A stretch of 64,000 nucleotides of DNA from Actinomycetales bacterium (GTDB lineage Bacteria; Actinomycetota; Actinomycetes; S36-B12; UBA5976). The position numbers and the translations under genes were made by a program. The stretch spans positions 124,001 to 188,000 of the forward strand of contig JAGWXT010000003.1 in NCBI GenBank assembly GCA_018969715.1. The letters are read 5' to 3'. The notes beneath the pieces are model-generated. The model had not been told where the DNA came from. It saw only the letters and a program-made list of their open reading frames with translations, and made no database searches. Shown here piece after piece: positions 1 to 64,000 of this stretch (position 1 is its first letter; each line of letters opens with the position of its first letter).

Positions 1-1
1 A

Positions 2-307
2 GGCGCCGGTGTACTCGCCTCCCTGGCCGATGAGACCCCGGATATCCCCCGGGATGCGGTGGCGGAGATGGCCGATGTGGCCCTCGCGATCGAGCGGATC
101 AATGAGGCGACCGTCCTCGGGCTGCGGTCTGTCCAGCGGGCATGGGCCGGGCTGCGCACGTTCACCCCCGATGGCCGGATGCTGATCGGGCCCGATGCGG
201 TGGTCCCCGGGTTCATCTGGTTTGCCGGGCTGGGCGGTTACGGGATCCAGACCGCCCCGCGCGCGGGCGAGGTGGTCGCGGATGCGGCCATCGCGGCGAT
301 GGCGTGA
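2..307 (+). CDS. FAD-dependent oxidoreductase (DAO family), C-terminal part, truncated by window edge
   Basis: Frame open from base 2; ends ...RAWAGLRTFTPDGRMLIGP...GFIWFAGLGGYGIQTAPRAGEVVADA, typical of the DAO C-terminus. Confidence 0.8.
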   Translation, partial: GAGVLASLADETPDIPRDAVAEMADVALAIERINEATVLGLRSVQRAWAGLRTFTPDGRMLIGPDAVVPGFIWFAGLGGYGIQTAPRAGEVVADAAIAAMA

Positions 308-360
308 GGTGGCGGGGGTGAGGTGGCGATGGCGTGAGGTGGCGGGGGTGAGGCGGCGGC

Positions 361-984
361 TCAAGGGCGCGGCCGATCGAGCAGGCCGCTCAGGGCGCGC
401 AGCAGCACCCGGTGCTCGACCGTATGCATAAGCGCGGTGAACTCCGCCAAATCCATCCCCACCGGAATGGGCACACACTCCGTTGCGATGACCGGGCCAT
501 CGTCCACGCCGGCATCGATGACCTCGTGCACCATCACCCCCGTCTGCTGTCGCTGGCCGGCAACCGCCTCAGCATGAGCCCGGCTGATCGCCCCCAGGCC
601 GATGAGATCACCGGGCAGTGATGGGTGGAGGTTGATGATCCGCACCCCCCGTGCTCGCTGGGGGTCGATGAAGGCTGGTCCGAGGATCCGCAGGTATCCG
701 GCGAGCACGACCAGATCGGGTGCCCAGCGCGCAACCGTCTCGGCCAGCCGGTGATCGCTGACAGCGCGCTGTGGTGTGGCAGGGATGACAGCAGTCGGCA
801 CGCCTGCGCGACGCGCGCGGGCGAGGGCCCCCGCAGTCGGCCGGTCACTGGCCACCCCGACGATGACCGCGGGTAGCGCGCCGGTGGCGCAGGCGGTGAG
901 GATCGCGCCGAGATTCGACCCCGCGCCGGAGGCCAGGACGACCAGTCGCGCCGGGGTGCCCGGGCTGGCTGGTGGATCGGTCAC
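361..984 (-). CDS. purN: Phosphoribosylglycinamide formyltransferase
   Basis: VVLASGAGSNLGAIL, INLHPSLPG, HEVIDAGVDDGPVI motifs; 4-bp overlap with purDM. Confidence 0.96.
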   Translation of the reverse strand: MTDPPASPGTPARLVVLASGAGSNLGAILTACATGALPAVIVGVASDRPTAGALARARRAGVPTAVIPATPQRAVSDHRLAETVARWAPDLVVLAGYLRILGPAFIDPQRARGVRIINLHPSLPGDLIGLGAISRAHAEAVAGQRQQTGVMVHEVIDAGVDDGPVIATECVPIPVGMDLAEFTALMHTVEHRVLLRALSGLLDRPRP

Positions 985-3260
985 GCGAGGACGACCCCGG
1001 CCCCGGCAGTCACCTCACCGATCAGGTAGCTGGGCTCGTCGATCGCCGCAGTTACGGCAGGCAGGTCATCGGGCCCGACGATCGCCACCATGCCGATGCC
1101 CATATTGAGCGTCCGATGCAGCTCGACCGGATCCAGTGCGGTGACCTCGTGCACGAGGGTGAAGAGCGGTGGCAATGGCCAGGAACCGAGGTCAACCCGT
1201 GCCCCAAGGCCAGGCGGAAGGACCCGCGGCAGGTTCCCGGGCAGGCCACCACCGGTGACATGGACGAGCGCCTTGACGCACCCGGTCTGCAGGGCTGGCT
1301 CGAGCACCGGCAGGTAGCACCGGTGCGGCAGCAGCAGTGCGTCGATGAGGGGACCATCCAGTGGCGGGGGTGCGGCGGTCAACGGCAGCCAGTCGAACAG
1401 CCGCCGCAGGTAGGTGTAGCCGTTGGTGTGGGCGCCGTTGGCGGCGAGGCCGAGTAGGACGTCCCCCGCTGCGATGTCAGCGCGCGGGAGCAGTGCCGAC
1501 CGCTCGACCACGCCGACGATGGTTCCCGCGACATCGAGTCGGCCCGGGGCGTACACGCCGGGCATCTCGGCAGTCTCCCCGCCGATCAGGGCGCAGCCCA
1601 CAGCGGCGCAGGCGACGGCGATGCCGGCGACGACCGCAGCCACCTGATCGGCCACGATCCGATCAGCGGCGAGGTAGTCCAGGAAGAAGAGCGGACGGGC
1701 ACCCTGAGCGAGGACGTCGTTGACGCAATGGTGGACGAGATCGGCTCCGATCCCGTCCAGTCGCCCGGCGGCGGCGGCGAGCTCAACCTTGCTGCCGACC
1801 CCATCGGTGGAGGCGACGAGGACGGGATGGTCGAACCGCTGGAGGAAGGCGACGTCGACGGCCCCACCGAAGGCGCCGATCCCCCGCAGCACCCCCGTCC
1901 CGGACCGCTGGGCGAGGTGCTCGGCGATGAGTGAGACGGCGCGATCTCCCTCGGCGATGTCGACCCCGGCAGCGGCATAGCTGCGGACGGCACGGGCGGC
2001 GGCCCGCCAGCCGATATCGCGCCGTACCTCCGCGGCAGGTGGCGCGCAGCGATCGACCGCCTCGTAGGCGGCCGCCCGCGCCGCGGCAAGGGTTGAGCCG
2101 AGGCCGACGCAGGTGAGCATCCGGCCGCCGAGCCCGACGATCTCACCGTCGATGCACTCGGTGCCAGAATGCCGGATCAGCGTTGCCGTGGGCAGGGGGT
2201 CGGGTAGGGCAAGTCGCAGTCCCGGGTGACCGGCGGTCGGATATCCCGGTGCGGCGAGCACGACCCCACATGCGTAACCCGGGCGGAAGCGCACACTGGC
2301 GGGGTTGAGGCGACCCACGGCGCAGGAGTGCAGCAGCGTGAGCAGGTCGGCGTCCAGCAGGGGCAGCAGCACCTGTGCCTCCGGGTCACCGAGGCGGCAG
2401 TTGAACTCCAGCAGTCGTGGGCCCTCGGGGGTGAGGATCAGCCCGGCGTACAGTGCCCCGACGTAGCCGCGCCCGGAATGGGCGAGGTGGGTGACAACGG
2501 GCTCGATGAACTGAGCGTGCAGGTCGGCCGGCTGCAGGCCCAGTTCGGCGATGAGGTCGACCGGAGCATAAGCCCCCATGCCCCCGGTGTTCGGCCCGGA
2601 ATCGCCCTCCCCGAGCCGCTTGTGGTCGGCTGCGATTGGCAGCGAGACGCTGGTGCGCCCATCGCAGACGGCGATGAGGGAGCACTCCGGTCCGGTGAGC
2701 CGCTCCTCAAGGACCACCTCGCCCACCGCCAGCGCATCGGTGACCGCGCTCAGGGCGGCCGCCTGGCCGTCCGGCAGCACCACCCCCTTGCCGCCGGCGA
2801 GCCCGGATTGCTTCACCACCACCGGGCCGGCGTGGGCCATCAGCCATTCCCGGGCGGGGCCGGCCTGCGCAGGGGTGAAGGACGCCCAACGCGGACCCGG
2901 GATGCCCAGTTCAGCGGCCACCGCGCGGGCGTGGGACTTGGACGTCTCAAGTCGCGCCAGCTGTGCGGTGGGTCCGAAGACGGCGACCCCGTCGGCGAGC
3001 AGGGCGTCGGTGAGGCCGGCGGCGAGGGCGGCCTCCGGTCCGATGACGACGAGGTCCACCCCCTCGGCGCGGCACCGCGCGCGCACCGCCGCCACCTCCG
3101 TCACGGCGATCGGCCACCGCTCACCGGGGGTACCGGCATTGCCCGGGGCGACGATGAGGCGCGCGCAGCTGGGAGAGTCGGCGATTCCGGCGGCGAGGGC
3201 GTGCTCCCGACCGCCGGCGCCAACAATGAGGACGGTGAGGCGCTTGGCGAGCGTGCTCAT
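981..3260 (-). CDS. purD-purM: Bifunctional phosphoribosylamine-glycine ligase / phosphoribosylformylglycinamidine cyclo-ligase (PurD-PurM fusion)
   Basis: Single 759-aa ORF: N-terminal PurD (VLIVGAGGREHALA, KQSGLAGGKGV, FNCRLGDPEAQ), C-terminal PurM (STDGVGSKVELA, GGETAEMPGVY, HVTGGGLPGNLPRV). Confidence 0.95.
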   Translation of the reverse strand: MSTLAKRLTVLIVGAGGREHALAAGIADSPSCARLIVAPGNAGTPGERWPIAVTEVAAVRARCRAEGVDLVVIGPEAALAAGLTDALLADGVAVFGPTAQLARLETSKSHARAVAAELGIPGPRWASFTPAQAGPAREWLMAHAGPVVVKQSGLAGGKGVVLPDGQAAALSAVTDALAVGEVVLEERLTGPECSLIAVCDGRTSVSLPIAADHKRLGEGDSGPNTGGMGAYAPVDLIAELGLQPADLHAQFIEPVVTHLAHSGRGYVGALYAGLILTPEGPRLLEFNCRLGDPEAQVLLPLLDADLLTLLHSCAVGRLNPASVRFRPGYACGVVLAAPGYPTAGHPGLRLALPDPLPTATLIRHSGTECIDGEIVGLGGRMLTCVGLGSTLAAARAAAYEAVDRCAPPAAEVRRDIGWRAAARAVRSYAAAGVDIAEGDRAVSLIAEHLAQRSGTGVLRGIGAFGGAVDVAFLQRFDHPVLVASTDGVGSKVELAAAAGRLDGIGADLVHHCVNDVLAQGARPLFFLDYLAADRIVADQVAAVVAGIAVACAAVGCALIGGETAEMPGVYAPGRLDVAGTIVGVVERSALLPRADIAAGDVLLGLAANGAHTNGYTYLRRLFDWLPLTAAPPPLDGPLIDALLLPHRCYLPVLEPALQTGCVKALVHVTGGGLPGNLPRVLPPGLGARVDLGSWPLPPLFTLVHEVTALDPVELHRTLNMGIGMVAIVGPDDLPAVTAAIDEPSYLIGEVTAGAGVVLA

Positions 3261-4789
3261 CGGAGCACGCGCTCGAAGGCGTCCTTCGGCCCGGATCCGG
3301 TGACCGGGATCGGGTAGTGCCCTGTGAAGCAGGCATTGCAGTAGCCGGTGGCGTGGCCGACGGCGGCCATCATGCCGGCCAGCGACAGGAAGGCCAGCGT
3401 GTCGCAGTCGATCAGCGAGCGCAGTTCGTCAATCCCCAGCCGAGCCGAGATCAGGTCATCGGCATGCCCCATGTCGACCCCGAAATGGCAGGCATGGGTG
3501 ATCGGCGGACACGTGATGCGCAGGTGCACCTCGATGGCGCCAGCCTCCCGCAGCAGGGCCACCAACCGGCCAGCCGTGGTGCCCCGAACAAGTGAGTCGT
3601 CGATGAGGACCACCCGGCGTCCGGCGAGGTTCTCCGCGAGGGTGTTGAACTTGAGTGCGACCCCCTGCTCGCGCAGGACCTGCGTGGGCTCGATGAAGGT
3701 GCGCCCGATGTAACGGTTCTTGATCAGGCCGTCATTGAACGGGATGCCGCTGATCCGGGAGTACCCCACGGCGGCCGGGATCGCCGAGTCGGGCACCGGG
3801 ATGACGACGTCGGCTGCCACCGGGGCCGATGCGGCAAGTTGCTCGCCGAGGCGCTGGCGCACGAGGTGAACCGAGCGATCGTCCCAGCGGGAGTCCGGAC
3901 GGGAGAAGTAGACGAACTCGAAGGTGCATCGAGCGGATGTGGGCTGCGGGGGCAGGACCTGCCAACGGCTGAGGGTGCCGCCACGGGCACGCACGATCTC
4001 GCCGGGGGCGACCTCGGTGATGTCGGTGGCGCCGAGGGTGCGCAGGGCGCAGGTCTCGGAGGCGATTGCATGACCGCCGTCGCGCAGGCGGCCCACGCTC
4101 AGTGGCCGAAATCCCCACGGGTCTCGTGCCGCGACGATCTCGTCGGCACCGAGCAGCACGACGCTGTAGGCCCCCAGCCAGGCCGGCATTGTCTCGGCGA
4201 GCACCCCAGCCCACGAGTCGTCACCCGCCGGTCCCGCGCCGCCGGCCGGTCCCGCGCCGCCGGCCGTCCCCGTCCCGCCGGCCGCCCCCGCCAGCATCAG
4301 CAGCATGACCTCGGTATCGGAGGAGGCCGTAAGGCTGAAGCCTCGATCGAGAAGGCCCTCACGCAGGGCCGGGGAGTTCACGAGGTTGCCGTTGTGGGCG
4401 AGGGCCAGCGGCCCTCGTCGCGTCTCTACGAGGAACGGCTGCGCATTGCGCACCCCTGACGCACCGGTCGTCGAGTAGCGCGTGTGGCCGATGGCCCAGT
4501 GCCCCGTGAGGTCGGCCATCCGCTCGGCGGTGAAGACGGTGCCGACGAGTCCGACGTCCTTATGCAGCCGTGCCCGCTGCCCATCGCTCACCGCGATGCC
4601 CGCAGCCTCCTGTCCTCGATGCTGCAAGGCGAACAGGGCGAAGAAGGCCAGCGGTGCTGCCTCGGTCGTGGCGGCGACCCCAACCACCCCGCACTCCTCG
4701 CGAGGTCCCTCGCCTGGACGTTCAGCCCGCAGGGGGCCCGTCGGCAGGGGGCCCGTCGGCAGGGGGCCCGTCGGCAGGGGGCCCGTCAT
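3257..4789 (-). CDS. purF: Amidophosphoribosyltransferase
   Basis: EECGVVGV N-nucleophile after propeptide, LQHRGQEAAGI, GHTRYSTTGAS, VVLIDDSLVRGTT; N-terminal (TGPLP)n repeat. Confidence 0.96.
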   Translation of the reverse strand: MTGPLPTGPLPTGPLPTGPLRAERPGEGPREECGVVGVAATTEAAPLAFFALFALQHRGQEAAGIAVSDGQRARLHKDVGLVGTVFTAERMADLTGHWAIGHTRYSTTGASGVRNAQPFLVETRRGPLALAHNGNLVNSPALREGLLDRGFSLTASSDTEVMLLMLAGAAGGTGTAGGAGPAGGAGPAGDDSWAGVLAETMPAWLGAYSVVLLGADEIVAARDPWGFRPLSVGRLRDGGHAIASETCALRTLGATDITEVAPGEIVRARGGTLSRWQVLPPQPTSARCTFEFVYFSRPDSRWDDRSVHLVRQRLGEQLAASAPVAADVVIPVPDSAIPAAVGYSRISGIPFNDGLIKNRYIGRTFIEPTQVLREQGVALKFNTLAENLAGRRVVLIDDSLVRGTTAGRLVALLREAGAIEVHLRITCPPITHACHFGVDMGHADDLISARLGIDELRSLIDCDTLAFLSLAGMMAAVGHATGYCNACFTGHYPIPVTGSGPKDAFERVLR

Positions 4790-4790
4790 G
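4731..4790 (-). repeat. 15-bp tandem repeat (agggggcccgtcggc, ~4 copies) encoding TGPLP repeats of the PurF propeptide
   Basis: Direct reading; abuts the purF ATG. Confidence 0.95.
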
Positions 4791-5778
4791 CGATCTCCCC
4801 CCGCGCCAGGGCTGCCCGCAGGCGTCCGGAAACAGGCCCGGGGGCGGCGCGGAATGTCCGTCCGGTCAACCGGGTGAACGCGCTGCGGTAGCGGTCACTG
4901 GTCTGCTCGGCGACGGCCGGCTCAAGCAGCGGGATCGGCCCGGCGCCGGTGAACCCGCGTGCGGCCAAGGCCAGGCGCACCGGCTCCTTGTCCAGGCTCT
5001 CCGGCTCGGCACCTGCAGCGAGGCGCTGCTCATACGTCGACGCCTCCCAGAAGCGGGAGGAGTCCGGGGTGTGGATCTCGTCGATCAGCAGCAGGTGGCC
5101 CTCATGGTGCCATCCGAATTCGTACTTCGTGTCAGCGAGCAGCAGACCGGCGGCGGCGGCAATGCGCTGCCCGCGGCTGAACAGGGCCAGGGCGGTGGCC
5201 GAAACCTGCTCCCAAGCCGCTGCTGGGACCAGCCCCTGCCGCACCACCTCGGTTGCGGTGAGGGGACGATCATGGTCTCCGGCCGCGGCCTTTGTTGTCG
5301 GGGTGATCAGCGGTGCGGGCAGCAGCGCGTTCTTCACCAGGCCCTCGGGCAGGCGATGGCCGTAGAGCACCCGGTTGCCCGCTGCGTACTGGGTCCACAG
5401 GGCGGTCGCAGTCGAGCCCGTGAGCGCCTGGCGAACAACGACCTCCACCGGCAGTGGGGTGGCAGCCTCAACGATCATCGCGTTGGGATCCGGCAGGCTC
5501 CGCAGGTGGGAGACGGTGATGTCCGCGGTCTGGGCGCACCACCAGGCGGACAGCTCGGTGAGCACCTGCCCCTTGTCCGCAACGGCGAGGACGAACCTGT
5601 CGAAGGCGGAAAGTCGGTCGGTGGCGCACATGAGCAGCCGGTTGCCCGGCAGGGCGTAACTGATCCGGACCTTCCCCTCCCGGCGGCCGGGCAGAGGCAG
5701 GTCGATATCGGTGCACACTCCGTCGTCGACGGACGCCGGCCCGATGGGTCCCGGCATTCCCGGATCAACCGCGGGCAT
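4786..5778 (-). CDS. purC: Phosphoribosylaminoimidazole-succinocarboxamide synthase
   Basis: GKVRISYALPGNRLLMCATDRLSAFD, DTKYEFGWH, LLIDEIHTPDSSRFW; start chosen at internal Met, ORF opens at 5820. Confidence 0.94.
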   Translation of the reverse strand: MPAVDPGMPGPIGPASVDDGVCTDIDLPLPGRREGKVRISYALPGNRLLMCATDRLSAFDRFVLAVADKGQVLTELSAWWCAQTADITVSHLRSLPDPNAMIVEAATPLPVEVVVRQALTGSTATALWTQYAAGNRVLYGHRLPEGLVKNALLPAPLITPTTKAAAGDHDRPLTATEVVRQGLVPAAAWEQVSATALALFSRGQRIAAAAGLLLADTKYEFGWHHEGHLLLIDEIHTPDSSRFWEASTYEQRLAAGAEPESLDKEPVRLALAARGFTGAGPIPLLEPAVAEQTSDRYRSAFTRLTGRTFRAAPGPVSGRLRAALARGEIA

Positions 5779-6511
5779 AGTCCACTCCGCGGGTGATGAG
5801 GTCGGACCCGAGGTGAGCACCGGCTGGGCAGTTCCCCTGCGGGTGCTGGCGGGACAGCACGGCGTTCTCCGGATGCGGCATCAGGCCCAGGATCATCCCC
5901 GTCCCATCGCACACGCCCGCAATGTCGCCGATGGAGCCATTCGGATTCGCCGGTGACCAGGGCCCATCGGCATAGGTGAGGGCGATCTGATCGTCGGCCC
6001 GCAGTGAGCGCAGGGTTGACTCATCGCAGATGAAGCGTCCCTCACCATGGGCGATTGGGCAGTGCAGCGGACCAGCGACCCCGGCGGTCCAGGCGCAGCG
6101 CTGGGAGACCGCACTCAGGGTGACCCACCGGCACTGGAATCCGGCGGGACGGTTGGGAGCCAGCGCGGCCGACCGAACGCCACCGGGCAGCACCCCCAGC
6201 CGCACCAGCACCTGGAAGCCATTGCAGATCCCCAGCACCGGCACCCCCCGCTGGGCGCACTCACTGATGCCCTCCCCCACGATCTGGCGCAACTCCCAGG
6301 CGAAGATCCGACCTGCGCCGAGGGCGTCGGCGTAACTGAACCCACCGGGGATGACGATGAGCTGGGCACCGCGCAGCACCTGCGGCTGCTCGCGCAGGGC
6401 GATCAGTGGCACGATCTCGGGCTGCGCGCCGGCATGAGCGAGGGCGAAGGCGATATCGGCATCGCGGTTGGTCCCCGGGGCGGTGATGATGAGCGCACGC
6501 GGTTGGGTCAT
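5765..6511 (-). CDS. purQ: Phosphoribosylformylglycinamidine synthase, glutaminase subunit
   Basis: PGGFSYADALGAGRI, GVPVLGICNGFQVL, HGEGRF; ATGA overlap with purL. Confidence 0.94.
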   Translation of the reverse strand: MTQPRALIITAPGTNRDADIAFALAHAGAQPEIVPLIALREQPQVLRGAQLIVIPGGFSYADALGAGRIFAWELRQIVGEGISECAQRGVPVLGICNGFQVLVRLGVLPGGVRSAALAPNRPAGFQCRWVTLSAVSQRCAWTAGVAGPLHCPIAHGEGRFICDESTLRSLRADDQIALTYADGPWSPANPNGSIGDIAGVCDGTGMILGLMPHPENAVLSRQHPQGNCPAGAHLGSDLITRGVDYARG

Positions 6512-9393
6512 GCCGGGCCGGCTCCTGTCCAATGTGCGCGCAGCACCGCGAGGTCGATCGCGGTGCCATCGGGGAGGGTCAGCCGCGGCTGTTCGGTGAG
6601 CGTGCCGACTGGTACCGCATCGGCGAGCAGGTTCTGCACCGCCACCACGTCATCGGGAGCGACCTCGAGCAGCAGTCGACCCGTGGACTCGCTGAACAGG
6701 TGGATGGCGGGTTCGGGAACGGGATCGAGATCGGCGCCGAGGTGTCCGGCCAGGCACATCTCGGCCACTGCCACGGCCAGTCCTCCCTCACTCAGGTCAT
6801 GGCAGGCGGCAACCAGTCCCATGCGGATGGCTGCATGGACGGCCCGGTAGCGCGCCGGTGCGGCGAGGTCCGGGGCGGGGACGACTCCATCATGTTGGTG
6901 GGCACTGTGCACCCGCCCAGCAACTGTGCCGGGTGCACCGATGAGTGCCGCATGGCTGCCGCCGAATTCCGGTTGCGTGGTACCCACCAGCAGCAGTCGG
7001 TTGCCCGCGCGTGTTGCCGCGGCGGTGACGGTTGCCGCGACATCGGGGATGGCCGCGACAGCGGTGATGACCAGCGTCGGCGGCACCTCATGGACCCGAC
7101 CGTCGGCGGCACGGTAGACATTGCGCAGGGAGTCCTTGCCCGAGACGAAGGGCGCCCTATACCTCTCTGCTGCCGCACAGCAGCCGTCCACTGCGGCCGC
7201 GAGTGAGCCCATCGTCGTGGGGTTGCGGGGGTCGGCCCAGGCGAAGTTGTCCAGCAGGGCGATGCGCGTGGGATCGGCGCCAACCGCGACGACATTGCGG
7301 ATCGCCTCATCGACGACCGCCTCGGCCATCCGTTGGGGGTCGCGCATTCCGAACCAGGGGTTCACCCCGATGCCGACAGCGAGGCCATGGGTCTGCCCGG
7401 GCTCGACGAGCACGGCGGCATCGCTGTGTCCGTCCAGATGTCCGCCGATCAGGGGTCGAACCGCTGTCGCACCGCGCACCTCGTAGTCGTAGCAGCGGAC
7501 GACATCAGCCTTGCTGGCGATCGTCGGGTGGGCGAGCAGTGCGCACAGCATCGTGGCGGGATCCCACCTGCGAAGCCACGACGGGCAGCCGCGCTCCGGG
7601 GTTCGCACCGGCACTGGCCGGGTTGCGTCCATCACCCGTTGCGGACGGCCACGGTGCAGGAAGTCGAGGTCGAGGTTGACCACCAGCGTTCCGTGCCAGC
7701 GCACCCGCAGCCGATTGTCACCGGTGAACGAGCCCAGGTCATGGCAGTCGATCCCATGCCGGGTGCACGCGGCTTCGACGACTGCCACCGAAGCCGGCGG
7801 CACCGCAAGCACCATCCGCTCCTGGGCCTCCGACAGCCAGACCTCCCAGGGGGCCAACCCCGGGTACTTCAGTGGCACCTCGCTGAGGTCCACCTCAGCG
7901 CCTACGCCATCGGCCATCTCGCCGACGGCCGAGGACAGACCACCGGCACCGCAGTCGGTGATGGCCCGGTAGTAAGTGTTGATCTCGGCGAGAACCGACA
8001 TCACCTGCTTCTCGGTCAGCGGTGCTCCGATCTGCACGCTCGCTCCACTTACCGTCCCCGAGCGGGAGTCCATGGCGCGGGACGAGAAGGTCGCACCGCG
8101 CAGGCCATCGCGTCCAGTGCGGCCACCGATGACAATGACCCGGTCCCCCGGCCGTGGCACCTGCTCCTCGCGCCACGCGTCGGCGCGTCCGATGCAGCCG
8201 GCGAAGACCAGCGGGGTGGTGAGGTAGCCGGGGTCATGAATGACCGCCCCGGCGATGGTCGGCAGCCCGATCTTGTTGCCGTAGTCGGCGATCCCGGCGA
8301 TGACCCCGGCGCGCACACGGGAGGGCGGCAGCACCCCGGCGGGGATCTCGACAGCCGGCGTGTCCCGCAGCCCGAAGCAGACGACGTCGGTGCACGCGAT
8401 CGGCTGGTGGCCGGCGCCCAGGATGTCGCGAATCACGCCGCCGACCCCGGTGTTCGCGCCACCGAATGGCTCGATGGCGCTGGGCCGGTTATGCGTCTCG
8501 CACTTCACCGCGATCGTGTGATCGGGATGGAAGCCGATGATGCCGGCATTGCCAGTGAAGGCGCTGCGGACGAAGGGGGCGCCGATGCCCTCGGTCGAGC
8601 GGCGCAGCCGCTCCAGTAGGGACGGCTCGAGGGGACCGCCCTCGGTGCGGACCTGCGCACGGAAGGTCGTGTGCGCGCAGTGCTCACTCCACGTCTGGGC
8701 AATCATCTCGAGCTCGACATCCGTTGCCGGTCGATGGTTGGTGAAGAACTCAGTGATCGCGAAGCAGTCGATGGGGTCGAGGGCGAGTTGACGTTCCTCA
8801 TTCAGCTGCGCGAGGGTGCCGGGGAGGTCGAGGACGAACTGCTCAACCTCGCTGTGGGAAGAACAGGTGGTGGCCGTGAAGACCGGTGTCAGTGGGCTGT
8901 CAACCCGCCACTGCTCGATGACCGGGTTGGCGAGCACCAGCCGGATGAGTCGATCGAGATCCTTCTCGGTGAGGTCGCCGGCGACCGTGAACCGGCGACC
9001 ACTGGCGATGCCTGCGAGACCGAGGTCCATGCTCGCGGTCAGCCGCACCAACTCATCCGTCGTCGTGTTGGTGACACCGGGATGTGGAGCGACCTCGATG
9101 ACCCTCAGGTGGGGGGCACCGGAGCCCTTCTGACGATCGACCGCACTGGCGCCGGGGAGGATCTCCCAGCAACCGGTCTGCGTCACCGGGTCGACAAGTA
9201 CTCCGGTGAGTACCGCTCGTGCCGCTGGCCCGACGTCAGCGCGCAGGTACACCAGGTCCGCAACCGTCACGGACAGTGGTGGCAGGCCCAGTTCGGCCGC
9301 AGCGGCGCGAATGGCATCTGCTCGGGGATCATCACCGGTAGGCGTGATCGTCACGCGCGTGACGGGGGGTGAACCTGCCGCGTCCGCACTCAC
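6508..9393 (-). CDS. purL: Phosphoribosylformylglycinamidine synthase with N-terminal PurS-like extension (PurSL)
   Basis: 961 aa; TWSEHCAHTTFRAQV, CETHNRPSAIEPFGGANTGVGGVIRDI, DCGAGGLSSAVGEMA, CHDLSEGGLAVAVAEM; extra N-terminal region upstream of the PurL core. Confidence 0.93.
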   Translation of the reverse strand: MSADAAGSPPVTRVTITPTGDDPRADAIRAAAAELGLPPLSVTVADLVYLRADVGPAARAVLTGVLVDPVTQTGCWEILPGASAVDRQKGSGAPHLRVIEVAPHPGVTNTTTDELVRLTASMDLGLAGIASGRRFTVAGDLTEKDLDRLIRLVLANPVIEQWRVDSPLTPVFTATTCSSHSEVEQFVLDLPGTLAQLNEERQLALDPIDCFAITEFFTNHRPATDVELEMIAQTWSEHCAHTTFRAQVRTEGGPLEPSLLERLRRSTEGIGAPFVRSAFTGNAGIIGFHPDHTIAVKCETHNRPSAIEPFGGANTGVGGVIRDILGAGHQPIACTDVVCFGLRDTPAVEIPAGVLPPSRVRAGVIAGIADYGNKIGLPTIAGAVIHDPGYLTTPLVFAGCIGRADAWREEQVPRPGDRVIVIGGRTGRDGLRGATFSSRAMDSRSGTVSGASVQIGAPLTEKQVMSVLAEINTYYRAITDCGAGGLSSAVGEMADGVGAEVDLSEVPLKYPGLAPWEVWLSEAQERMVLAVPPASVAVVEAACTRHGIDCHDLGSFTGDNRLRVRWHGTLVVNLDLDFLHRGRPQRVMDATRPVPVRTPERGCPSWLRRWDPATMLCALLAHPTIASKADVVRCYDYEVRGATAVRPLIGGHLDGHSDAAVLVEPGQTHGLAVGIGVNPWFGMRDPQRMAEAVVDEAIRNVVAVGADPTRIALLDNFAWADPRNPTTMGSLAAAVDGCCAAAERYRAPFVSGKDSLRNVYRAADGRVHEVPPTLVITAVAAIPDVAATVTAAATRAGNRLLLVGTTQPEFGGSHAALIGAPGTVAGRVHSAHQHDGVVPAPDLAAPARYRAVHAAIRMGLVAACHDLSEGGLAVAVAEMCLAGHLGADLDPVPEPAIHLFSESTGRLLLEVAPDDVVAVQNLLADAVPVGTLTEQPRLTLPDGTAIDLAVLRAHWTGAGPA

Positions 9394-9452
9394 CCGGTCA
9401 CGCTAGTAGCCCGGCCACGCCCCCGACTCGGGCCTGGGCGCACTCGCGTCGG

Positions 9453-9959
9453 CTAGCCCTTCACGCCTGCCTTGGCCACGGTTCGTTGTGCGCTGCGATG
9501 GGCGACATAGGCGCTCGACCTGCCATTCCACATCAGCCACAGCACGATGAGCTCAAGGACGATGACGGCGACCCCACGCCACAACAGCGGCGCGCCCTGC
9601 GTGATCTCCAGCCCACCGGTGATCATTGCCACCACGGCGAGCAGGGTGAGCACCCACCGAGCCCACTTATGGCCCTTTGCCAATGACACGGTGATCACCA
9701 CTCGCACCAGCGCAAGCAGCAGCGAGATCAGGCCCAGCGACAGCACTCCGACCGCAATGCCAACTGCGATCGTCTCCGTGGTCACCCCCTGCGGCAGGTC
9801 GATGGACTCAGCGCTGATCGCGGAGGCGACGTCGGCTTGGATGCTCGGGGTCAGCAGGCTCCATCCGCCAACGAGGAACAGCAGGGCACTGAGCACTCCG
9901 AGCAGGGCGACGATCCAGTTGAGGACCACGGCCAAAGACAGTGAGATAGGTCGTTTCAT
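9453..9959 (-). CDS. Multi-TM hypothetical membrane protein
   Basis: MKRPISLSLAVVLNWIVALLGVLSALLFLV... several hydrophobic helices; ORF opens upstream at 10034. Confidence 0.65.
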   Translation of the reverse strand: MKRPISLSLAVVLNWIVALLGVLSALLFLVGGWSLLTPSIQADVASAISAESIDLPQGVTTETIAVGIAVGVLSLGLISLLLALVRVVITVSLAKGHKWARWVLTLLAVVAMITGGLEITQGAPLLWRGVAVIVLELIVLWLMWNGRSSAYVAHRSAQRTVAKAGVKG

Positions 9960-10035
9960 GAGAGCTGAGCGTAGGGCACGGTCGCGCCCGGTTGCGCGTC
10001 GATCACCGGCATCGTTCGCCGGAGTGGGCCGCAAT

Positions 10036-10125
10036 CGTTACGAAATCGTTATCGCGAAGGCTTGACAACGACCCGGCTCGGTTGGCTACTGTCGGCAATC
10101 AGCAACGGGGATCCTTTTCGTAACG
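10036..10125 (+). promoter_or_regulatory. Putative operator/promoter of ABC transporter operon: CGTTACGAAA (10036-10045) and inverted copy TTTCGTAACG (10116-10125) flanking TTGACA (from 10061)
   Basis: Exact 10-bp inverted repeat about 80 bp apart; tandem AATCGTTACGA/AATCGTTATCG inside. Confidence 0.5.
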
Positions 10126-10139
10126 GGGAGCATTTTCGA

Positions 10140-10922
10140 ATGGAGGAGTGCCCGGTGAAGATCCCGGAGGTTCTTTTCTCCTTTCGCAACATGCGGAAAT
10201 CCTTCGGATCCGTGGAGGCGCTGCGCGACGGAAGTATCGACATTCGCCCCGGCTACTGCCACGCGATTGTCGGCGACAACGGGGCGGGGAAGTCCACGTT
10301 TCTCAAGCTCATTGCCGGTGCCGAGGTCCCGGACGGTGGCACTGAGATCGGACCCAACGGCCAGGAGGTTCGGATTACCTCCCCGCAGGATGCGATGGAG
10401 TTGGGAATCGCGACGGTCTATCAGAATCTCGCCCTTGCCGAGAACCGCAGCGTCGCTGAGAACGTCTTTCTCGGAAATGAGCCGCGGCGCTTCGGGATGA
10501 TCCGCCGCCGCGAAATGGAGGAGCGAGCTGCCGTCGCATTGCGGAAGATCACCACTCGGGACATTCCAATCGGCGCCCTCGTCTCGAATCTCTCCGGTGG
10601 GCAACGTCAGGCGGTCGCCCTCAGTCGCGCCGTTGTTGACGAAACCAAGACGGTGGTGCTGCTGGACGAGCCGACGGCGGCACTCGGCATTCAGGAGTCC
10701 CGGCACGTCCTGGACGCCATCCGCGGCTTGCGGGACACCGGGATGGGGGTCGTCATGATCAGTCACAGCCTTGCCCATGTCTTCGAGGTTGCCGATGACA
10801 TCACCGTGTTTCGGGCGGGACGAGTGACCGCATTCCTGCAACGCGCCGAGACCACTCCCGATGAAGTGGTCTCCTACATCACCGGACTCGCGGGTGCGGG
10901 TGACACCGAGGAGGACTCATGA
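10140..10922 (+). CDS. Sugar-type ABC transporter ATP-binding protein (single ABC domain)
   Basis: Walker A GDNGAGKST, signature NLSGGQRQAVALSRA, Walker B VVLLDEPTAALG; FrcA/RbsA-like half protein. Confidence 0.92.
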   Translation: MEECPVKIPEVLFSFRNMRKSFGSVEALRDGSIDIRPGYCHAIVGDNGAGKSTFLKLIAGAEVPDGGTEIGPNGQEVRITSPQDAMELGIATVYQNLALAENRSVAENVFLGNEPRRFGMIRRREMEERAAVALRKITTRDIPIGALVSNLSGGQRQAVALSRAVVDETKTVVLLDEPTAALGIQESRHVLDAIRGLRDTGMGVVMISHSLAHVFEVADDITVFRAGRVTAFLQRAETTPDEVVSYITGLAGAGDTEEDS

Positions 10923-11926
10923 CCGCGCTGGTGGCACCGGCTCAACTCGACGTCACGGGGCGTCGGAGTTTTGTCACCCGGATGATCTTCGGGCCCCGAG
11001 AGGCCGTCCTGATCGGTCTCATTGTCGTGCTCATGATCATCATGTGGTTCATTGAGCCGCGCTTCCTCGCCCTGGCCAACCTGCGCGCGATCCTCATCGG
11101 CAGCGCGATGGAAATGGTGCTGGTCGTCGGCGTGGTCTTCCTCATGGTCGGCAAGATGTTCGACCTATCGCTTGACGGCGTCATCAACATGGTTGGAGTC
11201 GTGGCGGGGCTGCTGATGGTCGGCGGTGTGCCATGGCCGATCGCCTGTGCCGCCGCCCTCGCTGCAGGCGCTGGTATCGGTCTCATCAACGGCATCTGCA
11301 CCACGACGCTGAACATGAACCCGCTGATGACAACGTTGGCCACCTGGTGGATCGCCCGCGGCATTGCATTCGGCCTCACCCAGGGGATATCGCCCTACGG
11401 CTTCCCACAGCAGTTCGTCGACATCGGTTACAGCCGTCTTGCCGGCATTCCTATCGTGTACTACTACGCACTCGCCGCGTTGGTCATCGGCGCTCTTGTT
11501 CTGGCCTTCACGAAGTACGGATACGACACCTTCGCGGTCGGCGGCAACCGCCTCGCATCGCGCCTGCGGGGTATTCCCACTCGCCGGGTGACCATGACCG
11601 CCTTCCTCGTACTGGCGCTGTTGGCTGGCTTCACCGGGCTGGTCTACGCGGCTCGACTGAATGCCGCAACGCCGCAGGCTGCCGTGAACGTCAACCTGCG
11701 GGTGATCGCGGCGGCCGTGATCGGCGGATGTGCCTTGGCCGGCGGCCGAGGGACCGTTATCGGCGGGGTGCTCGGCGTGCTCTTTGTGAGCCTGTTGCTG
11801 AGCTCGACGCTGGTCCTTGGCATCGACGGGGTCTGGCAGTACACGATCCTCGGGGGAGTCATCCTCGTTGCCGTCGGTGCGGATGCACTCGCCGCGAAGG
11901 TGCGGGGGCAGGAGGACCTTGAATGA
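10919..11926 (+). CDS. RbsC-family sugar ABC transporter permease
   Basis: Hydrophobic, GGVPWPIACAAALAAGAGIGLINGICTTTLNMNPLMTTLAT and FAVGGNRLASRLRGIPTRRV; ATGA overlap with ATPase gene. Confidence 0.9.
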   Translation: MTALVAPAQLDVTGRRSFVTRMIFGPREAVLIGLIVVLMIIMWFIEPRFLALANLRAILIGSAMEMVLVVGVVFLMVGKMFDLSLDGVINMVGVVAGLLMVGGVPWPIACAAALAAGAGIGLINGICTTTLNMNPLMTTLATWWIARGIAFGLTQGISPYGFPQQFVDIGYSRLAGIPIVYYYALAALVIGALVLAFTKYGYDTFAVGGNRLASRLRGIPTRRVTMTAFLVLALLAGFTGLVYAARLNAATPQAAVNVNLRVIAAAVIGGCALAGGRGTVIGGVLGVLFVSLLLSSTLVLGIDGVWQYTILGGVILVAVGADALAAKVRGQEDLE

Positions 11927-12069
11927 CGGATTTCGCCGGTGGACCGGTCCGGCATGTCAGGGCATCAGTAGGGCGCACGACGACAGCACCCCAGCAGTGA
12001 CAGCAGCACCTTTGGGCGCGAGGAAATCATCCTCGTGTAGCAATGACCACTGATGAAAGGCAGGTACGT

Positions 12070-13077
12070 ATGAGGCGATATGCCGCAATTGCGGCTGCGC
12101 TCGCAGGCGCAGCACTGGTGCTGTCCGGATGCACCAGCGAGGGAGCATCCGACACGGCGGCCGAGGAGACGGCAGCAGCGGAGGCACCGGCAGAGGAGGC
12201 ACCGGCAGCGGAGGCACCGGCGGCCAGCGATGACTGCACCTACTACTGGTTGGCAGCCAACATCACGCATCCCTTCTACGTTGAGGGCAAGGCCGGCTGG
12301 AACAAGGCCGCTGAGGAACTCGGCGTCAAGGCTGAGCTCGTCGGCCCACTCGACCCGGATGTCCAGCAGCAGGTGGCATTCCTCGAGCAGATCATCGCGC
12401 AGCCTGATCAGACCTGTGGGCTGTACATGTACGCAATCGACTACAACACAGTCGGTCCGATCATGAAGAAGGTCCGCGAGGCCGGAATCCCCGTCATCAA
12501 CGGCAACGGTGACAGCGAGGACAAGACCATCCGTGATGCATTCATCGGAACCGACAACGTCGCCCTCGGCCGCGCCGGCTCCGTCCTTGCCTGCGACGCA
12601 CTCGGCGGCAAGGGCACCGTCGGCATCGTCTCCTTCATCACCGCGCAGAACCACCAGGAGCGGGTGAGGGGCTTCGAGGAGGGCATCAAGGCAAACTGCC
12701 CCGACGTGAAGGTGCTGCCGGTCTCCCCCAATGACGGCACCGCTGAAGGAGCATTCACCGCCGCCAACGGTCTGATCACCAGCAACCCGGATGTGAACCT
12801 CATCTGGGCGACTGACGCTGGCAGCCCAGGTGTTGCGCGTGCAGTTGAGGAGCGTGACCTCGTCGGCAAGATCCTGGTGGTCGGGACCGACCGCACGGCT
12901 GAGCAGATCGAGGCGATCAAGAAGGGTGTCGTGTCCGCCACGATCACCCAGGACACGACGACCGAGAACTACGTCGGCCTGTACATGCTGGACTGGCTGC
13001 GCAAGGGCCTGCAGGTTCCGGAGACGGTCATCACGAAGTCAGTTGTCATCGACGCCAACAACGTCGACACCCTGTAG
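12070..13077 (+). CDS. Substrate-binding lipoprotein of sugar ABC transporter
   Basis: Lipobox ALVLSGC; periplasmic-binding type-1 fold sequence; Ala/Glu/Pro-rich linker with 15-bp repeats. Confidence 0.9.
   Translation: MRRYAAIAAALAGAALVLSGCTSEGASDTAAEETAAAEAPAEEAPAAEAPAASDDCTYYWLAANITHPFYVEGKAGWNKAAEELGVKAELVGPLDPDVQQQVAFLEQIIAQPDQTCGLYMYAIDYNTVGPIMKKVREAGIPVINGNGDSEDKTIRDAFIGTDNVALGRAGSVLACDALGGKGTVGIVSFITAQNHQERVRGFEEGIKANCPDVKVLPVSPNDGTAEGAFTAANGLITSNPDVNLIWATDAGSPGVARAVEERDLVGKILVVGTDRTAEQIEAIKKGVVSATITQDTTTENYVGLYMLDWLRKGLQVPETVITKSVVIDANNVDTL
12181..12225 (+). repeat. 15-bp tandem repeat gaggcaccggcagmg x3 coding EAPAE/A linker of SBP
   Basis: Direct reading. Confidence 0.85.
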
Positions 13078-13084
13078 TCACGTC

Positions 13085-13108
13085 CCCGGTGGGAAGTGTC
13101 CCACCGGG
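13085..13108 (+). terminator. Perfect 10-bp stem/4-nt loop hairpin CCCGGTGGGA-AGTG-TCCCACCGGG after SBP gene
   Basis: Inverted repeat read directly; no U-tract, so terminator/stabiliser role uncertain. Confidence 0.5.
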
Positions 13109-13130
13109 TGACCACAGCACGAAGGACGCG

Positions 13131-13173
13131 TGCGGGGATGGGATCCGGAGAGTTTTCCGAACCCATCCCCGCA
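13131..13173 (+). terminator. Perfect 12-bp stem TGCGGGGATGGG...CCCATCCCCGCA with internal mini-stem, upstream of SMP-30 gene
   Basis: Inverted repeat read directly. Confidence 0.45.
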
Positions 13174-13199
13174 CCGCATATGGGATGAGAGGAGTCGCC

Positions 13200-14084
13200 A
13201 TGCAGCAGTTGAGCGCCTGTGAGGTTCTCGTTGACTGCCGCCTCGACCTCAGCGAGGGACCGGCATGGCACGCCGCCGAAGGAGCCCTGTACTGGGTGAG
13301 CATCCTCGACGGGGTCGTGCATCGCTACCACCTGAGCAGTGGTGAGCATCGCACGTGGGAGGTGGGCCAGATGGTCGGGGCCGTCGTTGTTCGTGAATCG
13401 GGGGGCATGATGCTCGCCATCCGCGATGGCTTTGCCACCCTCGACACCGTCAGTGGCATGACGACCCTGGTCGCTGAAGTTGAGTCAACGGATGCCGGCC
13501 AGCGTATGAACGATGGGAAGTGCGATGCGCGTGGTCGGTTCTGGGCTGGCACCATGAGTGCGAGCACCCCAGTTCCCGGCTCCGGCACCCTCTATCGCCT
13601 CGATGCTGACCGAACGGTCACGCCGATGCTGGGGGGAGTGACCATCTCAAATGGCCTCGGGTGGAGTCCGGACAACAGGACCATGTACTTCATCGACACG
13701 CCCACAGGGCGGGTTGATGCATTTGACTTCGACCTCGCCAGCGGGACCATCGACAACCGGCGCGGGTGTGCCCAGGTCACGCGGGGGGAGGCCTCTCCGG
13801 ATGGCATGGCGGTGGATGCCGAGGGGTGTCTGTGGGTCGCCGTCTGGGGGGTGGGTGAGGTTCGACGCTACAGTCCTGATGGCCGGCATTGCGCGACCCT
13901 GCGGACCCCACTGCCGGCACCCTCGAGTTGCGCCTTCGGTGGCAGCGGCTTGGACACCCTCATGATCACGACTGCCCGACTAGGGCTCACCCCCGAACAA
14001 TGCGCCGAGTTTCCCCACTCCGGAAGCATTCTGGCCGCTGATGTGGGTGTGGTCGGGCTGCCGGTGGCCACCTGTGCGGCATGA
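13200..14084 (+). CDS. SMP-30/gluconolactonase family protein
   Basis: LSEGPAWHAAEGALYWVSILDG, MNDGKCDARGRFWAGTMS, NGLGWSPDNRTMYFIDT motifs. Confidence 0.92.
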   Translation: MQQLSACEVLVDCRLDLSEGPAWHAAEGALYWVSILDGVVHRYHLSSGEHRTWEVGQMVGAVVVRESGGMMLAIRDGFATLDTVSGMTTLVAEVESTDAGQRMNDGKCDARGRFWAGTMSASTPVPGSGTLYRLDADRTVTPMLGGVTISNGLGWSPDNRTMYFIDTPTGRVDAFDFDLASGTIDNRRGCAQVTRGEASPDGMAVDAEGCLWVAVWGVGEVRRYSPDGRHCATLRTPLPAPSSCAFGGSGLDTLMITTARLGLTPEQCAEFPHSGSILAADVGVVGLPVATCAA

Positions 14085-14126
14085 ATCCCCGTCCGCCGCT
14101 GGGTCGCAACAGTAAGCGGCCCGGCG

Positions 14127-14960
14127 TCAGAGACCTGGGACGTAGCCCTGCCCGTATTGCACCGTCACCGGATCTCGGAAGAAGGGCACGGCCGGCATGA
14201 TGGTTGTCTGGCCACCATCGCAGTTGATCGTCTGCCCAATGATGTAGCGGGATTCCGGCGAGGAGAGGAACGCCGCCAGCGCTCCGATATCCGAGCCCTG
14301 ACCGATGAAGCCGCTGGGCAGGACCTGTGCCGCCGCCTGCTCGTCAAAGGTCTCATCCAGTTCGAGGACCTTGCGTTGGTTCTCCACCAGCACCCAGCCC
14401 GACGCGATGCAGTTAACGCGAACTCCCTGCTGGATCAGCTCCAAGGACATCGTTCGAGTCAACCCTACGATCGCAGCCTTCGTTGCCGCGTACACCGAGT
14501 GCTCAGTCATCGCGCCATAGGCATGCACTGAACTGATGTTGACCAATGTGCCTCCCTGACGCGGGATCATGATCTCGGCCGCCCCCTGTGAGACGAAGAA
14601 CATGCCTCGGACATTCACGTTGAACAGCGTGTCGTACTGCTCCGGGGTCGTCTTCAGCAGCGGCCGATTCATCGTGATGCCGGAGTTGTTGATCACACCA
14701 TCGAGGTCACCCAGTGCCTCGGCGGCGCGCTCCGGCAGCTGCCGTGCCTGCGAAACCTCCCCGAGATCCGCCTTGAGCACAGCCGCGGTGCCACCGGCGG
14801 CGCGAATGGTCGCGGCCGCCGACTCCGCTCCGTCCGCACTGTGTGCATAGTGCAGGGCCACTTTCGCGCCACGGTCAGCGAAGTCCAGTGCCAGTCCCCG
14901 TCCGATCCCCGTGCCCGCACCCGTGATGAGAATGTGGCGACCCGCGAGCGTCTGAAACAC
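14127..14960 (-). CDS. SDR family oxidoreductase
   Basis: ILITGAGTGIGRGLAL, NNSG, YAATKAAIVGLTR catalytic YxxxK. Confidence 0.93.
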   Translation of the reverse strand: MFQTLAGRHILITGAGTGIGRGLALDFADRGAKVALHYAHSADGAESAAATIRAAGGTAAVLKADLGEVSQARQLPERAAEALGDLDGVINNSGITMNRPLLKTTPEQYDTLFNVNVRGMFFVSQGAAEIMIPRQGGTLVNISSVHAYGAMTEHSVYAATKAAIVGLTRTMSLELIQQGVRVNCIASGWVLVENQRKVLELDETFDEQAAAQVLPSGFIGQGSDIGALAAFLSSPESRYIIGQTINCDGGQTTIMPAVPFFRDPVTVQYGQGYVPGL

Positions 14961-15178
14961 CCACCAACCTCCTTGTTTATATTTAGCCCTTGTCTATGCG
15001 CTGTCCTCATCGGGCACGCTGATGCGCTGCCCTTGATCGTGCACGCTCGACGTGAGGCCGAGTGGTCTTGCTGGCCGCGCGAACTCGGCCACCCTGCGGC
15101 ACCCTAGGCTACAGTCAACAGTCATCCGAATCGTCGTCGCCGGACGGGCCCCGGCGGCGGGCACGGAGAGGCGGCATC

Positions 15179-16171
15179 GTGGGCGGTCTCACCGCAGTGT
15201 GGGAGGGCGAGTTTCCCCGTCCGGGGGCGGAGGAAGACGCTCGCGAATGGGCCCACCATGGCATTGCGGTTCTGCCCGACGGCCGCGTCGCGGTCGCCGA
15301 TGCGCGCGGCTCGCGGCTGGCCATCTGCCAGCCGGACGGCCGTATTGAACACGTCATGACGCTGCCGATAATCCAGGCGCACGGGATCACCGTCGAGGCC
15401 GGCGATGATGGCACATTCCTCTGGGTCGCCGACAATGGCGATCACCGCTGGCTCCTACCGGACGGGTCGGTGACACCGCGGTCCGACGCCCCTCAGGGGC
15501 GGGTGCTCAAGGTGGGCCTCGATGGTGAGGTGCTGCTTTCCATTGGGGTACCTCGCCTTCCGCAGTACCGCGACGCACCTTTCTCTCCCACGCACGTCGT
15601 GGTTGATGAGGCGAACGCCGGCAGTGGGGATGTGTGGATCTGCGACGGCTATGGGGCCTCGCTCGTGATCAGGGTAACCCCCGAAGGCGAGATCGCTCAG
15701 GTTATCGACGGGGTATCGGGGATGGGCCACTTCAACCAGCCGCACGGGGCGACGATCGACCGGCGTCGCGGCGCGCCGGAGCTCTTGGTCGCTGACCGCG
15801 CGAACAGCCGAATCCAGGTGTTTGACCTCGATGGCCGGTTTCAACGCGGGGTCGGCGTGGGCGATTTGCGCAGCCCCGGGCACTTTGCACCGTACGGTCG
15901 CTGGCTGCTGGTTGCCGAACTCCACCGCCGGATCATGGCGCTGGGTGAGGACGATGCGGTGCACACCGTTCTGGACTGCCGCACAGGTGCTGCCGATGAG
16001 TTCGAGGGCGGCTGGCCCAATGTGCTCGCGGGCGAGGAAACCACATCCCCGGCCTTTCAGGCGGGGATGCTGAACTCGCCCCATTCCATTGCCGTTGCCG
16101 GCGACCGCCTCTATGTCGCCGAATGGGTGATCGGCGGCCGGCTGTGCACGTTCACCCTCCAGGCCTCCTAG
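15179..16171 (+). CDS. NHL-repeat/peptidyl-alpha-hydroxyglycine lyase-like beta-propeller protein
   Basis: HGIAVLPDGRVAVADARGSRL, FNQPHGATIDRRRGAPELLVADRANSRIQVFDLDG; in-frame GTG at 15179. Confidence 0.78.
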   Translation: MGGLTAVWEGEFPRPGAEEDAREWAHHGIAVLPDGRVAVADARGSRLAICQPDGRIEHVMTLPIIQAHGITVEAGDDGTFLWVADNGDHRWLLPDGSVTPRSDAPQGRVLKVGLDGEVLLSIGVPRLPQYRDAPFSPTHVVVDEANAGSGDVWICDGYGASLVIRVTPEGEIAQVIDGVSGMGHFNQPHGATIDRRRGAPELLVADRANSRIQVFDLDGRFQRGVGVGDLRSPGHFAPYGRWLLVAELHRRIMALGEDDAVHTVLDCRTGAADEFEGGWPNVLAGEETTSPAFQAGMLNSPHSIAVAGDRLYVAEWVIGGRLCTFTLQAS

Positions 16172-16222
16172 TTCGCACGAAGCACCCTCACCACGAAGCA
16201 CCCTCACCACGAAGGAGGACCG

Positions 16223-17083
16223 ATGCGCATCACCTTGGACCCTTACATGTTCCGGACCACGCCACTGACCGAACTGCCCGGCTTGGTTGCCGATCTGGGG
16301 TACGAGTACATCGAGCTGTCACCACGGGAGGACTTCATTCCCTTCTTCCGTCATCCCCGAGTCGACACCGCGGGTGTACGCGCCTTCGATCGGGCGCTGA
16401 AGGCGGCAGGTGTGAAGGTGGCATGCATCCTCCCGCTGTTCCGCTGGTCAGGACCAAGTGAGGAGGCACGCCAAGCTGCGGTGCGCTACTGGCGACGCAG
16501 TATCGAGATCGCTGCCGATCTGGGCGTGGACACGATGCTCTCGGAGTTCAATGGCCGGCCAGAGGCACCTGATGCCAGCGAGGCCCTCTTCTGGCGGTCA
16601 ATGGAGGAGTTGCTGCCGCTGTTCGAGCGGGCGCAGATCAGGCTGGTTCTGGAGCCGCACCCGGACGACTTCATTGAGAACGGGTTCGCTGCGGTCGACA
16701 TGCTGCGCGGTATCAATCATCCGGCCATTGCCTTCTCCTACTGCGCCCCGCACACCTACCACATGGGCGGTGACATTCGCGGGATCATCGAGTACGCCGG
16801 TGATCTGCTCACCCACGTGCATGTCGCCGATACCTTTGACTTCCGGGCCTCATCGGGACTTCGCTACATCCTCAATCCGCCCGGGACCGCGGCGCGCATC
16901 CACCAGCACCTCGATATCGGTCAGGGTGAGGTGGACTTCGATGAGTTCTTTGGCGCACTGCGCGATGTGGGCTTCGATGGCACGATGACGGTGTGCGTCT
17001 TTGCCTGGGAGGAGCGGGCTCGCGAGTCCAGTGAGTTCAACCTGGCCGAGATCAATCGGCGGCTGGCTGACTGGCGTCGCTGA
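16223..17083 (+). CDS. Sugar phosphate isomerase/epimerase (AP endonuclease 2-like TIM barrel)
   Basis: LGYEYIELSPRED, LVLEPHPDDFIENG, HVHVADTFDFRASSG, GQGEVDFDEFFGALRDVGFDGTM. Confidence 0.88.
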   Translation: MRITLDPYMFRTTPLTELPGLVADLGYEYIELSPREDFIPFFRHPRVDTAGVRAFDRALKAAGVKVACILPLFRWSGPSEEARQAAVRYWRRSIEIAADLGVDTMLSEFNGRPEAPDASEALFWRSMEELLPLFERAQIRLVLEPHPDDFIENGFAAVDMLRGINHPAIAFSYCAPHTYHMGGDIRGIIEYAGDLLTHVHVADTFDFRASSGLRYILNPPGTAARIHQHLDIGQGEVDFDEFFGALRDVGFDGTMTVCVFAWEERARESSEFNLAEINRRLADWRR

Positions 17084-18236
17084 CACTGCCGATACGAGGA
17101 CGGTAGGTGGCCAGTTCTCGCGTCCTGTTCACACCCACGACTCCCACGAGCACGTCATCTCGGTGGTACTCGACGATACAGTCACCGTCCCAGGAGCCAC
17201 TGGCGAGCGTCGGCACTCCGAGGGCGGGCATGCCGAATGACTGCAGGGTTGCGTCGTACTGGTCCGACCAGAACGACGGCAGTGGGCGAAAGTCCAATGC
17301 GGGCGACTGGCCGGCCAGCAGTGCCGCGATCACCGCACCTGCGCGCCGTCCGGTATCGGTGGGCATGCTCCAGTGCTCGATGCGTCGCGGCACCTCGTCG
17401 AACAGCGGATTGGGAAAGCGCGCGATGTCGCCGACGGCGAGCACTGGTGCCTCGGCGCCCTCCTCGCCGGCAGCGGTCGTCCGCACGGCGCACAGGCGGT
17501 TGTCGGTGAGGACCCCATCGACCAGATCCAGGCCATTGCCTGCGCACCACTGTGTATTCGGCACACTGCCCACAGCACTGAGGATGACGTCGGCGGTGAG
17601 GGTGCGGCCGTCGCTCAGGGTCACGCCGGACGGCTCGTACCCGCTCACACCAACCCCGAGGTGGAACTCGACCCCTGCCTGTTCATGGCGTCGGCGGAGG
17701 CCCGCGCCGAGGTGCTCGCCGAGCGGGCGGATCATCGGCTCAGCGTCGGCGGCACAGACGGTAACCGCGCAGCCCATGGCGCGGGCTGTCGCCGCCACCT
17801 CACAGCCGATGAACCCCGCGCCGATGATGAGCAGCCGACGTCCGGGGGTGAGCGCCCGACGAAGTGCCTCAGCATCCTCCACCGTGCGCAGCACCATGGG
17901 TGGTGGGCCCGGCACGGGAAGCACTCGGGGGCGGATGCCGGTAGCGATGATCAGGGCGTCAAAGGGCACCGTGTCATCGGCGAGCAGCACCTCGCGGCGG
18001 TAGAGGTCCAAGCCGACCACCGGCTGACCCAGTCGCCACCCCAGGTCATCTCGACGGATCCGGAAGGCCAAGTCGGCGGCGGTCGCCGACTCGCGCAGTG
18101 CCGCCTTCGACAGCGGGGGACGGTTGTACGGCAGGTGACGTTCGTCGCCGAGAACGGTCACAGCGAGGCCGTGGCCACGAACCGCCTCCGCAGCGCGCAG
18201 TCCCGCCAGCCCTGCCCCGACGACGACGACGGTCAT
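17052..18236 (-). CDS. FAD/NAD(P)-dependent ferredoxin reductase
   Basis: VVVVGAGLAGLRAAEAVR, GDERHLPYNRPPLSKAALR, LLIIGAGFIGCEVAATA, AVGDIARFPNP. Confidence 0.92.
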   Translation of the reverse strand: MTVVVVGAGLAGLRAAEAVRGHGLAVTVLGDERHLPYNRPPLSKAALRESATAADLAFRIRRDDLGWRLGQPVVGLDLYRREVLLADDTVPFDALIIATGIRPRVLPVPGPPPMVLRTVEDAEALRRALTPGRRLLIIGAGFIGCEVAATARAMGCAVTVCAADAEPMIRPLGEHLGAGLRRRHEQAGVEFHLGVGVSGYEPSGVTLSDGRTLTADVILSAVGSVPNTQWCAGNGLDLVDGVLTDNRLCAVRTTAAGEEGAEAPVLAVGDIARFPNPLFDEVPRRIEHWSMPTDTGRRAGAVIAALLAGQSPALDFRPLPSFWSDQYDATLQSFGMPALGVPTLASGSWDGDCIVEYHRDDVLVGVVGVNRTRELATYRPRIGSVSDASQPAAD

Positions 18237-18239
18237 GCG

Positions 18240-18431
18240 TCAGTCGTGGATGATCGTGATTGCCTGCATTGGGCAGACATCGGCTGCCGCGTTGACGTCA
18301 TCGGCAAGGGCGGAGTCCGCTTCCGTCTGGTACACCAGCACCCCATCATTATCGAGAGCGAACACCGTGGGCGCCTCGAAGGTGCACTGGCCATAGTTCT
18401 GGCACTTGTCCAGGTCGACGATGATCTTCAC
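18240..18431 (-). CDS. [3Fe-4S]-type ferredoxin
   Basis: 63 aa with three Cys: CQNYGQC...VCP. Confidence 0.9.
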   Translation of the reverse strand: MKIIVDLDKCQNYGQCTFEAPTVFALDNDGVLVYQTEADSALADDVNAAADVCPMQAITIIHD

Positions 18432-18570
18432 TGGGAACTCCTTCCGTCCGGCGCCTCATGTCGCGGCCCACACCGCCTGCGCGCTCTATCCAAGCAGGGG
18501 CTGTCGGAGGAGGTGCTGCCGCCAACCGCCGGTGTTGCGGGCGAGTAGTCAGTCGAGCTGCGCTATGCCG

Positions 18571-19701
18571 TCAGTCGTGCCGCGCCACAAGGCCGAGCGC
18601 CGCACATCCGGCCTCGGTGGCCGCCAGACCGAAGGCGTCGATCGGTCCGAGGGCACCGACCCCCTGTGTACCCGTGCGCACGCAGGTCTCTGCGGCCCAC
18701 GTCAGCAGGTCGGCGGTCAGCTCATATGGGCTGGGGCCGTCGAGGTGCACGGTCCCGGTGATCTGGCCGTCGGCGTCTCGCACCCGCGCGACGACCAGGG
18801 TGCGGGATCGGGAGCGACGGGCAGCGTCCGGCCCACGGCCGGTGGTGGGGTCGCTGCGTGCCAGCACGATACGTCGGGCGAGGGCCCGGCTGCCTGGAAT
18901 CCGCAAGACAGCGTCCACAGCTGCCGCACTGCGGCTGGCCTGTGCCGTGCGCGGTCCGGCCCAGCCGAGGAATACCTCGACGTCGCTGATCCCCGGTGCC
19001 AGGCGCGGCAGCGTGAACTGCTCGGTGCCGCCGATGGTGAGCCCGGGCAACGATTGCCCGTCGACGTCGAAGGTGGTCGTGCGCGCTGCCATTCGCTCAC
19101 TGCGCAGGCGTCCGCCGATGAACGCGTGGCCGCGCTCGACGAGCATGCCGGCCGCACTTGCCCGGGTCCCGCTGCTCATGCCCATGGCGCCGCGGACGAA
19201 GTACCCGATCTCCAGGCGCACCGGGGTTCGTCCGGCGTTGTGGGCATCGGCGATCGCGAGCGCTCCGGCCAGGTTCCCCGGAACGTAGTCGTAGCCGAAT
19301 GCGGTCAGCAGGCGGGCGCCGGTAGCGGTGGCGCGGGGGCCGTACTCCTCGAACACCTGGCGTATGTAGGAGCTCTCACCGGTGCAGTCGATCAACGTTG
19401 CCCCGGCATCGATTGCGGCCTCGCAGGCGGGTCCACCCAATCGTTGGAAGGGACCGACCGTGCTCACGAGGACGTCTGAGGCCGAGGCGAGCAGCGCCCG
19501 CACACTGCGGGGATCCGCAGCGTCGGCGACGTCCGTCTGGGGGCTCCTGCCCACCTGGTTCGCCAGGCTTGCCGCAAGGTCCGCCACGCGCTCAGGTGAG
19601 CGGGACACGACCGTGACCGGCAGGCCCCGCCGCATCATCGCCTCGGCGGTGAGTCGACCCGTGTACCCGGTGGCACCGAACAGCAGGATCCGTCCGCTCA
19701 T
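18571..19701 (-). CDS. Saccharopine dehydrogenase / trans-acting enoyl reductase family protein
   Basis: ILLFGATGYTGRLTAEAMMRRGLPV, GPFQRLGGPACEAAIDAGATLIDCTGE. Confidence 0.85.
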   Translation of the reverse strand: MSGRILLFGATGYTGRLTAEAMMRRGLPVTVVSRSPERVADLAASLANQVGRSPQTDVADAADPRSVRALLASASDVLVSTVGPFQRLGGPACEAAIDAGATLIDCTGESSYIRQVFEEYGPRATATGARLLTAFGYDYVPGNLAGALAIADAHNAGRTPVRLEIGYFVRGAMGMSSGTRASAAGMLVERGHAFIGGRLRSERMAARTTTFDVDGQSLPGLTIGGTEQFTLPRLAPGISDVEVFLGWAGPRTAQASRSAAAVDAVLRIPGSRALARRIVLARSDPTTGRGPDAARRSRSRTLVVARVRDADGQITGTVHLDGPSPYELTADLLTWAAETCVRTGTQGVGALGPIDAFGLAATEAGCAALGLVARHD

Positions 19702-19833
19702 GGGACGAGACCTACTGCGGTCACCGTCGCACGACCTCTCACGCTCCGACTATAGGGACCGCCAGTGTGGTAGCCTCCGGGGCTGCGACCGGGGACATCA
19801 CCCGGAGAGTGCGCATGATGACAGGAGCGTGCC

Positions 19834-20727
19834 ATGTCCGATCCCACTCCACCGCCGGCCCTCCCGACGCCCACCCCCGCACCGGCCCTCCCGACGCCCA
19901 CCCTTGCCGACCGTCCCTTTGGTGTCGGTGCCGCCATCGGGTTCGGCTGGCGGCGCACGTGGCGCAACTTCTGGCGCCTGCTGCTTGTCTCCATCGTCTT
20001 CTTCGCGATCACCTTCGGGGTCCAGCTGTTGACCGGCCTTGCCGGGCTCATCGCCGGCGGTGCCGGAGGCCTCGGCGCCGAGGCACTCGGAGCATCGCCG
20101 GACGCCGCAGAACTGGGCTTCGCGGCCGGCAATGCCGGGACCCAGTTCATCGGGGCAGTGGTGAGCTTGCTCGTCAGTCTCTTCCTGCAACTGGGCCTGG
20201 TGCGGATCGCCCTCGGGGTGGCAACGGGAAGCCCGGTCGAGCTGCGTCGACTGTTCCACTTCAGCGGCTTCGGTCGCTTCGTGGGCACCTCCATCGTGGT
20301 CGTCATCGCAATCGCGGCGGCACTTCTCATCACCGTTGGTCCCGGTGTGTGGCTGACCGTGGCGACCGATCAGGTGGCGTGGGCCGTGATCGGCGGCGTG
20401 GTCGGCGCGATCATCGCGATCGTGCTGAGCACGATGTTCACGTTCTACGCGTACGCGATCCTCGATCGAGACGCCCGTGGAGTGTCGAGCCTTGGCGTCT
20501 CGTGGGCGATCGTGCGCCCCCGCTTCTGGGCGGTCATCGGCCTGCAGATCCTGATCGTGCTGATCGTGATCGGACTGCTCATCGGGGCGATCATCCTTGG
20601 CGTGCTCATGCTCTTCGTCGGATTGCTCATCACATTGCCGGCTGTGGGTGTGCTGATCTTCGGCCTGGTTCCCCTCGCGTGGGTGTACGCCTACCGGACG
20701 CTCGCCGGGGAGCCGGTCGCTGTTTGA
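19834..20727 (+). CDS. Multi-TM hypothetical membrane protein with Pro-rich N-terminus
   Basis: FGVGAAIGFGWRRTWRNFWRLLLVSIVFFAITFGV...; PALPTPT repeats. Confidence 0.75.
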   Translation: MSDPTPPPALPTPTPAPALPTPTLADRPFGVGAAIGFGWRRTWRNFWRLLLVSIVFFAITFGVQLLTGLAGLIAGGAGGLGAEALGASPDAAELGFAAGNAGTQFIGAVVSLLVSLFLQLGLVRIALGVATGSPVELRRLFHFSGFGRFVGTSIVVVIAIAAALLITVGPGVWLTVATDQVAWAVIGGVVGAIIAIVLSTMFTFYAYAILDRDARGVSSLGVSWAIVRPRFWAVIGLQILIVLIVIGLLIGAIILGVLMLFVGLLITLPAVGVLIFGLVPLAWVYAYRTLAGEPVAV

Positions 20728-22079
20728 TCCACCGCTGCCAACAGCGGAAGGTGGACGCGCACCTGCAGCCCTCCCGCGGGTGCGCGTCCGGCCTCGGCAT
20801 CCCCGCCGGCAGCACGAGCGGTCTCTCGAACGAGAGCCAGGCCAAGCCCAGACCCCCCCGGGTGTGCAGTTGATCCCCGCATGAACCGCTCGAAGATCCC
20901 CGTCTGCTCCACCGCTGCAACTCCGGGACCGTCATCCTCAACCGACAGCACCACCGAGTCAGCGTGGGTTGCCGCCTGCACACGCACCGTTGTCCGAGCG
21001 TAGGCAAGGGCGTTGGCCAGCAGTTCATCGATCAACCGGTTGAGCATGCTCTCCGAGAAGCGGACGAAGAGCGCCTCCGCGGCACTCACCTCGATGACGA
21101 GCCCTCGTTCCTGAGCCACCACCGTGGCCGCTTGACACCTTGCCTCGACGATGGCGCCGAGATCGACCTCATCGTGACCTGTGCGCTGCGCATCGGATCG
21201 AGCAAGGGCCAGCAACTGCTCGATGCGATGGTTGAGTCGGTCGACCTCAAGCGTCGCGGCAGCCACCTCGATGCCAATCGCCGGATTGTCGGTCATATCC
21301 CCGATCGCCTCAAGTCGAAGCCGCACTCCGGTCAACGGTGAGCGCAGGTGATGAGATGCCTCAGCGGCGACGCGATCGGCGCGTGTGATGTGGCCGCGCA
21401 ATCTGCCCACCATGGAATTCAGCACGCGGGCGAGGGAGCGAACCTCACCGGGTCCATCGTCTTCTGCGAGGAGTGGAACGTTGGGTCCCGCCAGTAAGGC
21501 CGCCTGGCTGGACAGGCGCGCCAGTGGGCGGGTGATGGTCGCGGCGAGCAGCAGTCCGAGCAGCGCGGCGGTGAGGGTGACGGCAGCCACCGCCACCGCT
21601 AGCCAGAGCAGCGTCTGACGGACGAGTTGCGCCACCCTGGCATCGGGAAGGGACGTTCGCACGACGGCCACGATCTCGCTGCCACGGAGTACCGGCGCTG
21701 CCGCGTAACGCAGATCCCCGCCGACAGTCAGCGAGGGCCTCGCGTCCGACGCAAGCACACCGGTGAATGCCCGTTCGATCTCGGGGCGGTCAAATTGTCG
21801 CCCCAGCGGGGAGGCGTCACTGTCGCTGATCAACCGCCGCTGTGGATCGACGACGATAACTCGGGTTCCGGTGCGCTCGGCACACAGTTGGGTTGCGCGG
21901 GGCCATCCCTGCTCCGGCTGGGCACTGAGGAGCACCGCACACGCGAGGGTTGCGTTGTCCAGTCCATGGACGAAGGTCTCCTGCACCGCGCGCCCCGCGA
22001 TCAGGGCCAGGGGCAGGGCCAGCAGCAGTGCGACGACCGCACTCAACAGGGCCATGGCACCTGCGATGCGGCCTGTCAT
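20691..22079 (-). CDS. Two-component sensor histidine kinase
   Basis: H-box ASHHLRSPLTGVRLRLE, N-box LIDELLANALAYA, G-box DDGPGV and GSGLGLALVRETA; ATGA overlap with regulator gene. Confidence 0.93.
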   Translation of the reverse strand: MTGRIAGAMALLSAVVALLLALPLALIAGRAVQETFVHGLDNATLACAVLLSAQPEQGWPRATQLCAERTGTRVIVVDPQRRLISDSDASPLGRQFDRPEIERAFTGVLASDARPSLTVGGDLRYAAAPVLRGSEIVAVVRTSLPDARVAQLVRQTLLWLAVAVAAVTLTAALLGLLLAATITRPLARLSSQAALLAGPNVPLLAEDDGPGEVRSLARVLNSMVGRLRGHITRADRVAAEASHHLRSPLTGVRLRLEAIGDMTDNPAIGIEVAAATLEVDRLNHRIEQLLALARSDAQRTGHDEVDLGAIVEARCQAATVVAQERGLVIEVSAAEALFVRFSESMLNRLIDELLANALAYARTTVRVQAATHADSVVLSVEDDGPGVAAVEQTGIFERFMRGSTAHPGGSGLGLALVRETARAAGGDAEAGRAPAGGLQVRVHLPLLAAVDQTATGSPASVR

Positions 22080-22738
22080 TCGGTGGGGGGTGCGAGCTGA
22101 TATCCGATTCCGCGCACGGTGCGAATCACCACCGATGGGCCCAGCTTGCGCCGCAAGGAGGAGATGTGCACATCCAGGGTCTTGCCAGTGCCAAACCACA
22201 CCGGATCCCAAATGCGTGCGAACAACTCCTGTCGCGGCACAACGCGGCCGGGCTCCTCTGCGAGCACGCTGAGGAGATCGAACTCCTTGACAGTGAGGTC
22301 GATTGCGGAGTGATCGATGGTCACAGTGCGCCGGGAGCGATCGATCTGCAGTCCTCCGGCAGTGATCGGTCGCTCGGCATGACGGCGGCGGCCGATCGCC
22401 CGAATTCGGGCAACAACCTCGCGCACACTGAAGGGCTTCACAACGTAGTCGTCGGCGCCGAGCTCCAGGCCGACGATCCGATCGGACTCCTCACCCCGGG
22501 CACTGAGAATGATGACCGGAATATCGCTGACGCGGCGCAGGTCCCGCAGGACATCCAATCCGTCGATGTCGGGCAGCCCCAGATCGAGTAGGACCGTATC
22601 GGGATGAGGCGCGGCGAGAACAGCGGCCGTCACCCCCGTGCCATGGCCGAGGTGTGTCACGCCCAGACCGTGCCTTCGCAGCCCGGCGAGGAGTGGCTCC
22701 GCGACAGTTGGTTCATCCTCGACCACAAGCACCCGCAC
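22076..22738 (-). CDS. OmpR/PhoB-family response regulator
   Basis: VLVVEDEPTVAEPL, LDLGLPDIDGLDV, KPFSVREVVARIRA, winged helix TLDVHISSLRRKLG; GTG start. Confidence 0.93.
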   Translation of the reverse strand: MRVLVVEDEPTVAEPLLAGLRRHGLGVTHLGHGTGVTAAVLAAPHPDTVLLDLGLPDIDGLDVLRDLRRVSDIPVIILSARGEESDRIVGLELGADDYVVKPFSVREVVARIRAIGRRRHAERPITAGGLQIDRSRRTVTIDHSAIDLTVKEFDLLSVLAEEPGRVVPRQELFARIWDPVWFGTGKTLDVHISSLRRKLGPSVVIRTVRGIGYQLAPPTE

Positions 22739-22917
22739 CCAGCCATAGTCGCATGCGCAGTGGGACCTGCGTTTCACGCACGCCCGGACGTTACCTGCAC
22801 CTAACCCACCGCGAACTCGCCACTGGTGTCGGGCCCCTACCGTCGAATCCAGTTGACCACTCTGCCCGGGAAGACAAGCTCCTCGGGGGGTCAACCCGAC
22901 TGGAAGGGAGAACGCAG

Positions 22918-23274
22918 ATGGAGCGACGAACATCGCTGGTCCTGGCTGCCACGGTGACGGGGGTTCTGCTCACCGGCACGCTGGCAACCGTGGCGGTCAT
23001 GGGGGCGACGAAATCAGTTGAGCAGGCGCGACTGGCGACGGTGCCAGTGGCACCGAGTGCGTCGATGGTGCCGCCACCCGAGGACTCGCTGATGGCGCCG
23101 ACGGGTGACCACAAGGAGGAGTACGAGGAGGGTGACCACGAGGAGGAGTACGGGGAGGGTGACCACAAGGAGGAGTACGAGGAGGGTGACCACGAGGAGG
23201 AGTACGAGGAGGGTGACCACGAGGAGGAGTACGGGGAGGGTGACCACGAGGAGTACGCAGACGATGACGACTAA
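22918..23274 (+). CDS. Membrane-anchored/exported acidic repeat protein (GDHxEEYxE)n
   Basis: 118 aa: N-terminal hydrophobic segment then five 9-residue acidic repeats; upstream gaaggga at appropriate spacing. Confidence 0.8.
   Translation: MERRTSLVLAATVTGVLLTGTLATVAVMGATKSVEQARLATVPVAPSASMVPPPEDSLMAPTGDHKEEYEEGDHEEEYGEGDHKEEYEEGDHEEEYEEGDHEEEYGEGDHEEYADDDD
23104..23259 (+). repeat. 27-bp tandem repeat ggtgaccacraggaggagtacgrggag, 5 copies plus degenerate partial copy
   Basis: Direct reading. Confidence 0.95.
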
Positions 23275-23306
23275 CCGGCACGAACAACACGTCGTGGGCG
23301 GCCACC

Positions 23307-23879
23307 ATGGCTGACCTCCCTTGGACGTGGCTGGCCATCCGGGCCAGTGGTGTCACGGCGTGGGGATTGCTCAGCGCCGTCATGATCTGGGGACTGCTGT
23401 TGCGCACGCGCCTGATCCCTGCGCTGGCGCCGCGGTCACTGGTGTCGATGCACCGGTGGCTATCGGCGCTGGCTCTGGCCTTCCTTTTCGCCCACGCAGG
23501 CCTACTGCTCATCGACCCGGTGGTGAGATTCACGCCACTTGAGATCCTCGTGCCCGGTATTGCGCCGTGGCAGCCAGTTGCTGTCGGTTGCGGGATCCTC
23601 GCCATGTGGGCGATGCTCCCCACCTCCATCCTCGGCCGGTGGCGGATCATCCGTGGGCCCCGTGCCGGCACCTGGTTCCGAATCTCGCACCGGATCGCAT
23701 TCATCGCCTGGCCGCTGGCAACCGCGCACTTCGTGCTCGCCGGCTCCGATGCGACAGTGGACTGGATCATCGGCAGCGTCATCGCGGTCACGACAGTGCT
23801 GGGATTCCTGGTACTGGTGCGTGGCCTCAGTGGGAGTCGTCCCTCGCTGACTCGACGGGCAGTACCTCAGACTGTGTGA
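23307..23879 (+). CDS. Ferric-reductase-like transmembrane (heme b) protein
   Basis: About 5-6 TM helices with paired His: SMHRWLS, FAHAGLLL, ISHRIAF, TAHFVLAG. Confidence 0.8.
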   Translation: MADLPWTWLAIRASGVTAWGLLSAVMIWGLLLRTRLIPALAPRSLVSMHRWLSALALAFLFAHAGLLLIDPVVRFTPLEILVPGIAPWQPVAVGCGILAMWAMLPTSILGRWRIIRGPRAGTWFRISHRIAFIAWPLATAHFVLAGSDATVDWIIGSVIAVTTVLGFLVLVRGLSGSRPSLTRRAVPQTV

Positions 23880-24768
23880 CCAGTAGACCCGGCAGTCCGC
23901 GTGCGGCAAGCCAGTTGCGCGCGGCTGTCGGGTCACAGGACATCACGCTGGTGGCAGCCGCATCCGCCCACCAGCCTGCCACTCCCCACACACTCGCCTG
24001 AAGGATCGCATCGTCTTGCGGGTTTCTGCCGGTAGCCGGGTCGATGATGTGGTGAAAGCGTCCCCACCGTCGCCGCAGGGAGGTGGATGTGACAACCGCC
24101 CGTGCCGGTATCGGCGCCGCCCACACGACCTCATGGAGCACGGGCAGCTCCTCGGAAGACCGGACTGGACCAGCCAACGGCCCGGCTGTGCGGGGTGGCC
24201 GCGCCCGTTCATCGGCAATGACAATGCGCCACGCGTCTGCATCATGAGGTGTTCCGGCAACGACGACATCGCCACCGAGGTTGACGAGCACGCCGGTCGC
24301 GCCAGCGGTCAGTAGTTCAGCGGTGATGAGGTCGGCGGCAAGGCCCTTGCCGATACCACCGGGATCGAGCTCGACGCCGGCGGGCAGGGAGATGGAATTG
24401 TCGGTCACGCGAACTCCCGCCATACCGGGGGAGGGCTCACTCACCGAGGATGGCCTGGGGTCCTGCTCGACAACCCACGCGAAGTCACGGTCGTAGCCGG
24501 CAGCCCGCAGCGCTGGCAGGACCGTTGGGTCGTAGCGCCCGTCGGTACGCTGCCAAGCGACCATCATGCGGGAGACAAGAAGGTGCAGATCCTCGCCAAC
24601 CGGCTGCTCCCCCATGCCGGCGGCTGCGTTGAGTCGGCTCAGGGCGCTGTCTGGACGAAAGCGCGACCAGCAGCCTTCGAGTATCCCGACGCGATCCACG
24701 GCGCACGTCAACAGGGCACCGACGTGCGTCGTCGGTGCATCCACCCGGACGACGCAGTCGGTGCCCAT
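23827..24768 (-). CDS. apbE: FAD:protein FMN transferase (ApbE)
   Basis: FRAMGTDCVVRV, ELDPGGIGKGLAADL, VNLGGDVVVAG, HHIIDPATGR; may instead start at TTG 24804 overlapping upstream stop. Confidence 0.9.
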   Translation of the reverse strand: MGTDCVVRVDAPTTHVGALLTCAVDRVGILEGCWSRFRPDSALSRLNAAAGMGEQPVGEDLHLLVSRMMVAWQRTDGRYDPTVLPALRAAGYDRDFAWVVEQDPRPSSVSEPSPGMAGVRVTDNSISLPAGVELDPGGIGKGLAADLITAELLTAGATGVLVNLGGDVVVAGTPHDADAWRIVIADERARPPRTAGPLAGPVRSSEELPVLHEVVWAAPIPARAVVTSTSLRRRWGRFHHIIDPATGRNPQDDAILQASVWGVAGWWADAAATSVMSCDPTAARNWLAARGLPGLLVTQSEVLPVESARDDSH

Positions 24769-24800
24769 CGCGCGAAACTCAGCGATCAGGGAACTGGACT

Positions 24801-25154
24801 TCAACTGCCGGCACTCACTGCCTGCGGCTTGGGCTGTGGGGTGGCACGGGGTGAGATGGGTGCGGCCGCAGCCGGTGCGGGAGTCGCGGGTACCGGGACG
24901 CCCGCAGCTGCCAGTGCCCTTCGATACTGCGCCAACCGGTCGGCCTCCGTCTGGAGGGCGGACTCTACGTCGGCCAACGCAAGCTCCCTGCTTTGAAGTT
25001 CCGCAACCGCGCTTGCCAGCTGCGCACGATCGGCGGCCACCTGAGCCTGATCGCTCCCCGTCCGCACCCCGATCACACCCACCAGCCCAAGGAACGCGCT
25101 TGCGGCGATTCCAACGGACATGATCCGACCGGTTGTGGATGGACCTGTGCCCAT
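24801..25154 (-). CDS. Small membrane-anchored coiled-coil protein with Pro/Ala-rich tail
   Basis: TM helix IMSVGIAASAFLGLVGVIG then heptad-like VAADRAQLASAVAELQSRELALADVESALQTEADRLAQYRRAL. Confidence 0.65.
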   Translation of the reverse strand: MGTGPSTTGRIMSVGIAASAFLGLVGVIGVRTGSDQAQVAADRAQLASAVAELQSRELALADVESALQTEADRLAQYRRALAAAGVPVPATPAPAAAAPISPRATPQPKPQAVSAGS

Positions 25155-25335
25155 GACTGCCTCCTTTGCTGATTACCGCTCGAACATGGATGGATTCGAC
25201 GGTAGGCGCCACGCGTGAAGATCACCGCAGGGGACGGTGAAGGCAAGGTAAGGTCCGACTCTGCGGCGGGATTGCGGGCCAGGGGCGTGGACTGCCGATG
25301 ACCGCTGAGGCAGCCGGACGGAAGGGCTTCATAAC

Positions 25336-26574
25336 GTGAGGGCGCAGGCAGCGGCTGTGATGGCCGAGGTGGATCGACTTGGACAGGTGGACGAGGCATG
25401 CAGTCTTCGTGTCACTGGGGTTCGGTTCGTCCCGCTGAGTTACCAATTCCCTGCCGGTGATGAGCAACGCTGGTCCGGTGGGATCCTCCCCGGTGTGACC
25501 GCCGGGGTCATCGAGGTGACCACCGACGACGGCATTGTGGGCTATGGGGAGACCTATGCGGCGACATTCGCTCCGACGGTTGTCGGGGCGATCATCGCCC
25601 ACCTTGAGCCGCTGCTCATCGGATCACCCGCTGGCGAGATCACGCGCACGTGGCAGCGGTGCTGGTCCCGCCACCTCTACTGGGCGCGATCAGGTGCCCT
25701 TGTCGCGACCCTGTCGGGAATCGAGATGGCGCTGTGGGATGTCTGCGGGCGCGCCCTCGGTCGGCCGGTGTACGACCTACTCGGCGCAACCGGTCGCACC
25801 GACATCGCCTGCTACGCCTCCGGTGGAATGCAGAAGCCACCTGCGTCCCTGCGGGCTGAGCAAGCCGGCTATGTCGCCGCCGGTTTCGGTGGCAGCAAGA
25901 TTCGCGGCGGTCACGATGCCGGTCACGATGCCGAGGTGGCGGCGACAGCACGGGATGCGGTCGGCCCGTCGTTCCCATTGGCGGTCGACGCCGTTCAGGG
26001 CAGCAACCCGCAACCATGGACGCAACGTGAGGCTATTGCCGCCGGCCGGGCCTTAGCGCAGTACGACCTGCTGTGGCTTGAGGAGCCGTGTGGTGCACTC
26101 GACATCGAGGGCTACGTTGCCTGCCGACGGGTGCTTCCGATGCCGATCGCGGGAGGCGAGACCCTCACCACGGCACTGGAGTTCCTGCCGTTCTTCGAGG
26201 CTGGTGCCTTCGACATCGTCCAGCCTGATGCCGCGCACACCGGCGGAATCGGTGAGGCCTTGAAAGTGGCCCGCCTCGCGGAGCTCTACGGTGTGCGTAC
26301 CGCGATGCACGTATGGGGCTCGGGGATCTGCGTTCGCGGGAATGCGCACGTTGCCTTCGCCGCGGAGTCCTGTGACTGGCTGGAGTATCCGACGATCCCC
26401 AACCCGCTTATCGCCGCCTTGCAGCAGCAGCCGCTCACCCCGCACGGGGGGCGCGTGAGCCGTCCAGTGGAGCCGGGGCTGGGGGTGATGATGCCTCCGA
26501 GTGCGGTCGCGGACTACCAGTTCACGGCCGGCAACGCCTACCGGTTCGCGCGCGCACGGGGCGCTGACGGCTGA
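25336..26574 (+). CDS. Mandelate racemase/enolase-superfamily protein
   Basis: GSKIRGGHD, LAVDAVQG, LLWLEEPCG, PIAGGETL, MHVWGSGI; start uncertain. Confidence 0.88.
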   Translation: MRAQAAAVMAEVDRLGQVDEACSLRVTGVRFVPLSYQFPAGDEQRWSGGILPGVTAGVIEVTTDDGIVGYGETYAATFAPTVVGAIIAHLEPLLIGSPAGEITRTWQRCWSRHLYWARSGALVATLSGIEMALWDVCGRALGRPVYDLLGATGRTDIACYASGGMQKPPASLRAEQAGYVAAGFGGSKIRGGHDAGHDAEVAATARDAVGPSFPLAVDAVQGSNPQPWTQREAIAAGRALAQYDLLWLEEPCGALDIEGYVACRRVLPMPIAGGETLTTALEFLPFFEAGAFDIVQPDAAHTGGIGEALKVARLAELYGVRTAMHVWGSGICVRGNAHVAFAAESCDWLEYPTIPNPLIAALQQQPLTPHGGRVSRPVEPGLGVMMPPSAVADYQFTAGNAYRFARARGADG

Positions 26575-27545
26575 CCGTCGGCGGGATACAGCTGGCGATC
26601 GACGATGAAGCGGGCCGCGGTGACCGTTGGGGGTGGCGACGGTTGGGAGCGCAGGGAGACATTGAGGAAGAGCACCACCACGAGCACAGCGGCCATCTGG
26701 AACAGGGAGACCAGCAGGGCCGTTGCGGCTAGCGCCAGCCAGCCGGGTAGGGGCGTCTGGCTCCACAGTCGGTAGACCAGCCCGGCCACGATCGCGGCGC
26801 TGAGTGTGCCCATTGCGGCCAAGCTGAGCGCAAGCAGGCGCGCAAAGGCGGTATCGGCGAATGCGGCCATGCCCGCGACACCGTGCATCACCAGTGGCAG
26901 CAGGCTCATCCGGGAACGCCCCGCGGTGCGGTGCCCACGATCGAGGGGAACTCGCTCAAGAGGCAGCCGGCAGCGCATCAGTGTTGCCGGGTAGTGATTC
27001 CACAGTTCGGGCATCAGGGAGATGCGCGTCACGGCGGCCGCGGGCAGGAGGGAGAAGTTCCCGAAGTCGAGACGCTGACCGGTGAGAGCCCGGAAGAGCC
27101 AGCGGTAGGTCACATAGGAGACACGGAAGCCCCACGCCTCGGATCGCTTGCGCCGCTCGGCGACGATGATCGCATCGGGGCGGTTGCCGTGGGCCTGCCA
27201 GAGGGCAGGGCAGTCCGCGGGACGATCCTCACCATCGGCATCCATGATCAGGACGGCGTCGAAGCAGTTCCGTTGTGCCAGGTCAACCAGGCCGGCAGCG
27301 ATCGCACGCTGATGACCGACGTTGACCCCCAGCCGGATCACCTCCACCGGCCGTGAGGTCAGAGCGGCGAAGTCCAGGGTGCATGGCTCAGTTGAGCCAT
27401 CGTCCACGATGACGAGTGTGTGCTCCGGCAGCCCGGTGTCGGCGTTCAATCCGCTGAGCAGGGGGGCTATGCACGACCAGTCGTTGAAGACCGGGGTGAG
27501 GATCGCCAGCCGTGGTGATCGGCCATGCACCTCGGCTTCGGGCAC
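26538..27545 (-). CDS. Glycosyltransferase family 2 (membrane, polyprenyl-phosphate type)
   Basis: LAILTPVFNDWSCI, VIVDDGST, VLIMDADGEDRP; two C-terminal TM helices. Confidence 0.88.
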   Translation of the reverse strand: MPEAEVHGRSPRLAILTPVFNDWSCIAPLLSGLNADTGLPEHTLVIVDDGSTEPCTLDFAALTSRPVEVIRLGVNVGHQRAIAAGLVDLAQRNCFDAVLIMDADGEDRPADCPALWQAHGNRPDAIIVAERRKRSEAWGFRVSYVTYRWLFRALTGQRLDFGNFSLLPAAAVTRISLMPELWNHYPATLMRCRLPLERVPLDRGHRTAGRSRMSLLPLVMHGVAGMAAFADTAFARLLALSLAAMGTLSAAIVAGLVYRLWSQTPLPGWLALAATALLVSLFQMAAVLVVVLFLNVSLRSQPSPPPTVTAARFIVDRQLYPADGQPSAPRARANR

Positions 27546-27595
27546 CTGTGCAGCCTAGATCACCGGGCGCCGAGCAGGAGCCGCGCTGGCAGCGC

Positions 27596-28390
27596 CTAGG
27601 GGCTGACCGGACCGCTCGGGGCAACGGCGTCCAGCCCGCTGAGGGGGCGGCACTCCGTGGCGACCGTCCATCGCCATCCAGCGTCGGTGCGCAGCCAGTC
27701 ATGGGTGACCGGCAGCTGCGGGTCCAGCGTCAGCAGCCGCTCACGGCTGCTGTCGAAGAAGCGAGCCAGGCCGTCACGATCCGCTTCCGCCGGCTGGAGT
27801 CGATCCGACAGCGTGATGGCAGCTGTGGCCTGATAGCCGGCACTGCCATCGGCGAGCGTGCAGGCGGTGGCATCAATGATCGGACCGGTCAGGCCGTCAT
27901 CACCCCAGATGGTCAGCCCCGTTGCGGCGAAGAGGATCTCCTGCATCGCGGAGTCCACGCCGAATCCGGTCTGCAGGGCGGAGCCATACGTTGCCTGCCC
28001 ATTGCGCAGTGAGGAGAGGCTGCCGACCTGAGTGGCGATGGCGATGGCGAGCACCAGTAGTGCGATGGCGGCCGAGATTGCCTTGGCCCGACGTGGCCGA
28101 AATGCCGTCAGGATGAACATCACCGTGGCCACCAGGCCCGCGGCAAGCCCGGCAGCACCACTGACGACTGCCAGCGTTGTTGCCGAGGAGCACCCCTCCC
28201 CGAGGCAGCCGACCGAGCCGATGGACAGATAGAGCAGGACGGGCGGAATGAGCAGGGTGAGGACCAGCGATCCAAGGGCGAGGAGGGCGGCGATGATCCG
28301 GACCAGTGGGCGTCGGTGGCGCTCAGGCTCTCGCGCCGGCGCGCCCTCAGTGCGCGCCTCCGTTGGCTCCTGCGGGGGTTCAATCAGCAT
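27596..28390 (-). CDS. Hypothetical membrane protein
   Basis: Several TM helices, no family recognised. Confidence 0.6.
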   Translation of the reverse strand: MLIEPPQEPTEARTEGAPAREPERHRRPLVRIIAALLALGSLVLTLLIPPVLLYLSIGSVGCLGEGCSSATTLAVVSGAAGLAAGLVATVMFILTAFRPRRAKAISAAIALLVLAIAIATQVGSLSSLRNGQATYGSALQTGFGVDSAMQEILFAATGLTIWGDDGLTGPIIDATACTLADGSAGYQATAAITLSDRLQPAEADRDGLARFFDSSRERLLTLDPQLPVTHDWLRTDAGWRWTVATECRPLSGLDAVAPSGPVSP

Positions 28391-28900
28391 GGGTGGACCC
28401 TAGCCCGCTGACTCGGTCAACCGAGCGATGGCAGCTCGAGCGACACCCCCAAGGTGGCTGCTATTTGTCGGTGCGCTTTTGACGCCTATTGGCGCACACA
28501 CGGCTCGCATCGGGTGAGGTGATCCGTCTCGGACCTTAGTTCGTTGGTCCACATTTGTTCCCGGTCCACTCACCTTCGGCTGCTCGTGTCGTGGTGGTGG
28601 TCTTGTCTCGGCCGGTGGGCGTCCCGAGGACTTGGTCGATGTCCTACTCCTTGCGGGTCGCGGCGAGAGGTGCCGATATCCTCATGGGCGCTGATGAGCG
28701 ACCGCGACAGCCAATTCAAGGGGTCGGGCGCGACGGGCCTCGTGGATCCTGAACCACTATGTTGCTGACCCTGCGCCTCAGTGGGTGGGTGCTCGGTTGA
28801 GGGCATCGATGTGTCGGTCAAGGAGGCTCGCAGTGGACGCCTGTGATTGCCCAAGGAGAAGACATTCAGCGTTGCTGGAGGCCCACGTGGAGGTGGCGCC

Positions 28901-29860
28901 GTGAGCGCGGAACTCCTGACGGCTAGCATCTTCTCGGTCCCCGTCCTGGCCTTTGCACTTGGCCTCGTAGCGGCTTTGATCCGTGCCGACCTTCGGCTAC
29001 CTGAAGCCGTCTATCAGGCAACGTCCATCTACTTGTTGCTCGCGATCGGCATCAAGGGCGGGGTTGCCCTTCGCGAGCAATCTCTGCTCGAGATCGCCGG
29101 CCCGGTAGGCGCCACGATCGCATTGGGCATCATCACCCCGATATTTGCCTTCTTCATGCTGCGTTTGATGACGCGACTGTCGCGCGTGGATCGCGGCGCA
29201 ATGGCGGCTCACTTCGGATCGACATCACTGGTAACTTTCACAGTCGCCTTGGTTTACCTGGACGTGATGGCGGTTCCCTATGAGGGCTACATGGCTACTT
29301 TGCTTGCAGTCATGGAGGTCCCGGGAATCCTGGTGGGACTCCTGCTCGCCGGTCGACAATCGCGCCACGCACGCTGGACTACGTCGACGCGTGAAGTGTT
29401 TACCAGTCGCTCGGTCGTGCTGCTGGTCGGTGGCCTGGCCATTGGTGCGCTCGCTGGCCCTGTCGGCTACGAGAAGGTGGAACCCTTCTTCGGTGCGCCC
29501 TTTGCCGGGGTACTGGCGCTGTTCCTGCTGGAGATGGGCATTCTCGCTGGGAAGCGACTTGGCAGCGTGCGTGACGCCGGTTGGGGGCTGCTTGCATTCG
29601 CGCTGCTGTTCCCGCTGCTGGCAGGGGCCTTGGGAGTCTTCACCGGGGCAGCCGTTGGTCTGAGTCAAGGTGGGGCCATGGTTCTGGGGGTACTGTGTGC
29701 GAGCGCTTCCTATATCGCAGCCCCCGCGGCGGTCCGCCTTGCGTTACCGACCGCAAATCCCGGAATCACGTTGACGACCAGCCTTGGCATCACTTTCCCC
29801 TTCAATTTGGTTCTGGGCATACCGATCTACTGGGCGATTGCGCAGACAGTCGTTTCGTGA
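28901..29860 (+). CDS. sbtA: SbtA-family sodium-dependent bicarbonate transporter
   Basis: LRLPEAVYQATSIYLLLAIGIKGGVAL, ASYIAAPAAVRLALPTANPGITLTTSLGITFPFNLVLGIPIY; alternative ATG at 28847. Confidence 0.88.
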   Translation: MSAELLTASIFSVPVLAFALGLVAALIRADLRLPEAVYQATSIYLLLAIGIKGGVALREQSLLEIAGPVGATIALGIITPIFAFFMLRLMTRLSRVDRGAMAAHFGSTSLVTFTVALVYLDVMAVPYEGYMATLLAVMEVPGILVGLLLAGRQSRHARWTTSTREVFTSRSVVLLVGGLAIGALAGPVGYEKVEPFFGAPFAGVLALFLLEMGILAGKRLGSVRDAGWGLLAFALLFPLLAGALGVFTGAAVGLSQGGAMVLGVLCASASYIAAPAAVRLALPTANPGITLTTSLGITFPFNLVLGIPIYWAIAQTVVS

Positions 29861-29895
29861 TGCGTCAAAGCGGCTAGAACCAGAGAGGCTGGAAG

Positions 29896-30216
29896 ATGAC
29901 GAGTGGTCGCACGAAGGTCAAGTGCATAACGATCGTTGCTGAGGTGATTCTGGAACAGCGAATCCTTGATGACTTGCGCGCATGTGGTGCGAGGGGCTGG
30001 ACGGTGACCAACGCACGAGGGGCCGGCCCGCAACACCGTCAAATCAGTGATTTCGAGGGTGGCAATAGCCGGATCGAAGTGCTGGTGGACGCGGGAGTGT
30101 CGGAAAGGATCTGGCAGCTACTCGAGCGCGAGTACTTTCCCGATTTCGCTGTCAGTGCCTGGCTCACGGATGTTGAGGTGGCACGCCCTGATCGCTATGA
30201 AACCAGCCCCAATTAG
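29896..30216 (+). CDS. SbtB-like PII superfamily protein
   Basis: KCITIVAEVILEQRILDDLRACGARGWTVTNARGAG...IEVLVDAGVSERIWQLLEREYFPDFAVSAWLTDVEV directly downstream of sbtA. Confidence 0.82.
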   Translation: MTSGRTKVKCITIVAEVILEQRILDDLRACGARGWTVTNARGAGPQHRQISDFEGGNSRIEVLVDAGVSERIWQLLEREYFPDFAVSAWLTDVEVARPDRYETSPN

Positions 30217-30227
30217 GTCTTCGCACG

Positions 30228-30269
30228 AGCGCGCCCGGAGAGACTCGAACTCCCAACCTTCTGATCCGT
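30228..30269 (-). repeat. Distal att site: tRNA-Arg 3' fragment (perfect copy of 36468-36509)
   Basis: agcgcgcccggagagactcgaactcccaaccttctgatccgt identical at both sites. Confidence 0.95.
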
Positions 30270-30427
30270 CGTGCAGTCCGGTCGAGGTCTTCCCACACCC
30301 ACGTGGACCCTCGAGGAGGACTCCTCCCATGGCCGGCAGGAGGCCGGGAACCGCACCGTCGACCGCTCGGGCACGGTTATCCCCGCAGGGAGAATACCGG
30401 GAATTTCCGCCAGCTTAAGAGGGATTC

Positions 30428-30480
30428 CGCAAGTGTTTTGTGCGGTGCTTCGCAAGTGATTTATACGGTGCTGTGCAAGT
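30428..30480. repeat. 23-bp direct repeats cgcaagtgNtttNtNcggtgctN (2 full + partial third)
   Basis: Direct reading, just inside the distal att. Confidence 0.75.
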
Positions 30481-30534
30481 TAGCGGCCTCGGCGTCTCGC
30501 CGGGTTTCGCGACAAGACCTGAACCCGGTTCGCC

Positions 30535-30963
30535 TCAGCGCAGTGGATTGACCCAGCGCACCCCGTCGAACCGGGCGAAGTCGGCATCCTGGGAGTAGAC
30601 CGTCCCGCCGTTCTCGAAGGCCAGGGCCGCGAGGTGCGAATCGGGGATGAGATCCCCACCCCCGCCCGCGGATGCCATCAGCCGCTCCACGATGAAGAGG
30701 TGCTCAGGGCCGGGCACGAGTGCGTCCACCAGCGGGGAGGCCATCCAGCGGCGAAGGTCGTCGATCGCGTCAGCAACCGGCGCTGGATCGGGCATGATCC
30801 GCGGGTTCGTCATGAGCCGGACATAGGCAATGCACACATGCCAGGCCAGGCCGATCCGCTCCGGGCCCTGCTGGGCTGATGCCCACCACGACCACGAAGC
30901 CTCGTGGTGCTCGCTGTCGGCATTCATCGCGTGCAGGAGCACGTTGACATCTGGGACGATCAC
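30535..30963 (-). CDS. vapC: PIN-domain toxin VapC
   Basis: VIVPDVNVLLHAMNADSEHH, RLMTNPRI, DSHLAALAFENGGTVYSQDADFARF; GTGA overlap with vapB. Confidence 0.92.
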   Translation of the reverse strand: MIVPDVNVLLHAMNADSEHHEASWSWWASAQQGPERIGLAWHVCIAYVRLMTNPRIMPDPAPVADAIDDLRRWMASPLVDALVPGPEHLFIVERLMASAGGGGDLIPDSHLAALAFENGGTVYSQDADFARFDGVRWVNPLR

Positions 30964-31208
30964 CGCCCCTGCCCGAGGATGCCCTGGTCGTCCAGGCTTG
31001 CCGCCAGCGAGAGCGCCTGGGTCAGGTCCACCCGCGGACGGCCAAGCCGCCTCGGCTCGGGCACCTCGACCTGCCTCGGCGCCGCACCCTCGGCGAGCCC
31101 GGTCCGCAGCGCATCGTTGACCACGTCCCGGAACGGCCGGCCAGACTCCCGGGCCCTCCTGCGTAGCAGCACGGCGAGATCGTCGTCCAGGGTCAGGGTC
31201 GTGCGCAC
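30960..31208 (-). CDS. vapB: Ribbon-helix-helix antitoxin VapB
   Basis: MRTTLTLDDDLAVLLRRRARESGRPFRDVVNDALRTGL. Confidence 0.9.
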   Translation of the reverse strand: MRTTLTLDDDLAVLLRRRARESGRPFRDVVNDALRTGLAEGAAPRQVEVPEPRRLGRPRVDLTQALSLAASLDDQGILGQGR

Positions 31209-31228
31209 GCTCGCTTCGTAGTCTGGGG

Positions 31229-31263
31229 GGCATCAAGGCATCTTGTTGTCATGTGTTGATGCC
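31229..31263. promoter_or_regulatory. Candidate vapBC operator, inverted repeat GGCATCAA-N19-TTGATGCC
   Basis: Perfect 8-bp inverted repeat immediately upstream of vapB start. Confidence 0.45.
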
Positions 31264-31488
31264 TCAGCTAGGGGATTCTGCAGCGCTTCCATCCGGGATT
31301 CCGCAAGACCCTCGAGGGCTGCCGCGATCGACCGATCGACTCCGCGTACTGATGGCCGCCATCCTGGCCGCGATACTCGACCGCGAGGTTCCAGTACTGG
31401 TCACGGCGAAGGAGCATGCGACCGCAGGCGCGCCCACTACCGCAATGATCATCGATGTCTCGAGTTGATCGTTCCCTACGATTCGGCC

Positions 31489-31818
31489 ATGTGATTCCTG
31501 ATCGCGGTCATCGACACCGAAACCGGGCTCGCCTCGGCCGACGAGATGGCGGCGATTGACGAGTTCAACGCCGAACTGGCGGACCGGGGATTCTGGGTGA
31601 TGGCAGGCGGCCTGGAGCAACCCTCGCGGACGATGATCATTGACGGACGAACTGACCCAGCGGTGACGACACCTGGGCCGCTTGTTGCGTCATCGGAGTA
31701 CCTCAGCGGCTTCTGGGTGATCGACGTGCCTGATCCAGCACTGGCACTGGACCTTGCGATCCGTGGGTCGAAGGCCTGCAACCGAAAGGTGCAACTGCGG
31801 AAGTTCCTGGGCGAGTAG
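31489..31818 (+). pseudogene. YCII-related domain gene with TGA at codon 2 (ATG-TGA-FLIAVIDTE...)
   Basis: Translation FLIAVIDTETGLASADEMAAIDEFNAELADRGFWVMAGGLEQPS...; in-frame stop right after ATG 31489. Confidence 0.6.
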
Positions 31819-31847
31819 GCCAGGAACTCCAACGGCCCAACGACAGG

Positions 31848-32981
31848 TCAGGAGGTAGCGAGCAGGCCCCCGTTGCCACCGTTGCCACCGTTGCCGCCAC
31901 TGGTTCCCAAGCCACCGGCACCGCCATTGCCGCCCGCTCCGCCCAAGGACGACGCACCGGGAGCACCGGCCGTGGGCGTGTAGGTGAACGCGCCATCCGG
32001 AGCAACAGCAGGAGCACTGGTGGAGACCCCACCGTTTCCTCCGGCGCCACCTGACATTGCCCCGTTACCACCGTTGCCACCGTTGCCGCCGGTGCTGCCC
32101 GTGCCCCCGTTGCCACCGGCCCCGCCCACTGCCCCGGCACCACCGGCTCCCCCGTTGCCTCCAGCACCCTCCATCGCCCCCGGTGCCGGGCACCCTCCGC
32201 CGTTACCGCCTCGACCCCCTGTACCACCGGAGGAAGCGGTCGGCGTAAACGCCGTTGCGCCAGCCGGGCCAACGGATGAGGGGGAGAGCCCGATATCGCC
32301 GCCGTTGCCGCCATTTCCGCCTCGGCCACCGTTGCCGCCGAGCAAACCCCCGCGACCGCCGTTGCCACCCGCGCCGCCGTTGATGGCGAGCGCATCGCTG
32401 GTGGAGAGCAGGCCGATCCCACCATTGCCCCCGTTACCGCCGGTGCCGTAGCGCCCGGCGTCACCTCCGGTGCCGCCATCACAGGAGGCACGGGGCACAC
32501 AGAACCGCGGGGCGTCTCCGCCGTTGCCAGCGCGACCGCCGTACCACCCAGCGTCACCGCCGTCTCCCCCGTTGAATCCGTTGCCGCCATTCCCGAGGAT
32601 CACTCCGGCGTTCCCGCCATCGCAGGCGCGCTCCGTCAGGCACGTCGTCGCGTCGTAGGTGAACCCATTGCCGACCAGCAGCCCCGCATCCGGGTTGTCC
32701 GCGGTGCCGTCGCGAAACAGCACATCGGAGCAGGCCGCAGACTTGGCGCGAATGCGCTTGAGGAGCTGAGGGACTCCGCGGGCCTGAGCAGACCCCGGGG
32801 TGATCACCGAGTGCTTGAGCTCATTCGCCATCGTCATCGCCTGCGACACGCACGCCGATGCTGACGTGGCCGCCGGCATGTCAGCGGGCGCTGCGGCCAT
32901 CGCCCGGCCACCAAACAGCGCCGCCACCACGAGCGGCGACGTACCCAGGGCCGCGGCCAATCCATGTCGTCGAGCAGCCAT
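31848..32981 (-). CDS. Secreted Gly/Asn-rich PGRS-like repeat protein
   Basis: Signal-like N-terminus AAALGTSPLVVAALFGGRAMAAAPA, ~90-aa unique region, then (GGxGGNGG)n; two CxxxxxCDGG modules. Confidence 0.82.
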   Translation of the reverse strand: MAARRHGLAAALGTSPLVVAALFGGRAMAAAPADMPAATSASACVSQAMTMANELKHSVITPGSAQARGVPQLLKRIRAKSAACSDVLFRDGTADNPDAGLLVGNGFTYDATTCLTERACDGGNAGVILGNGGNGFNGGDGGDAGWYGGRAGNGGDAPRFCVPRASCDGGTGGDAGRYGTGGNGGNGGIGLLSTSDALAINGGAGGNGGRGGLLGGNGGRGGNGGNGGDIGLSPSSVGPAGATAFTPTASSGGTGGRGGNGGGCPAPGAMEGAGGNGGAGGAGAVGGAGGNGGTGSTGGNGGNGGNGAMSGGAGGNGGVSTSAPAVAPDGAFTYTPTAGAPGASSLGGAGGNGGAGGLGTSGGNGGNGGNGGLLATS

Positions 32982-33120
32982 GGGAAGTCCCCTCTCTCGG
33001 GAATGGCGTCAGACTCTTCGCAAGGATAGGCCACCGAAAGCCCACCGGCGGTGACATGACGGCACCGCGTCACAACCCCGTGCTTGAAAGTCATGCATCC
33101 AGATCGACGAATGAGGTGAC

Positions 33121-34323
33121 GTGAACGCGACGCCGTTGACGGACGAGGTGAACGCCCAGTACGAGAAGTGGGTCTACCCAGCCCCGATCGAGGACCTCGA
33201 CGAGTGGCTGCGTGACTCATGGCAGTGGTTCGACCCCAGTCACGCGCATCGCCTGTTCTGGCCGGATCAGGACTATCCCGTAGGTATGGACATCCTCGTG
33301 GCCGGGTGCGGAACCAACCAGGCGGCGGTGATCGCGTACACCAATCCTTCGGCACACGTCGTCGCCATCGACGTCAGCGATCACTCGCTCGATCACCATC
33401 GCCAACTCGCACGCAGGTACGACCTGGTGAACTTGGACCTGCATCATCTGCCCATTGAGCAGATCGCCGACCTCGATCGTGATTTCGACCTCGTCATCTC
33501 CACCGGAGTGCTACACCACCTCGCCGATCCCGATGCTGGGTTACGCGCCCTTGCCCAGTGCCTGCGCCCGAACGCGGTCCTCGCGCTGATGCTCTACGCC
33601 AGTTACGGCCGACTGGGCGTGGAGATCATGCAGTCGGTGTTCACCGATCTGGGCCTCGGGCGTAACGAGTCGTCACTGGACCTGATCCGCGATGCCGTGA
33701 CGCAGGTCAACCCGCAACACCCGCTGGTCGGCTACCTGCGGATCGCCGACGATCTCACCGACGACGCCGGGCTGATCGACACCTTCGTCCATGCCCGCGA
33801 GCGCTCGTACACCATCGACGAATGCCGGGAGTTCGTCGAATCCGCTGGATTGGTCTTCCAGGATCTCTTTCACAAGGCGCCCTACTACCCCCCGGCTGGC
33901 AGTGGGAGTGCCTTTCTCACCGGGATCTCGACATTGCCACGGGAACTCCAGTGGTCCGTGATGGAACGACTGAACACCCTGAACGCCTGTCACTACTTCA
34001 TGGCCTGCCGCGCAGATCGACCGACGCCGACCTACGTCATCGACTTCAGGTCGCCCGAAGCGCTTCAGTACGTCCCATCGCTCCGGCACCGCTGCCATCT
34101 CCAAGGAGACCTCCTCGTACGGACCGGTGGCCAGGTACGCCTTGAGCCATGGGCGCTGGATCTTGTCGAACAGATCGACGGCCAGCGCAGTATTGAGGCC
34201 ATCACCGCCCGAATCGCTAGCGACGAGGCGCCGGCGAGCACGCTCGCACCCCTTGATCTCCTTGAAACCCTCTGGCAGCAGGACTACCTCGCCATCGGCA
34301 TCACGCCACCGATTGCGCCCTGA
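33121..34323 (+). CDS. Class I SAM-dependent methyltransferase with C-terminal extension
   Basis: DILVAGCGTNQAAVIAYT, VVAIDVSDHSLDH, LVISTGVLHHLADPDAGLRAL; C-terminal EQIDGQRSIEAITARIA...LWQQDYLAI. Confidence 0.9.
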   Translation: MNATPLTDEVNAQYEKWVYPAPIEDLDEWLRDSWQWFDPSHAHRLFWPDQDYPVGMDILVAGCGTNQAAVIAYTNPSAHVVAIDVSDHSLDHHRQLARRYDLVNLDLHHLPIEQIADLDRDFDLVISTGVLHHLADPDAGLRALAQCLRPNAVLALMLYASYGRLGVEIMQSVFTDLGLGRNESSLDLIRDAVTQVNPQHPLVGYLRIADDLTDDAGLIDTFVHARERSYTIDECREFVESAGLVFQDLFHKAPYYPPAGSGSAFLTGISTLPRELQWSVMERLNTLNACHYFMACRADRPTPTYVIDFRSPEALQYVPSLRHRCHLQGDLLVRTGGQVRLEPWALDLVEQIDGQRSIEAITARIASDEAPASTLAPLDLLETLWQQDYLAIGITPPIAP

Positions 34324-34364
34324 GGCGGGCAGCGGGCCTCATGCCTGCCGTGGGCCGACCTGCT

Positions 34365-34380
34365 GGAGGGCAAGCCCTCC
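34365..34380. terminator. Hairpin GGAGGGCAAGCCCTCC downstream of methyltransferase
   Basis: Perfect inverted repeat. Confidence 0.4.
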
Positions 34381-34400
34381 GAGGCGCCGTCTCTCGCGGG

Positions 34401-34676
34401 TTAGCGGCGGAACCGCAGGTCGTCGGCCTCATACCGCTCGCTGTAGACCACGGTGCCCATCCACAGCCACCACACGGGGAACAGGACGAGGGCGAAGGTC
34501 GCGATCCCGGCGAGGCTCGTGTGCTCCTCGAGCTGATGGGCCATTTGCGCGATGAGCACCACGAAGACGAGGTCAAAGAAGAGCTCCAGCCAGCCGACCT
34601 TGCGCTCACGTCCCAGCTCGGCATCCCGGCGCAGCACGGGTGCTGGCCACCAGGAGTGGCCAATGGTCGAGGACAT
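34401..34676 (-). pseudogene. N-terminal fragment of low temperature requirement protein A (LtrA)
   Basis: GRERKVGWLELFFDLVFVVLIAQMAHQLEEH...LWMGTVVYSERYEADDLRFRR* - only ~91 aa of a normally several-hundred-residue membrane protein. Confidence 0.7.
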
Positions 34677-34680
34677 GGGG

Positions 34681-35691
34681 CTAGAACACGATGACGGGCT
34701 TGCGGCCGCTGGTGTGTCGGCCGGCGGCGGCAGCCATAGTTCGCGGAAGGTCATCGAAGGCCACCGCCGATCCGGTCGTCACCGTGAGATGTCCGCTCCC
34801 CACAAGTGACGCGAGTTCCGCCAGGTGGGCACCGTCCGGCGACGTCACGATCGGCTCGAGCACGGCGCCCGCCCTTGTCACTGCCTTGCGGCTTCGGCCG
34901 GCAACCAGGGGGAGCATCACGCGCAGGAAGCCGCGAGGCTCGATCCCTGCCGCATGCAGGGCGTCGAGGGGAGGCACGCTCTTCAGGGAAACGACGAGCG
35001 CACCGGGCTTGACTGCCTGCAGCGCCGCGCTGAGCACCTTTCCTCCCTGCGTGTCGAGCAGCGCGTCATAGACCCGTCCCTGGCGGGCGTGGTCTACGGT
35101 CGCGTAATCCATCACGGTGGCGGCACCCAGTGACTGGAGGTATTCGGTGTCATGGGTCGAGGCCGTGGTGTCGACCGAAGCCCCTGTGCGCGCGGCGAGT
35201 TGAAGGGCCAGGTGCCCCACCGATCCTGCACCTCCCAGCACGAGGACGCGACTGTCAGGCCCGAGCTGCATCAGGCGGACCGCGAGTGCCGCGGTCGATC
35301 CCACCAGCGGCAGGAAGCCCGCGGCCTGGTCCGGCACGGTGTCAGGCCACGCGGCAGCCCACGCCTGGTCGGCGATCACGAACTCGGCAAAGGCACGTGG
35401 ATTCGGCACGCCTGTGTAGGCGAGGACGCGATCGCCGACGGCGAAGCGGGTCACGTTCGGCCCCACGGCAACGACCTCGCCCGCTACGTCCACGCCGGGC
35501 GTAAGGGGGGCGGGGATCCCCAGCACCTGGGCGATCCCCGCGCCGGTGGCGGTCTCCAGATCTACCGGGTTCAGGCTCGACGAGATCTGCCGCACGAGGA
35601 GTTCACCGGAGGCGGGAGTCGGGTCCGGCATCGACGCGATGGCCAACCTGCGCAGGGTCTTGTCCTTGGGCTGGGTGCGTAGCGCTCGCAT
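34681..35691 (-). CDS. Zinc-type alcohol dehydrogenase/quinone reductase-like NADP-dependent oxidoreductase
   Basis: MRALRTQPKDK..., LNPVDLETATG, PGVDVAGEVVAVGPNVTRFAVGDRV, VLVLGGAGSVGHLALQLA; ATG at 35691. Confidence 0.9.
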   Translation of the reverse strand: MRALRTQPKDKTLRRLAIASMPDPTPASGELLVRQISSSLNPVDLETATGAGIAQVLGIPAPLTPGVDVAGEVVAVGPNVTRFAVGDRVLAYTGVPNPRAFAEFVIADQAWAAAWPDTVPDQAAGFLPLVGSTAALAVRLMQLGPDSRVLVLGGAGSVGHLALQLAARTGASVDTTASTHDTEYLQSLGAATVMDYATVDHARQGRVYDALLDTQGGKVLSAALQAVKPGALVVSLKSVPPLDALHAAGIEPRGFLRVMLPLVAGRSRKAVTRAGAVLEPIVTSPDGAHLAELASLVGSGHLTVTTGSAVAFDDLPRTMAAAAGRHTSGRKPVIVF

Positions 35692-35718
35692 GGGTCCTCC
35701 AGGGGCACGATTAGTAAG

Positions 35719-35760
35719 ACGATATGTGTCGTAAACAATAGCAATACGATATGACCTGTC
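35719..35760. promoter_or_regulatory. Divergent promoter region with repeated ACGATATG boxes (35719, 35746), candidate TetR operator
   Basis: acgatatgtgtcgt partial palindrome and second acgatatg box between divergent genes. Confidence 0.45.
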
Positions 35761-35782
35761 AACTTGCAGAGAGGTCCTGACC

Positions 35783-36400
35783 GTGACGACCAGACTTGGG
35801 CGGCCCCCGGGGGCCCACGACGACACGATCGCCAGACTCCTGCCGGCGGCCCTCCGCCTGTTCCTGGAGGAGGGAGGGGGCGCACTCACGCCGACGAGAC
35901 TCGCTGCCGAGACGGGCATGTCACGCGCGACTCTGTACCGCAACTGGCCTGAGCGGGAAGACCTTGTGGCCCTACTTCTGGAGCGGGCGACGCTTCCCCC
36001 TGGTGACGTTTCGCGGTCCGACGACTGGCGGCGCGACCTCGAGGCACACATGCTCAGCCTGGCGGAACGGCTGCGCGCCAAACCTGCTCGCGCCTTCTTC
36101 GCCGCCTGCCTGTCGTACGGGCAGCGGTCAGAACGTGCTCGTCAGGCTGCCCAGGACTTCATCAATGGAATCCTCATAGGGGTGTCCGAGTGCATTGAGG
36201 CCGGCATACGGGCCGGTGAGCTCCATGGTGAAGCCGCCCATCTGACTTCCCTCGTCGCTGGCCCGCTGATGCTTCGCCACGTTCTCCTCGGCCAATCTGT
36301 GAATGACCAAGAGGTCCGCACCGACGTGAGGAGTTTCCTCCACGCCGCCGCGCCCACGCCGTCCCGGCACGACCTTCGCTCCAAGGTCGACAATCGCTAG
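35783..36400 (+). CDS. TetR-family transcriptional regulator
   Basis: LAAETGMSRATLYRNWPEREDLVALLLE helix-turn-helix. Confidence 0.92.
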   Translation: MTTRLGRPPGAHDDTIARLLPAALRLFLEEGGGALTPTRLAAETGMSRATLYRNWPEREDLVALLLERATLPPGDVSRSDDWRRDLEAHMLSLAERLRAKPARAFFAACLSYGQRSERARQAAQDFINGILIGVSECIEAGIRAGELHGEAAHLTSLVAGPLMLRHVLLGQSVNDQEVRTDVRSFLHAAAPTPSRHDLRSKVDNR

Positions 36401-36469
36401 GTCTTGTCCGGTTGATACCGCTACGCGCATAGGCGGATGCCGGCCACGTAGCGAAACGGACCCAACTAG

Positions 36470-36542
36470 CGCGCCCGGAGAGACTCGAACTCCCAACCTT
36501 CTGATCCGTAGTCAGATGCTCTATCCGTTGAGCTACGGGCGC
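36470..36542 (-). tRNA. tRNA-Arg(ACG)
   Basis: GCGCCCG...CTACGGA...GGTTCGAGTC-type TpsiC...CGGGCGC; complete cloverleaf, anticodon ACG. Confidence 0.95.
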
Positions 36543-36925
36543 ACGGCCGAAGACGAAAACTGAGTGTAGCCGACGATCAGATTCGGACTTCGATTCCTTG
36601 GGTCGCACAGTGGCATGACCGATCACTCCCTCGGCCGCCGCCACGTTCTCGCTGCCACCTGCGGCATTCTCGCCGCTGGCTTTGGTACGCGCCGCCCGCC
36701 GATGAAGCCTGGGGAGCTGTGCCGGGCGCGGTTCTCCTTCCGGGTCTTCCTCACCTTGGCCTGCACCATCGGGCGGGGTGGGTGCAGGCTGCGGCCGACG
36801 GAAGCGTCACCACGTTCATGAGCAAAGTCGGCAGCAACCCCGGTGAAGGTTCCGACCTTGCTGTGTGAGCCACTCTCTGCCCGGCGCAGTTCACGCGGAA
36901 TGTCCCGCACCCTTAGATTGCCCGC

Positions 36926-37645
36926 ATGGCCACGGCATCAGACGTCAAACGTGCGCTTCGGGTTCGTGCCGATGGCGTCACCGCAACGAACCTTGCACGG
37001 TTCTTCCAAACGGAACCGGGCGGATACGGAGAGGGTGATCGGTTTCTCGGGCTGCGCGTTCCCCAGGTGAGAAGTGTTGCGGAGCGCTACTCCGATCTCT
37101 CGAACACGCAGATTCGAGCACTCATGCGTTCAAGGTTCCATGAAGACAGGTTCTGCGCCCTTGCCATCCTCACCAGTAGGTTTCAGAAGCCTGACGCAGA
37201 TCGCGCCGGGTTGTGGCGGCTCTATCTCGAATTGCTTGATGAAGGCGGCATCAACAACTGGGATCTCGTGGACGCCACTGCTCCCCATCTCGGACAGTTC
37301 CTGGTGTCCGAGAAGAATCCGATGACCACCATTCGTTCACTGATCAAGAGTAGGGATCTGTGGCACCAGCGCGTAGGGGTGATGGTGACCTGGGCATTCA
37401 TCAAGAAGGGGGATCTTGAGCCCACGTTCACCGTATGCGAGTACCTGATTGATCACCCGCATGCCCTTATTCATAAAGCATCCGGCTGGATGCTCCGCGA
37501 AGCGGGCAAGCGCAACATCGGTGCACTGCGGGAGTTCCTTGAACTGCATCACCGAGAGATGCCGCGCAGCATGCTGCGCTACGCGATCGAAAAGATGGCC
37601 CCGGCGGAACGTGCGCGCTGGCGAGTCAATGACGATCACCCGTGA
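36926..37645 (+). CDS. DNA alkylation repair protein (AlkD-like HEAT repeat)
   Basis: GLRVPQVRSVAERYSDL, EDRFCALAIL, NNWDLVDATAPHLGQFL, HKASGWMLREAGKR. Confidence 0.93.
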   Translation: MATASDVKRALRVRADGVTATNLARFFQTEPGGYGEGDRFLGLRVPQVRSVAERYSDLSNTQIRALMRSRFHEDRFCALAILTSRFQKPDADRAGLWRLYLELLDEGGINNWDLVDATAPHLGQFLVSEKNPMTTIRSLIKSRDLWHQRVGVMVTWAFIKKGDLEPTFTVCEYLIDHPHALIHKASGWMLREAGKRNIGALREFLELHHREMPRSMLRYAIEKMAPAERARWRVNDDHP

Positions 37646-37790
37646 TGGAAAGCCCGTGGCAGTCCTGTCACCTCCACCTACCCCCCGACTCAATGCGCAC
37701 GCACTCATTGAGGCCTGGAAGAAGGTTCCCGTTATCGACGCGCAGAGGTTGCGCGCCGACGTTGCGGAGATTCTGGACTTCGATCTGTGA
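37614..37790 (+). pseudogene. Phd/YefM-type antitoxin C-terminal fragment
   Basis: RAGESMTITRDGKPVAVLSPPPTPR...VPVIDAQRLRADVAEILD, lacking the N-terminal DNA-binding part. Confidence 0.65.
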
Positions 37791-37933
37791 GCGCAAAGGT
37801 CGGTCTCCTGGACACGAGCGTGGTCGTGGCGTTGGCTTCACTTTCCCCTTCGGACATTCCCACGCACCCTTTGATACGCGCCATCACCCTCGCCGAGTTA
37901 TCCGTGGGTCCACTTGTTGCCGCCGCGAGTTGA
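37787..37933 (+). pseudogene. Truncated PIN-domain toxin (VapC) fragment
   Basis: VSAKVGLLDTSVVVALASLSPSDIPTHPLIRAITLAELSVGPLVAAAS*; stops after 48 aa; GTGA overlap with antitoxin fragment. Confidence 0.65.
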
Positions 37934-38063
37934 ATGTGTCGGACTTGACGATACTCCCGGAAACGAGTTTGTCCAGATACCGGATCCTCTGCACAAAAGG
38001 GACGTCAATCCCTTGAACGTGGACGCCACACGGGCGGAACACCCCACCCGAGTTGAGCGATCG

Positions 38064-38573
38064 TCAGCCGCCCTCGTAGGCGCGTTGGAGCTCGGCTAGT
38101 TTGATCTTTGTCATCGCCAGCATTGCTTGCGTTGCTCGCTGCGCGCCTTCCGGGTTCGGGCCACCGAGATACGTCATCAGCTCGGGTGAGATCACTTGCC
38201 ACGAGAGACCGAACTTGTCCTTGAGCCATCCACACTGGCTCTCCTCGCCACCGTCACGGGTGAGCGCATCCCAATAGAAGTCAATTTCTTCCTGATCACG
38301 GCAGGGAATCTGAAATGACACCGCTTCCGAGTGCGGGAACCGTGGACCACCGTTTAGGCCCACGAACTTCTGCCCAAAGATGGTGAATTCCACAAAGACT
38401 TCCTCACCCTGACTATTGCCGGGCGTGTCTGTGGGGGCATTCCACTCGGTATCAATCGAAGCGTCAGGGAAGATGCTGGTGTAGTACTCCGCTGCCTCGC
38501 GAGCGTTTCCGTTGAACCACAAGCAGGTGGTGAGTTCCAAGGGGTCTCCCGCATGTTGATGAGGTGCAGCCAT
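38064..38573 (-). CDS. PhnB-like VOC family protein
   Basis: LTTCLWFNGNAREAAEYYTSIFPDASI, FTIFGQKFVGLNGGPRF, WLKDKFGLSWQVIP-like. Confidence 0.92.
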   Translation of the reverse strand: MAAPHQHAGDPLELTTCLWFNGNAREAAEYYTSIFPDASIDTEWNAPTDTPGNSQGEEVFVEFTIFGQKFVGLNGGPRFPHSEAVSFQIPCRDQEEIDFYWDALTRDGGEESQCGWLKDKFGLSWQVISPELMTYLGGPNPEGAQRATQAMLAMTKIKLAELQRAYEGG

Positions 38574-38642
38574 TGCTGTGCAGCGATTGGAGCGGGGGGT
38601 TTTGTTCGCGGAGGGATTCGAAGTCCAAACCTAGTTCCCCAG

Positions 38643-39629
38643 CTACCGGACGGATCCCACGGCGCCCGGTCCCGCGGGAGCCTCGCTGGGAATGGCCGCC
38701 GCCGGGGTCCCGGCACGGGAACCTGCTATTTCCGCGGTCACGATGCCGGCAACGACGATGAGCGCACCGAGTCCCTGAACGACACTGAGTGACTCGCCCA
38801 GTAGCAACAGGCCGAAACCGACGGCCCAGAGCGGTTCGGTGGTGCCGACGATCCCTGCCCGTTGGGAGCCGATTCGGCGCAGCGACCCAACGACGAGCAG
38901 GAATGGCACGACGGTGCCGAGCACGACACCCCACGCCATGATCGACCAGACCGGCACCGGCCACGCCTCATTGATGGGAGTTGCATCGCGGGTGAGCACC
39001 GCCCACGGGAACCCGCTCCAGGGTGCGACCACCGCCCAGCCCAGACTTGCGAAGACGAATCCCCACATGGTGAGCGACAGCGCATCCCGCTGCTGCGCCC
39101 CCCGCTCCCCCATCAACCAGTAAAGGGCGAGCGCGATCGCACAAGCAAGGCCGGCCGCGACGCCGACCCCGTCCAACCGGATTCCCTGCCACGCCTCGGC
39201 CACGAGCGCCAGGCCGCCGACGGCCAAGCCCAGTGCCAGCCATACGAGGGGTCCCACCGGCCGGCGTCTGATGAACCGCAGCCACACCACGACACCGATG
39301 GGCGCGAGGAAGACCAGCAGGGTGCCGATCCCCACCGGCAGGCGGGAGACAGTCAGAAAGTAGAGGTACTGCACCAGCATGAACGCAACGGCGCCGTAGG
39401 CGAGCAGGAAGCCGAGGTCGCGCCAGTGGATGCGGAAGCCGCGCGGCGCCCAGGCAGCGACGATGGCCAGCATCAGCACTGCCGCTCCGATATTGCGCAA
39501 CTGCGTCCAGTGCAGTGGGTCCATACCAACGGCGAATGCGGCCTTCGACATCGTCCCGAACAGTGCAAACAGGGCCGCCGCCACGAGGTACATGGCGATC
39601 CCCGCCGTCCGGTTGCGGTCGGTGCCCAT
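38643..39629 (-). CDS. EamA/DMT family transporter
   Basis: 10 TM helices; ALFALFGTMSKAAF, LPVGIGTLLVFLAPIGVVVWL, VGTTEPLWAVGFGLLLLGE. Confidence 0.88.
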   Translation of the reverse strand: MGTDRNRTAGIAMYLVAAALFALFGTMSKAAFAVGMDPLHWTQLRNIGAAVLMLAIVAAWAPRGFRIHWRDLGFLLAYGAVAFMLVQYLYFLTVSRLPVGIGTLLVFLAPIGVVVWLRFIRRRPVGPLVWLALGLAVGGLALVAEAWQGIRLDGVGVAAGLACAIALALYWLMGERGAQQRDALSLTMWGFVFASLGWAVVAPWSGFPWAVLTRDATPINEAWPVPVWSIMAWGVVLGTVVPFLLVVGSLRRIGSQRAGIVGTTEPLWAVGFGLLLLGESLSVVQGLGALIVVAGIVTAEIAGSRAGTPAAAIPSEAPAGPGAVGSVR

Positions 39630-39674
39630 CAGCCGCTCACCGACAGCGCACCGCGACGACTGCTCCCCGTGGGG

Positions 39675-39766
39675 CGGAGGCGGAGGGATTTGAACCCTCG
39701 AGGGGGCTATAAACCCCCAACCCGCTTAGCAGGCGGGCGCCATAGACCGGACTAGGCGACGCCTCC
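39675..39766 (-). tRNA. tRNA-Ser(GCT)
   Basis: GGAGGCG...CTGCTAA... long variable arm ...GGTTCAAATCC...CGCCTCCG. Confidence 0.95.
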
Positions 39767-39903
39767 CCAGAGGGACGCCGGACGGCGCCACTCCGACCAT
39801 AGGTTACCGGCGCGTCCGGCCGCACCTCACCGGTCACCGCGGGCCTCCTAACGTGGTGGGCTGACTGACCCGCGACGGGGTGGGACGGCTGAGTCCACCC
39901 CGG

Positions 39904-39993
39904 CGGAGGGCGTGGGATTCGAACCCACGGTGACGGGGGCACCGTCACAACGGTTTTCAAGACCGCCGCACTCGTCCGCTATGCGAGCCCTCC
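39904..39993 (-). tRNA. tRNA-Ser(TGA)
   Basis: GGAGGGC...CTTGAAA... long variable arm ...GGTTCGAATCC...GCCCTCCG. Confidence 0.95.
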
Positions 39994-40016
39994 CGGGCCC
40001 ACTGTAGGACGCGTGA

Positions 40017-41084
40017 TCAGCCGGCGATGAACTCCGCCACCATGGTCTTGGCCACGCTGTCGGAGTACTGCTCCGGCGGGCTCTTCATCAGGTAGCTCGA
40101 CGGCGCGATGAGCGGCCCGCCGATTCCGCGATCCAGGGCGATCTTGGCGCAGCGGATGGCATCGATGATGACCCCGGCGGAGTTCGGGGAGTCCCACACC
40201 TCAAGCTTGTACTCCAGCGCCAGCGGCACATCACCAAAGGCCCGGCCCTCAAGACGGACGTACGCCCATTTGCGGTCATCCAGCCAGGCGACGTAGTCGC
40301 TGGGGCCGATGTGGACATTGCTGGCACCCATGTTGTGTGAGACCTGGCTGGTGACGGCCTGCGTCTTGGAGATCTTCTTCGACTCGAGTCGATCGCGCTC
40401 GAGCATGTTCATGAAGTCCATGTTGCCGCCCACGTTCAACTGCATCGTCCGGTCGAGGGTGACCCCCCGATCCTCGAACAGCTTGGCGAGCACGCGGTGG
40501 GTGATCGTCGCGCCGACCTGGCTCTTGATGTCATCACCGACGATCGGCACCCCGGCGGCGGTGAATCGGGCCGCCCACTCCGGATCGCTGGCGATGAACA
40601 CCGGAAGCGCGTTGATGAACGCCACCCCGGCATCGAGTGCGCACTGTGCGTAGTACTCCGCTGCCGCCTGCGAGCCCACCGGCAGGTAGCACACGAGGAC
40701 GTCCACCTTCGCCTCCCGCAGGGCGCTCACGACGTCGACTGGCTCGACACCGGACTCCTCGACCATGTCCCGGTAGTAGCGGCCCAGGCCATCCAGTGTG
40801 GGTCCCCGCTGCACCGTCACCCCGGTCGGGGCGACATCGGCGAACCGGATGGTGTTGTTCTCGCTGGCCCAGATGGCATCCGCCAGGTCGACCCCCACCT
40901 TCTTCCCGTCAACATCGAAGGCGGCGACGAACTCGACATCGCCGACGTGATAGCGACCCAGTCGCGGATTCATCAGACCGGGGATCGCGGTGTCATCGGG
41001 TGCCTGCCGGTAGTAGGTGACGCCTTGGACGAGGGAGTTGGCGCAGTTGCCGATTCCCACGAGGGCGGTGCGAATAGTGGACAT
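40017..41084 (-). CDS. ino1: Inositol-3-phosphate synthase
   Basis: [71 protein letters not shown]. Confidence 0.95.
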
Positions 41085-41620
41085 CAGGTGGTTCCTTCCG
41101 CGGTGATGAGGGTGTCAAGCCAGTGGACTTCCTGCTTGACGCTGGCGAGCGTGTGCTGCTGGAGGGCGGTGGCATAGGGGTCGTCGAGTGGGCGCTCCGG
41201 CGCCCGCTCGAGGACGGCGAGGCGTCGGCGCAGCCGTTCCCGGCGGCCGTTGAGGATGCGCAGCCGGAGTTGGCGGGAGGTGCGGGAGAGCATGGCGACC
41301 CGGATGCGGAAGAGGTCGTCGTCCCATTCCTCGGACTCGCCGTCATCGAGAAGGCCGAGCAGCCGCTCGGAGCCGGCCTCGGTGAGCTCGTAGGTGATGC
41401 GGGCCCGTCGGGTGTGCGGGGGGCCGGCCTGGGCCTGGTCAGCCGTGGCGAGCAGGCCGGCGTTCACCAGTCGGCGCAGCTCGGGGTAGAGCGAGCCGTA
41501 GGAGATGGCACGGAAGGGGCCGAGGAGGCCGTCCAGGCGTTTGCGCAGTTCGTAGCCATGCTGGGGCCGCTCCTGCAAGAGACCGAGAATGGCGATCTCG
41601 AGTCCGGGGGAGCGAGGCAC
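41084..41620 (-). CDS. PadR-family transcriptional regulator
   Basis: [45 protein letters not shown]. Confidence 0.93.
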
Positions 41621-41723
41621 GGGGTCAATGTATCAGGCCGCTATATCGACCCGCTACGTTGGACTGTCTGGGATGCCGGCGGTTGGCGGTGCTGCTGGCT
41701 TGGCGGCCGCCGCTGCATCTCCC

Positions 41724-42788
41724 TTACGGCGCTGCCAGCTCGGCGGCCACCTGCTCGGCGATCTGGGCGGTATTGAGGGCGGCTCCCTTGCGGAGGTTGT
41801 CCCCGCAGACGAACAACTCCAAGGCCTGCGGGTTGTCGAGGCTCCCACGGATCCGACCCACCCAGGTCGGATCGGTGCCGACGGCGCGGGCCGGGGTGGG
41901 AAAGTCCAGTGCGGCCGGGTTGTCGACCACTCGCACTCCCGGGGCGTCGACGAGCACCGTCCGCGCCCGATCTGCGGTGACCGCACTGGCGAACTGCGCG
42001 TGGACGACGAGGCTGTGGGTGGTCACGACCGGCACCCGCACACACGTCGCCGACACCGGCAGGTCAGGCAGGTCGAGGATCTTGCGGGACTCATTGCGGA
42101 CCTTCAACTCCTCACTGGTGTAGCCATCGTGTCGCAGCGACCCCGCCCACGGCAGCACGTTCAGTGCCAGCGGTCCGGGGAAGGGCCCGCCGCTCGCCCC
42201 GGCGTCGACCAAGGCGGCCTCGATGTCCCCCGCCCGCTCCCCGGCCGTGGTCCCGGCGACCGCGGCGAGCTGGGCTCGCAGGGCGGCCACTCCCTCGGCC
42301 CCGGCGCCACTGGCCGCCTGGTACGAGGCCACCACCAGCCCGGTGAGCCCGAAGACGCGGTGGAGGGCGCCGACGACGACGATCATCGACAGCGTCGTGC
42401 AGTTGGGGTTGGCGATGATGCCGCGGGGACGCACGCGGGCGGCCTGGGGGTTGACCTCCGGCACCACCAGGGGGACGTCGGGTTCCATCCGGAAGGCGGC
42501 CGAGTTGTCCACCGCCACCGCTCCGCGGGCCGCCGCCACCGGTGCCCACTGGGCGCTCACCTCATCGGGCACGTCGAACATCGCGACGTCCACGCCGTCG
42601 AAGACCTCCGGGCTGAGGGCCAGCACGCTCAGCCGCTTGCCCCGCACCGTGAGCACCCGACCGGCGCTGCGCGGTGAGGCGATCAACCGGATCTCACCCC
42701 AGATATCGGGACGGGTGTCCAGCAGCTCGAGCATGACCGAGCCAACCGCGCCGGTGGCTCCGACCACCGCCAGCGTCGGGCGGCTCAC
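41724..42788 (-). CDS. asd: Aspartate-semialdehyde dehydrogenase
   Basis: [47 protein letters not shown]. Confidence 0.95.
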
Positions 42789-44044
42789 CGGCCCGTTCCG
42801 GCGTAAACGACCGCCTCCTCCGGGCTGTCCAGTCCAAACGAGGTGTGCAGGGCGCGGACGGCAGTGGGCGCATCGACGGCCCGCACGATCACCGAGATGC
42901 GGATCTCAGAGGTGGAGATCATCTCGACGTTCACCCCTGCCCCCGCCAGCGCGGAGAAGAACTGGGCCGACACCCCCGGATGGGAGCGCATCCCGGCGCC
43001 GACCAGCGAGACCTTCGCGATCTCATCGTCGACCAGCAGGGAGGCGAAGCCGATCGCCTCGCGTCGCTCCGACAGCGCGGCCCGCGCCGCGGCGACCGCG
43101 TTCTTCGGCAGGGTGAAGGTGATGTCGGTGGTCTGACCGCTTCCGGAACTGACGTTCTGGACGATCATGTCGATGTTGACGCCCGCCTCGGCGACCGCGG
43201 TGAAGATGGCTGCCGCCTCCCCGGGCTTGTCCGGCACTGCGGTCACGACGATCTTCGCATCGCCCAGGTCGTGGGCGATGCCGGTGATGATCGGCTGCTC
43301 CATCTCATCCCTCTGCTCGGTGACCCAGGAGCCTGTCCGGGTGCTGAACGAAGACCGTACATGGATCGGCACACCGGCGCGGCGGGCGTACTCGACGCAC
43401 CGAAGGTGGAGGACCTTCGCGCCGCTCGCGGCGAGCTCGAGCATCTCCTCGTAGCCGAGGCGGGCGACCTGTCGTGCCCGCGGGACCAGCCGCGGATCGG
43501 CCGTGAACACGCCATCGACATCGGTATAGATCTCGCAGACATCGGCTCGCAGGGCGGCGGCAAGCGCGACGGCCGTCGTATCGGAGCCCCCTCGCCCAAG
43601 GGTGGTGATGTCCTTCGTGTCCGGACTGATCCCCTGGAAGCCCGCGACGATCGGGATCGCCCCCTCGGCCAGCGCCGACTCGATCCGTCCCGGGGTGACG
43701 TCGATGATCCGCGCCCGTCCATGAGCACTGTCGGTGAGCACCCCGGCCTGCGAGCCGGTGTACGAGCGGGCCTGCTCGCCGAGATCGCTGATCGCCATCG
43801 CGAGCAGGGCCATCGCGATGCGCTCACCAGCGGTGAGCAGCATGTCGAGCTCGCGACCGGGCGGTGCCGGGCTCACCTGCTCGGCGAGGGCAATGAGGTC
43901 ATCGGTGGTGTCGCCCATGGCCGAGACCACGACCACAACATCGTCACCTGAGCGCTTGGCCGCGACGATCCGGCTGGCGACGGTTCGGATGCGTTCGGCG
44001 TCGGCAACAGATGAACCACCGAACTTCTGGACGAGCAGCGCCAC
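42785..44044 (-). CDS. lysC: Aspartate kinase
   Basis: [38 protein letters not shown] domains; GTG start. Confidence 0.95.
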
Positions 44045-44193
44045 GAACCGCAACCCTAGCCCGTACCGCAGGCCACCGAAGTCTGGTCGCGGGTGGCAGT
44101 CGGCGGGGTGAGGGGTCATGGGTGGCGGCGGTGCCGCGGGGTCACGAGTCGCGGGTGGCGGCGGCGCAGTGCGGTCGGCTAGCGTCAGCGCCC

Positions 44194-45468
44194 GTGGTTG
44201 GACAGCGCATCCTCGGACGGGCCGGGCCGCTGGCGCCGCTCGCCGCCGGGCTGTTCGTCGTCGCCGCGGGGATGGCGGTTGCCCAGGTCCTCTCCTACGC
44301 CCTCAGTCTCATCGCCGCCCGAATCCTCCAGCCCAGTGATTTCGGCGCCTTCTCGGCGCTGCTGGGTGTCTTCATGATCGGGGGGACTGTCGCCCTCGGG
44401 GTCCAGGCCGTCGCCGCCCGCCGGATCGCCGCGGGTGCCGCCGCTGCCGGTGCGGGGGCGGGCGCCCATCTGGTGCGGTCCGGGCAGGTGCTCGCCGCAC
44501 TCACCGGTGTTGTGTGCCTGCTGATCAGCATTCCCCTTGCCTGGCTGCTCAGCCTGCCACTGCTCGCAACGATGCTCGTCGGCCTCTCACTGGGGGTGTG
44601 GACATACGGGTACGTCCTGATCGGCATCGCACAGGGCCGTCAGCACCACCGGCAGACAGCCCTGGCCCTGCTCCTCATCGGCGGTGGCCGCGCCCTCGGG
44701 GGCCTGATCGCGGTGCTGCTCGTGCCGAGTGTGACGTCGATCGCCCTGGGCCTCCTGCTGGGAATCACCGGGGGGGTGATCGCAACGTGGCTGATCGTGC
44801 ATCGCGGACTGGGCGCCCCCGATCCGACCGCCCGCGCCATGCTCACCCAGACCGCGCACGCCTCCCACAACCTGCTGGCGCTCTACGCCTTGACGAACCT
44901 CGATGTGCTGCTCGCAAGAATCGTGCTCACGCCCGCCGAGAGCGGCCTGTACGGGGTTGGGGTGCTCATGGCGAAGATCGCCTTCTTCATCCCCAGTTCC
45001 ATCCTCATCGTGTTCTACCCGCGCATGGCCGGACCCCAGCGCCAGCGGATCGTGCTCGCCTCGGCCGTGCTCACCCTCGGTATCGGCGCCGTCCTCACCG
45101 CCGTGGTCGCCATCGAGGGGGGACTCGCGGCGGGCTTCCTCGGCGGGCCTCAGTACACCGATATCAGTAGTTGGCTGTGGCTTTTCAGCCTCGCCGGGAC
45201 GATGTTCGCCGTTGTCCAGGTCGCTGTCTATGCGCGCCTGGCGATCCGCGATGAGAAGGCCGTCTACGTGGTCTGGACGGCCGTGGCCGTCCTCGCCGTC
45301 GCGGCCCTGACCCTTGCCCGGGACGCCCCGGTGGTCCTTGTCGTGTGCGTCAACAGCGTCGCCCTCGCCCTCACAGTGGCGCTGGCGCTGCTCTCACTGC
45401 GGCGCTCCCGCCGGGAGGGTGAGGTGCGGGGTGACCTCGCGGCGGAGGGTGCGCCACCCCTCGCCTGA
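44194..45468 (+). CDS. Oligosaccharide flippase family (polysaccharide biosynthesis) membrane protein
   Basis: [42 protein letters not shown]..., ~12 TM. Confidence 0.85.
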
Positions 45469-45529
45469 GCCCGCCCGCCACAGCCACCCCTGGCCACCCC
45501 TCGCCTGAGCCCGCCCGCCACAGCCACCC
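45454..45529. repeat. 36-bp direct repeat (40-bp period, 2 copies) spanning flippase stop codon
   Basis: ccacccctcgcctgagcccgcccgccacagccaccc at 45454 and 45494. Confidence 0.9.
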
Positions 45530-45637
45530 GCCACCACCACCCGCCACCACCACCCTCGCCGGCGCGCCAAGCAATGAGGCACACGATAACTCTCGTGGCG
45601 CATGGGATCCATGGGATGAATGTGGCACAATGGGAGT

Positions 45638-47422
45638 GTGCGTCGTCAGTTGGGTGGACGGGCTCGCGCCTGCGGCCTCTCCATTGCCCTCTCCCTCGCC
45701 ATGGTCGGCGGTCCCGTTGCATCAGCGTCGGCCCAGGCTTCACCGCCGGCCCCGCGGAGCGTCTCGACCTCTCCGACCAAGGCCACCGGCCAGGGCGACC
45801 CCGCGCCGCTCGCCCTGCCGCCAACCGACTCCGAAATCCGCCAGAACACGCCACCGGCCTGCCGTGGCTACTCCAGCATGGGCTCAGTGGCCAACTGGCG
45901 CAGCGGCGTCGTCACCGATCCGGTCTCCAAGGACACCTTTCCCGTCGGCAAGTCCGATATCGACTGGACGGTGGATCCCAACCGCTCACCGAGCTGGCTG
46001 ATCCAGTTCCACGGACTTGCGTGGGTCCGCGGGCTGCTCGACCACTTCCGGATGACCGGGGACGCCGTCTCCTTCCAACAGGCCCTCGCCGTCCTGCGTG
46101 ACCATGCCCGCGACAACCGCCCCGGTGCGCCCACACACCGATCGGCATGGACCGACCACGCCGTCTCCCTGCGACTGACGACGTACGCCTGCTTTGCTGC
46201 GGTTGCCCCGGTCCCCGCCGATCTGCTGCCGGTCTTCGAGCAGGCGGCAGCGTGGCAGCTGACGCCCCGCAACTACCGTGCACGCCACAATCACGGACTG
46301 ATGCAGAACATCAGCCTCGTCCGCCTCGGGTGCGAGGTCGGCCGTCTGGACTGGATTGACGGAGCCTGGTCGCGCATGGCCAGCGACCTGCGGGCCGCGG
46401 TGGACGATCAGGGGGCGAACAACGAGCAGTCCTCGTGGTACGCACTGTTCAATGTCACGCAGTGGGAGCTGGGCTTGGCGTCGGTGGCCGACTGCGGCAC
46501 CATGTTCGCCAAGACCCCCACCGCCCGCGAGGTCATCGCCCGGGTCGGCCAGCTCCACGGGTTCGTCCAGCACCTCACCCAACCGGATGGCCTGCTGGCG
46601 GTCATCGGCGACACGACTGCTGACAAGGCTGGTCTGCTCGACCGCACCGACCTACCGCTGGGTTCGCTCTACCGGGCCGGATATGCCACCGGTCGCTCAG
46701 CCTGGGGGGACCCGAAGGCCATGCACTGGACTCTCCGGTTCGGTCCGGCCCGCGACAAGCATGGCCATGAGGACCACATGTCGGTGACCTACTACGTCGA
46801 TGGCGGTCGCGTGCTGACCGAAGGTGGCCACGCGGGCTACGACCAGGGGGCTGACCGCGACTACATCCGCTCCCCGCTTGCACACAACGCGCCGATCGTG
46901 CCGGGCAAGCGGTTCCGGCCGGGGGTGGTCACCCCCCTGCTCAACCACACCACCACCCCGGAGCGCACCCTGGTGACGGTGAAGGACGATGCCTACGGCA
47001 CCTCGCGCAGCCGGTCGCTGGTGGCGGCCACCCGGGAGCGGATGCTCGCCACCTTCGACCGCGGCGGGGGCGGGCCCGTCATCACGCCGTGGCTGGTTGA
47101 CCCAGCACTCACCGCGACGGTGGTCGCACCCGGCAAGGTCCTCCTCACCGGACCCCGCACCGCAACCCTGTCCTTCTTCGACGCCGCCAGCTGTGCACCG
47201 CTTACGGCTGCGGTGGAGTCGGGGACGATCGGGATGGGCTGGCGAGACTACCGGCCGACGAACCGGGTGACGGTCCGCTCCCGGGGCACGGTGACCGTCG
47301 TCAGCCCAGGCGACGCGACCGCCACCTGCACCCGCTCCGGCGGATCCGCCCTGATCAGCGTCACAACTGGCCCCAGCAGCGTCGTCTTCACCGCGCAGGA
47401 CAACGGCATCCTGCGCGGGTGA
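45638..47422 (+). CDS. Secreted heparinase II/III-family polysaccharide lyase-like protein
   Basis: Signal peptide LSIALSLAMVGGPVASASA; NHGLMQNISLVRLG, NNEQSSWYALFNVTQWELG, KHGHEDHMSVTYYVDGGRVLTEGGH; GTG start. Confidence 0.85.
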   Translation: MRRQLGGRARACGLSIALSLAMVGGPVASASAQASPPAPRSVSTSPTKATGQGDPAPLALPPTDSEIRQNTPPACRGYSSMGSVANWRSGVVTDPVSKDTFPVGKSDIDWTVDPNRSPSWLIQFHGLAWVRGLLDHFRMTGDAVSFQQALAVLRDHARDNRPGAPTHRSAWTDHAVSLRLTTYACFAAVAPVPADLLPVFEQAAAWQLTPRNYRARHNHGLMQNISLVRLGCEVGRLDWIDGAWSRMASDLRAAVDDQGANNEQSSWYALFNVTQWELGLASVADCGTMFAKTPTAREVIARVGQLHGFVQHLTQPDGLLAVIGDTTADKAGLLDRTDLPLGSLYRAGYATGRSAWGDPKAMHWTLRFGPARDKHGHEDHMSVTYYVDGGRVLTEGGHAGYDQGADRDYIRSPLAHNAPIVPGKRFRPGVVTPLLNHTTTPERTLVTVKDDAYGTSRSRSLVAATRERMLATFDRGGGGPVITPWLVDPALTATVVAPGKVLLTGPRTATLSFFDAASCAPLTAAVESGTIGMGWRDYRPTNRVTVRSRGTVTVVSPGDATATCTRSGGSALISVTTGPSSVVFTAQDNGILRG

Positions 47423-48801
47423 GCACCCCTCCGCGCGTCCTCGTCATCACCCCCGACCGGGTCGGTCCGGCCATTGCCGGTCCCGCAATCCGCGCACTTG
47501 AGATTGCCCGGCACCTCTCCGCCCAGCAGCCATGCCGGCTCGTCTCAACCCACGAGGACTCGCAACCGGCCGACCTTGGGGTCGACCATGGCGTGTGCGA
47601 CATCACGGCACTGAAGCAGGAGGTTGCCGCTGCCGACGTCGTCATCGTCCAGGGGGCAACGCTGGCCATGCACCCGTGGATCGGTGAGCGCGATGTCGTC
47701 GTCATCGCCGATATGTACGACCCCCTTCACCTGGAGGTGCTGGAGACGACCGCCGAGGAACCGGTGCGGCTGCGGCAGGCGGGGCTGCTCGCAACCGTCC
47801 ATGCCCTCAACTGCCAGTTGTGGCGGGCCGACCTGATCCTGTGTGCCTCCGCCCGGCAGCGAGACCTGTGGATCGGCCAGCTGCTGAGCGTCGGGCGAAT
47901 CACCCCGGTTCTCTATGACGCCGACCCGACGCTCGCCAGCTTGATGCGAATCGTCCCCTTCGGACTGTCCGACACTCCACCCGGACCGGAGCGGGCGGTG
48001 CGGGACGTCATCCCCGGCATCGGCCGCGATGACCTGGTGATCGTGTGGGGTGGTGGCGTCTACAACTGGTTCGACCCGCTCAGCCTGATCGAGGCGGTAG
48101 CCGAGGTTCGGGTGGACATTCCCGAGGTCCGGCTGCTGTTCATGGGGGTTGGTCATCCCAATCCCGACGTCCCCGCGATGTCGATGGTCACCCGGGTGCG
48201 CGAACTATCGGATGAGCGTGGCCTCACCGGCCGGCATGTCATGTTCAACGAGTCCTGGGTTCCCTACTCCCAGCGGCATGCGATCCTCGCCGACTGCGAT
48301 ATCGGGGCGACGACGCACTTCGCGCACCTCGAGACCGAATTCGCCTACCGCACGCGGGTACTGGACTACCTATGGGCCGGACTGCCCGTCCTCGCCACCC
48401 GGGGTGACGTCCTCGCCGGCCTCGTTGGCGAGGAAGGTCTCGGCCGCGTCGTCGAGCCTGGTGACGTCGCCGGGATCGCAGCGGCGATCCGAGAGCTTGC
48501 CGACCCCGCGGTGCGGATGGCAGTTCGCGAGCGCATTGCCGCGTGCGCGCCCGCGCACACGTGGTCGACCGTGCTCGCCCCGCTGGCGGAGTTCACCGCC
48601 GACCCCCGCCGCGCCGCCGACGCCCACGACGCGGACTACCGTCGCCGACTGCGGCTGTACACCCATGCCGAGGGCTGGCTGAGCCCCTATCGGGATCTCC
48701 TCAGGATCCGGCAGCACTGGCGCGCTGGCGGCCCCGCTGAACTCGTTCGCGGCGTGCGCAAGCGGCTGCGCCGCATCCGGCGTGAGGTCACCTCCCGCTA
48801 G
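47419..48801 (+). CDS. Glycosyltransferase (GT4-like)
   Basis: VLVITPDRVGPAIAGPAIRALEIARHL, VWGGGVYNWFDPLSLIEAV, TRVLDYLWAGLPVLATRGDVLAGLV. Confidence 0.85.
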   Translation: MSTPPRVLVITPDRVGPAIAGPAIRALEIARHLSAQQPCRLVSTHEDSQPADLGVDHGVCDITALKQEVAAADVVIVQGATLAMHPWIGERDVVVIADMYDPLHLEVLETTAEEPVRLRQAGLLATVHALNCQLWRADLILCASARQRDLWIGQLLSVGRITPVLYDADPTLASLMRIVPFGLSDTPPGPERAVRDVIPGIGRDDLVIVWGGGVYNWFDPLSLIEAVAEVRVDIPEVRLLFMGVGHPNPDVPAMSMVTRVRELSDERGLTGRHVMFNESWVPYSQRHAILADCDIGATTHFAHLETEFAYRTRVLDYLWAGLPVLATRGDVLAGLVGEEGLGRVVEPGDVAGIAAAIRELADPAVRMAVRERIAACAPAHTWSTVLAPLAEFTADPRRAADAHDADYRRRLRLYTHAEGWLSPYRDLLRIRQHWRAGGPAELVRGVRKRLRRIRREVTSR

Positions 48802-48804
48802 TCC

Positions 48805-48829
48805 GATCCGCGGCAGAGGGCCGCGGATC
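48805..48829. terminator. Perfect 10-bp stem GATCCGCGGC-AGAGG-GCCGCGGATC between convergent genes
   Basis: Inverted repeat 4 bp after stop of the glycosyltransferase gene. Confidence 0.6.
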
Positions 48830-48876
48830 CAGCTGACGGGGGGCGCAGAGGGCGGCGGACCCAGCCGAGGGTGGGC

Positions 48877-49773
48877 TCAGATGACGGTGAGCAGCGTTGC
48901 CTCGGGAGCGCAGAACACCCGCACCGGCGTGAAGGGGCTGGTACCCAGGCCGGCTGAGACATGGAGCCACGACCGCTGCCCCTCCGGGGTGAGGTAGGTG
49001 CCAAGCCCCCGCGCGAGGTTGAGGGGAACATCGCAGTTGGCCACGATCGCGGACCCGTCCGGCCAGCACACCTGACCCCCGTGGGTGTGCCCGGCGAGGA
49101 TGAGCTCACAGTGCGCCTGGGTGAGGGCGTCGAGGACGCGCCGATACGGCGCATGCGTGACGCCCAGCTGCAGGATCGCCAGTTGACCGGTCGGTGGCTG
49201 CTGCAGCATCGTGCAGTCGTCCCGGTCGATGTGCGCGTCATCGGTGCCGAAGGCGCGGACCGCGTGGCCCGCCACCTCGCACTCAACCCAGTCATTGATC
49301 GGCCACGCCCACCCCGTCTCCTGCACGCGGTCGCGCAGGTCACGCCACGGCATCTCCGGGCCGTCGTGGGCCCGCCGACTCGGCCCCTCCGTGAGGTACC
49401 GCACGGGGTTGTGCCAATCGGGCGGAAAGTAATCATGGGAGCCGCCGACGACGATCCCGGGCACATCAAGGAACGGCGAGAGTGCCCGATAGGCGGCATC
49501 AATGGCGCCCGGGTGGCCGATGATGTCGCCCGTGACGACGACCAGGTTCGGCTGCAGTCCCCTCAGGCCTCGCAGCCACTCGGGCAGCCGCCGGTGGCTG
49601 GGGCGCAGGTGCAGATCCGATAGGTGAAGGATCCGCAGCGGCCCCACCGCCGGATCACGCAGGACCGGCACCGTCCGCTGACGCAACCGGAAGTCCCGCG
49701 TGGCAACAACCGCCATCGCCGTCGCTGCCGCACCGGTGAGCACCCCCGCCGTGAGCCCCGAGCGCAGCCGCAT
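48877..49773 (-). CDS. Metallophosphoesterase
   Basis: LRILHLSDLHLRP, VVVTGDIIG, LILAGHTHGGQVC. Confidence 0.93.
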   Translation of the reverse strand: MRLRSGLTAGVLTGAAATAMAVVATRDFRLRQRTVPVLRDPAVGPLRILHLSDLHLRPSHRRLPEWLRGLRGLQPNLVVVTGDIIGHPGAIDAAYRALSPFLDVPGIVVGGSHDYFPPDWHNPVRYLTEGPSRRAHDGPEMPWRDLRDRVQETGWAWPINDWVECEVAGHAVRAFGTDDAHIDRDDCTMLQQPPTGQLAILQLGVTHAPYRRVLDALTQAHCELILAGHTHGGQVCWPDGSAIVANCDVPLNLARGLGTYLTPEGQRSWLHVSAGLGTSPFTPVRVFCAPEATLLTVI

Positions 49774-49811
49774 ATTCGGCAGTGTGTCATGCGCTGGGTA
49801 GCCTGACGGTT

Positions 49812-50957
49812 ATGGCGATCGAGGTGAGCGTCGTCCTGCCGTGCCTGAATGAGGCTGAGACACTCGCCACCTGCATCGACAAGGCCACGGCCAGTCTCGC
49901 CGCCCTCGGCGTCGCCGGCGAGGTCATCGTCGCCGACAACGGGTCCACCGATGACTCCGTCGCAATCGCCCGCGCCCACGGTGCCCGCGTTGTCCACGTG
50001 CCGCGCCGTGGCTATGGGGCGGCCCTGCGCGCCGGGATCGAGGCGGCCCGCGGGGAGTTCACGGTCATGGCCGATGCCGATGACAGTTACGATCTCGCCG
50101 ACCTCGAACCGTTCCTCATCGCCCTGCGCGCAGGCGCTGACCTTGTCATTGGCAACCGGTTCCAAGGTGGCATCGCGCGCGGTGCGATGCCACCACTGCA
50201 TCGCTACCTCGGCAATCCGGTGCTGTCCTTCCTCGGGCGGCTCTTCTACCGCGTGCCGATCGGGGACTTCCACTGCGGGATGCGCGCATTCCGCACCTCG
50301 GTCATGCGCGACCTTGGGGTGCGCACCCCCGGGATGGAGTTCGCCAGCGAGATGATCGTCCGCGCCGCCCTCACCGGGGTGACGATCCGCGAGGTCCCGA
50401 CCACCCTCGCACCTGATGGCCGCACCCGTCGTCCGCACCTGCGCACCTGGCGCGATGGCTGGCGGCACCTGCGCTTCCTGCTGGTGTACAGCCCGCGCTG
50501 GCTGTTCTTCATCCCCGGTGCCCTGCTGGCCGCTGTGGGCGCACTCGGGCTGCTCGCCCTCGGACTCGGCCCGGTGCGCATCGGCGAGGCCGGGCTCGAC
50601 GCTAACTCCATGCTGATCGCCGCCGCGGCGACCGTGCTCGGCACCCAGGCGATGTGGTTCTACGTAATCGCCCACAGCATCGGCGCCCGGGCGGGCCTGC
50701 TGCCGCCGCTGACCGGTGGGATCGCGGCGTTCGCGCAGTGGCGACTGGAGCGCTGGCTGCTCATTGGCGCGGCACTTGCGGCAACTGGTCTCGCGCTGCT
50801 GCTGGGGCTGTTCGGGCTGTGGGCGGCCGATCAGTTCGGCCCACTTGACACCGGGCGCAGTGTGCGGGTGTCGATCATCGGCGTCACCCTGCTCATCGTG
50901 GGGGTGCAGACAATGCTGAGCACCTTCGTCCAGGACGCAGTGAGCGAGGACTTCTAG
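49812..50957 (+). CDS. Glycosyltransferase family 2 (dolichol-phosphate mannosyltransferase-like) with TM tail
   Basis: SVVLPCLNEAETLATCIDKA, VIVADNGSTDDSVAIA, MADADDSYDLADLE, VIGNRFQGGIARGAMP. Confidence 0.93.
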   Translation: MAIEVSVVLPCLNEAETLATCIDKATASLAALGVAGEVIVADNGSTDDSVAIARAHGARVVHVPRRGYGAALRAGIEAARGEFTVMADADDSYDLADLEPFLIALRAGADLVIGNRFQGGIARGAMPPLHRYLGNPVLSFLGRLFYRVPIGDFHCGMRAFRTSVMRDLGVRTPGMEFASEMIVRAALTGVTIREVPTTLAPDGRTRRPHLRTWRDGWRHLRFLLVYSPRWLFFIPGALLAAVGALGLLALGLGPVRIGEAGLDANSMLIAAAATVLGTQAMWFYVIAHSIGARAGLLPPLTGGIAAFAQWRLERWLLIGAALAATGLALLLGLFGLWAADQFGPLDTGRSVRVSIIGVTLLIVGVQTMLSTFVQDAVSEDF

Positions 50958-51042
50958 GCAGCTGCCTGATGATTCGGTTGATTGGCTCCCGGAATCTCGA
51001 CGCGGGCCGATTGGCCCCGTCTCGCACAACTCCCACCATCGC

Positions 51043-52323
51043 CTACGGCGGCGGGGAGTCGTTCGAGCGATCTGGTGTGCGAGCGCTGTCCTGGCGCGAC
51101 TTCACCCGGGACCCGCTGGGCCGGCTGGGGGGCAGCGGCAGCAGCTGACGCCGGGTTGCCAGACGCCAGATCATCTCGGCGCTGCGCTCCACCGTCGCCG
51201 TGGTCGCCAGGCGACGGGCGTTCACCAGTGCCGCCGCCCGCCCCGCAGCGCCGGCCGCGAGCACCGTGGCCACGCCCGCGGTGAGGGAGCGGACATCGTC
51301 GTCGGCGCGGCCCGTCCACGGCACCGCAACCCCGCCGGCACCATCGGGGCCGAGCAGTTCAACCGCGGCATTGTCAGGTGCGGCAAGCAGGACGACCGGC
51401 ACCCCCTGCGCATTGGCCTCCACGACGACCAGGCCGAAGCCCTCCCGCACAGAGGGGTGGATGAGCACATCAGCGCGTCTCAGCTCGGCCCGGACGCGTT
51501 CATCATCCGCATCGGAGAGGACCTCGATCACCCCGGTCATGCCCAGCCGCGCGATCTCGGCGTGCACCGAAGCGGCCTCCGGGCCGCTGCCGATGACGAG
51601 TCCGGTCAGCGGGTACCGGGCGGCGGCGGCAGCCATCGCCGCGACGGCGAGGAGGGCCCCCTTGTGAGGCACCAGTCGGCCGAGGTAGACCGCGCGCACC
51701 CCCGGGCCGCGGGCGGCCGCGGCCGGCGCCACATCGGCGGCGTGCAAGGTCGCCAGGCCTGGTAATCGGATCACGGGCATACCGGGGCGCGCCGATGTCA
51801 GCATGGCCGCAACAGTGCGCGTGGAGCACACCGCCACCGGGCTCAGGCGCAGCGCCCAGCGTTGCAGCAGGTAGCCGATCGTCCCGGTGACGGTGCCGGC
51901 GTACCCCCGCCAGTAGGCGGCGTCCCACCACTCGATCCACTCCACCACCCAGCGGGTGCGCCGACCGCGCAGCGTCCAGGCCGCGGCGAACACCGGCAGG
52001 ATCGGCATGTCGTGGACGTACACGAGGTCGGCCGTGCGGTACTTGCGCAGGTGACCGGCCAGGTGCCAGGCGAACAGCGCCGCTGGCACCATCCGCCGCA
52101 CGCCCGCACCGGTGTAGAGGTGCGAGCGGTCCATCAGGCCCACCCACCGCACCCCCTCACTTTCCGCCACCCCCCGCCGAGCGCCGTGGATGTAGGTCAC
52201 CGTCGCGCCCCGGCGGGCCAGTTCGCGGGCCAGCGCGCCCAGCCAGCGCTCGGCTCCGCCGAGGCTGTCGGGGTAGCGGCAGTCGTAGACCAGCACGATC
52301 TCCAGCCCCCGCGCGCTGCTCAC
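51043..52323 (-). CDS. Glycosyltransferase family 4
   Basis: LGGAERWLGALARELARRGATV, YLGRLVPHKGALLA, HPSVREGFGLVVVEANAQGVPVV; GTG start. Confidence 0.9.
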   Translation of the reverse strand: MSSARGLEIVLVYDCRYPDSLGGAERWLGALARELARRGATVTYIHGARRGVAESEGVRWVGLMDRSHLYTGAGVRRMVPAALFAWHLAGHLRKYRTADLVYVHDMPILPVFAAAWTLRGRRTRWVVEWIEWWDAAYWRGYAGTVTGTIGYLLQRWALRLSPVAVCSTRTVAAMLTSARPGMPVIRLPGLATLHAADVAPAAAARGPGVRAVYLGRLVPHKGALLAVAAMAAAAARYPLTGLVIGSGPEAASVHAEIARLGMTGVIEVLSDADDERVRAELRRADVLIHPSVREGFGLVVVEANAQGVPVVLLAAPDNAAVELLGPDGAGGVAVPWTGRADDDVRSLTAGVATVLAAGAAGRAAALVNARRLATTATVERSAEMIWRLATRRQLLPLPPSRPSGSRVKSRQDSARTPDRSNDSPPP

Positions 52324-52325
52324 GT

Positions 52326-53774
52326 TCAAGCCGCCGGTGGACGCAGTGAGGTGATCAGCGCGGCGGAGAACTCCGGCCAGGTCCGCATTGCGGCGGTGCG
52401 AGTTGCCCGGCACTGCGCCGCCCAGTGCACCTCATCGGTGAGCAGGCGGTCGAGGGCTGCCGCAAGGGCGTGGACATCCCGGGTATCGCACAGGGTCACC
52501 CCCTGGCCGGCGAACTGCCCGGCGATACCGGTGTCGGCGGCGATCGCCGGCGTCCCGGCCGCAATTGCCTCCAGCACCGGCAGCCCGTACCCCTCGAAGA
52601 CGGAAGGCTGCACGTACACCCGGGCTGCTGCGTACCAGTCCCGCAACTGCGCGTCCGAAAGGTTCGCTGCCATCGAGATCGGCCACCCAGCCCGCCGCGC
52701 GGCACTGATGGCCGCACTTGCGGCACGGTCCGCCCCCCGGGCACTGCCAATGATGGTGAGGGTGAACAGCCGCCCGCGCTGCCACAGCAGGGTTGCCGCC
52801 TCGACGAGGGCAGCGATGTTCTTGCGCGGCTCCAATGCGCCGACGGTGAGCACCACCGGTAGGTCGCCCACGTTCCCGCCCGGTGGGTCCACCTCGGCCA
52901 CCGGCCGCAGGTCGACCTCGGCCGCCGCCGCCGGCGGGTCCACCTCGGCCGCCGGCGGCAGGTCAACCGCCAGCCGGATCACTTCAAGGCGGCAGGGTCG
53001 GGGGGCAAGCGCGGCGATATCGGCGGCGGTCGCCGCACTGGAGGCAAGCACCCGGTCGGCCAGCGGCAGCAGCGGCAGCATGGCCGCAAGCGCGGCCCGT
53101 GTGGCGGGGGATGCGCGGTCGGGATGTGTGAGCGGGTACATGTCGTGGATCAGCGGCACCAGCCGCACCGGCGTGGCCAGGGCAAGGGCGTGCAGGCGCG
53201 CGAACTGGTCCGGCGACCGCAGGGCGGTGGTCTCCGGCAGCAGCAGGGTCGTGTCCTCGGGGAGCAGTCGCGGCTCGGATGCCGCTGCCGGGCGCAGCAC
53301 CATGTGGGCATGGGCGCGCTTGACCGACTCCCCCAGGCCCAGCCCGAAGAGTGCCGCCACGAGGGCGGGGTTACCGGCTGCCCGTCCGACCAGGCCGGGT
53401 CGAGCCATCTGCGGCTGGGGTGTGAAGGCCGTCAGTACACGTCCACGATCGCGCCAGCGCACGATGGCGGTCTGCGGGTCCGGATGCTCGCGCAGGTGGG
53501 CCAGCAGTGCCCGCACAACCCGTTCCACCCCCGTCGTTACCGGCAGCGCATCGGTGGCGGTGGCGTCGATGGCGATGGTTGGACTCACCAGTCGCAGGGG
53601 CAGTCCCGGACGCGGGCGGGGGGGTGGGCGTTCGCACTGCTCAAGGCGGGGATACACGCCTGAGGCGAACCACGCCAGCCACCGCGCCGAGAGCTCGGGG
53701 TTGAACGGACGCTCGCCCTCACGGTCAGACCAGCCCGGCCACCGCGCCCACCGCGCAAGTGTCTCCTCGATCAT
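52326..53774 (-). CDS. Glycosyltransferase family 4 with repetitive linker
   Basis: VVLTVGALEPRKNIAALVEAA, QPSVFEGYGLPVLEAIAAGTPAIAAD; AEVDxxP repeats at domain boundary. Confidence 0.9.
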   Translation of the reverse strand: MIEETLARWARWPGWSDREGERPFNPELSARWLAWFASGVYPRLEQCERPPPRPRPGLPLRLVSPTIAIDATATDALPVTTGVERVVRALLAHLREHPDPQTAIVRWRDRGRVLTAFTPQPQMARPGLVGRAAGNPALVAALFGLGLGESVKRAHAHMVLRPAAASEPRLLPEDTTLLLPETTALRSPDQFARLHALALATPVRLVPLIHDMYPLTHPDRASPATRAALAAMLPLLPLADRVLASSAATAADIAALAPRPCRLEVIRLAVDLPPAAEVDPPAAAAEVDLRPVAEVDPPGGNVGDLPVVLTVGALEPRKNIAALVEAATLLWQRGRLFTLTIIGSARGADRAASAAISAARRAGWPISMAANLSDAQLRDWYAAARVYVQPSVFEGYGLPVLEAIAAGTPAIAADTGIAGQFAGQGVTLCDTRDVHALAAALDRLLTDEVHWAAQCRATRTAAMRTWPEFSAALITSLRPPAA

Positions 53775-53781
53775 CACTGCC

Positions 53782-54645
53782 TCACCCGGCCAGCACCGCA
53801 TCCGATCCTTCCTGCTGCCACGCCTCCCGCCAGGAGCGCATCGGCGGCAGCCCAACGGCACGCCACTGCGTCATGTCCAGCACCGAGTACATCGGACGGG
53901 TTGCCGGGCGCTCCCCGGCCTGCGTGGCCCGCGCGGTGACCACCGCCGGATCCACCCCCATCGCCTCGGCAACGGCCTGGGCGAATCCGAACCATGTTGT
54001 CTCGCCGCCGCCGGTGCAGTGGTAGATACCCGGCTCGGGTGCGCACTCCGCCAGGGTGATGAGGGCATCGGCGAGGTCACCAGCCCAGGTGGGGCTGCCG
54101 ATCTGATCGGCCACGACTGCGGCTGCTCCCCGCTCGCGGATCACCCGCGCGATCGTGCGCGGGAAACAACTGCCGGTCCGTCCATAGACCCACGCGGTGC
54201 GGACTACATGCGCCCCCGGATGCGCCTGCAGTACCGCAGACTCGCCGGCTCGTTTTGTCGTGCCGTAGACGGACAGCGGATCGGTTGCATCATCCGGCTG
54301 GTACGGCTGCCGGGCGCGTCCATTGAACACGTAGTCGGTTGACAGGTGAATGAAGCCTGCTCCCACAGCAAGCGCTGCGCGCGCCAGCACTCCGGGTGCC
54401 ACCGCGTTGATCGCGGTGGCGGCCTCGATCTCGGACTCCGCGCGGTCCACCGCGGTGTACGCCGCCGCATTGATGACCATTGCCGGGCGGTTCGAGGTGA
54501 CGGCGGCCTCAACGGCGGTGGGGTCCGAAATGTCCAGATCGGCGCGAGTCAGGCCCACCACCGGCCGGCCGCGCCCGGTCAGTGCCGTCACCAGGTGGCC
54601 CCCGACCTGCCCGCCGGCTCCCGTGATGAGCCAGGGCGCGATCAC
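53782..54645 (-). CDS. rfbD: dTDP-4-dehydrorhamnose reductase
   Basis: WLITGAGGQVGGHLV, INAAAYTAVDRAE, LSTDYVFNG, YGTTKRAGE, GIYHCTGGGETTW. Confidence 0.93.
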   Translation of the reverse strand: MIAPWLITGAGGQVGGHLVTALTGRGRPVVGLTRADLDISDPTAVEAAVTSNRPAMVINAAAYTAVDRAESEIEAATAINAVAPGVLARAALAVGAGFIHLSTDYVFNGRARQPYQPDDATDPLSVYGTTKRAGESAVLQAHPGAHVVRTAWVYGRTGSCFPRTIARVIRERGAAAVVADQIGSPTWAGDLADALITLAECAPEPGIYHCTGGGETTWFGFAQAVAEAMGVDPAVVTARATQAGERPATRPMYSVLDMTQWRAVGLPPMRSWREAWQQEGSDAVLAG

Positions 54646-54765
54646 GCGTGCATTCTCGCCCACTGCGGGTTCCCCGTGACCGTCGGCCTGCCCGGACGTC
54701 CGCCAGGCAGGTGCCCTGTTCGGGGGGCACACGTCGATGTCGGCCGGGTGTGGATAATCACGGGC

Positions 54766-55230
54766 ATGAGCGGCTCCCTCAAGGACCGACTGCAGGCCGA
54801 TCTCGTCGCCGCCATCCGGAGCCGCAATGAGGTGCAGTCGGCGACGCTGCGCCTGGCCCTGTCAGCGGTGGCGACCGAGGAGGTCGCCGGCGCCCAGTCG
54901 CGGCAGCTCACCGATGACGAGGTGCTGGCCCTGCTGAACCGCGAGGCCAAGAAGCGCCGGGAGGCCATTGCGGCCTTCACCGACGCCGGCCGCTCCGATC
55001 GTGCGGCGGCGGAGCAGGCCGAACTCGACGTCCTCACCGGCTACCTGCCGGCCCCCCTGACGCCGACGGAGCTGGCGGCGATCATCGACACTGCGGTGGC
55101 CGAGGTGACTGCTTCCGGGGTCGCCGGCGGGAAGGCGATGGGTGCGGTGATGAAGCGGATCACGCCCCAGGTCACCGGTCGCGCGGATGGTGCCGCGGTC
55201 GCCGCCCTCGTGCGGGAACGGCTGGGCTGA
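54766..55230 (+). CDS. GatB/YqeY domain protein
   Basis: LKDRLQADLVAAIRSRNEVQSATLRLALSAV, GGKAMGAVMKRITPQVTGRADGAAVAALV. Confidence 0.93.
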   Translation: MSGSLKDRLQADLVAAIRSRNEVQSATLRLALSAVATEEVAGAQSRQLTDDEVLALLNREAKKRREAIAAFTDAGRSDRAAAEQAELDVLTGYLPAPLTPTELAAIIDTAVAEVTASGVAGGKAMGAVMKRITPQVTGRADGAAVAALVRERLG

Positions 55231-55233
55231 CCG

Positions 55234-55998
55234 GTGCGAACCGTCGCTGTCCTCAGCCTCAAGGGCGGTGTCGGCAAGACGTCGGTCGTCCTTGGGCTGG
55301 CGGGGGCGGCAACCGCCCAGGGGCTGGCCACGCTGGTGATCGACTGCGATCCACAGTGCAATGCAACCTCGATCCTGGCGGCTGAGCTGGGGCAGCCGAC
55401 GATTGCCGACGTCCTCGAGCGCGGTACCCGTGGCGTACTGGAGACCGCTCTGAGTCGATGCGCCTGGGAGGTCGGGCCCGGGGAGGTCGACGTCATCGCC
55501 GGGGATCCACGACTGGTCAACCTCGATGCCTGGGGAAGGGGCACCTGGCGTCCCAGGCTGGCCCCGATGATGGGCTGGCTGAGCGGCTACGACCTGGTGC
55601 TCTTCGACTGCCCGCCGTCCCTCGGTGCCCTCACCCGCGAGGCGCTGGCGGCCAGTGACCGGGCGGTCATCGTGACCTCCCCGTCCTTCTTCGCCAATCA
55701 GGGGGCTCAACGGGCGATCATGACGGTGTCGGAGATCGTCGAATCTCACAATGCCCGGCTGCGGCTGGCCGGGATCATCGTCAACCGCGTGCGCAGCAAT
55801 GCCGAGGAGCACACCTTTCGGATTCGGGAGCTCACCCGGGACCACGGCCGCGCGCAAATCCTGCAGCCGGTGATTCCCGAGCGGATCGCCCTGCAGCAGG
55901 CCGAGTCGACCGGTCAGCCGGTTCACACACTGGGCACACAGAGCGCTCGCGACGTCGCCTCGGCCTTCCGGGCGCTGCTCCCGCAGGTCATGGCCTGA
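55234..55998 (+). CDS. ParA/Soj-family ATPase
   Basis: VLSLKGGVGKTSVVLGLA, VIDCDPQCNATSIL, FDCPPSLGALTREAL; GTG start. Confidence 0.92.
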   Translation: MRTVAVLSLKGGVGKTSVVLGLAGAATAQGLATLVIDCDPQCNATSILAAELGQPTIADVLERGTRGVLETALSRCAWEVGPGEVDVIAGDPRLVNLDAWGRGTWRPRLAPMMGWLSGYDLVLFDCPPSLGALTREALAASDRAVIVTSPSFFANQGAQRAIMTVSEIVESHNARLRLAGIIVNRVRSNAEEHTFRIRELTRDHGRAQILQPVIPERIALQQAESTGQPVHTLGTQSARDVASAFRALLPQVMA

Positions 55999-56009
55999 GG
56001 CCCGGCACC

Positions 56010-56051
56010 CCGGGTTGGGTCACCGCTCGCCCGGGTTGGGTCACCGCTCGC
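56010..56051. repeat. 21-bp perfect tandem duplication ccgggttgggtcaccgctcgc x2 spanning recR stop
   Basis: Direct reading. Confidence 0.9.
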
Positions 56052-56652
56052 CCGGTGCGCCGATCTGCCGTCGCCCGGCGAAGGCACGCCCGAGCGTTAC
56101 TTCATCGGCGTACTCCAGGTCCCCGCCAACGGGCAGCCCGCTGGCCGGTCGGGTGACGAGAACCTCGAATGGCGTGAGCAGCCGGGCGAGGTAGGAGGCG
56201 GTCGCCTCACCCTCAAGGTTGGGATCAGTGGCAAGGATGACCTCCCGCACCTCACCGTCGGCAAGCCGTGCCATGAGCGCCGGTATCGCAAGGTCATTGG
56301 GCCCGATGCCGTCGATGGGTGAGATTGCGCCGCCGAGCACGTGATACCGACCTCGATACTCCCGTGTCCGCTCGATTGCGACAACGTCCTTGCTCTCCTC
56401 GACCACGCAGATGACTGAGGCATCCCGTCGCGGATCGGCGCAGATTCGGCATCGGTCGTCCTGGGCGATATTGCCGCAGACCTGGCAGAAGCGAACGCGC
56501 TCACGCACCTCGACCAGTAGGCCCGCGAGACGGGCGATGTCAGCGGAATCGGCCGCCAGAACGTGGAAGGCGATGCGCTGGGCGCCCTTCGGGCCAATGC
56601 CCGGCAGGCGGCTCAACTCATCGATGAGCCGCTGAATGGGCCCCTCGTACAT
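56041..56652 (-). CDS. recR: Recombination protein RecR
   Basis: [56 protein letters not shown]. Confidence 0.95.
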
Positions 56653-56659
56653 CAGGGCA

Positions 56660-58339
56660 TCACTCGCGGTCGGTGGTCGACTCGGCGTCGTACGAGGCCA
56701 GCCGCACCGCCCCAAGCTCTCGCTCGATCAACTCAGCTCCCGTGATCTCCTCGACGGTTGCGTCGTCGGGGTCGGGCTCACCGCCCGCCGGCGCGCTGGC
56801 ACCTGCGGGCAGCAGGATGACGTCGACGGCCAGTTCGGCACCCGTGACATCGGCGATCGCTCGAACGAGGTCCGCCTGTCGGCGACCATCCGTGATGGCG
56901 CGCAGGGTGTTCGCCTCGGGCACGCCGACGGTGAGGGTGCCGTCAGCCAGTCCGATCGGGGTGGCGGCGTGGAACATGAGCCAGGCCACGCGCGAACGGG
57001 TGAGCGCCTGCAGGATCGCGTCCCAGACGACGGTGATCCCGGTCAGGGTCGTGGGGACGCCCTGTGTGGGCGCCGGGCTTTGGGCAACCGGGGCCGCGGC
57101 GGCCGGGGGCTGAGCAACCGGGGCCGGGGCCGCGGGAGACATGACGGCGGCGGCCGGGGGCTGAGCAACCAGGGTCGGAGCCGGGCGCCCCGACCCACCT
57201 GACGCGAGGGACGTGGGCGTCCCGTCACCGATTCGCGCAACCCCGACCAGCAGCCGTGCTGCGAGCAGTTCCAGCAGCAGCCGGGGGGCGGTTGCCCCGC
57301 GAATCTCGCTCACCCCCGCTGAGACGGTGTCAGCCAGCCACGACAGACGGGGCAGTCCCAGGTGCAGGGCCTGCTCACGCAACCCTTCGATCCGATCCGC
57401 GGGTGCCTCGACGAGGGCACTGGCCTGCTCAGCGTCGCTGACGATCGCCAGCACCGTCAGGTCGCGCAGGTGGGCAAGCAGGTCGAGGGCGAACCGGCGG
57501 GGGTCATGGCCGGCCTCGACCACCCGCTCGACTGCGCGCAGCAGCGTGGGACCGTCCGCCCGCCCGAGGGCATCGACCACCTCCTCGATGACGAACGCTG
57601 GCGTGAGGTCAAGCTGTGCGGCAACCGACTCCCCGCGCAGGCCCTCGGGGCCGGCACCTGCGGCGAGCTGGCCGAGCAGGGTCAGCGAGTCGCGCACGCT
57701 GCCCTCCGCGGCGCGCGCGATCAGTGTCAGCGCAGCCGGTTCCACCGAGATGCCCTCAGCGGCGCAGATGCGCGCCAGATGCGCCCCCAGCACGCCGGTT
57801 GGCACGAGCCGGAACGGGAAGTGGTGCGTACGGGAGCGGATCGTCGCGGACATCCGATCGGCAGCCGTCGTGGCGAAGATGAAGACAAGATGTGCGGGCG
57901 GCTCCTCGACAATCGTCAGCAAGGCATCGGAAGCTTCACGGCTGAGCTCATGCGATTCGTCGATGATGTAGACCTTGCGGCGCGAGCTGACGGGGGCAAA
58001 CAATGCCCGCTCGCGCAGCTCCCGCGCCTGATCGACCCCCCCATGGGTGGCGGCATCCAACTCGATGACGTCCAGCGACCCTGGGCCATTGGGAACCAGA
58101 GCGACACATGAGGCGCAGGCCCCGCACGGCTGGGAGGTGGGTCCCTGCTCGCAGTTGAGGCTGCGCGCGAGGATGCGCGCACTTGAGGTCTTGCCGCATC
58201 CGCGGGGTCCACTGAACAGGTACGCATGGTGCACCTGGTCGGAGTCCAAGGCTCGCGCCAGTGGCACCGTCACATGCTCCTGGCCGATGACCTCGGCGAG
58301 GCTCGCCGGGCGGTAGCGGCGGTACAGCGCCAGCGTCAC
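56660..58339 (-). CDS. dnaX: DNA polymerase III subunit gamma/tau
   Basis: [69 protein letters not shown]. Confidence 0.95.
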
Positions 58340-58363
58340 TCTCGTGAGCCTAGGCTTCCCGGC

Positions 58364-60103
58364 TCACTTGGTTTGGCAGAGGTAGCCGCGGCCGAGGGTT
58401 TGGGCGTCGCGGCGGATGGTCACGCGTTCGGTGCAGGTGTCCGCGGGTACTTGGGTGTCCCAGGAGCCGCCGCGCCAGAACTCGTAGATGGCGTACTCAG
58501 TCCGGCCGGCGAGGAGTTGATCGTCCTCGTTGAGGCCGCCGTACGGCTCTGCGGTGTCACTCTCCGGGTAGATGATGACGAACGGCGCGCATCGGGATGC
58601 GGCGTCGATGCAGGCGCGTTTGGTGCGGGTGAGTCCTTCGCGGGCGGTGGCGCCCCAGTAGTCCAGTTCCCATGCGGGTTCGTCGGTTGCGCGTGCGGTG
58701 TTGGGGGTGGCGCCGGCGAGGGGGTTGATGTAGGCGTAGGAGTAGGGCGCCCATCGGGTGGTGGCCCAGCAGGAGGCGGCGACGACGGTGATCGCGGTGA
58801 TCGCGGCCAGTCGTGGGCCGGGGAGTCGGTGGCCGATCTCACGGTGCTCGAGCAGGGCGATGCCGAGGCCGGTGATCGCGATCAGTCCGGGGACGATGAA
58901 CAGCAGGTGGCGGATGCCGTCGTAGAGGACCGCTCCGCTGGCGACGATGAGCGTGGGGAGGACGGTGGACTGCACGAGGAATGGGGTCAGGGGGAGCAGT
59001 CCGATGGGCTCATCGGTGGGCCCGGTGGGGGTGTTCGAGGGGGTGCGCCGGGATCGGATGCGCTGGGCGATGGTGAGGGTGATGAGGATGAGGGTGGTCA
59101 GGAGCAGGGCGGTGGTGAGCAGCGGGGCTTGGGCGAGCAGCCAGGCTGGGACGTACCACCAGGGCAGTTCGGTGCTGCGCACATCGATGCCGGCGGTGCG
59201 GATCAGCCCGTCGAAGGGGAAGGCGCCGCTGTTGCGGACGGCGTCGGTGAGCCATTGCCCGAGGTTTGTGCGGCCGAGGGGGTTGGTCCACCACACCCCG
59301 ATCAGGCCGGCCACGACGGCCAGCGCGCTGGTGGCTGCTGGCCATGTGAGGAGGCGCGGGGTTCGCAGCCGCCACGCGGCGACGGCGAGGATGCCGGTGG
59401 TGGCCCCGGTGAGGGCGATGAGCAGGGCAACCGCGCCGGGGCGGGTGCCCAAGGTGAGGATCCCGCCGAGGCAGGCGGTGAGCGCGGTGAGGGTGAGCGT
59501 GGCCGGTCGGAGGCGTTGGGTGGCCACGGATATCGCGGCACTGGTGAGGGTGAGTCCGGCGGCGACGGGGAGGTCCTTGTGGTTGACCACCGACATGCCC
59601 AGCCAGAGGGGGGTGGTGATCAGCAGGGCGGCGGCGGTGGCGCCGGCCAGTGGGGAGCGCACGGCGCGGGCCACCGCCCAGCCCACGGCGGCGGCGGCGA
59701 GCACCCCGGTGGTGAACGTCACCCATGACAGCCACAGGTAGGTGCCCGGATCATCCGGACCACTGCGTACCGGGCGCCCGGTCGCGACATCGCGCGCCAG
59801 TTCCGCTGCCTGCAGCAGCAGCACCCCGTAGAACTCCCCACCTCTGGTGACCGTGTCGTATGCGCTGGCGAGCCCCTGAGCCGGGACGATCCGGCGAACC
59901 TCAGCGAAGAGCAGCAGGTCGTGACGGGTGTCCCAGCCGATCCCACCGACCATGACCGACCACACCCCCACCCCAACCCCCACCAGGCCCAGCCCGGCAA
60001 CCACGACCACCGCCCACGGCACCGACTGCAGCAAACCCCCAACCCCCCGGCCACCCGGCCAGCCCCGGGCCACCCTCACACCGGCGCGCGTCGACCCACT
60101 CAC
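58364..60103 (-). CDS. Polytopic membrane protein, GT39/dolichyl-phosphate-mannose mannosyltransferase-like
   Basis: ~11 TM helices, DTRHDLLLFAEVRR, GMSVVNHKDLPVAAGL, YDGIRHLLFIVPGL; GTG start. Confidence 0.75.
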   Translation of the reverse strand: MSGSTRAGVRVARGWPGGRGVGGLLQSVPWAVVVVAGLGLVGVGVGVWSVMVGGIGWDTRHDLLLFAEVRRIVPAQGLASAYDTVTRGGEFYGVLLLQAAELARDVATGRPVRSGPDDPGTYLWLSWVTFTTGVLAAAAVGWAVARAVRSPLAGATAAALLITTPLWLGMSVVNHKDLPVAAGLTLTSAAISVATQRLRPATLTLTALTACLGGILTLGTRPGAVALLIALTGATTGILAVAAWRLRTPRLLTWPAATSALAVVAGLIGVWWTNPLGRTNLGQWLTDAVRNSGAFPFDGLIRTAGIDVRSTELPWWYVPAWLLAQAPLLTTALLLTTLILITLTIAQRIRSRRTPSNTPTGPTDEPIGLLPLTPFLVQSTVLPTLIVASGAVLYDGIRHLLFIVPGLIAITGLGIALLEHREIGHRLPGPRLAAITAITVVAASCWATTRWAPYSYAYINPLAGATPNTARATDEPAWELDYWGATAREGLTRTKRACIDAASRCAPFVIIYPESDTAEPYGGLNEDDQLLAGRTEYAIYEFWRGGSWDTQVPADTCTERVTIRRDAQTLGRGYLCQTK

Positions 60104-60198
60104 CCCGTCATCCTCCCGCACCGTCCACGCAGATGTGACTGGGAGACTCGGGGCATGTCCAGCCCGCCCAATCCCATGCCCCACCGCCGCGGGCGATC

Positions 60199-61101
60199 AT
60201 GACGCCCGTGCCGGGACTCGTGTCGGTTGTCGTTCCGGTTCGCGATGGTCTGCCGCACCTCGCCGAGACGCTGGCATCCATTCAGGCGCAGACCTATGCG
60301 CAGGTTGAGGTCATCCTCAGCGATGGCGGATCAGCCGCCCCCACCCGCGCATTCCTCGACTCCCTGAACCCGGACTCGGCCCGCCCGGACTCGGCCCGCC
60401 CGGACTCGGCCCGCCCGGCTGGCGCGCACCGCCACCTCCGCGTGGTGACCGCACCGGCTGGGGCTGGGCTTGCCGACAACTGGAACCACGCCACCGCACA
60501 GGCGCGGGGTGAGTTCATCAAGCTCGTCTGCCAGGACGATGTACTCGCCCCCGACCTGCTCGCCCGCCAAGTGGCGGCCCTGCAGGATCACCCGGCGGCG
60601 GGGATCGCGGTTGCCCGCCGGGACATCGTCGATGCTGCTGGCCGGGTGATCGTCCGTGCACGCGGCTGTCAGGGGCTGCCCGGGGGGGTCGTGAGCGGTC
60701 AGCGCGTCCTGCGCGCGTGCTACCTGCGCGCGACGACGGTGATCGGGGAGCCGTTCGCGGTTCTGTTCCGGGAACATGTGCTGCAGGCGGCACTGCCGTG
60801 GCGCGACGATCCGCCCTACGTCATCGACCTCGACCTGTACGCCCGAGTACTGCCCGAGGTCGACGTCGCCATCGTCCCGGGCATCGCCGGCGCCTTCCGG
60901 GTGAGCCCGACCTCCCTGTCGACCAGGCTTGCCGCCGACCAGCGCCGAGCCCTGCAGCAGTGGCAGCGTGCCACCGCCGAACGGCTGCGGCCGCCGCCAA
61001 GCGGTTGGGAGCAATGTCGTGCGGCAGCGGCGGCTGCGATCCAGTCATGGCGTCGGCAGATGGTCTACCGCATGCTGCAGCTGACCCGTCGGCAACCGTG
61101 A
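60199..61101 (+). CDS. Glycosyltransferase family 2
   Basis: VSVVVPVRDGLPHLAETLASIQAQTYAQVEVILSDGGS, FIKLVCQDDVLAPDLL. Confidence 0.9.
   Translation: MTPVPGLVSVVVPVRDGLPHLAETLASIQAQTYAQVEVILSDGGSAAPTRAFLDSLNPDSARPDSARPDSARPAGAHRHLRVVTAPAGAGLADNWNHATAQARGEFIKLVCQDDVLAPDLLARQVAALQDHPAAGIAVARRDIVDAAGRVIVRARGCQGLPGGVVSGQRVLRACYLRATTVIGEPFAVLFREHVLQAALPWRDDPPYVIDLDLYARVLPEVDVAIVPGIAGAFRVSPTSLSTRLAADQRRALQQWQRATAERLRPPPSGWEQCRAAAAAAIQSWRRQMVYRMLQLTRRQP
60370..60414 (+). repeat. 15-bp tandem repeat ccggactcggcccgc x3 encoding PDSAR repeats
   Basis: Direct reading. Confidence 0.95.
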
Positions 61102-61127
61102 TCAGCCGCGCGCAGCCATCGTCCGGC

Positions 61128-62378
61128 CTAGGTCAGCCGCGCGGCCACCCGATCGGCAACGAGTTCGGCGAAGGACAGGGCCGAGGTCCATCCCGGCGAC
61201 ACCGCATTGAGCACGTGGGTGATGTGCTCATCACCGCGGACGACGAAGTCCATCTCCAGTGACCGAGTGGGCAGGTGGAACAACTGGGCCCGGATACCCG
61301 GTCGGCCGCGGGCCGTGAAGTCCGCCGGAACCACCGCAGGGACGAGGGCAGCGGCCTGTCGCGCCATGTGTGCCCGCGAGATCTTCGGCAGCTCCGATCG
61401 GATCAGCCCCGGACCGTCGTGGTGGTCGGAGGTGAGGAAGCCGATCAGGCCGCGGGCGATCTCAGCACTGTCCCGGGCGCGCAGACCGCCCAGCCACTGG
61501 TAGTTCTCCCGCCCGAGGGCGGGGATTGCCGTCGGGCCGATCTTCGCTCGACCATCCGGGGTCACCGTGAGGTGCACCCCGAGGAATGGGTTGCGCGGAT
61601 CCGGAACGGGGTACACATGGCGCTGCAGACGGCCGGCCGGCCAGTTGCCGTAGAGGTACAGCCCCTTGAACGGCAGGATCACGTAGTCATCAGCCAGGCC
61701 GGAGCCGGCGGCAAGTCGATCGGCGTAGAGGCCCGCCGCATTGACGATATGCCGGGCCGCGATCACATCGTCCGCCGCACCCCGCTTCGCACATCTCACC
61801 CGGCCGGGGCTGAGCTGGCGCACCTGCCGTCCGAGGATGACGGACGCCCCGTTGCCCGTCACCTCCGCGGCAAGCGCATTGATCACCGCACCCGGATCGG
61901 CAACCGCCGTCATGGGCGACCACAGTGCCCGTTCAACGGTGCGGGCCAGCGGCTCCAGGGTGGCCAGCCGGTCCGGGTCGATCACCTCGAGGGTGACCCC
62001 GTTGGCTGCCCCGCGGCGCGCCAGCTCATCGAGGGCGGGCAGCTCCGCGGCACTGCGGGTGACGACGACCTTGCCGCACTCGCGCACGGCAATCCCGTGA
62101 TCGGCACAGAACCGACGCAGTGCGGCATTCCCCTCCCGGGTGAAGCGTGCCTTCAGGCTGTCGGGCGAGTAGTAGAAGCCGGCATGAAGGACCCCACTGT
62201 TCCGGCTGCTCGCATGCTGGCCGACCGCTGCCTCCTTCTCCACCACGACGATGTCCAGCCGTGGATCTCTGGCCAGCAGTGACCGGGTGATGGCAAGGCC
62301 GATGATGCCCGCGCCGACCACCGCCACATCACAGGTGCGCCCCGGTCGCCCCCCGCCCACTGCCCGGCGCTCAGCCAC
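61128..62378 (-). CDS. lhgO: L-2-hydroxyglutarate oxidase
   Basis: DVAVVGAGIIGLAITRSLL, KEAAVGQHASSRNSGVLHAGFYYSPDSLKA, VHLTVTPDGRAKIGPTAIPA; GTG start. Confidence 0.92.
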   Translation of the reverse strand: MAERRAVGGGRPGRTCDVAVVGAGIIGLAITRSLLARDPRLDIVVVEKEAAVGQHASSRNSGVLHAGFYYSPDSLKARFTREGNAALRRFCADHGIAVRECGKVVVTRSAAELPALDELARRGAANGVTLEVIDPDRLATLEPLARTVERALWSPMTAVADPGAVINALAAEVTGNGASVILGRQVRQLSPGRVRCAKRGAADDVIAARHIVNAAGLYADRLAAGSGLADDYVILPFKGLYLYGNWPAGRLQRHVYPVPDPRNPFLGVHLTVTPDGRAKIGPTAIPALGRENYQWLGGLRARDSAEIARGLIGFLTSDHHDGPGLIRSELPKISRAHMARQAAALVPAVVPADFTARGRPGIRAQLFHLPTRSLEMDFVVRGDEHITHVLNAVSPGWTSALSFAELVADRVAARLT

Positions 62379-63249
62379 GAAGCTCGACCAGGGTCTCAAG
62401 CAGGATCGCCACCCCGTCCTCCTCATTGGTGGGCAGCCGCGTCGCCCCGAGGGCGTGCAGCCTGGCGTGGGCATTGGTGACGATGAACGGGTGACCGGCC
62501 CAGGTCAGCATCGAAAGATCGTTGACCATGTCGCCGACCGCGGCGACGCTCGCCGGCCCCCACCCGCGGCGCGCGGCAAGTCGGGCCACTGCGGTGCCCT
62601 TGTTCACCCCGGTTGCGCCCATCTCGACGATCTGCAGCCGCGGATCCGACAGCGTGACCTCAACCTCCGTGCCCACCACCTCATGGGTGAGATCGCGGAG
62701 TTCCTCCGCCGGCAGGCGCTGATCTGTCAGCCGTCCGATGAGCTTCAGCGCCCCCCGCTGCCCGACGATCCCCGCCAGATCGCCGACCGTCACCGGATGC
62801 GGCGGCTGCCAATGGGGGCGGTAGTGGGGCTCGTGGGTGAAGACCCCCTCGTGGTCCCAGACCGCCCCCGCGGCCGGCACGTGCTCAATGGCGAACGCCA
62901 CCTCGGGCAGCCGCTCCCGCAATCGGGTCGTCACGGCATGGACAGTCTCGGTGGGGATTGGCCGCAGGTCAGTCAGGGTTGCGGTCCCCGGGTCGAGCAT
63001 GGCTGCGCCATTGGCCACGATGGCCGCCGCATGGTGGCCACTGGCGTCGATGACCGCCGGCAGCCACCGGGGAGGTCGGCCCGTGGCGAACACCACCTCG
63101 ATGCCCGCGGCCGTGGCGGCAGCCACCGCCGCCTGAGTGCGCGGCGACACGCTCTGGTCATCGCGCAGGAGCGTGCCGTCCAGGTCGGTTGCGAGCAGCC
63201 GGATCCCCGCCGCTTGCTCACGCGTGAGCCCGAAGCCGGCCGCACTCAC
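62371..63249 (-). CDS. HAD-superfamily (Cof-type) hydrolase
   Basis: LLATDLDGTLLRDDQSVSPRT, ATGRPPRWL, VNKGTAVARLAARRG, AVGDMVNDLSML. Confidence 0.93.
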   Translation of the reverse strand: MSAAGFGLTREQAAGIRLLATDLDGTLLRDDQSVSPRTQAAVAAATAAGIEVVFATGRPPRWLPAVIDASGHHAAAIVANGAAMLDPGTATLTDLRPIPTETVHAVTTRLRERLPEVAFAIEHVPAAGAVWDHEGVFTHEPHYRPHWQPPHPVTVGDLAGIVGQRGALKLIGRLTDQRLPAEELRDLTHEVVGTEVEVTLSDPRLQIVEMGATGVNKGTAVARLAARRGWGPASVAAVGDMVNDLSMLTWAGHPFIVTNAHARLHALGATRLPTNEEDGVAILLETLVELRG

Positions 63250-63259
63250 CGCGGCAGGT

Positions 63260-64000
63260 TCACGGTGTGGGGGCGGGAGTGACCGCCGGTGCCGGCTCGG
63301 GCTGGACGGTCGGCGCGGGGGCCGGCACCGGGTCGGGGGTTGGCACCGGGTCGGGAACGATCAGCGGCTCACCCTCGATCGGCGCCTCCACAAGGGGTGC
63401 GGCCGGGGTCGGCGCCCGGGTACGCGGAGATCGGCTCGGCTGAGGTTCAACGGCGGCGGCCACCGGACCGATCCCGGGATCATTGCGGGCGAAGGCCGGG
63501 GACAGCTGAAACGGTGTGCTGGGGCGTCCGGCAAGCGCGGCGCGCATCGCCTCCCGCCAGATGGGCCCCGGCAGGCTGCCGCCGTACACCTGCCGGTAGT
63601 AGGTGCCATTGATCGTGATGTCGCTCAGCGGGTACGCGAAGCCGCCGCGCGGGTCACCCACCCATACTGCTGCGGCGAGATCCGGCGTGTAGCCGATGAA
63701 CCACACCGCACTGTTCTCATTGGTCGTGCCCGTCTTCCCCGCAGCGGGTCGCCCGATGTTCATGGCGGTCCCGGTGGCACCCGGGATCCGGCCGTCGACA
63801 ACTCCCTCCAGCAACTGCGTGACGCTGTCGGCCACGCCGGCTGGGATCACCTGCTGGCACGGAATGCGCGTGGTCGGCAGTGGCCTGCCGTCGGCCGTGG
63901 TCACCGAGGTCACCGCCACCGGCGGGCAGTAGCGACCGTGGTTGGCGAAGCCGGCATAGGCACCGGCCATCATCAGCGGGGTCACCGGCGCGGTGCCGAG
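63260..64000 (-). CDS. Penicillin-binding protein (transpeptidase) C-terminal part with Pro-rich tail, truncated by window edge
   Basis: GRPAAGKTGTTNENSAVWFIGYTPDLAAAVWVGDPRGG, YGGSLPGPIWREAM. Confidence 0.9.
   Translation of the reverse strand, partial: LGTAPVTPLMMAGAYAGFANHGRYCPPVAVTSVTTADGRPLPTTRIPCQQVIPAGVADSVTQLLEGVVDGRIPGATGTAMNIGRPAAGKTGTTNENSAVWFIGYTPDLAAAVWVGDPRGGFAYPLSDITINGTYYRQVYGGSLPGPIWREAMRAALAGRPSTPFQLSPAFARNDPGIGPVAAAVEPQPSRSPRTRAPTPAAPLVEAPIEGEPLIVPDPVPTPDPVPAPAPTVQPEPAPAVTPAPTP

Follow-up and report, generated by a model that had tools for sequence, protein, structure and literature searches.

The 64,000-nucleotide stretch of DNA analysed here (the window) contains a block of genes that lies between an SbtA–SbtB gene pair, which is also kept in genomes G010, G016, G020 and G040, and an intact tRNA-Arg(ACG) gene, and that is bounded by two copies of the 3' half of this tRNA gene (Table 1).

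Table 1. Features from the left chromosomal flank to the tRNA gene (positions in the window).
Feature	Position	Strand	Evidence
SbtA-type bicarbonate transporter, left chromosomal flank	28847..29860	+	Pfam Sbt_1, E=2e-110
SbtB (PII-like), last gene ahead of the island	29896..30216	+	Pfam P-II, E=2.5e-13
Putatively displaced tRNA-Arg(ACG) 3' half, att site	30228..30269	-	42/42 identity to 36468-36509
DUF4143-like ATPase fragment, Walker motif	30270..30414	-	Direct translation
Two tandem 23-bp repeats	30428..30473	+	–
VapC-type PIN ribonuclease toxin	30535..30963	-	NCBIfam TIGR00028, 123.8 bits (cut-off 73.6)
VapB-like ribbon-helix-helix antitoxin	30960..31208	-	RHH_1 E=0.004 and VapB_antitoxin E=0.03, both below cut-offs
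YCII-like gene	31489..31818	+	YCII E=3e-4, just under cut-off
Glycine-rich PGRS-like protein, 377 aa	31848..32981	-	GGNGG repeats
SAM methyltransferase, 400 aa, full length	33121..34323	+	Methyltransf_12, E=1e-16
LtrA N-terminal fragment	34401..34683	-	Pfam LtrA, positions 1-65 of 356
Medium-chain (quinone-type) oxidoreductase	34681..35691	-	ADH_N, ADH_zinc_N_2
TetR-family regulator, divergent from oxidoreductase	35783..36400	+	TetR_N, TetR_C_11
att site within the putatively regenerated tRNA-Arg(ACG)	36468..36509	-	42-bp identity
Intact tRNA-Arg(ACG)	36469..36542	-	ARAGORN, Rfam

The intact tRNA gene is recognized by both ARAGORN and Rfam (67.7 bits, gathering score 29), the latter placing it at 36470–36542 on the minus strand, exactly as claimed in an earlier note on this DNA. 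A repeat finder pairs 30225–30272 with 36465–36512 (96% identity over 48 bp, 6240 bp from start to start), and a base-by-base comparison of the att copies within these segments bears out the identical, directly oriented repeat that had been described: all 42 positions agree, and on the tRNA strand the identity starts with the first anticodon base and stops 2 bp beyond the discriminator base. Such a match is far beyond chance. When the segment 30180–30320 was compared with the 2.15-Mb genome by BLAST, only the two att copies and two tRNA-Arg(TCT) genes at 85% were retrieved; the 42-bp sequence is therefore not a dispersed generic repeat, the finding that the earlier note had regarded as fatal to an insertion. 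Joining of the island flanks in silico restores a single complete tRNA-Arg(ACG).

The frame of the ATPase fragment runs into the left att copy and is cut off there, and its translation weakly resembles DUF4143 proteins (about 48% over 29 amino acids, E 0.3–8). The piece at 30282–30309, which matches dnaX in G022 and G037, was rejected as CRISPR-like or dnaX-derived, its conserved part being the Walker A motif only, and a DUF4143-type ATPase appears to fit weakly better. The VapB-like gene overlaps vapC. The ATG of the YCII-like gene at 31489 is directly followed by a TGA codon (31492–31494), and the gene is therefore either broken or starts internally at 31546; its product matches homologues in G008, G004 and G011 at 45–53%. 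No family in the profile libraries scanned matched the PGRS-like protein, nor did a plasmid search. The methyltransferase has a homologue in one of 58 other relatives (G051, 55%) and no full-length relative in the plasmid search, while the oxidoreductase had no match at E<=1e-40 among the 58 other genomes; a quinone oxidoreductase of G008 was rejected as its counterpart, with an identity of only 27%. The gene content listed previously thus stands for LtrA, of which only the N-terminal part is present, and is amended by the full length of the methyltransferase, the TGA second codon of the YCII-like gene and the addition of the abutting ATPase fragment.

The reported absence of a visible integrase was upheld: PF00589 has no match in the window, a custom integrase HMM found no tyrosine integrase there, and none was found among the island frames scanned. 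No integrase, excisionase, replication or transfer gene was recognized among the island proteins, which likewise include none of the families that define an AICE (integrase, replication and FtsK-like transfer genes). A PHROGs scan of six island proteins returned only generic methyltransferase and dehydrogenase matches, providing no grounds for a prophage or phage satellite, and PADLOC gave just a methyltransferase domain match to mads_2, with no known anti-phage system that would make the block a defence island.

Comparison with related genomes places the locus in context. In a member of a sister genus (G014), 114 bp separate an SbtA homologue (14068–15030) from the complete tRNA-Arg(ACG) behind it (15145–15218), and this locus, which is from another genus and has no SbtB there, reads as an empty site. 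The order SbtB, tRNA-Arg, AlkD predicted for such a site was not recovered in that form: in G014 the complete tRNA stands beside SbtA, and AlkD is located elsewhere. In G008, the C-terminal remnant of a tyrosine integrase (L068, 7984–8184; PHROG 1 integrase, E=8e-17; custom HMM, E=8e-24) starts 87 bp behind tRNA-Arg(ACG), and two displaced tRNA 3' halves lie on another contig (L067, 65–109 and 1413–1456), the distal one being followed by the same terminator as that behind the intact tRNA of G014. At least seven genomes within the order contain orphan tRNA 3' halves, which diverge from the tRNA at the anticodon or within about five bases 5' of it. On these sequence comparisons, tRNA-Arg(ACG) is a widely used integration hotspot in the order. 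Beyond it, an att of 41 bp with the identical sequence is found in Nocardia and Pseudonocardiales, where an integrase frame lies 69–104 bp from the tRNA. In the Pseudonocardiales contig nzgw100, two copies of this att bound a stretch of 26.7 kb (tRNA at about 9065, displaced half at about 35745 of the contig), and the tRNA has an integrase frame next to it. In the present island, the end of the TetR gene, about 69 bp from tRNA-Arg(ACG), occupies the spot at which same-att insertions elsewhere have their integrase.

The empty site, the integrase remnant and displaced halves of G008 and the integrase-bearing insertions with identical att sites support the earlier proposal of tyrosine-recombinase integration at the tRNA 3' end. 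We consider it reasonably probable that an island was inserted into the 3' half of tRNA-Arg(ACG) by a tyrosine integrase and that the gene for this enzyme, together with any replication or transfer genes, was later deleted, leaving the cargo behind. Strand exchange would have taken place inside the 42-bp identity, by analogy at an anticodon-loop sub-site. Because the incoming DNA would have carried an equivalent tRNA 3' half, the tRNA would have been regenerated at its present position and the host's own 3' half displaced to the site beside SbtB. The remaining cargo would comprise VapBC, the damaged YCII gene, the PGRS-like protein, the methyltransferase, the truncated LtrA and the oxidoreductase/TetR pair. 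The element is probably a decayed tRNA-Arg island that is now fixed in place. The ATPase fragment that ends exactly at the att copy is unexplained by simple conservative integration.

A history of two or more events, in which an older, eroded tRNA-Arg insertion and resident or separately acquired genes in or around it came to be bracketed as a mosaic by the 42-bp copies, is unlikely. Composition neither marks the block as foreign nor delimits it (GC 66.6% versus 68.3%; tetranucleotide rank 69 of 145 windows). The earlier statement that everything between the repeats is accessory holds for the methyltransferase and the oxidoreductase, which have no counterpart in other genomes of the family and argue against a mosaic, but not clearly for YCII, homologues of which belong to the normal gene complement of several genomes of the family (G001, G004, G008 and G011) and which is not clearly specific to the island. 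Since in G008 one of these homologues has SbtA on one side and the distal displaced half on the other, part of the island content might be older resident DNA. The SbtA–YCII adjacency was rejected as an ancestral order, being present among other Sbt loci in G008 only. The truncated LtrA and ATPase fragments and the tandem insertions at the tRNA-Arg site of G008 also suit a mosaic; on the other hand, SbtA directly adjoins the tRNA in G014, and resident genes between Sbt and the tRNA are therefore not required.

The island has either lost its own integrase gene or never had one. It could also be a minimal element with two perfect att sites, similar to a satellite or a cis-mobilizable island, that integrases encoded by other elements at the same tRNA-Arg hotspot move in trans. 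The full identity of the att copies, the use of the same att by integrase-bearing elements in other actinobacteria and the lack of an integrase inside the island would agree with such mobilization, which the earlier note had suggested. We nevertheless regard it as improbable, as the three PF00589 matches in the genome (a XerC-type gene beside dprA, which is the best of them, a broken frame and one at tRNA-Met) include no integrase fitting the tRNA-Arg(ACG) site, and no packaging or excisionase gene was recognized. Moreover, the same 41-mer is present in Nocardia, Mycobacterium and Pseudonocardiales; because the tRNA half is preserved in its own right, att identity is no proof of activity. Copying of the tRNA half by segmental duplication or an illegitimate event would also need no integrase and would suit the ATPase fragment joined straight to the copy, but displaced halves elsewhere have a common 5' boundary, and several of them neighbour an integrase or a remnant of one, which makes this origin very improbable. 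An assembly artefact joining two tRNA-Arg contexts is hardly credible: the genome is a draft of 36 contigs and some contigs of relatives end at tRNA-Arg (G040:C20 ends 2 bp beyond it), but the copy, of just 42–48 bp, is below short-read length and sits 154 kb into a contig of 228 kb.

Among known elements, a decayed tRNA-Arg island compares most directly with those of the Islander database, which holds 2083 anticodon-centred islands and 3760 with a 3' fragment, and also records tandem arrays (PMC4383910). Like its anticodon-centred ('A') islands, the present one combines an intact target tRNA gene with a displaced cognate fragment that bounds it in direct orientation and is identical from the anticodon to the 3' end, and an uninterrupted site exists in a relative, albeit one of another genus without SbtB there (G014). 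Islander islands must, however, contain a tyrosine integrase gene; because none lies inside, the element is filed as an integrase-less remnant rather than an intact island. Integration at the 3' end of tRNA-Arg in actinobacteria is also known for AICEs, such as Sav3708 and Sav3728, in tandem in Streptomyces avermitilis, and Fean6303 of Frankia, and AICE remnants have been recognized (PMC3218068). AICEs form tandem arrays and carry int, rep and tra genes, whereas the present island has none of these and spans only 6.2 kb. Tycheposons are small cargo-rich insertions at tRNA genes in small genomes, a likeness that serves as a lead only; they have a tyrosine recombinase, which the present island lacks. 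Tycheposons and flexible islands of streamlined aquatic bacteria have been discussed elsewhere (PMC10872708).

Since relatives display this spot either empty or with other insertions, the block counts as an ordinary island of a familiar type, and is itself otherwise unexceptional. The comparison documents tRNA-Arg(ACG) as a recurrent hotspot across this order of small-genome actinobacteria, and G008, where three distinct versions of the 3' half of this tRNA persist side by side, provides a worked example of successive insertions replacing part of an essential tRNA gene.

The window's tRNA-Arg(ACG) gene and its displaced 3′ half share a core (30228-30269 and 36468-36509) that is identical at 42 of 42 positions and extends, on the tRNA strand, from the first anticodon base to 2 bp beyond the mature 3′ end, as the earlier note had described. 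Its concern that the fragment might be a dispersed repeat can be set aside, as the whole genome holds just these two copies, besides two tRNA-Arg(TCT) genes at 85% identity. When the window flanks are joined in silico with a single copy of the 42 bp kept between them, one intact tRNA-Arg(ACG) results and, by inspection, no gene is disrupted, since SbtB on the left flank ends at 30216. The repeat is very probably the mark of past site-specific integration at tRNA-Arg(ACG). The observations fit the classical tyrosine-integrase type, which would have acted at the anticodon-loop sub-site; of the two sub-site classes in Islander, this one is the more frequent (PMC4383910). Actinobacteria offer precedents for integration into tRNA-Arg, among them two tandem elements in Streptomyces avermitilis (PMC3218068).

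An empty site, which the earlier note had proposed to look for, was found in part: in G014, from a sister genus, a complete tRNA-Arg(ACG) lies 114 bp beyond the SbtA homologue (14068-15030) and convergent with it, but SbtB is absent from that place. The cluster tRNA-Ser(TGA)–tRNA-Ser(GCT)–tRNA-Arg(ACG) is kept in relatives, and the window's version, at 36469-39993, has a gap that contains AlkD and other genes. The approximately 3.1 kb separating tRNA-Arg(ACG) from tRNA-Ser(GCT) (36543-39672, including AlkD; the two genes lie 50-250 bp apart in several relatives) forms another accessory stretch, flanking tRNA-Arg(ACG) on the side away from the island.

Features of the island, in order from the displaced half to the tRNA
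Feature	Position	Strand	Remarks
Copy of tRNA 3′-half region	30225-30272		48 bp, 96% identity, 6240 bp spacing
DUF4143-like ATPase fragment	30270-30414	-	ends exactly at att copy
Two tandem 23-bp repeats, CGCAAGTGTTTTGTGCGGTGCTT	30428-30473		just inside island
VapC toxin			exceeds its NCBIfam cut-off
RHH antitoxin paired with VapC			weak score
YCII gene	31489-31494 (start)		ATG at 31489, TGA directly after
Glycine-rich PGRS-like protein			no family assigned in family searches
Methyltransferase			full length
LtrA fragment			65/356 profile positions covered
Medium-chain oxidoreductase and divergent TetR regulator
tRNA-Arg(ACG)	36469-36542	-	Rfam score 67.7 bits

The view that all of the contents are accessory is supported for some genes. 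Among the 58 other genomes searched, only G051, from another family, has a homologue of the methyltransferase (55%), and none has a match to the oxidoreductase at E<=1e-40, whereas YCII has homologues of similar identity in G001, G004, G008 and G011; its ATG is followed by TGA, so this gene is either broken or started at an internal ATG. The G051 methyltransferase (L250 1492-2792, G051:C60) lies 30 bp from tRNA-Arg(CCT), a proximity that is suggestive at most, since a search there for a displaced half of this tRNA came up empty. Simple conservative integration does not account for the junction of the ATPase fragment with the att copy, which may go back to earlier recombination within the element; 28 bp around the Walker A motif of this fragment also match dnaX in G022 and G037. 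In its present form the 6.2 kb is probably, in essence, a single island whose integrase was lost; a mosaic built up by two or more events is a less likely alternative.

That the island holds no integrase was borne out by a PF00589 search, by scanning its remaining open frames and by a custom integrase HMM run on the window. A matching enzyme elsewhere did not emerge: the three PF00589 matches in the whole genome are a XerC-type gene adjoining dprA, a tyrosine recombinase broken across two overlapping reading frames, 60 kb further along the island's own contig (G000:C22:219879-220848; L006 1002-1971) and a 706-aa tyrosine recombinase starting 71 bp behind tRNA-Met(CAT) (G000:C36; L007 761-3027; L088 5271-7534), with no tRNA-Met fragment found in the 12.5 kb examined. 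The C-terminal part of the 706-aa protein is HTH-like. Movement of the element in trans is improbable. Where insertions elsewhere use the same att, 69-104 bp separate the end of the integrase frame from the 41-bp match; the corresponding place in the window is filled by the TetR gene, ending ~69 bp from the tRNA. The element would once have carried an integrase and later lost it.

By analogy, G008, from the genus of G014, shows what may be an intermediate stage of such loss. Behind its tRNA-Arg(ACG), the opposite strand encodes a tyrosine integrase remnant, the final 67 residues, which starts 87 bp beyond the tRNA and is recognized by PHROGs and by the custom HMM; PHROGs is the independent test, since the remnant is itself one of the 17 HMM seeds. 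Another contig carries two orphan 3′ halves (L067 65-109 and 1413-1456), the order of the two contigs being inferred because the assembly does not join them, and all three 3′ halves (that of the tRNA, with the integrase remnant, in L068 7823-8232) differ in sequence. The distal half resembles the G014 tRNA, with the same stem-loop and T-run behind both, and is therefore the host's displaced original end. Together, the halves and the remnant document a succession of insertions by which part of the tRNA gene was replaced. At tRNA-Arg(ACG), the assemblies of other relatives are interrupted or contain a run of Ns (L070, G040:C20; L069 8108-8123, G001), which is what a repeated 3′ half would lead one to expect.

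Within the order, 49 of 166 genomes contain a match to a 40-base degenerate pattern of the 3′ half, a count that covers only tRNAs fitting the pattern. Eight clear orphan halves were found in seven genomes (G000, G008 twice, G085, G105, G106, G158 and G032), each departing from the tRNA at the anticodon or up to about 5 bases 5′ of it; since the 3′ end is set by the pattern, only this 5′ limit is informative. Exact copies of the 41-mer were found in 66 genome_contigs stretches, many from Nocardia, Mycobacterium, Pseudonocardiales and Microbacteriaceae; orphan halves account for several of these, and in several an integrase frame lies near the tRNA or half. Most are ordinary tRNAs, so the identity reflects tRNA conservation and gives no insertion date. 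In the Pseudonocardiales MAG nzgw100 (JAHEXI010000018.1), the tRNA, with an integrase frame behind it, and the displaced half lie ~26.7 kb apart on one contig.

The 6.2-kb block is real: a genomic island, or a mosaic remnant, that lacks an integrase and occupies a hotspot at tRNA-Arg(ACG). It belongs to an already known kind of element.
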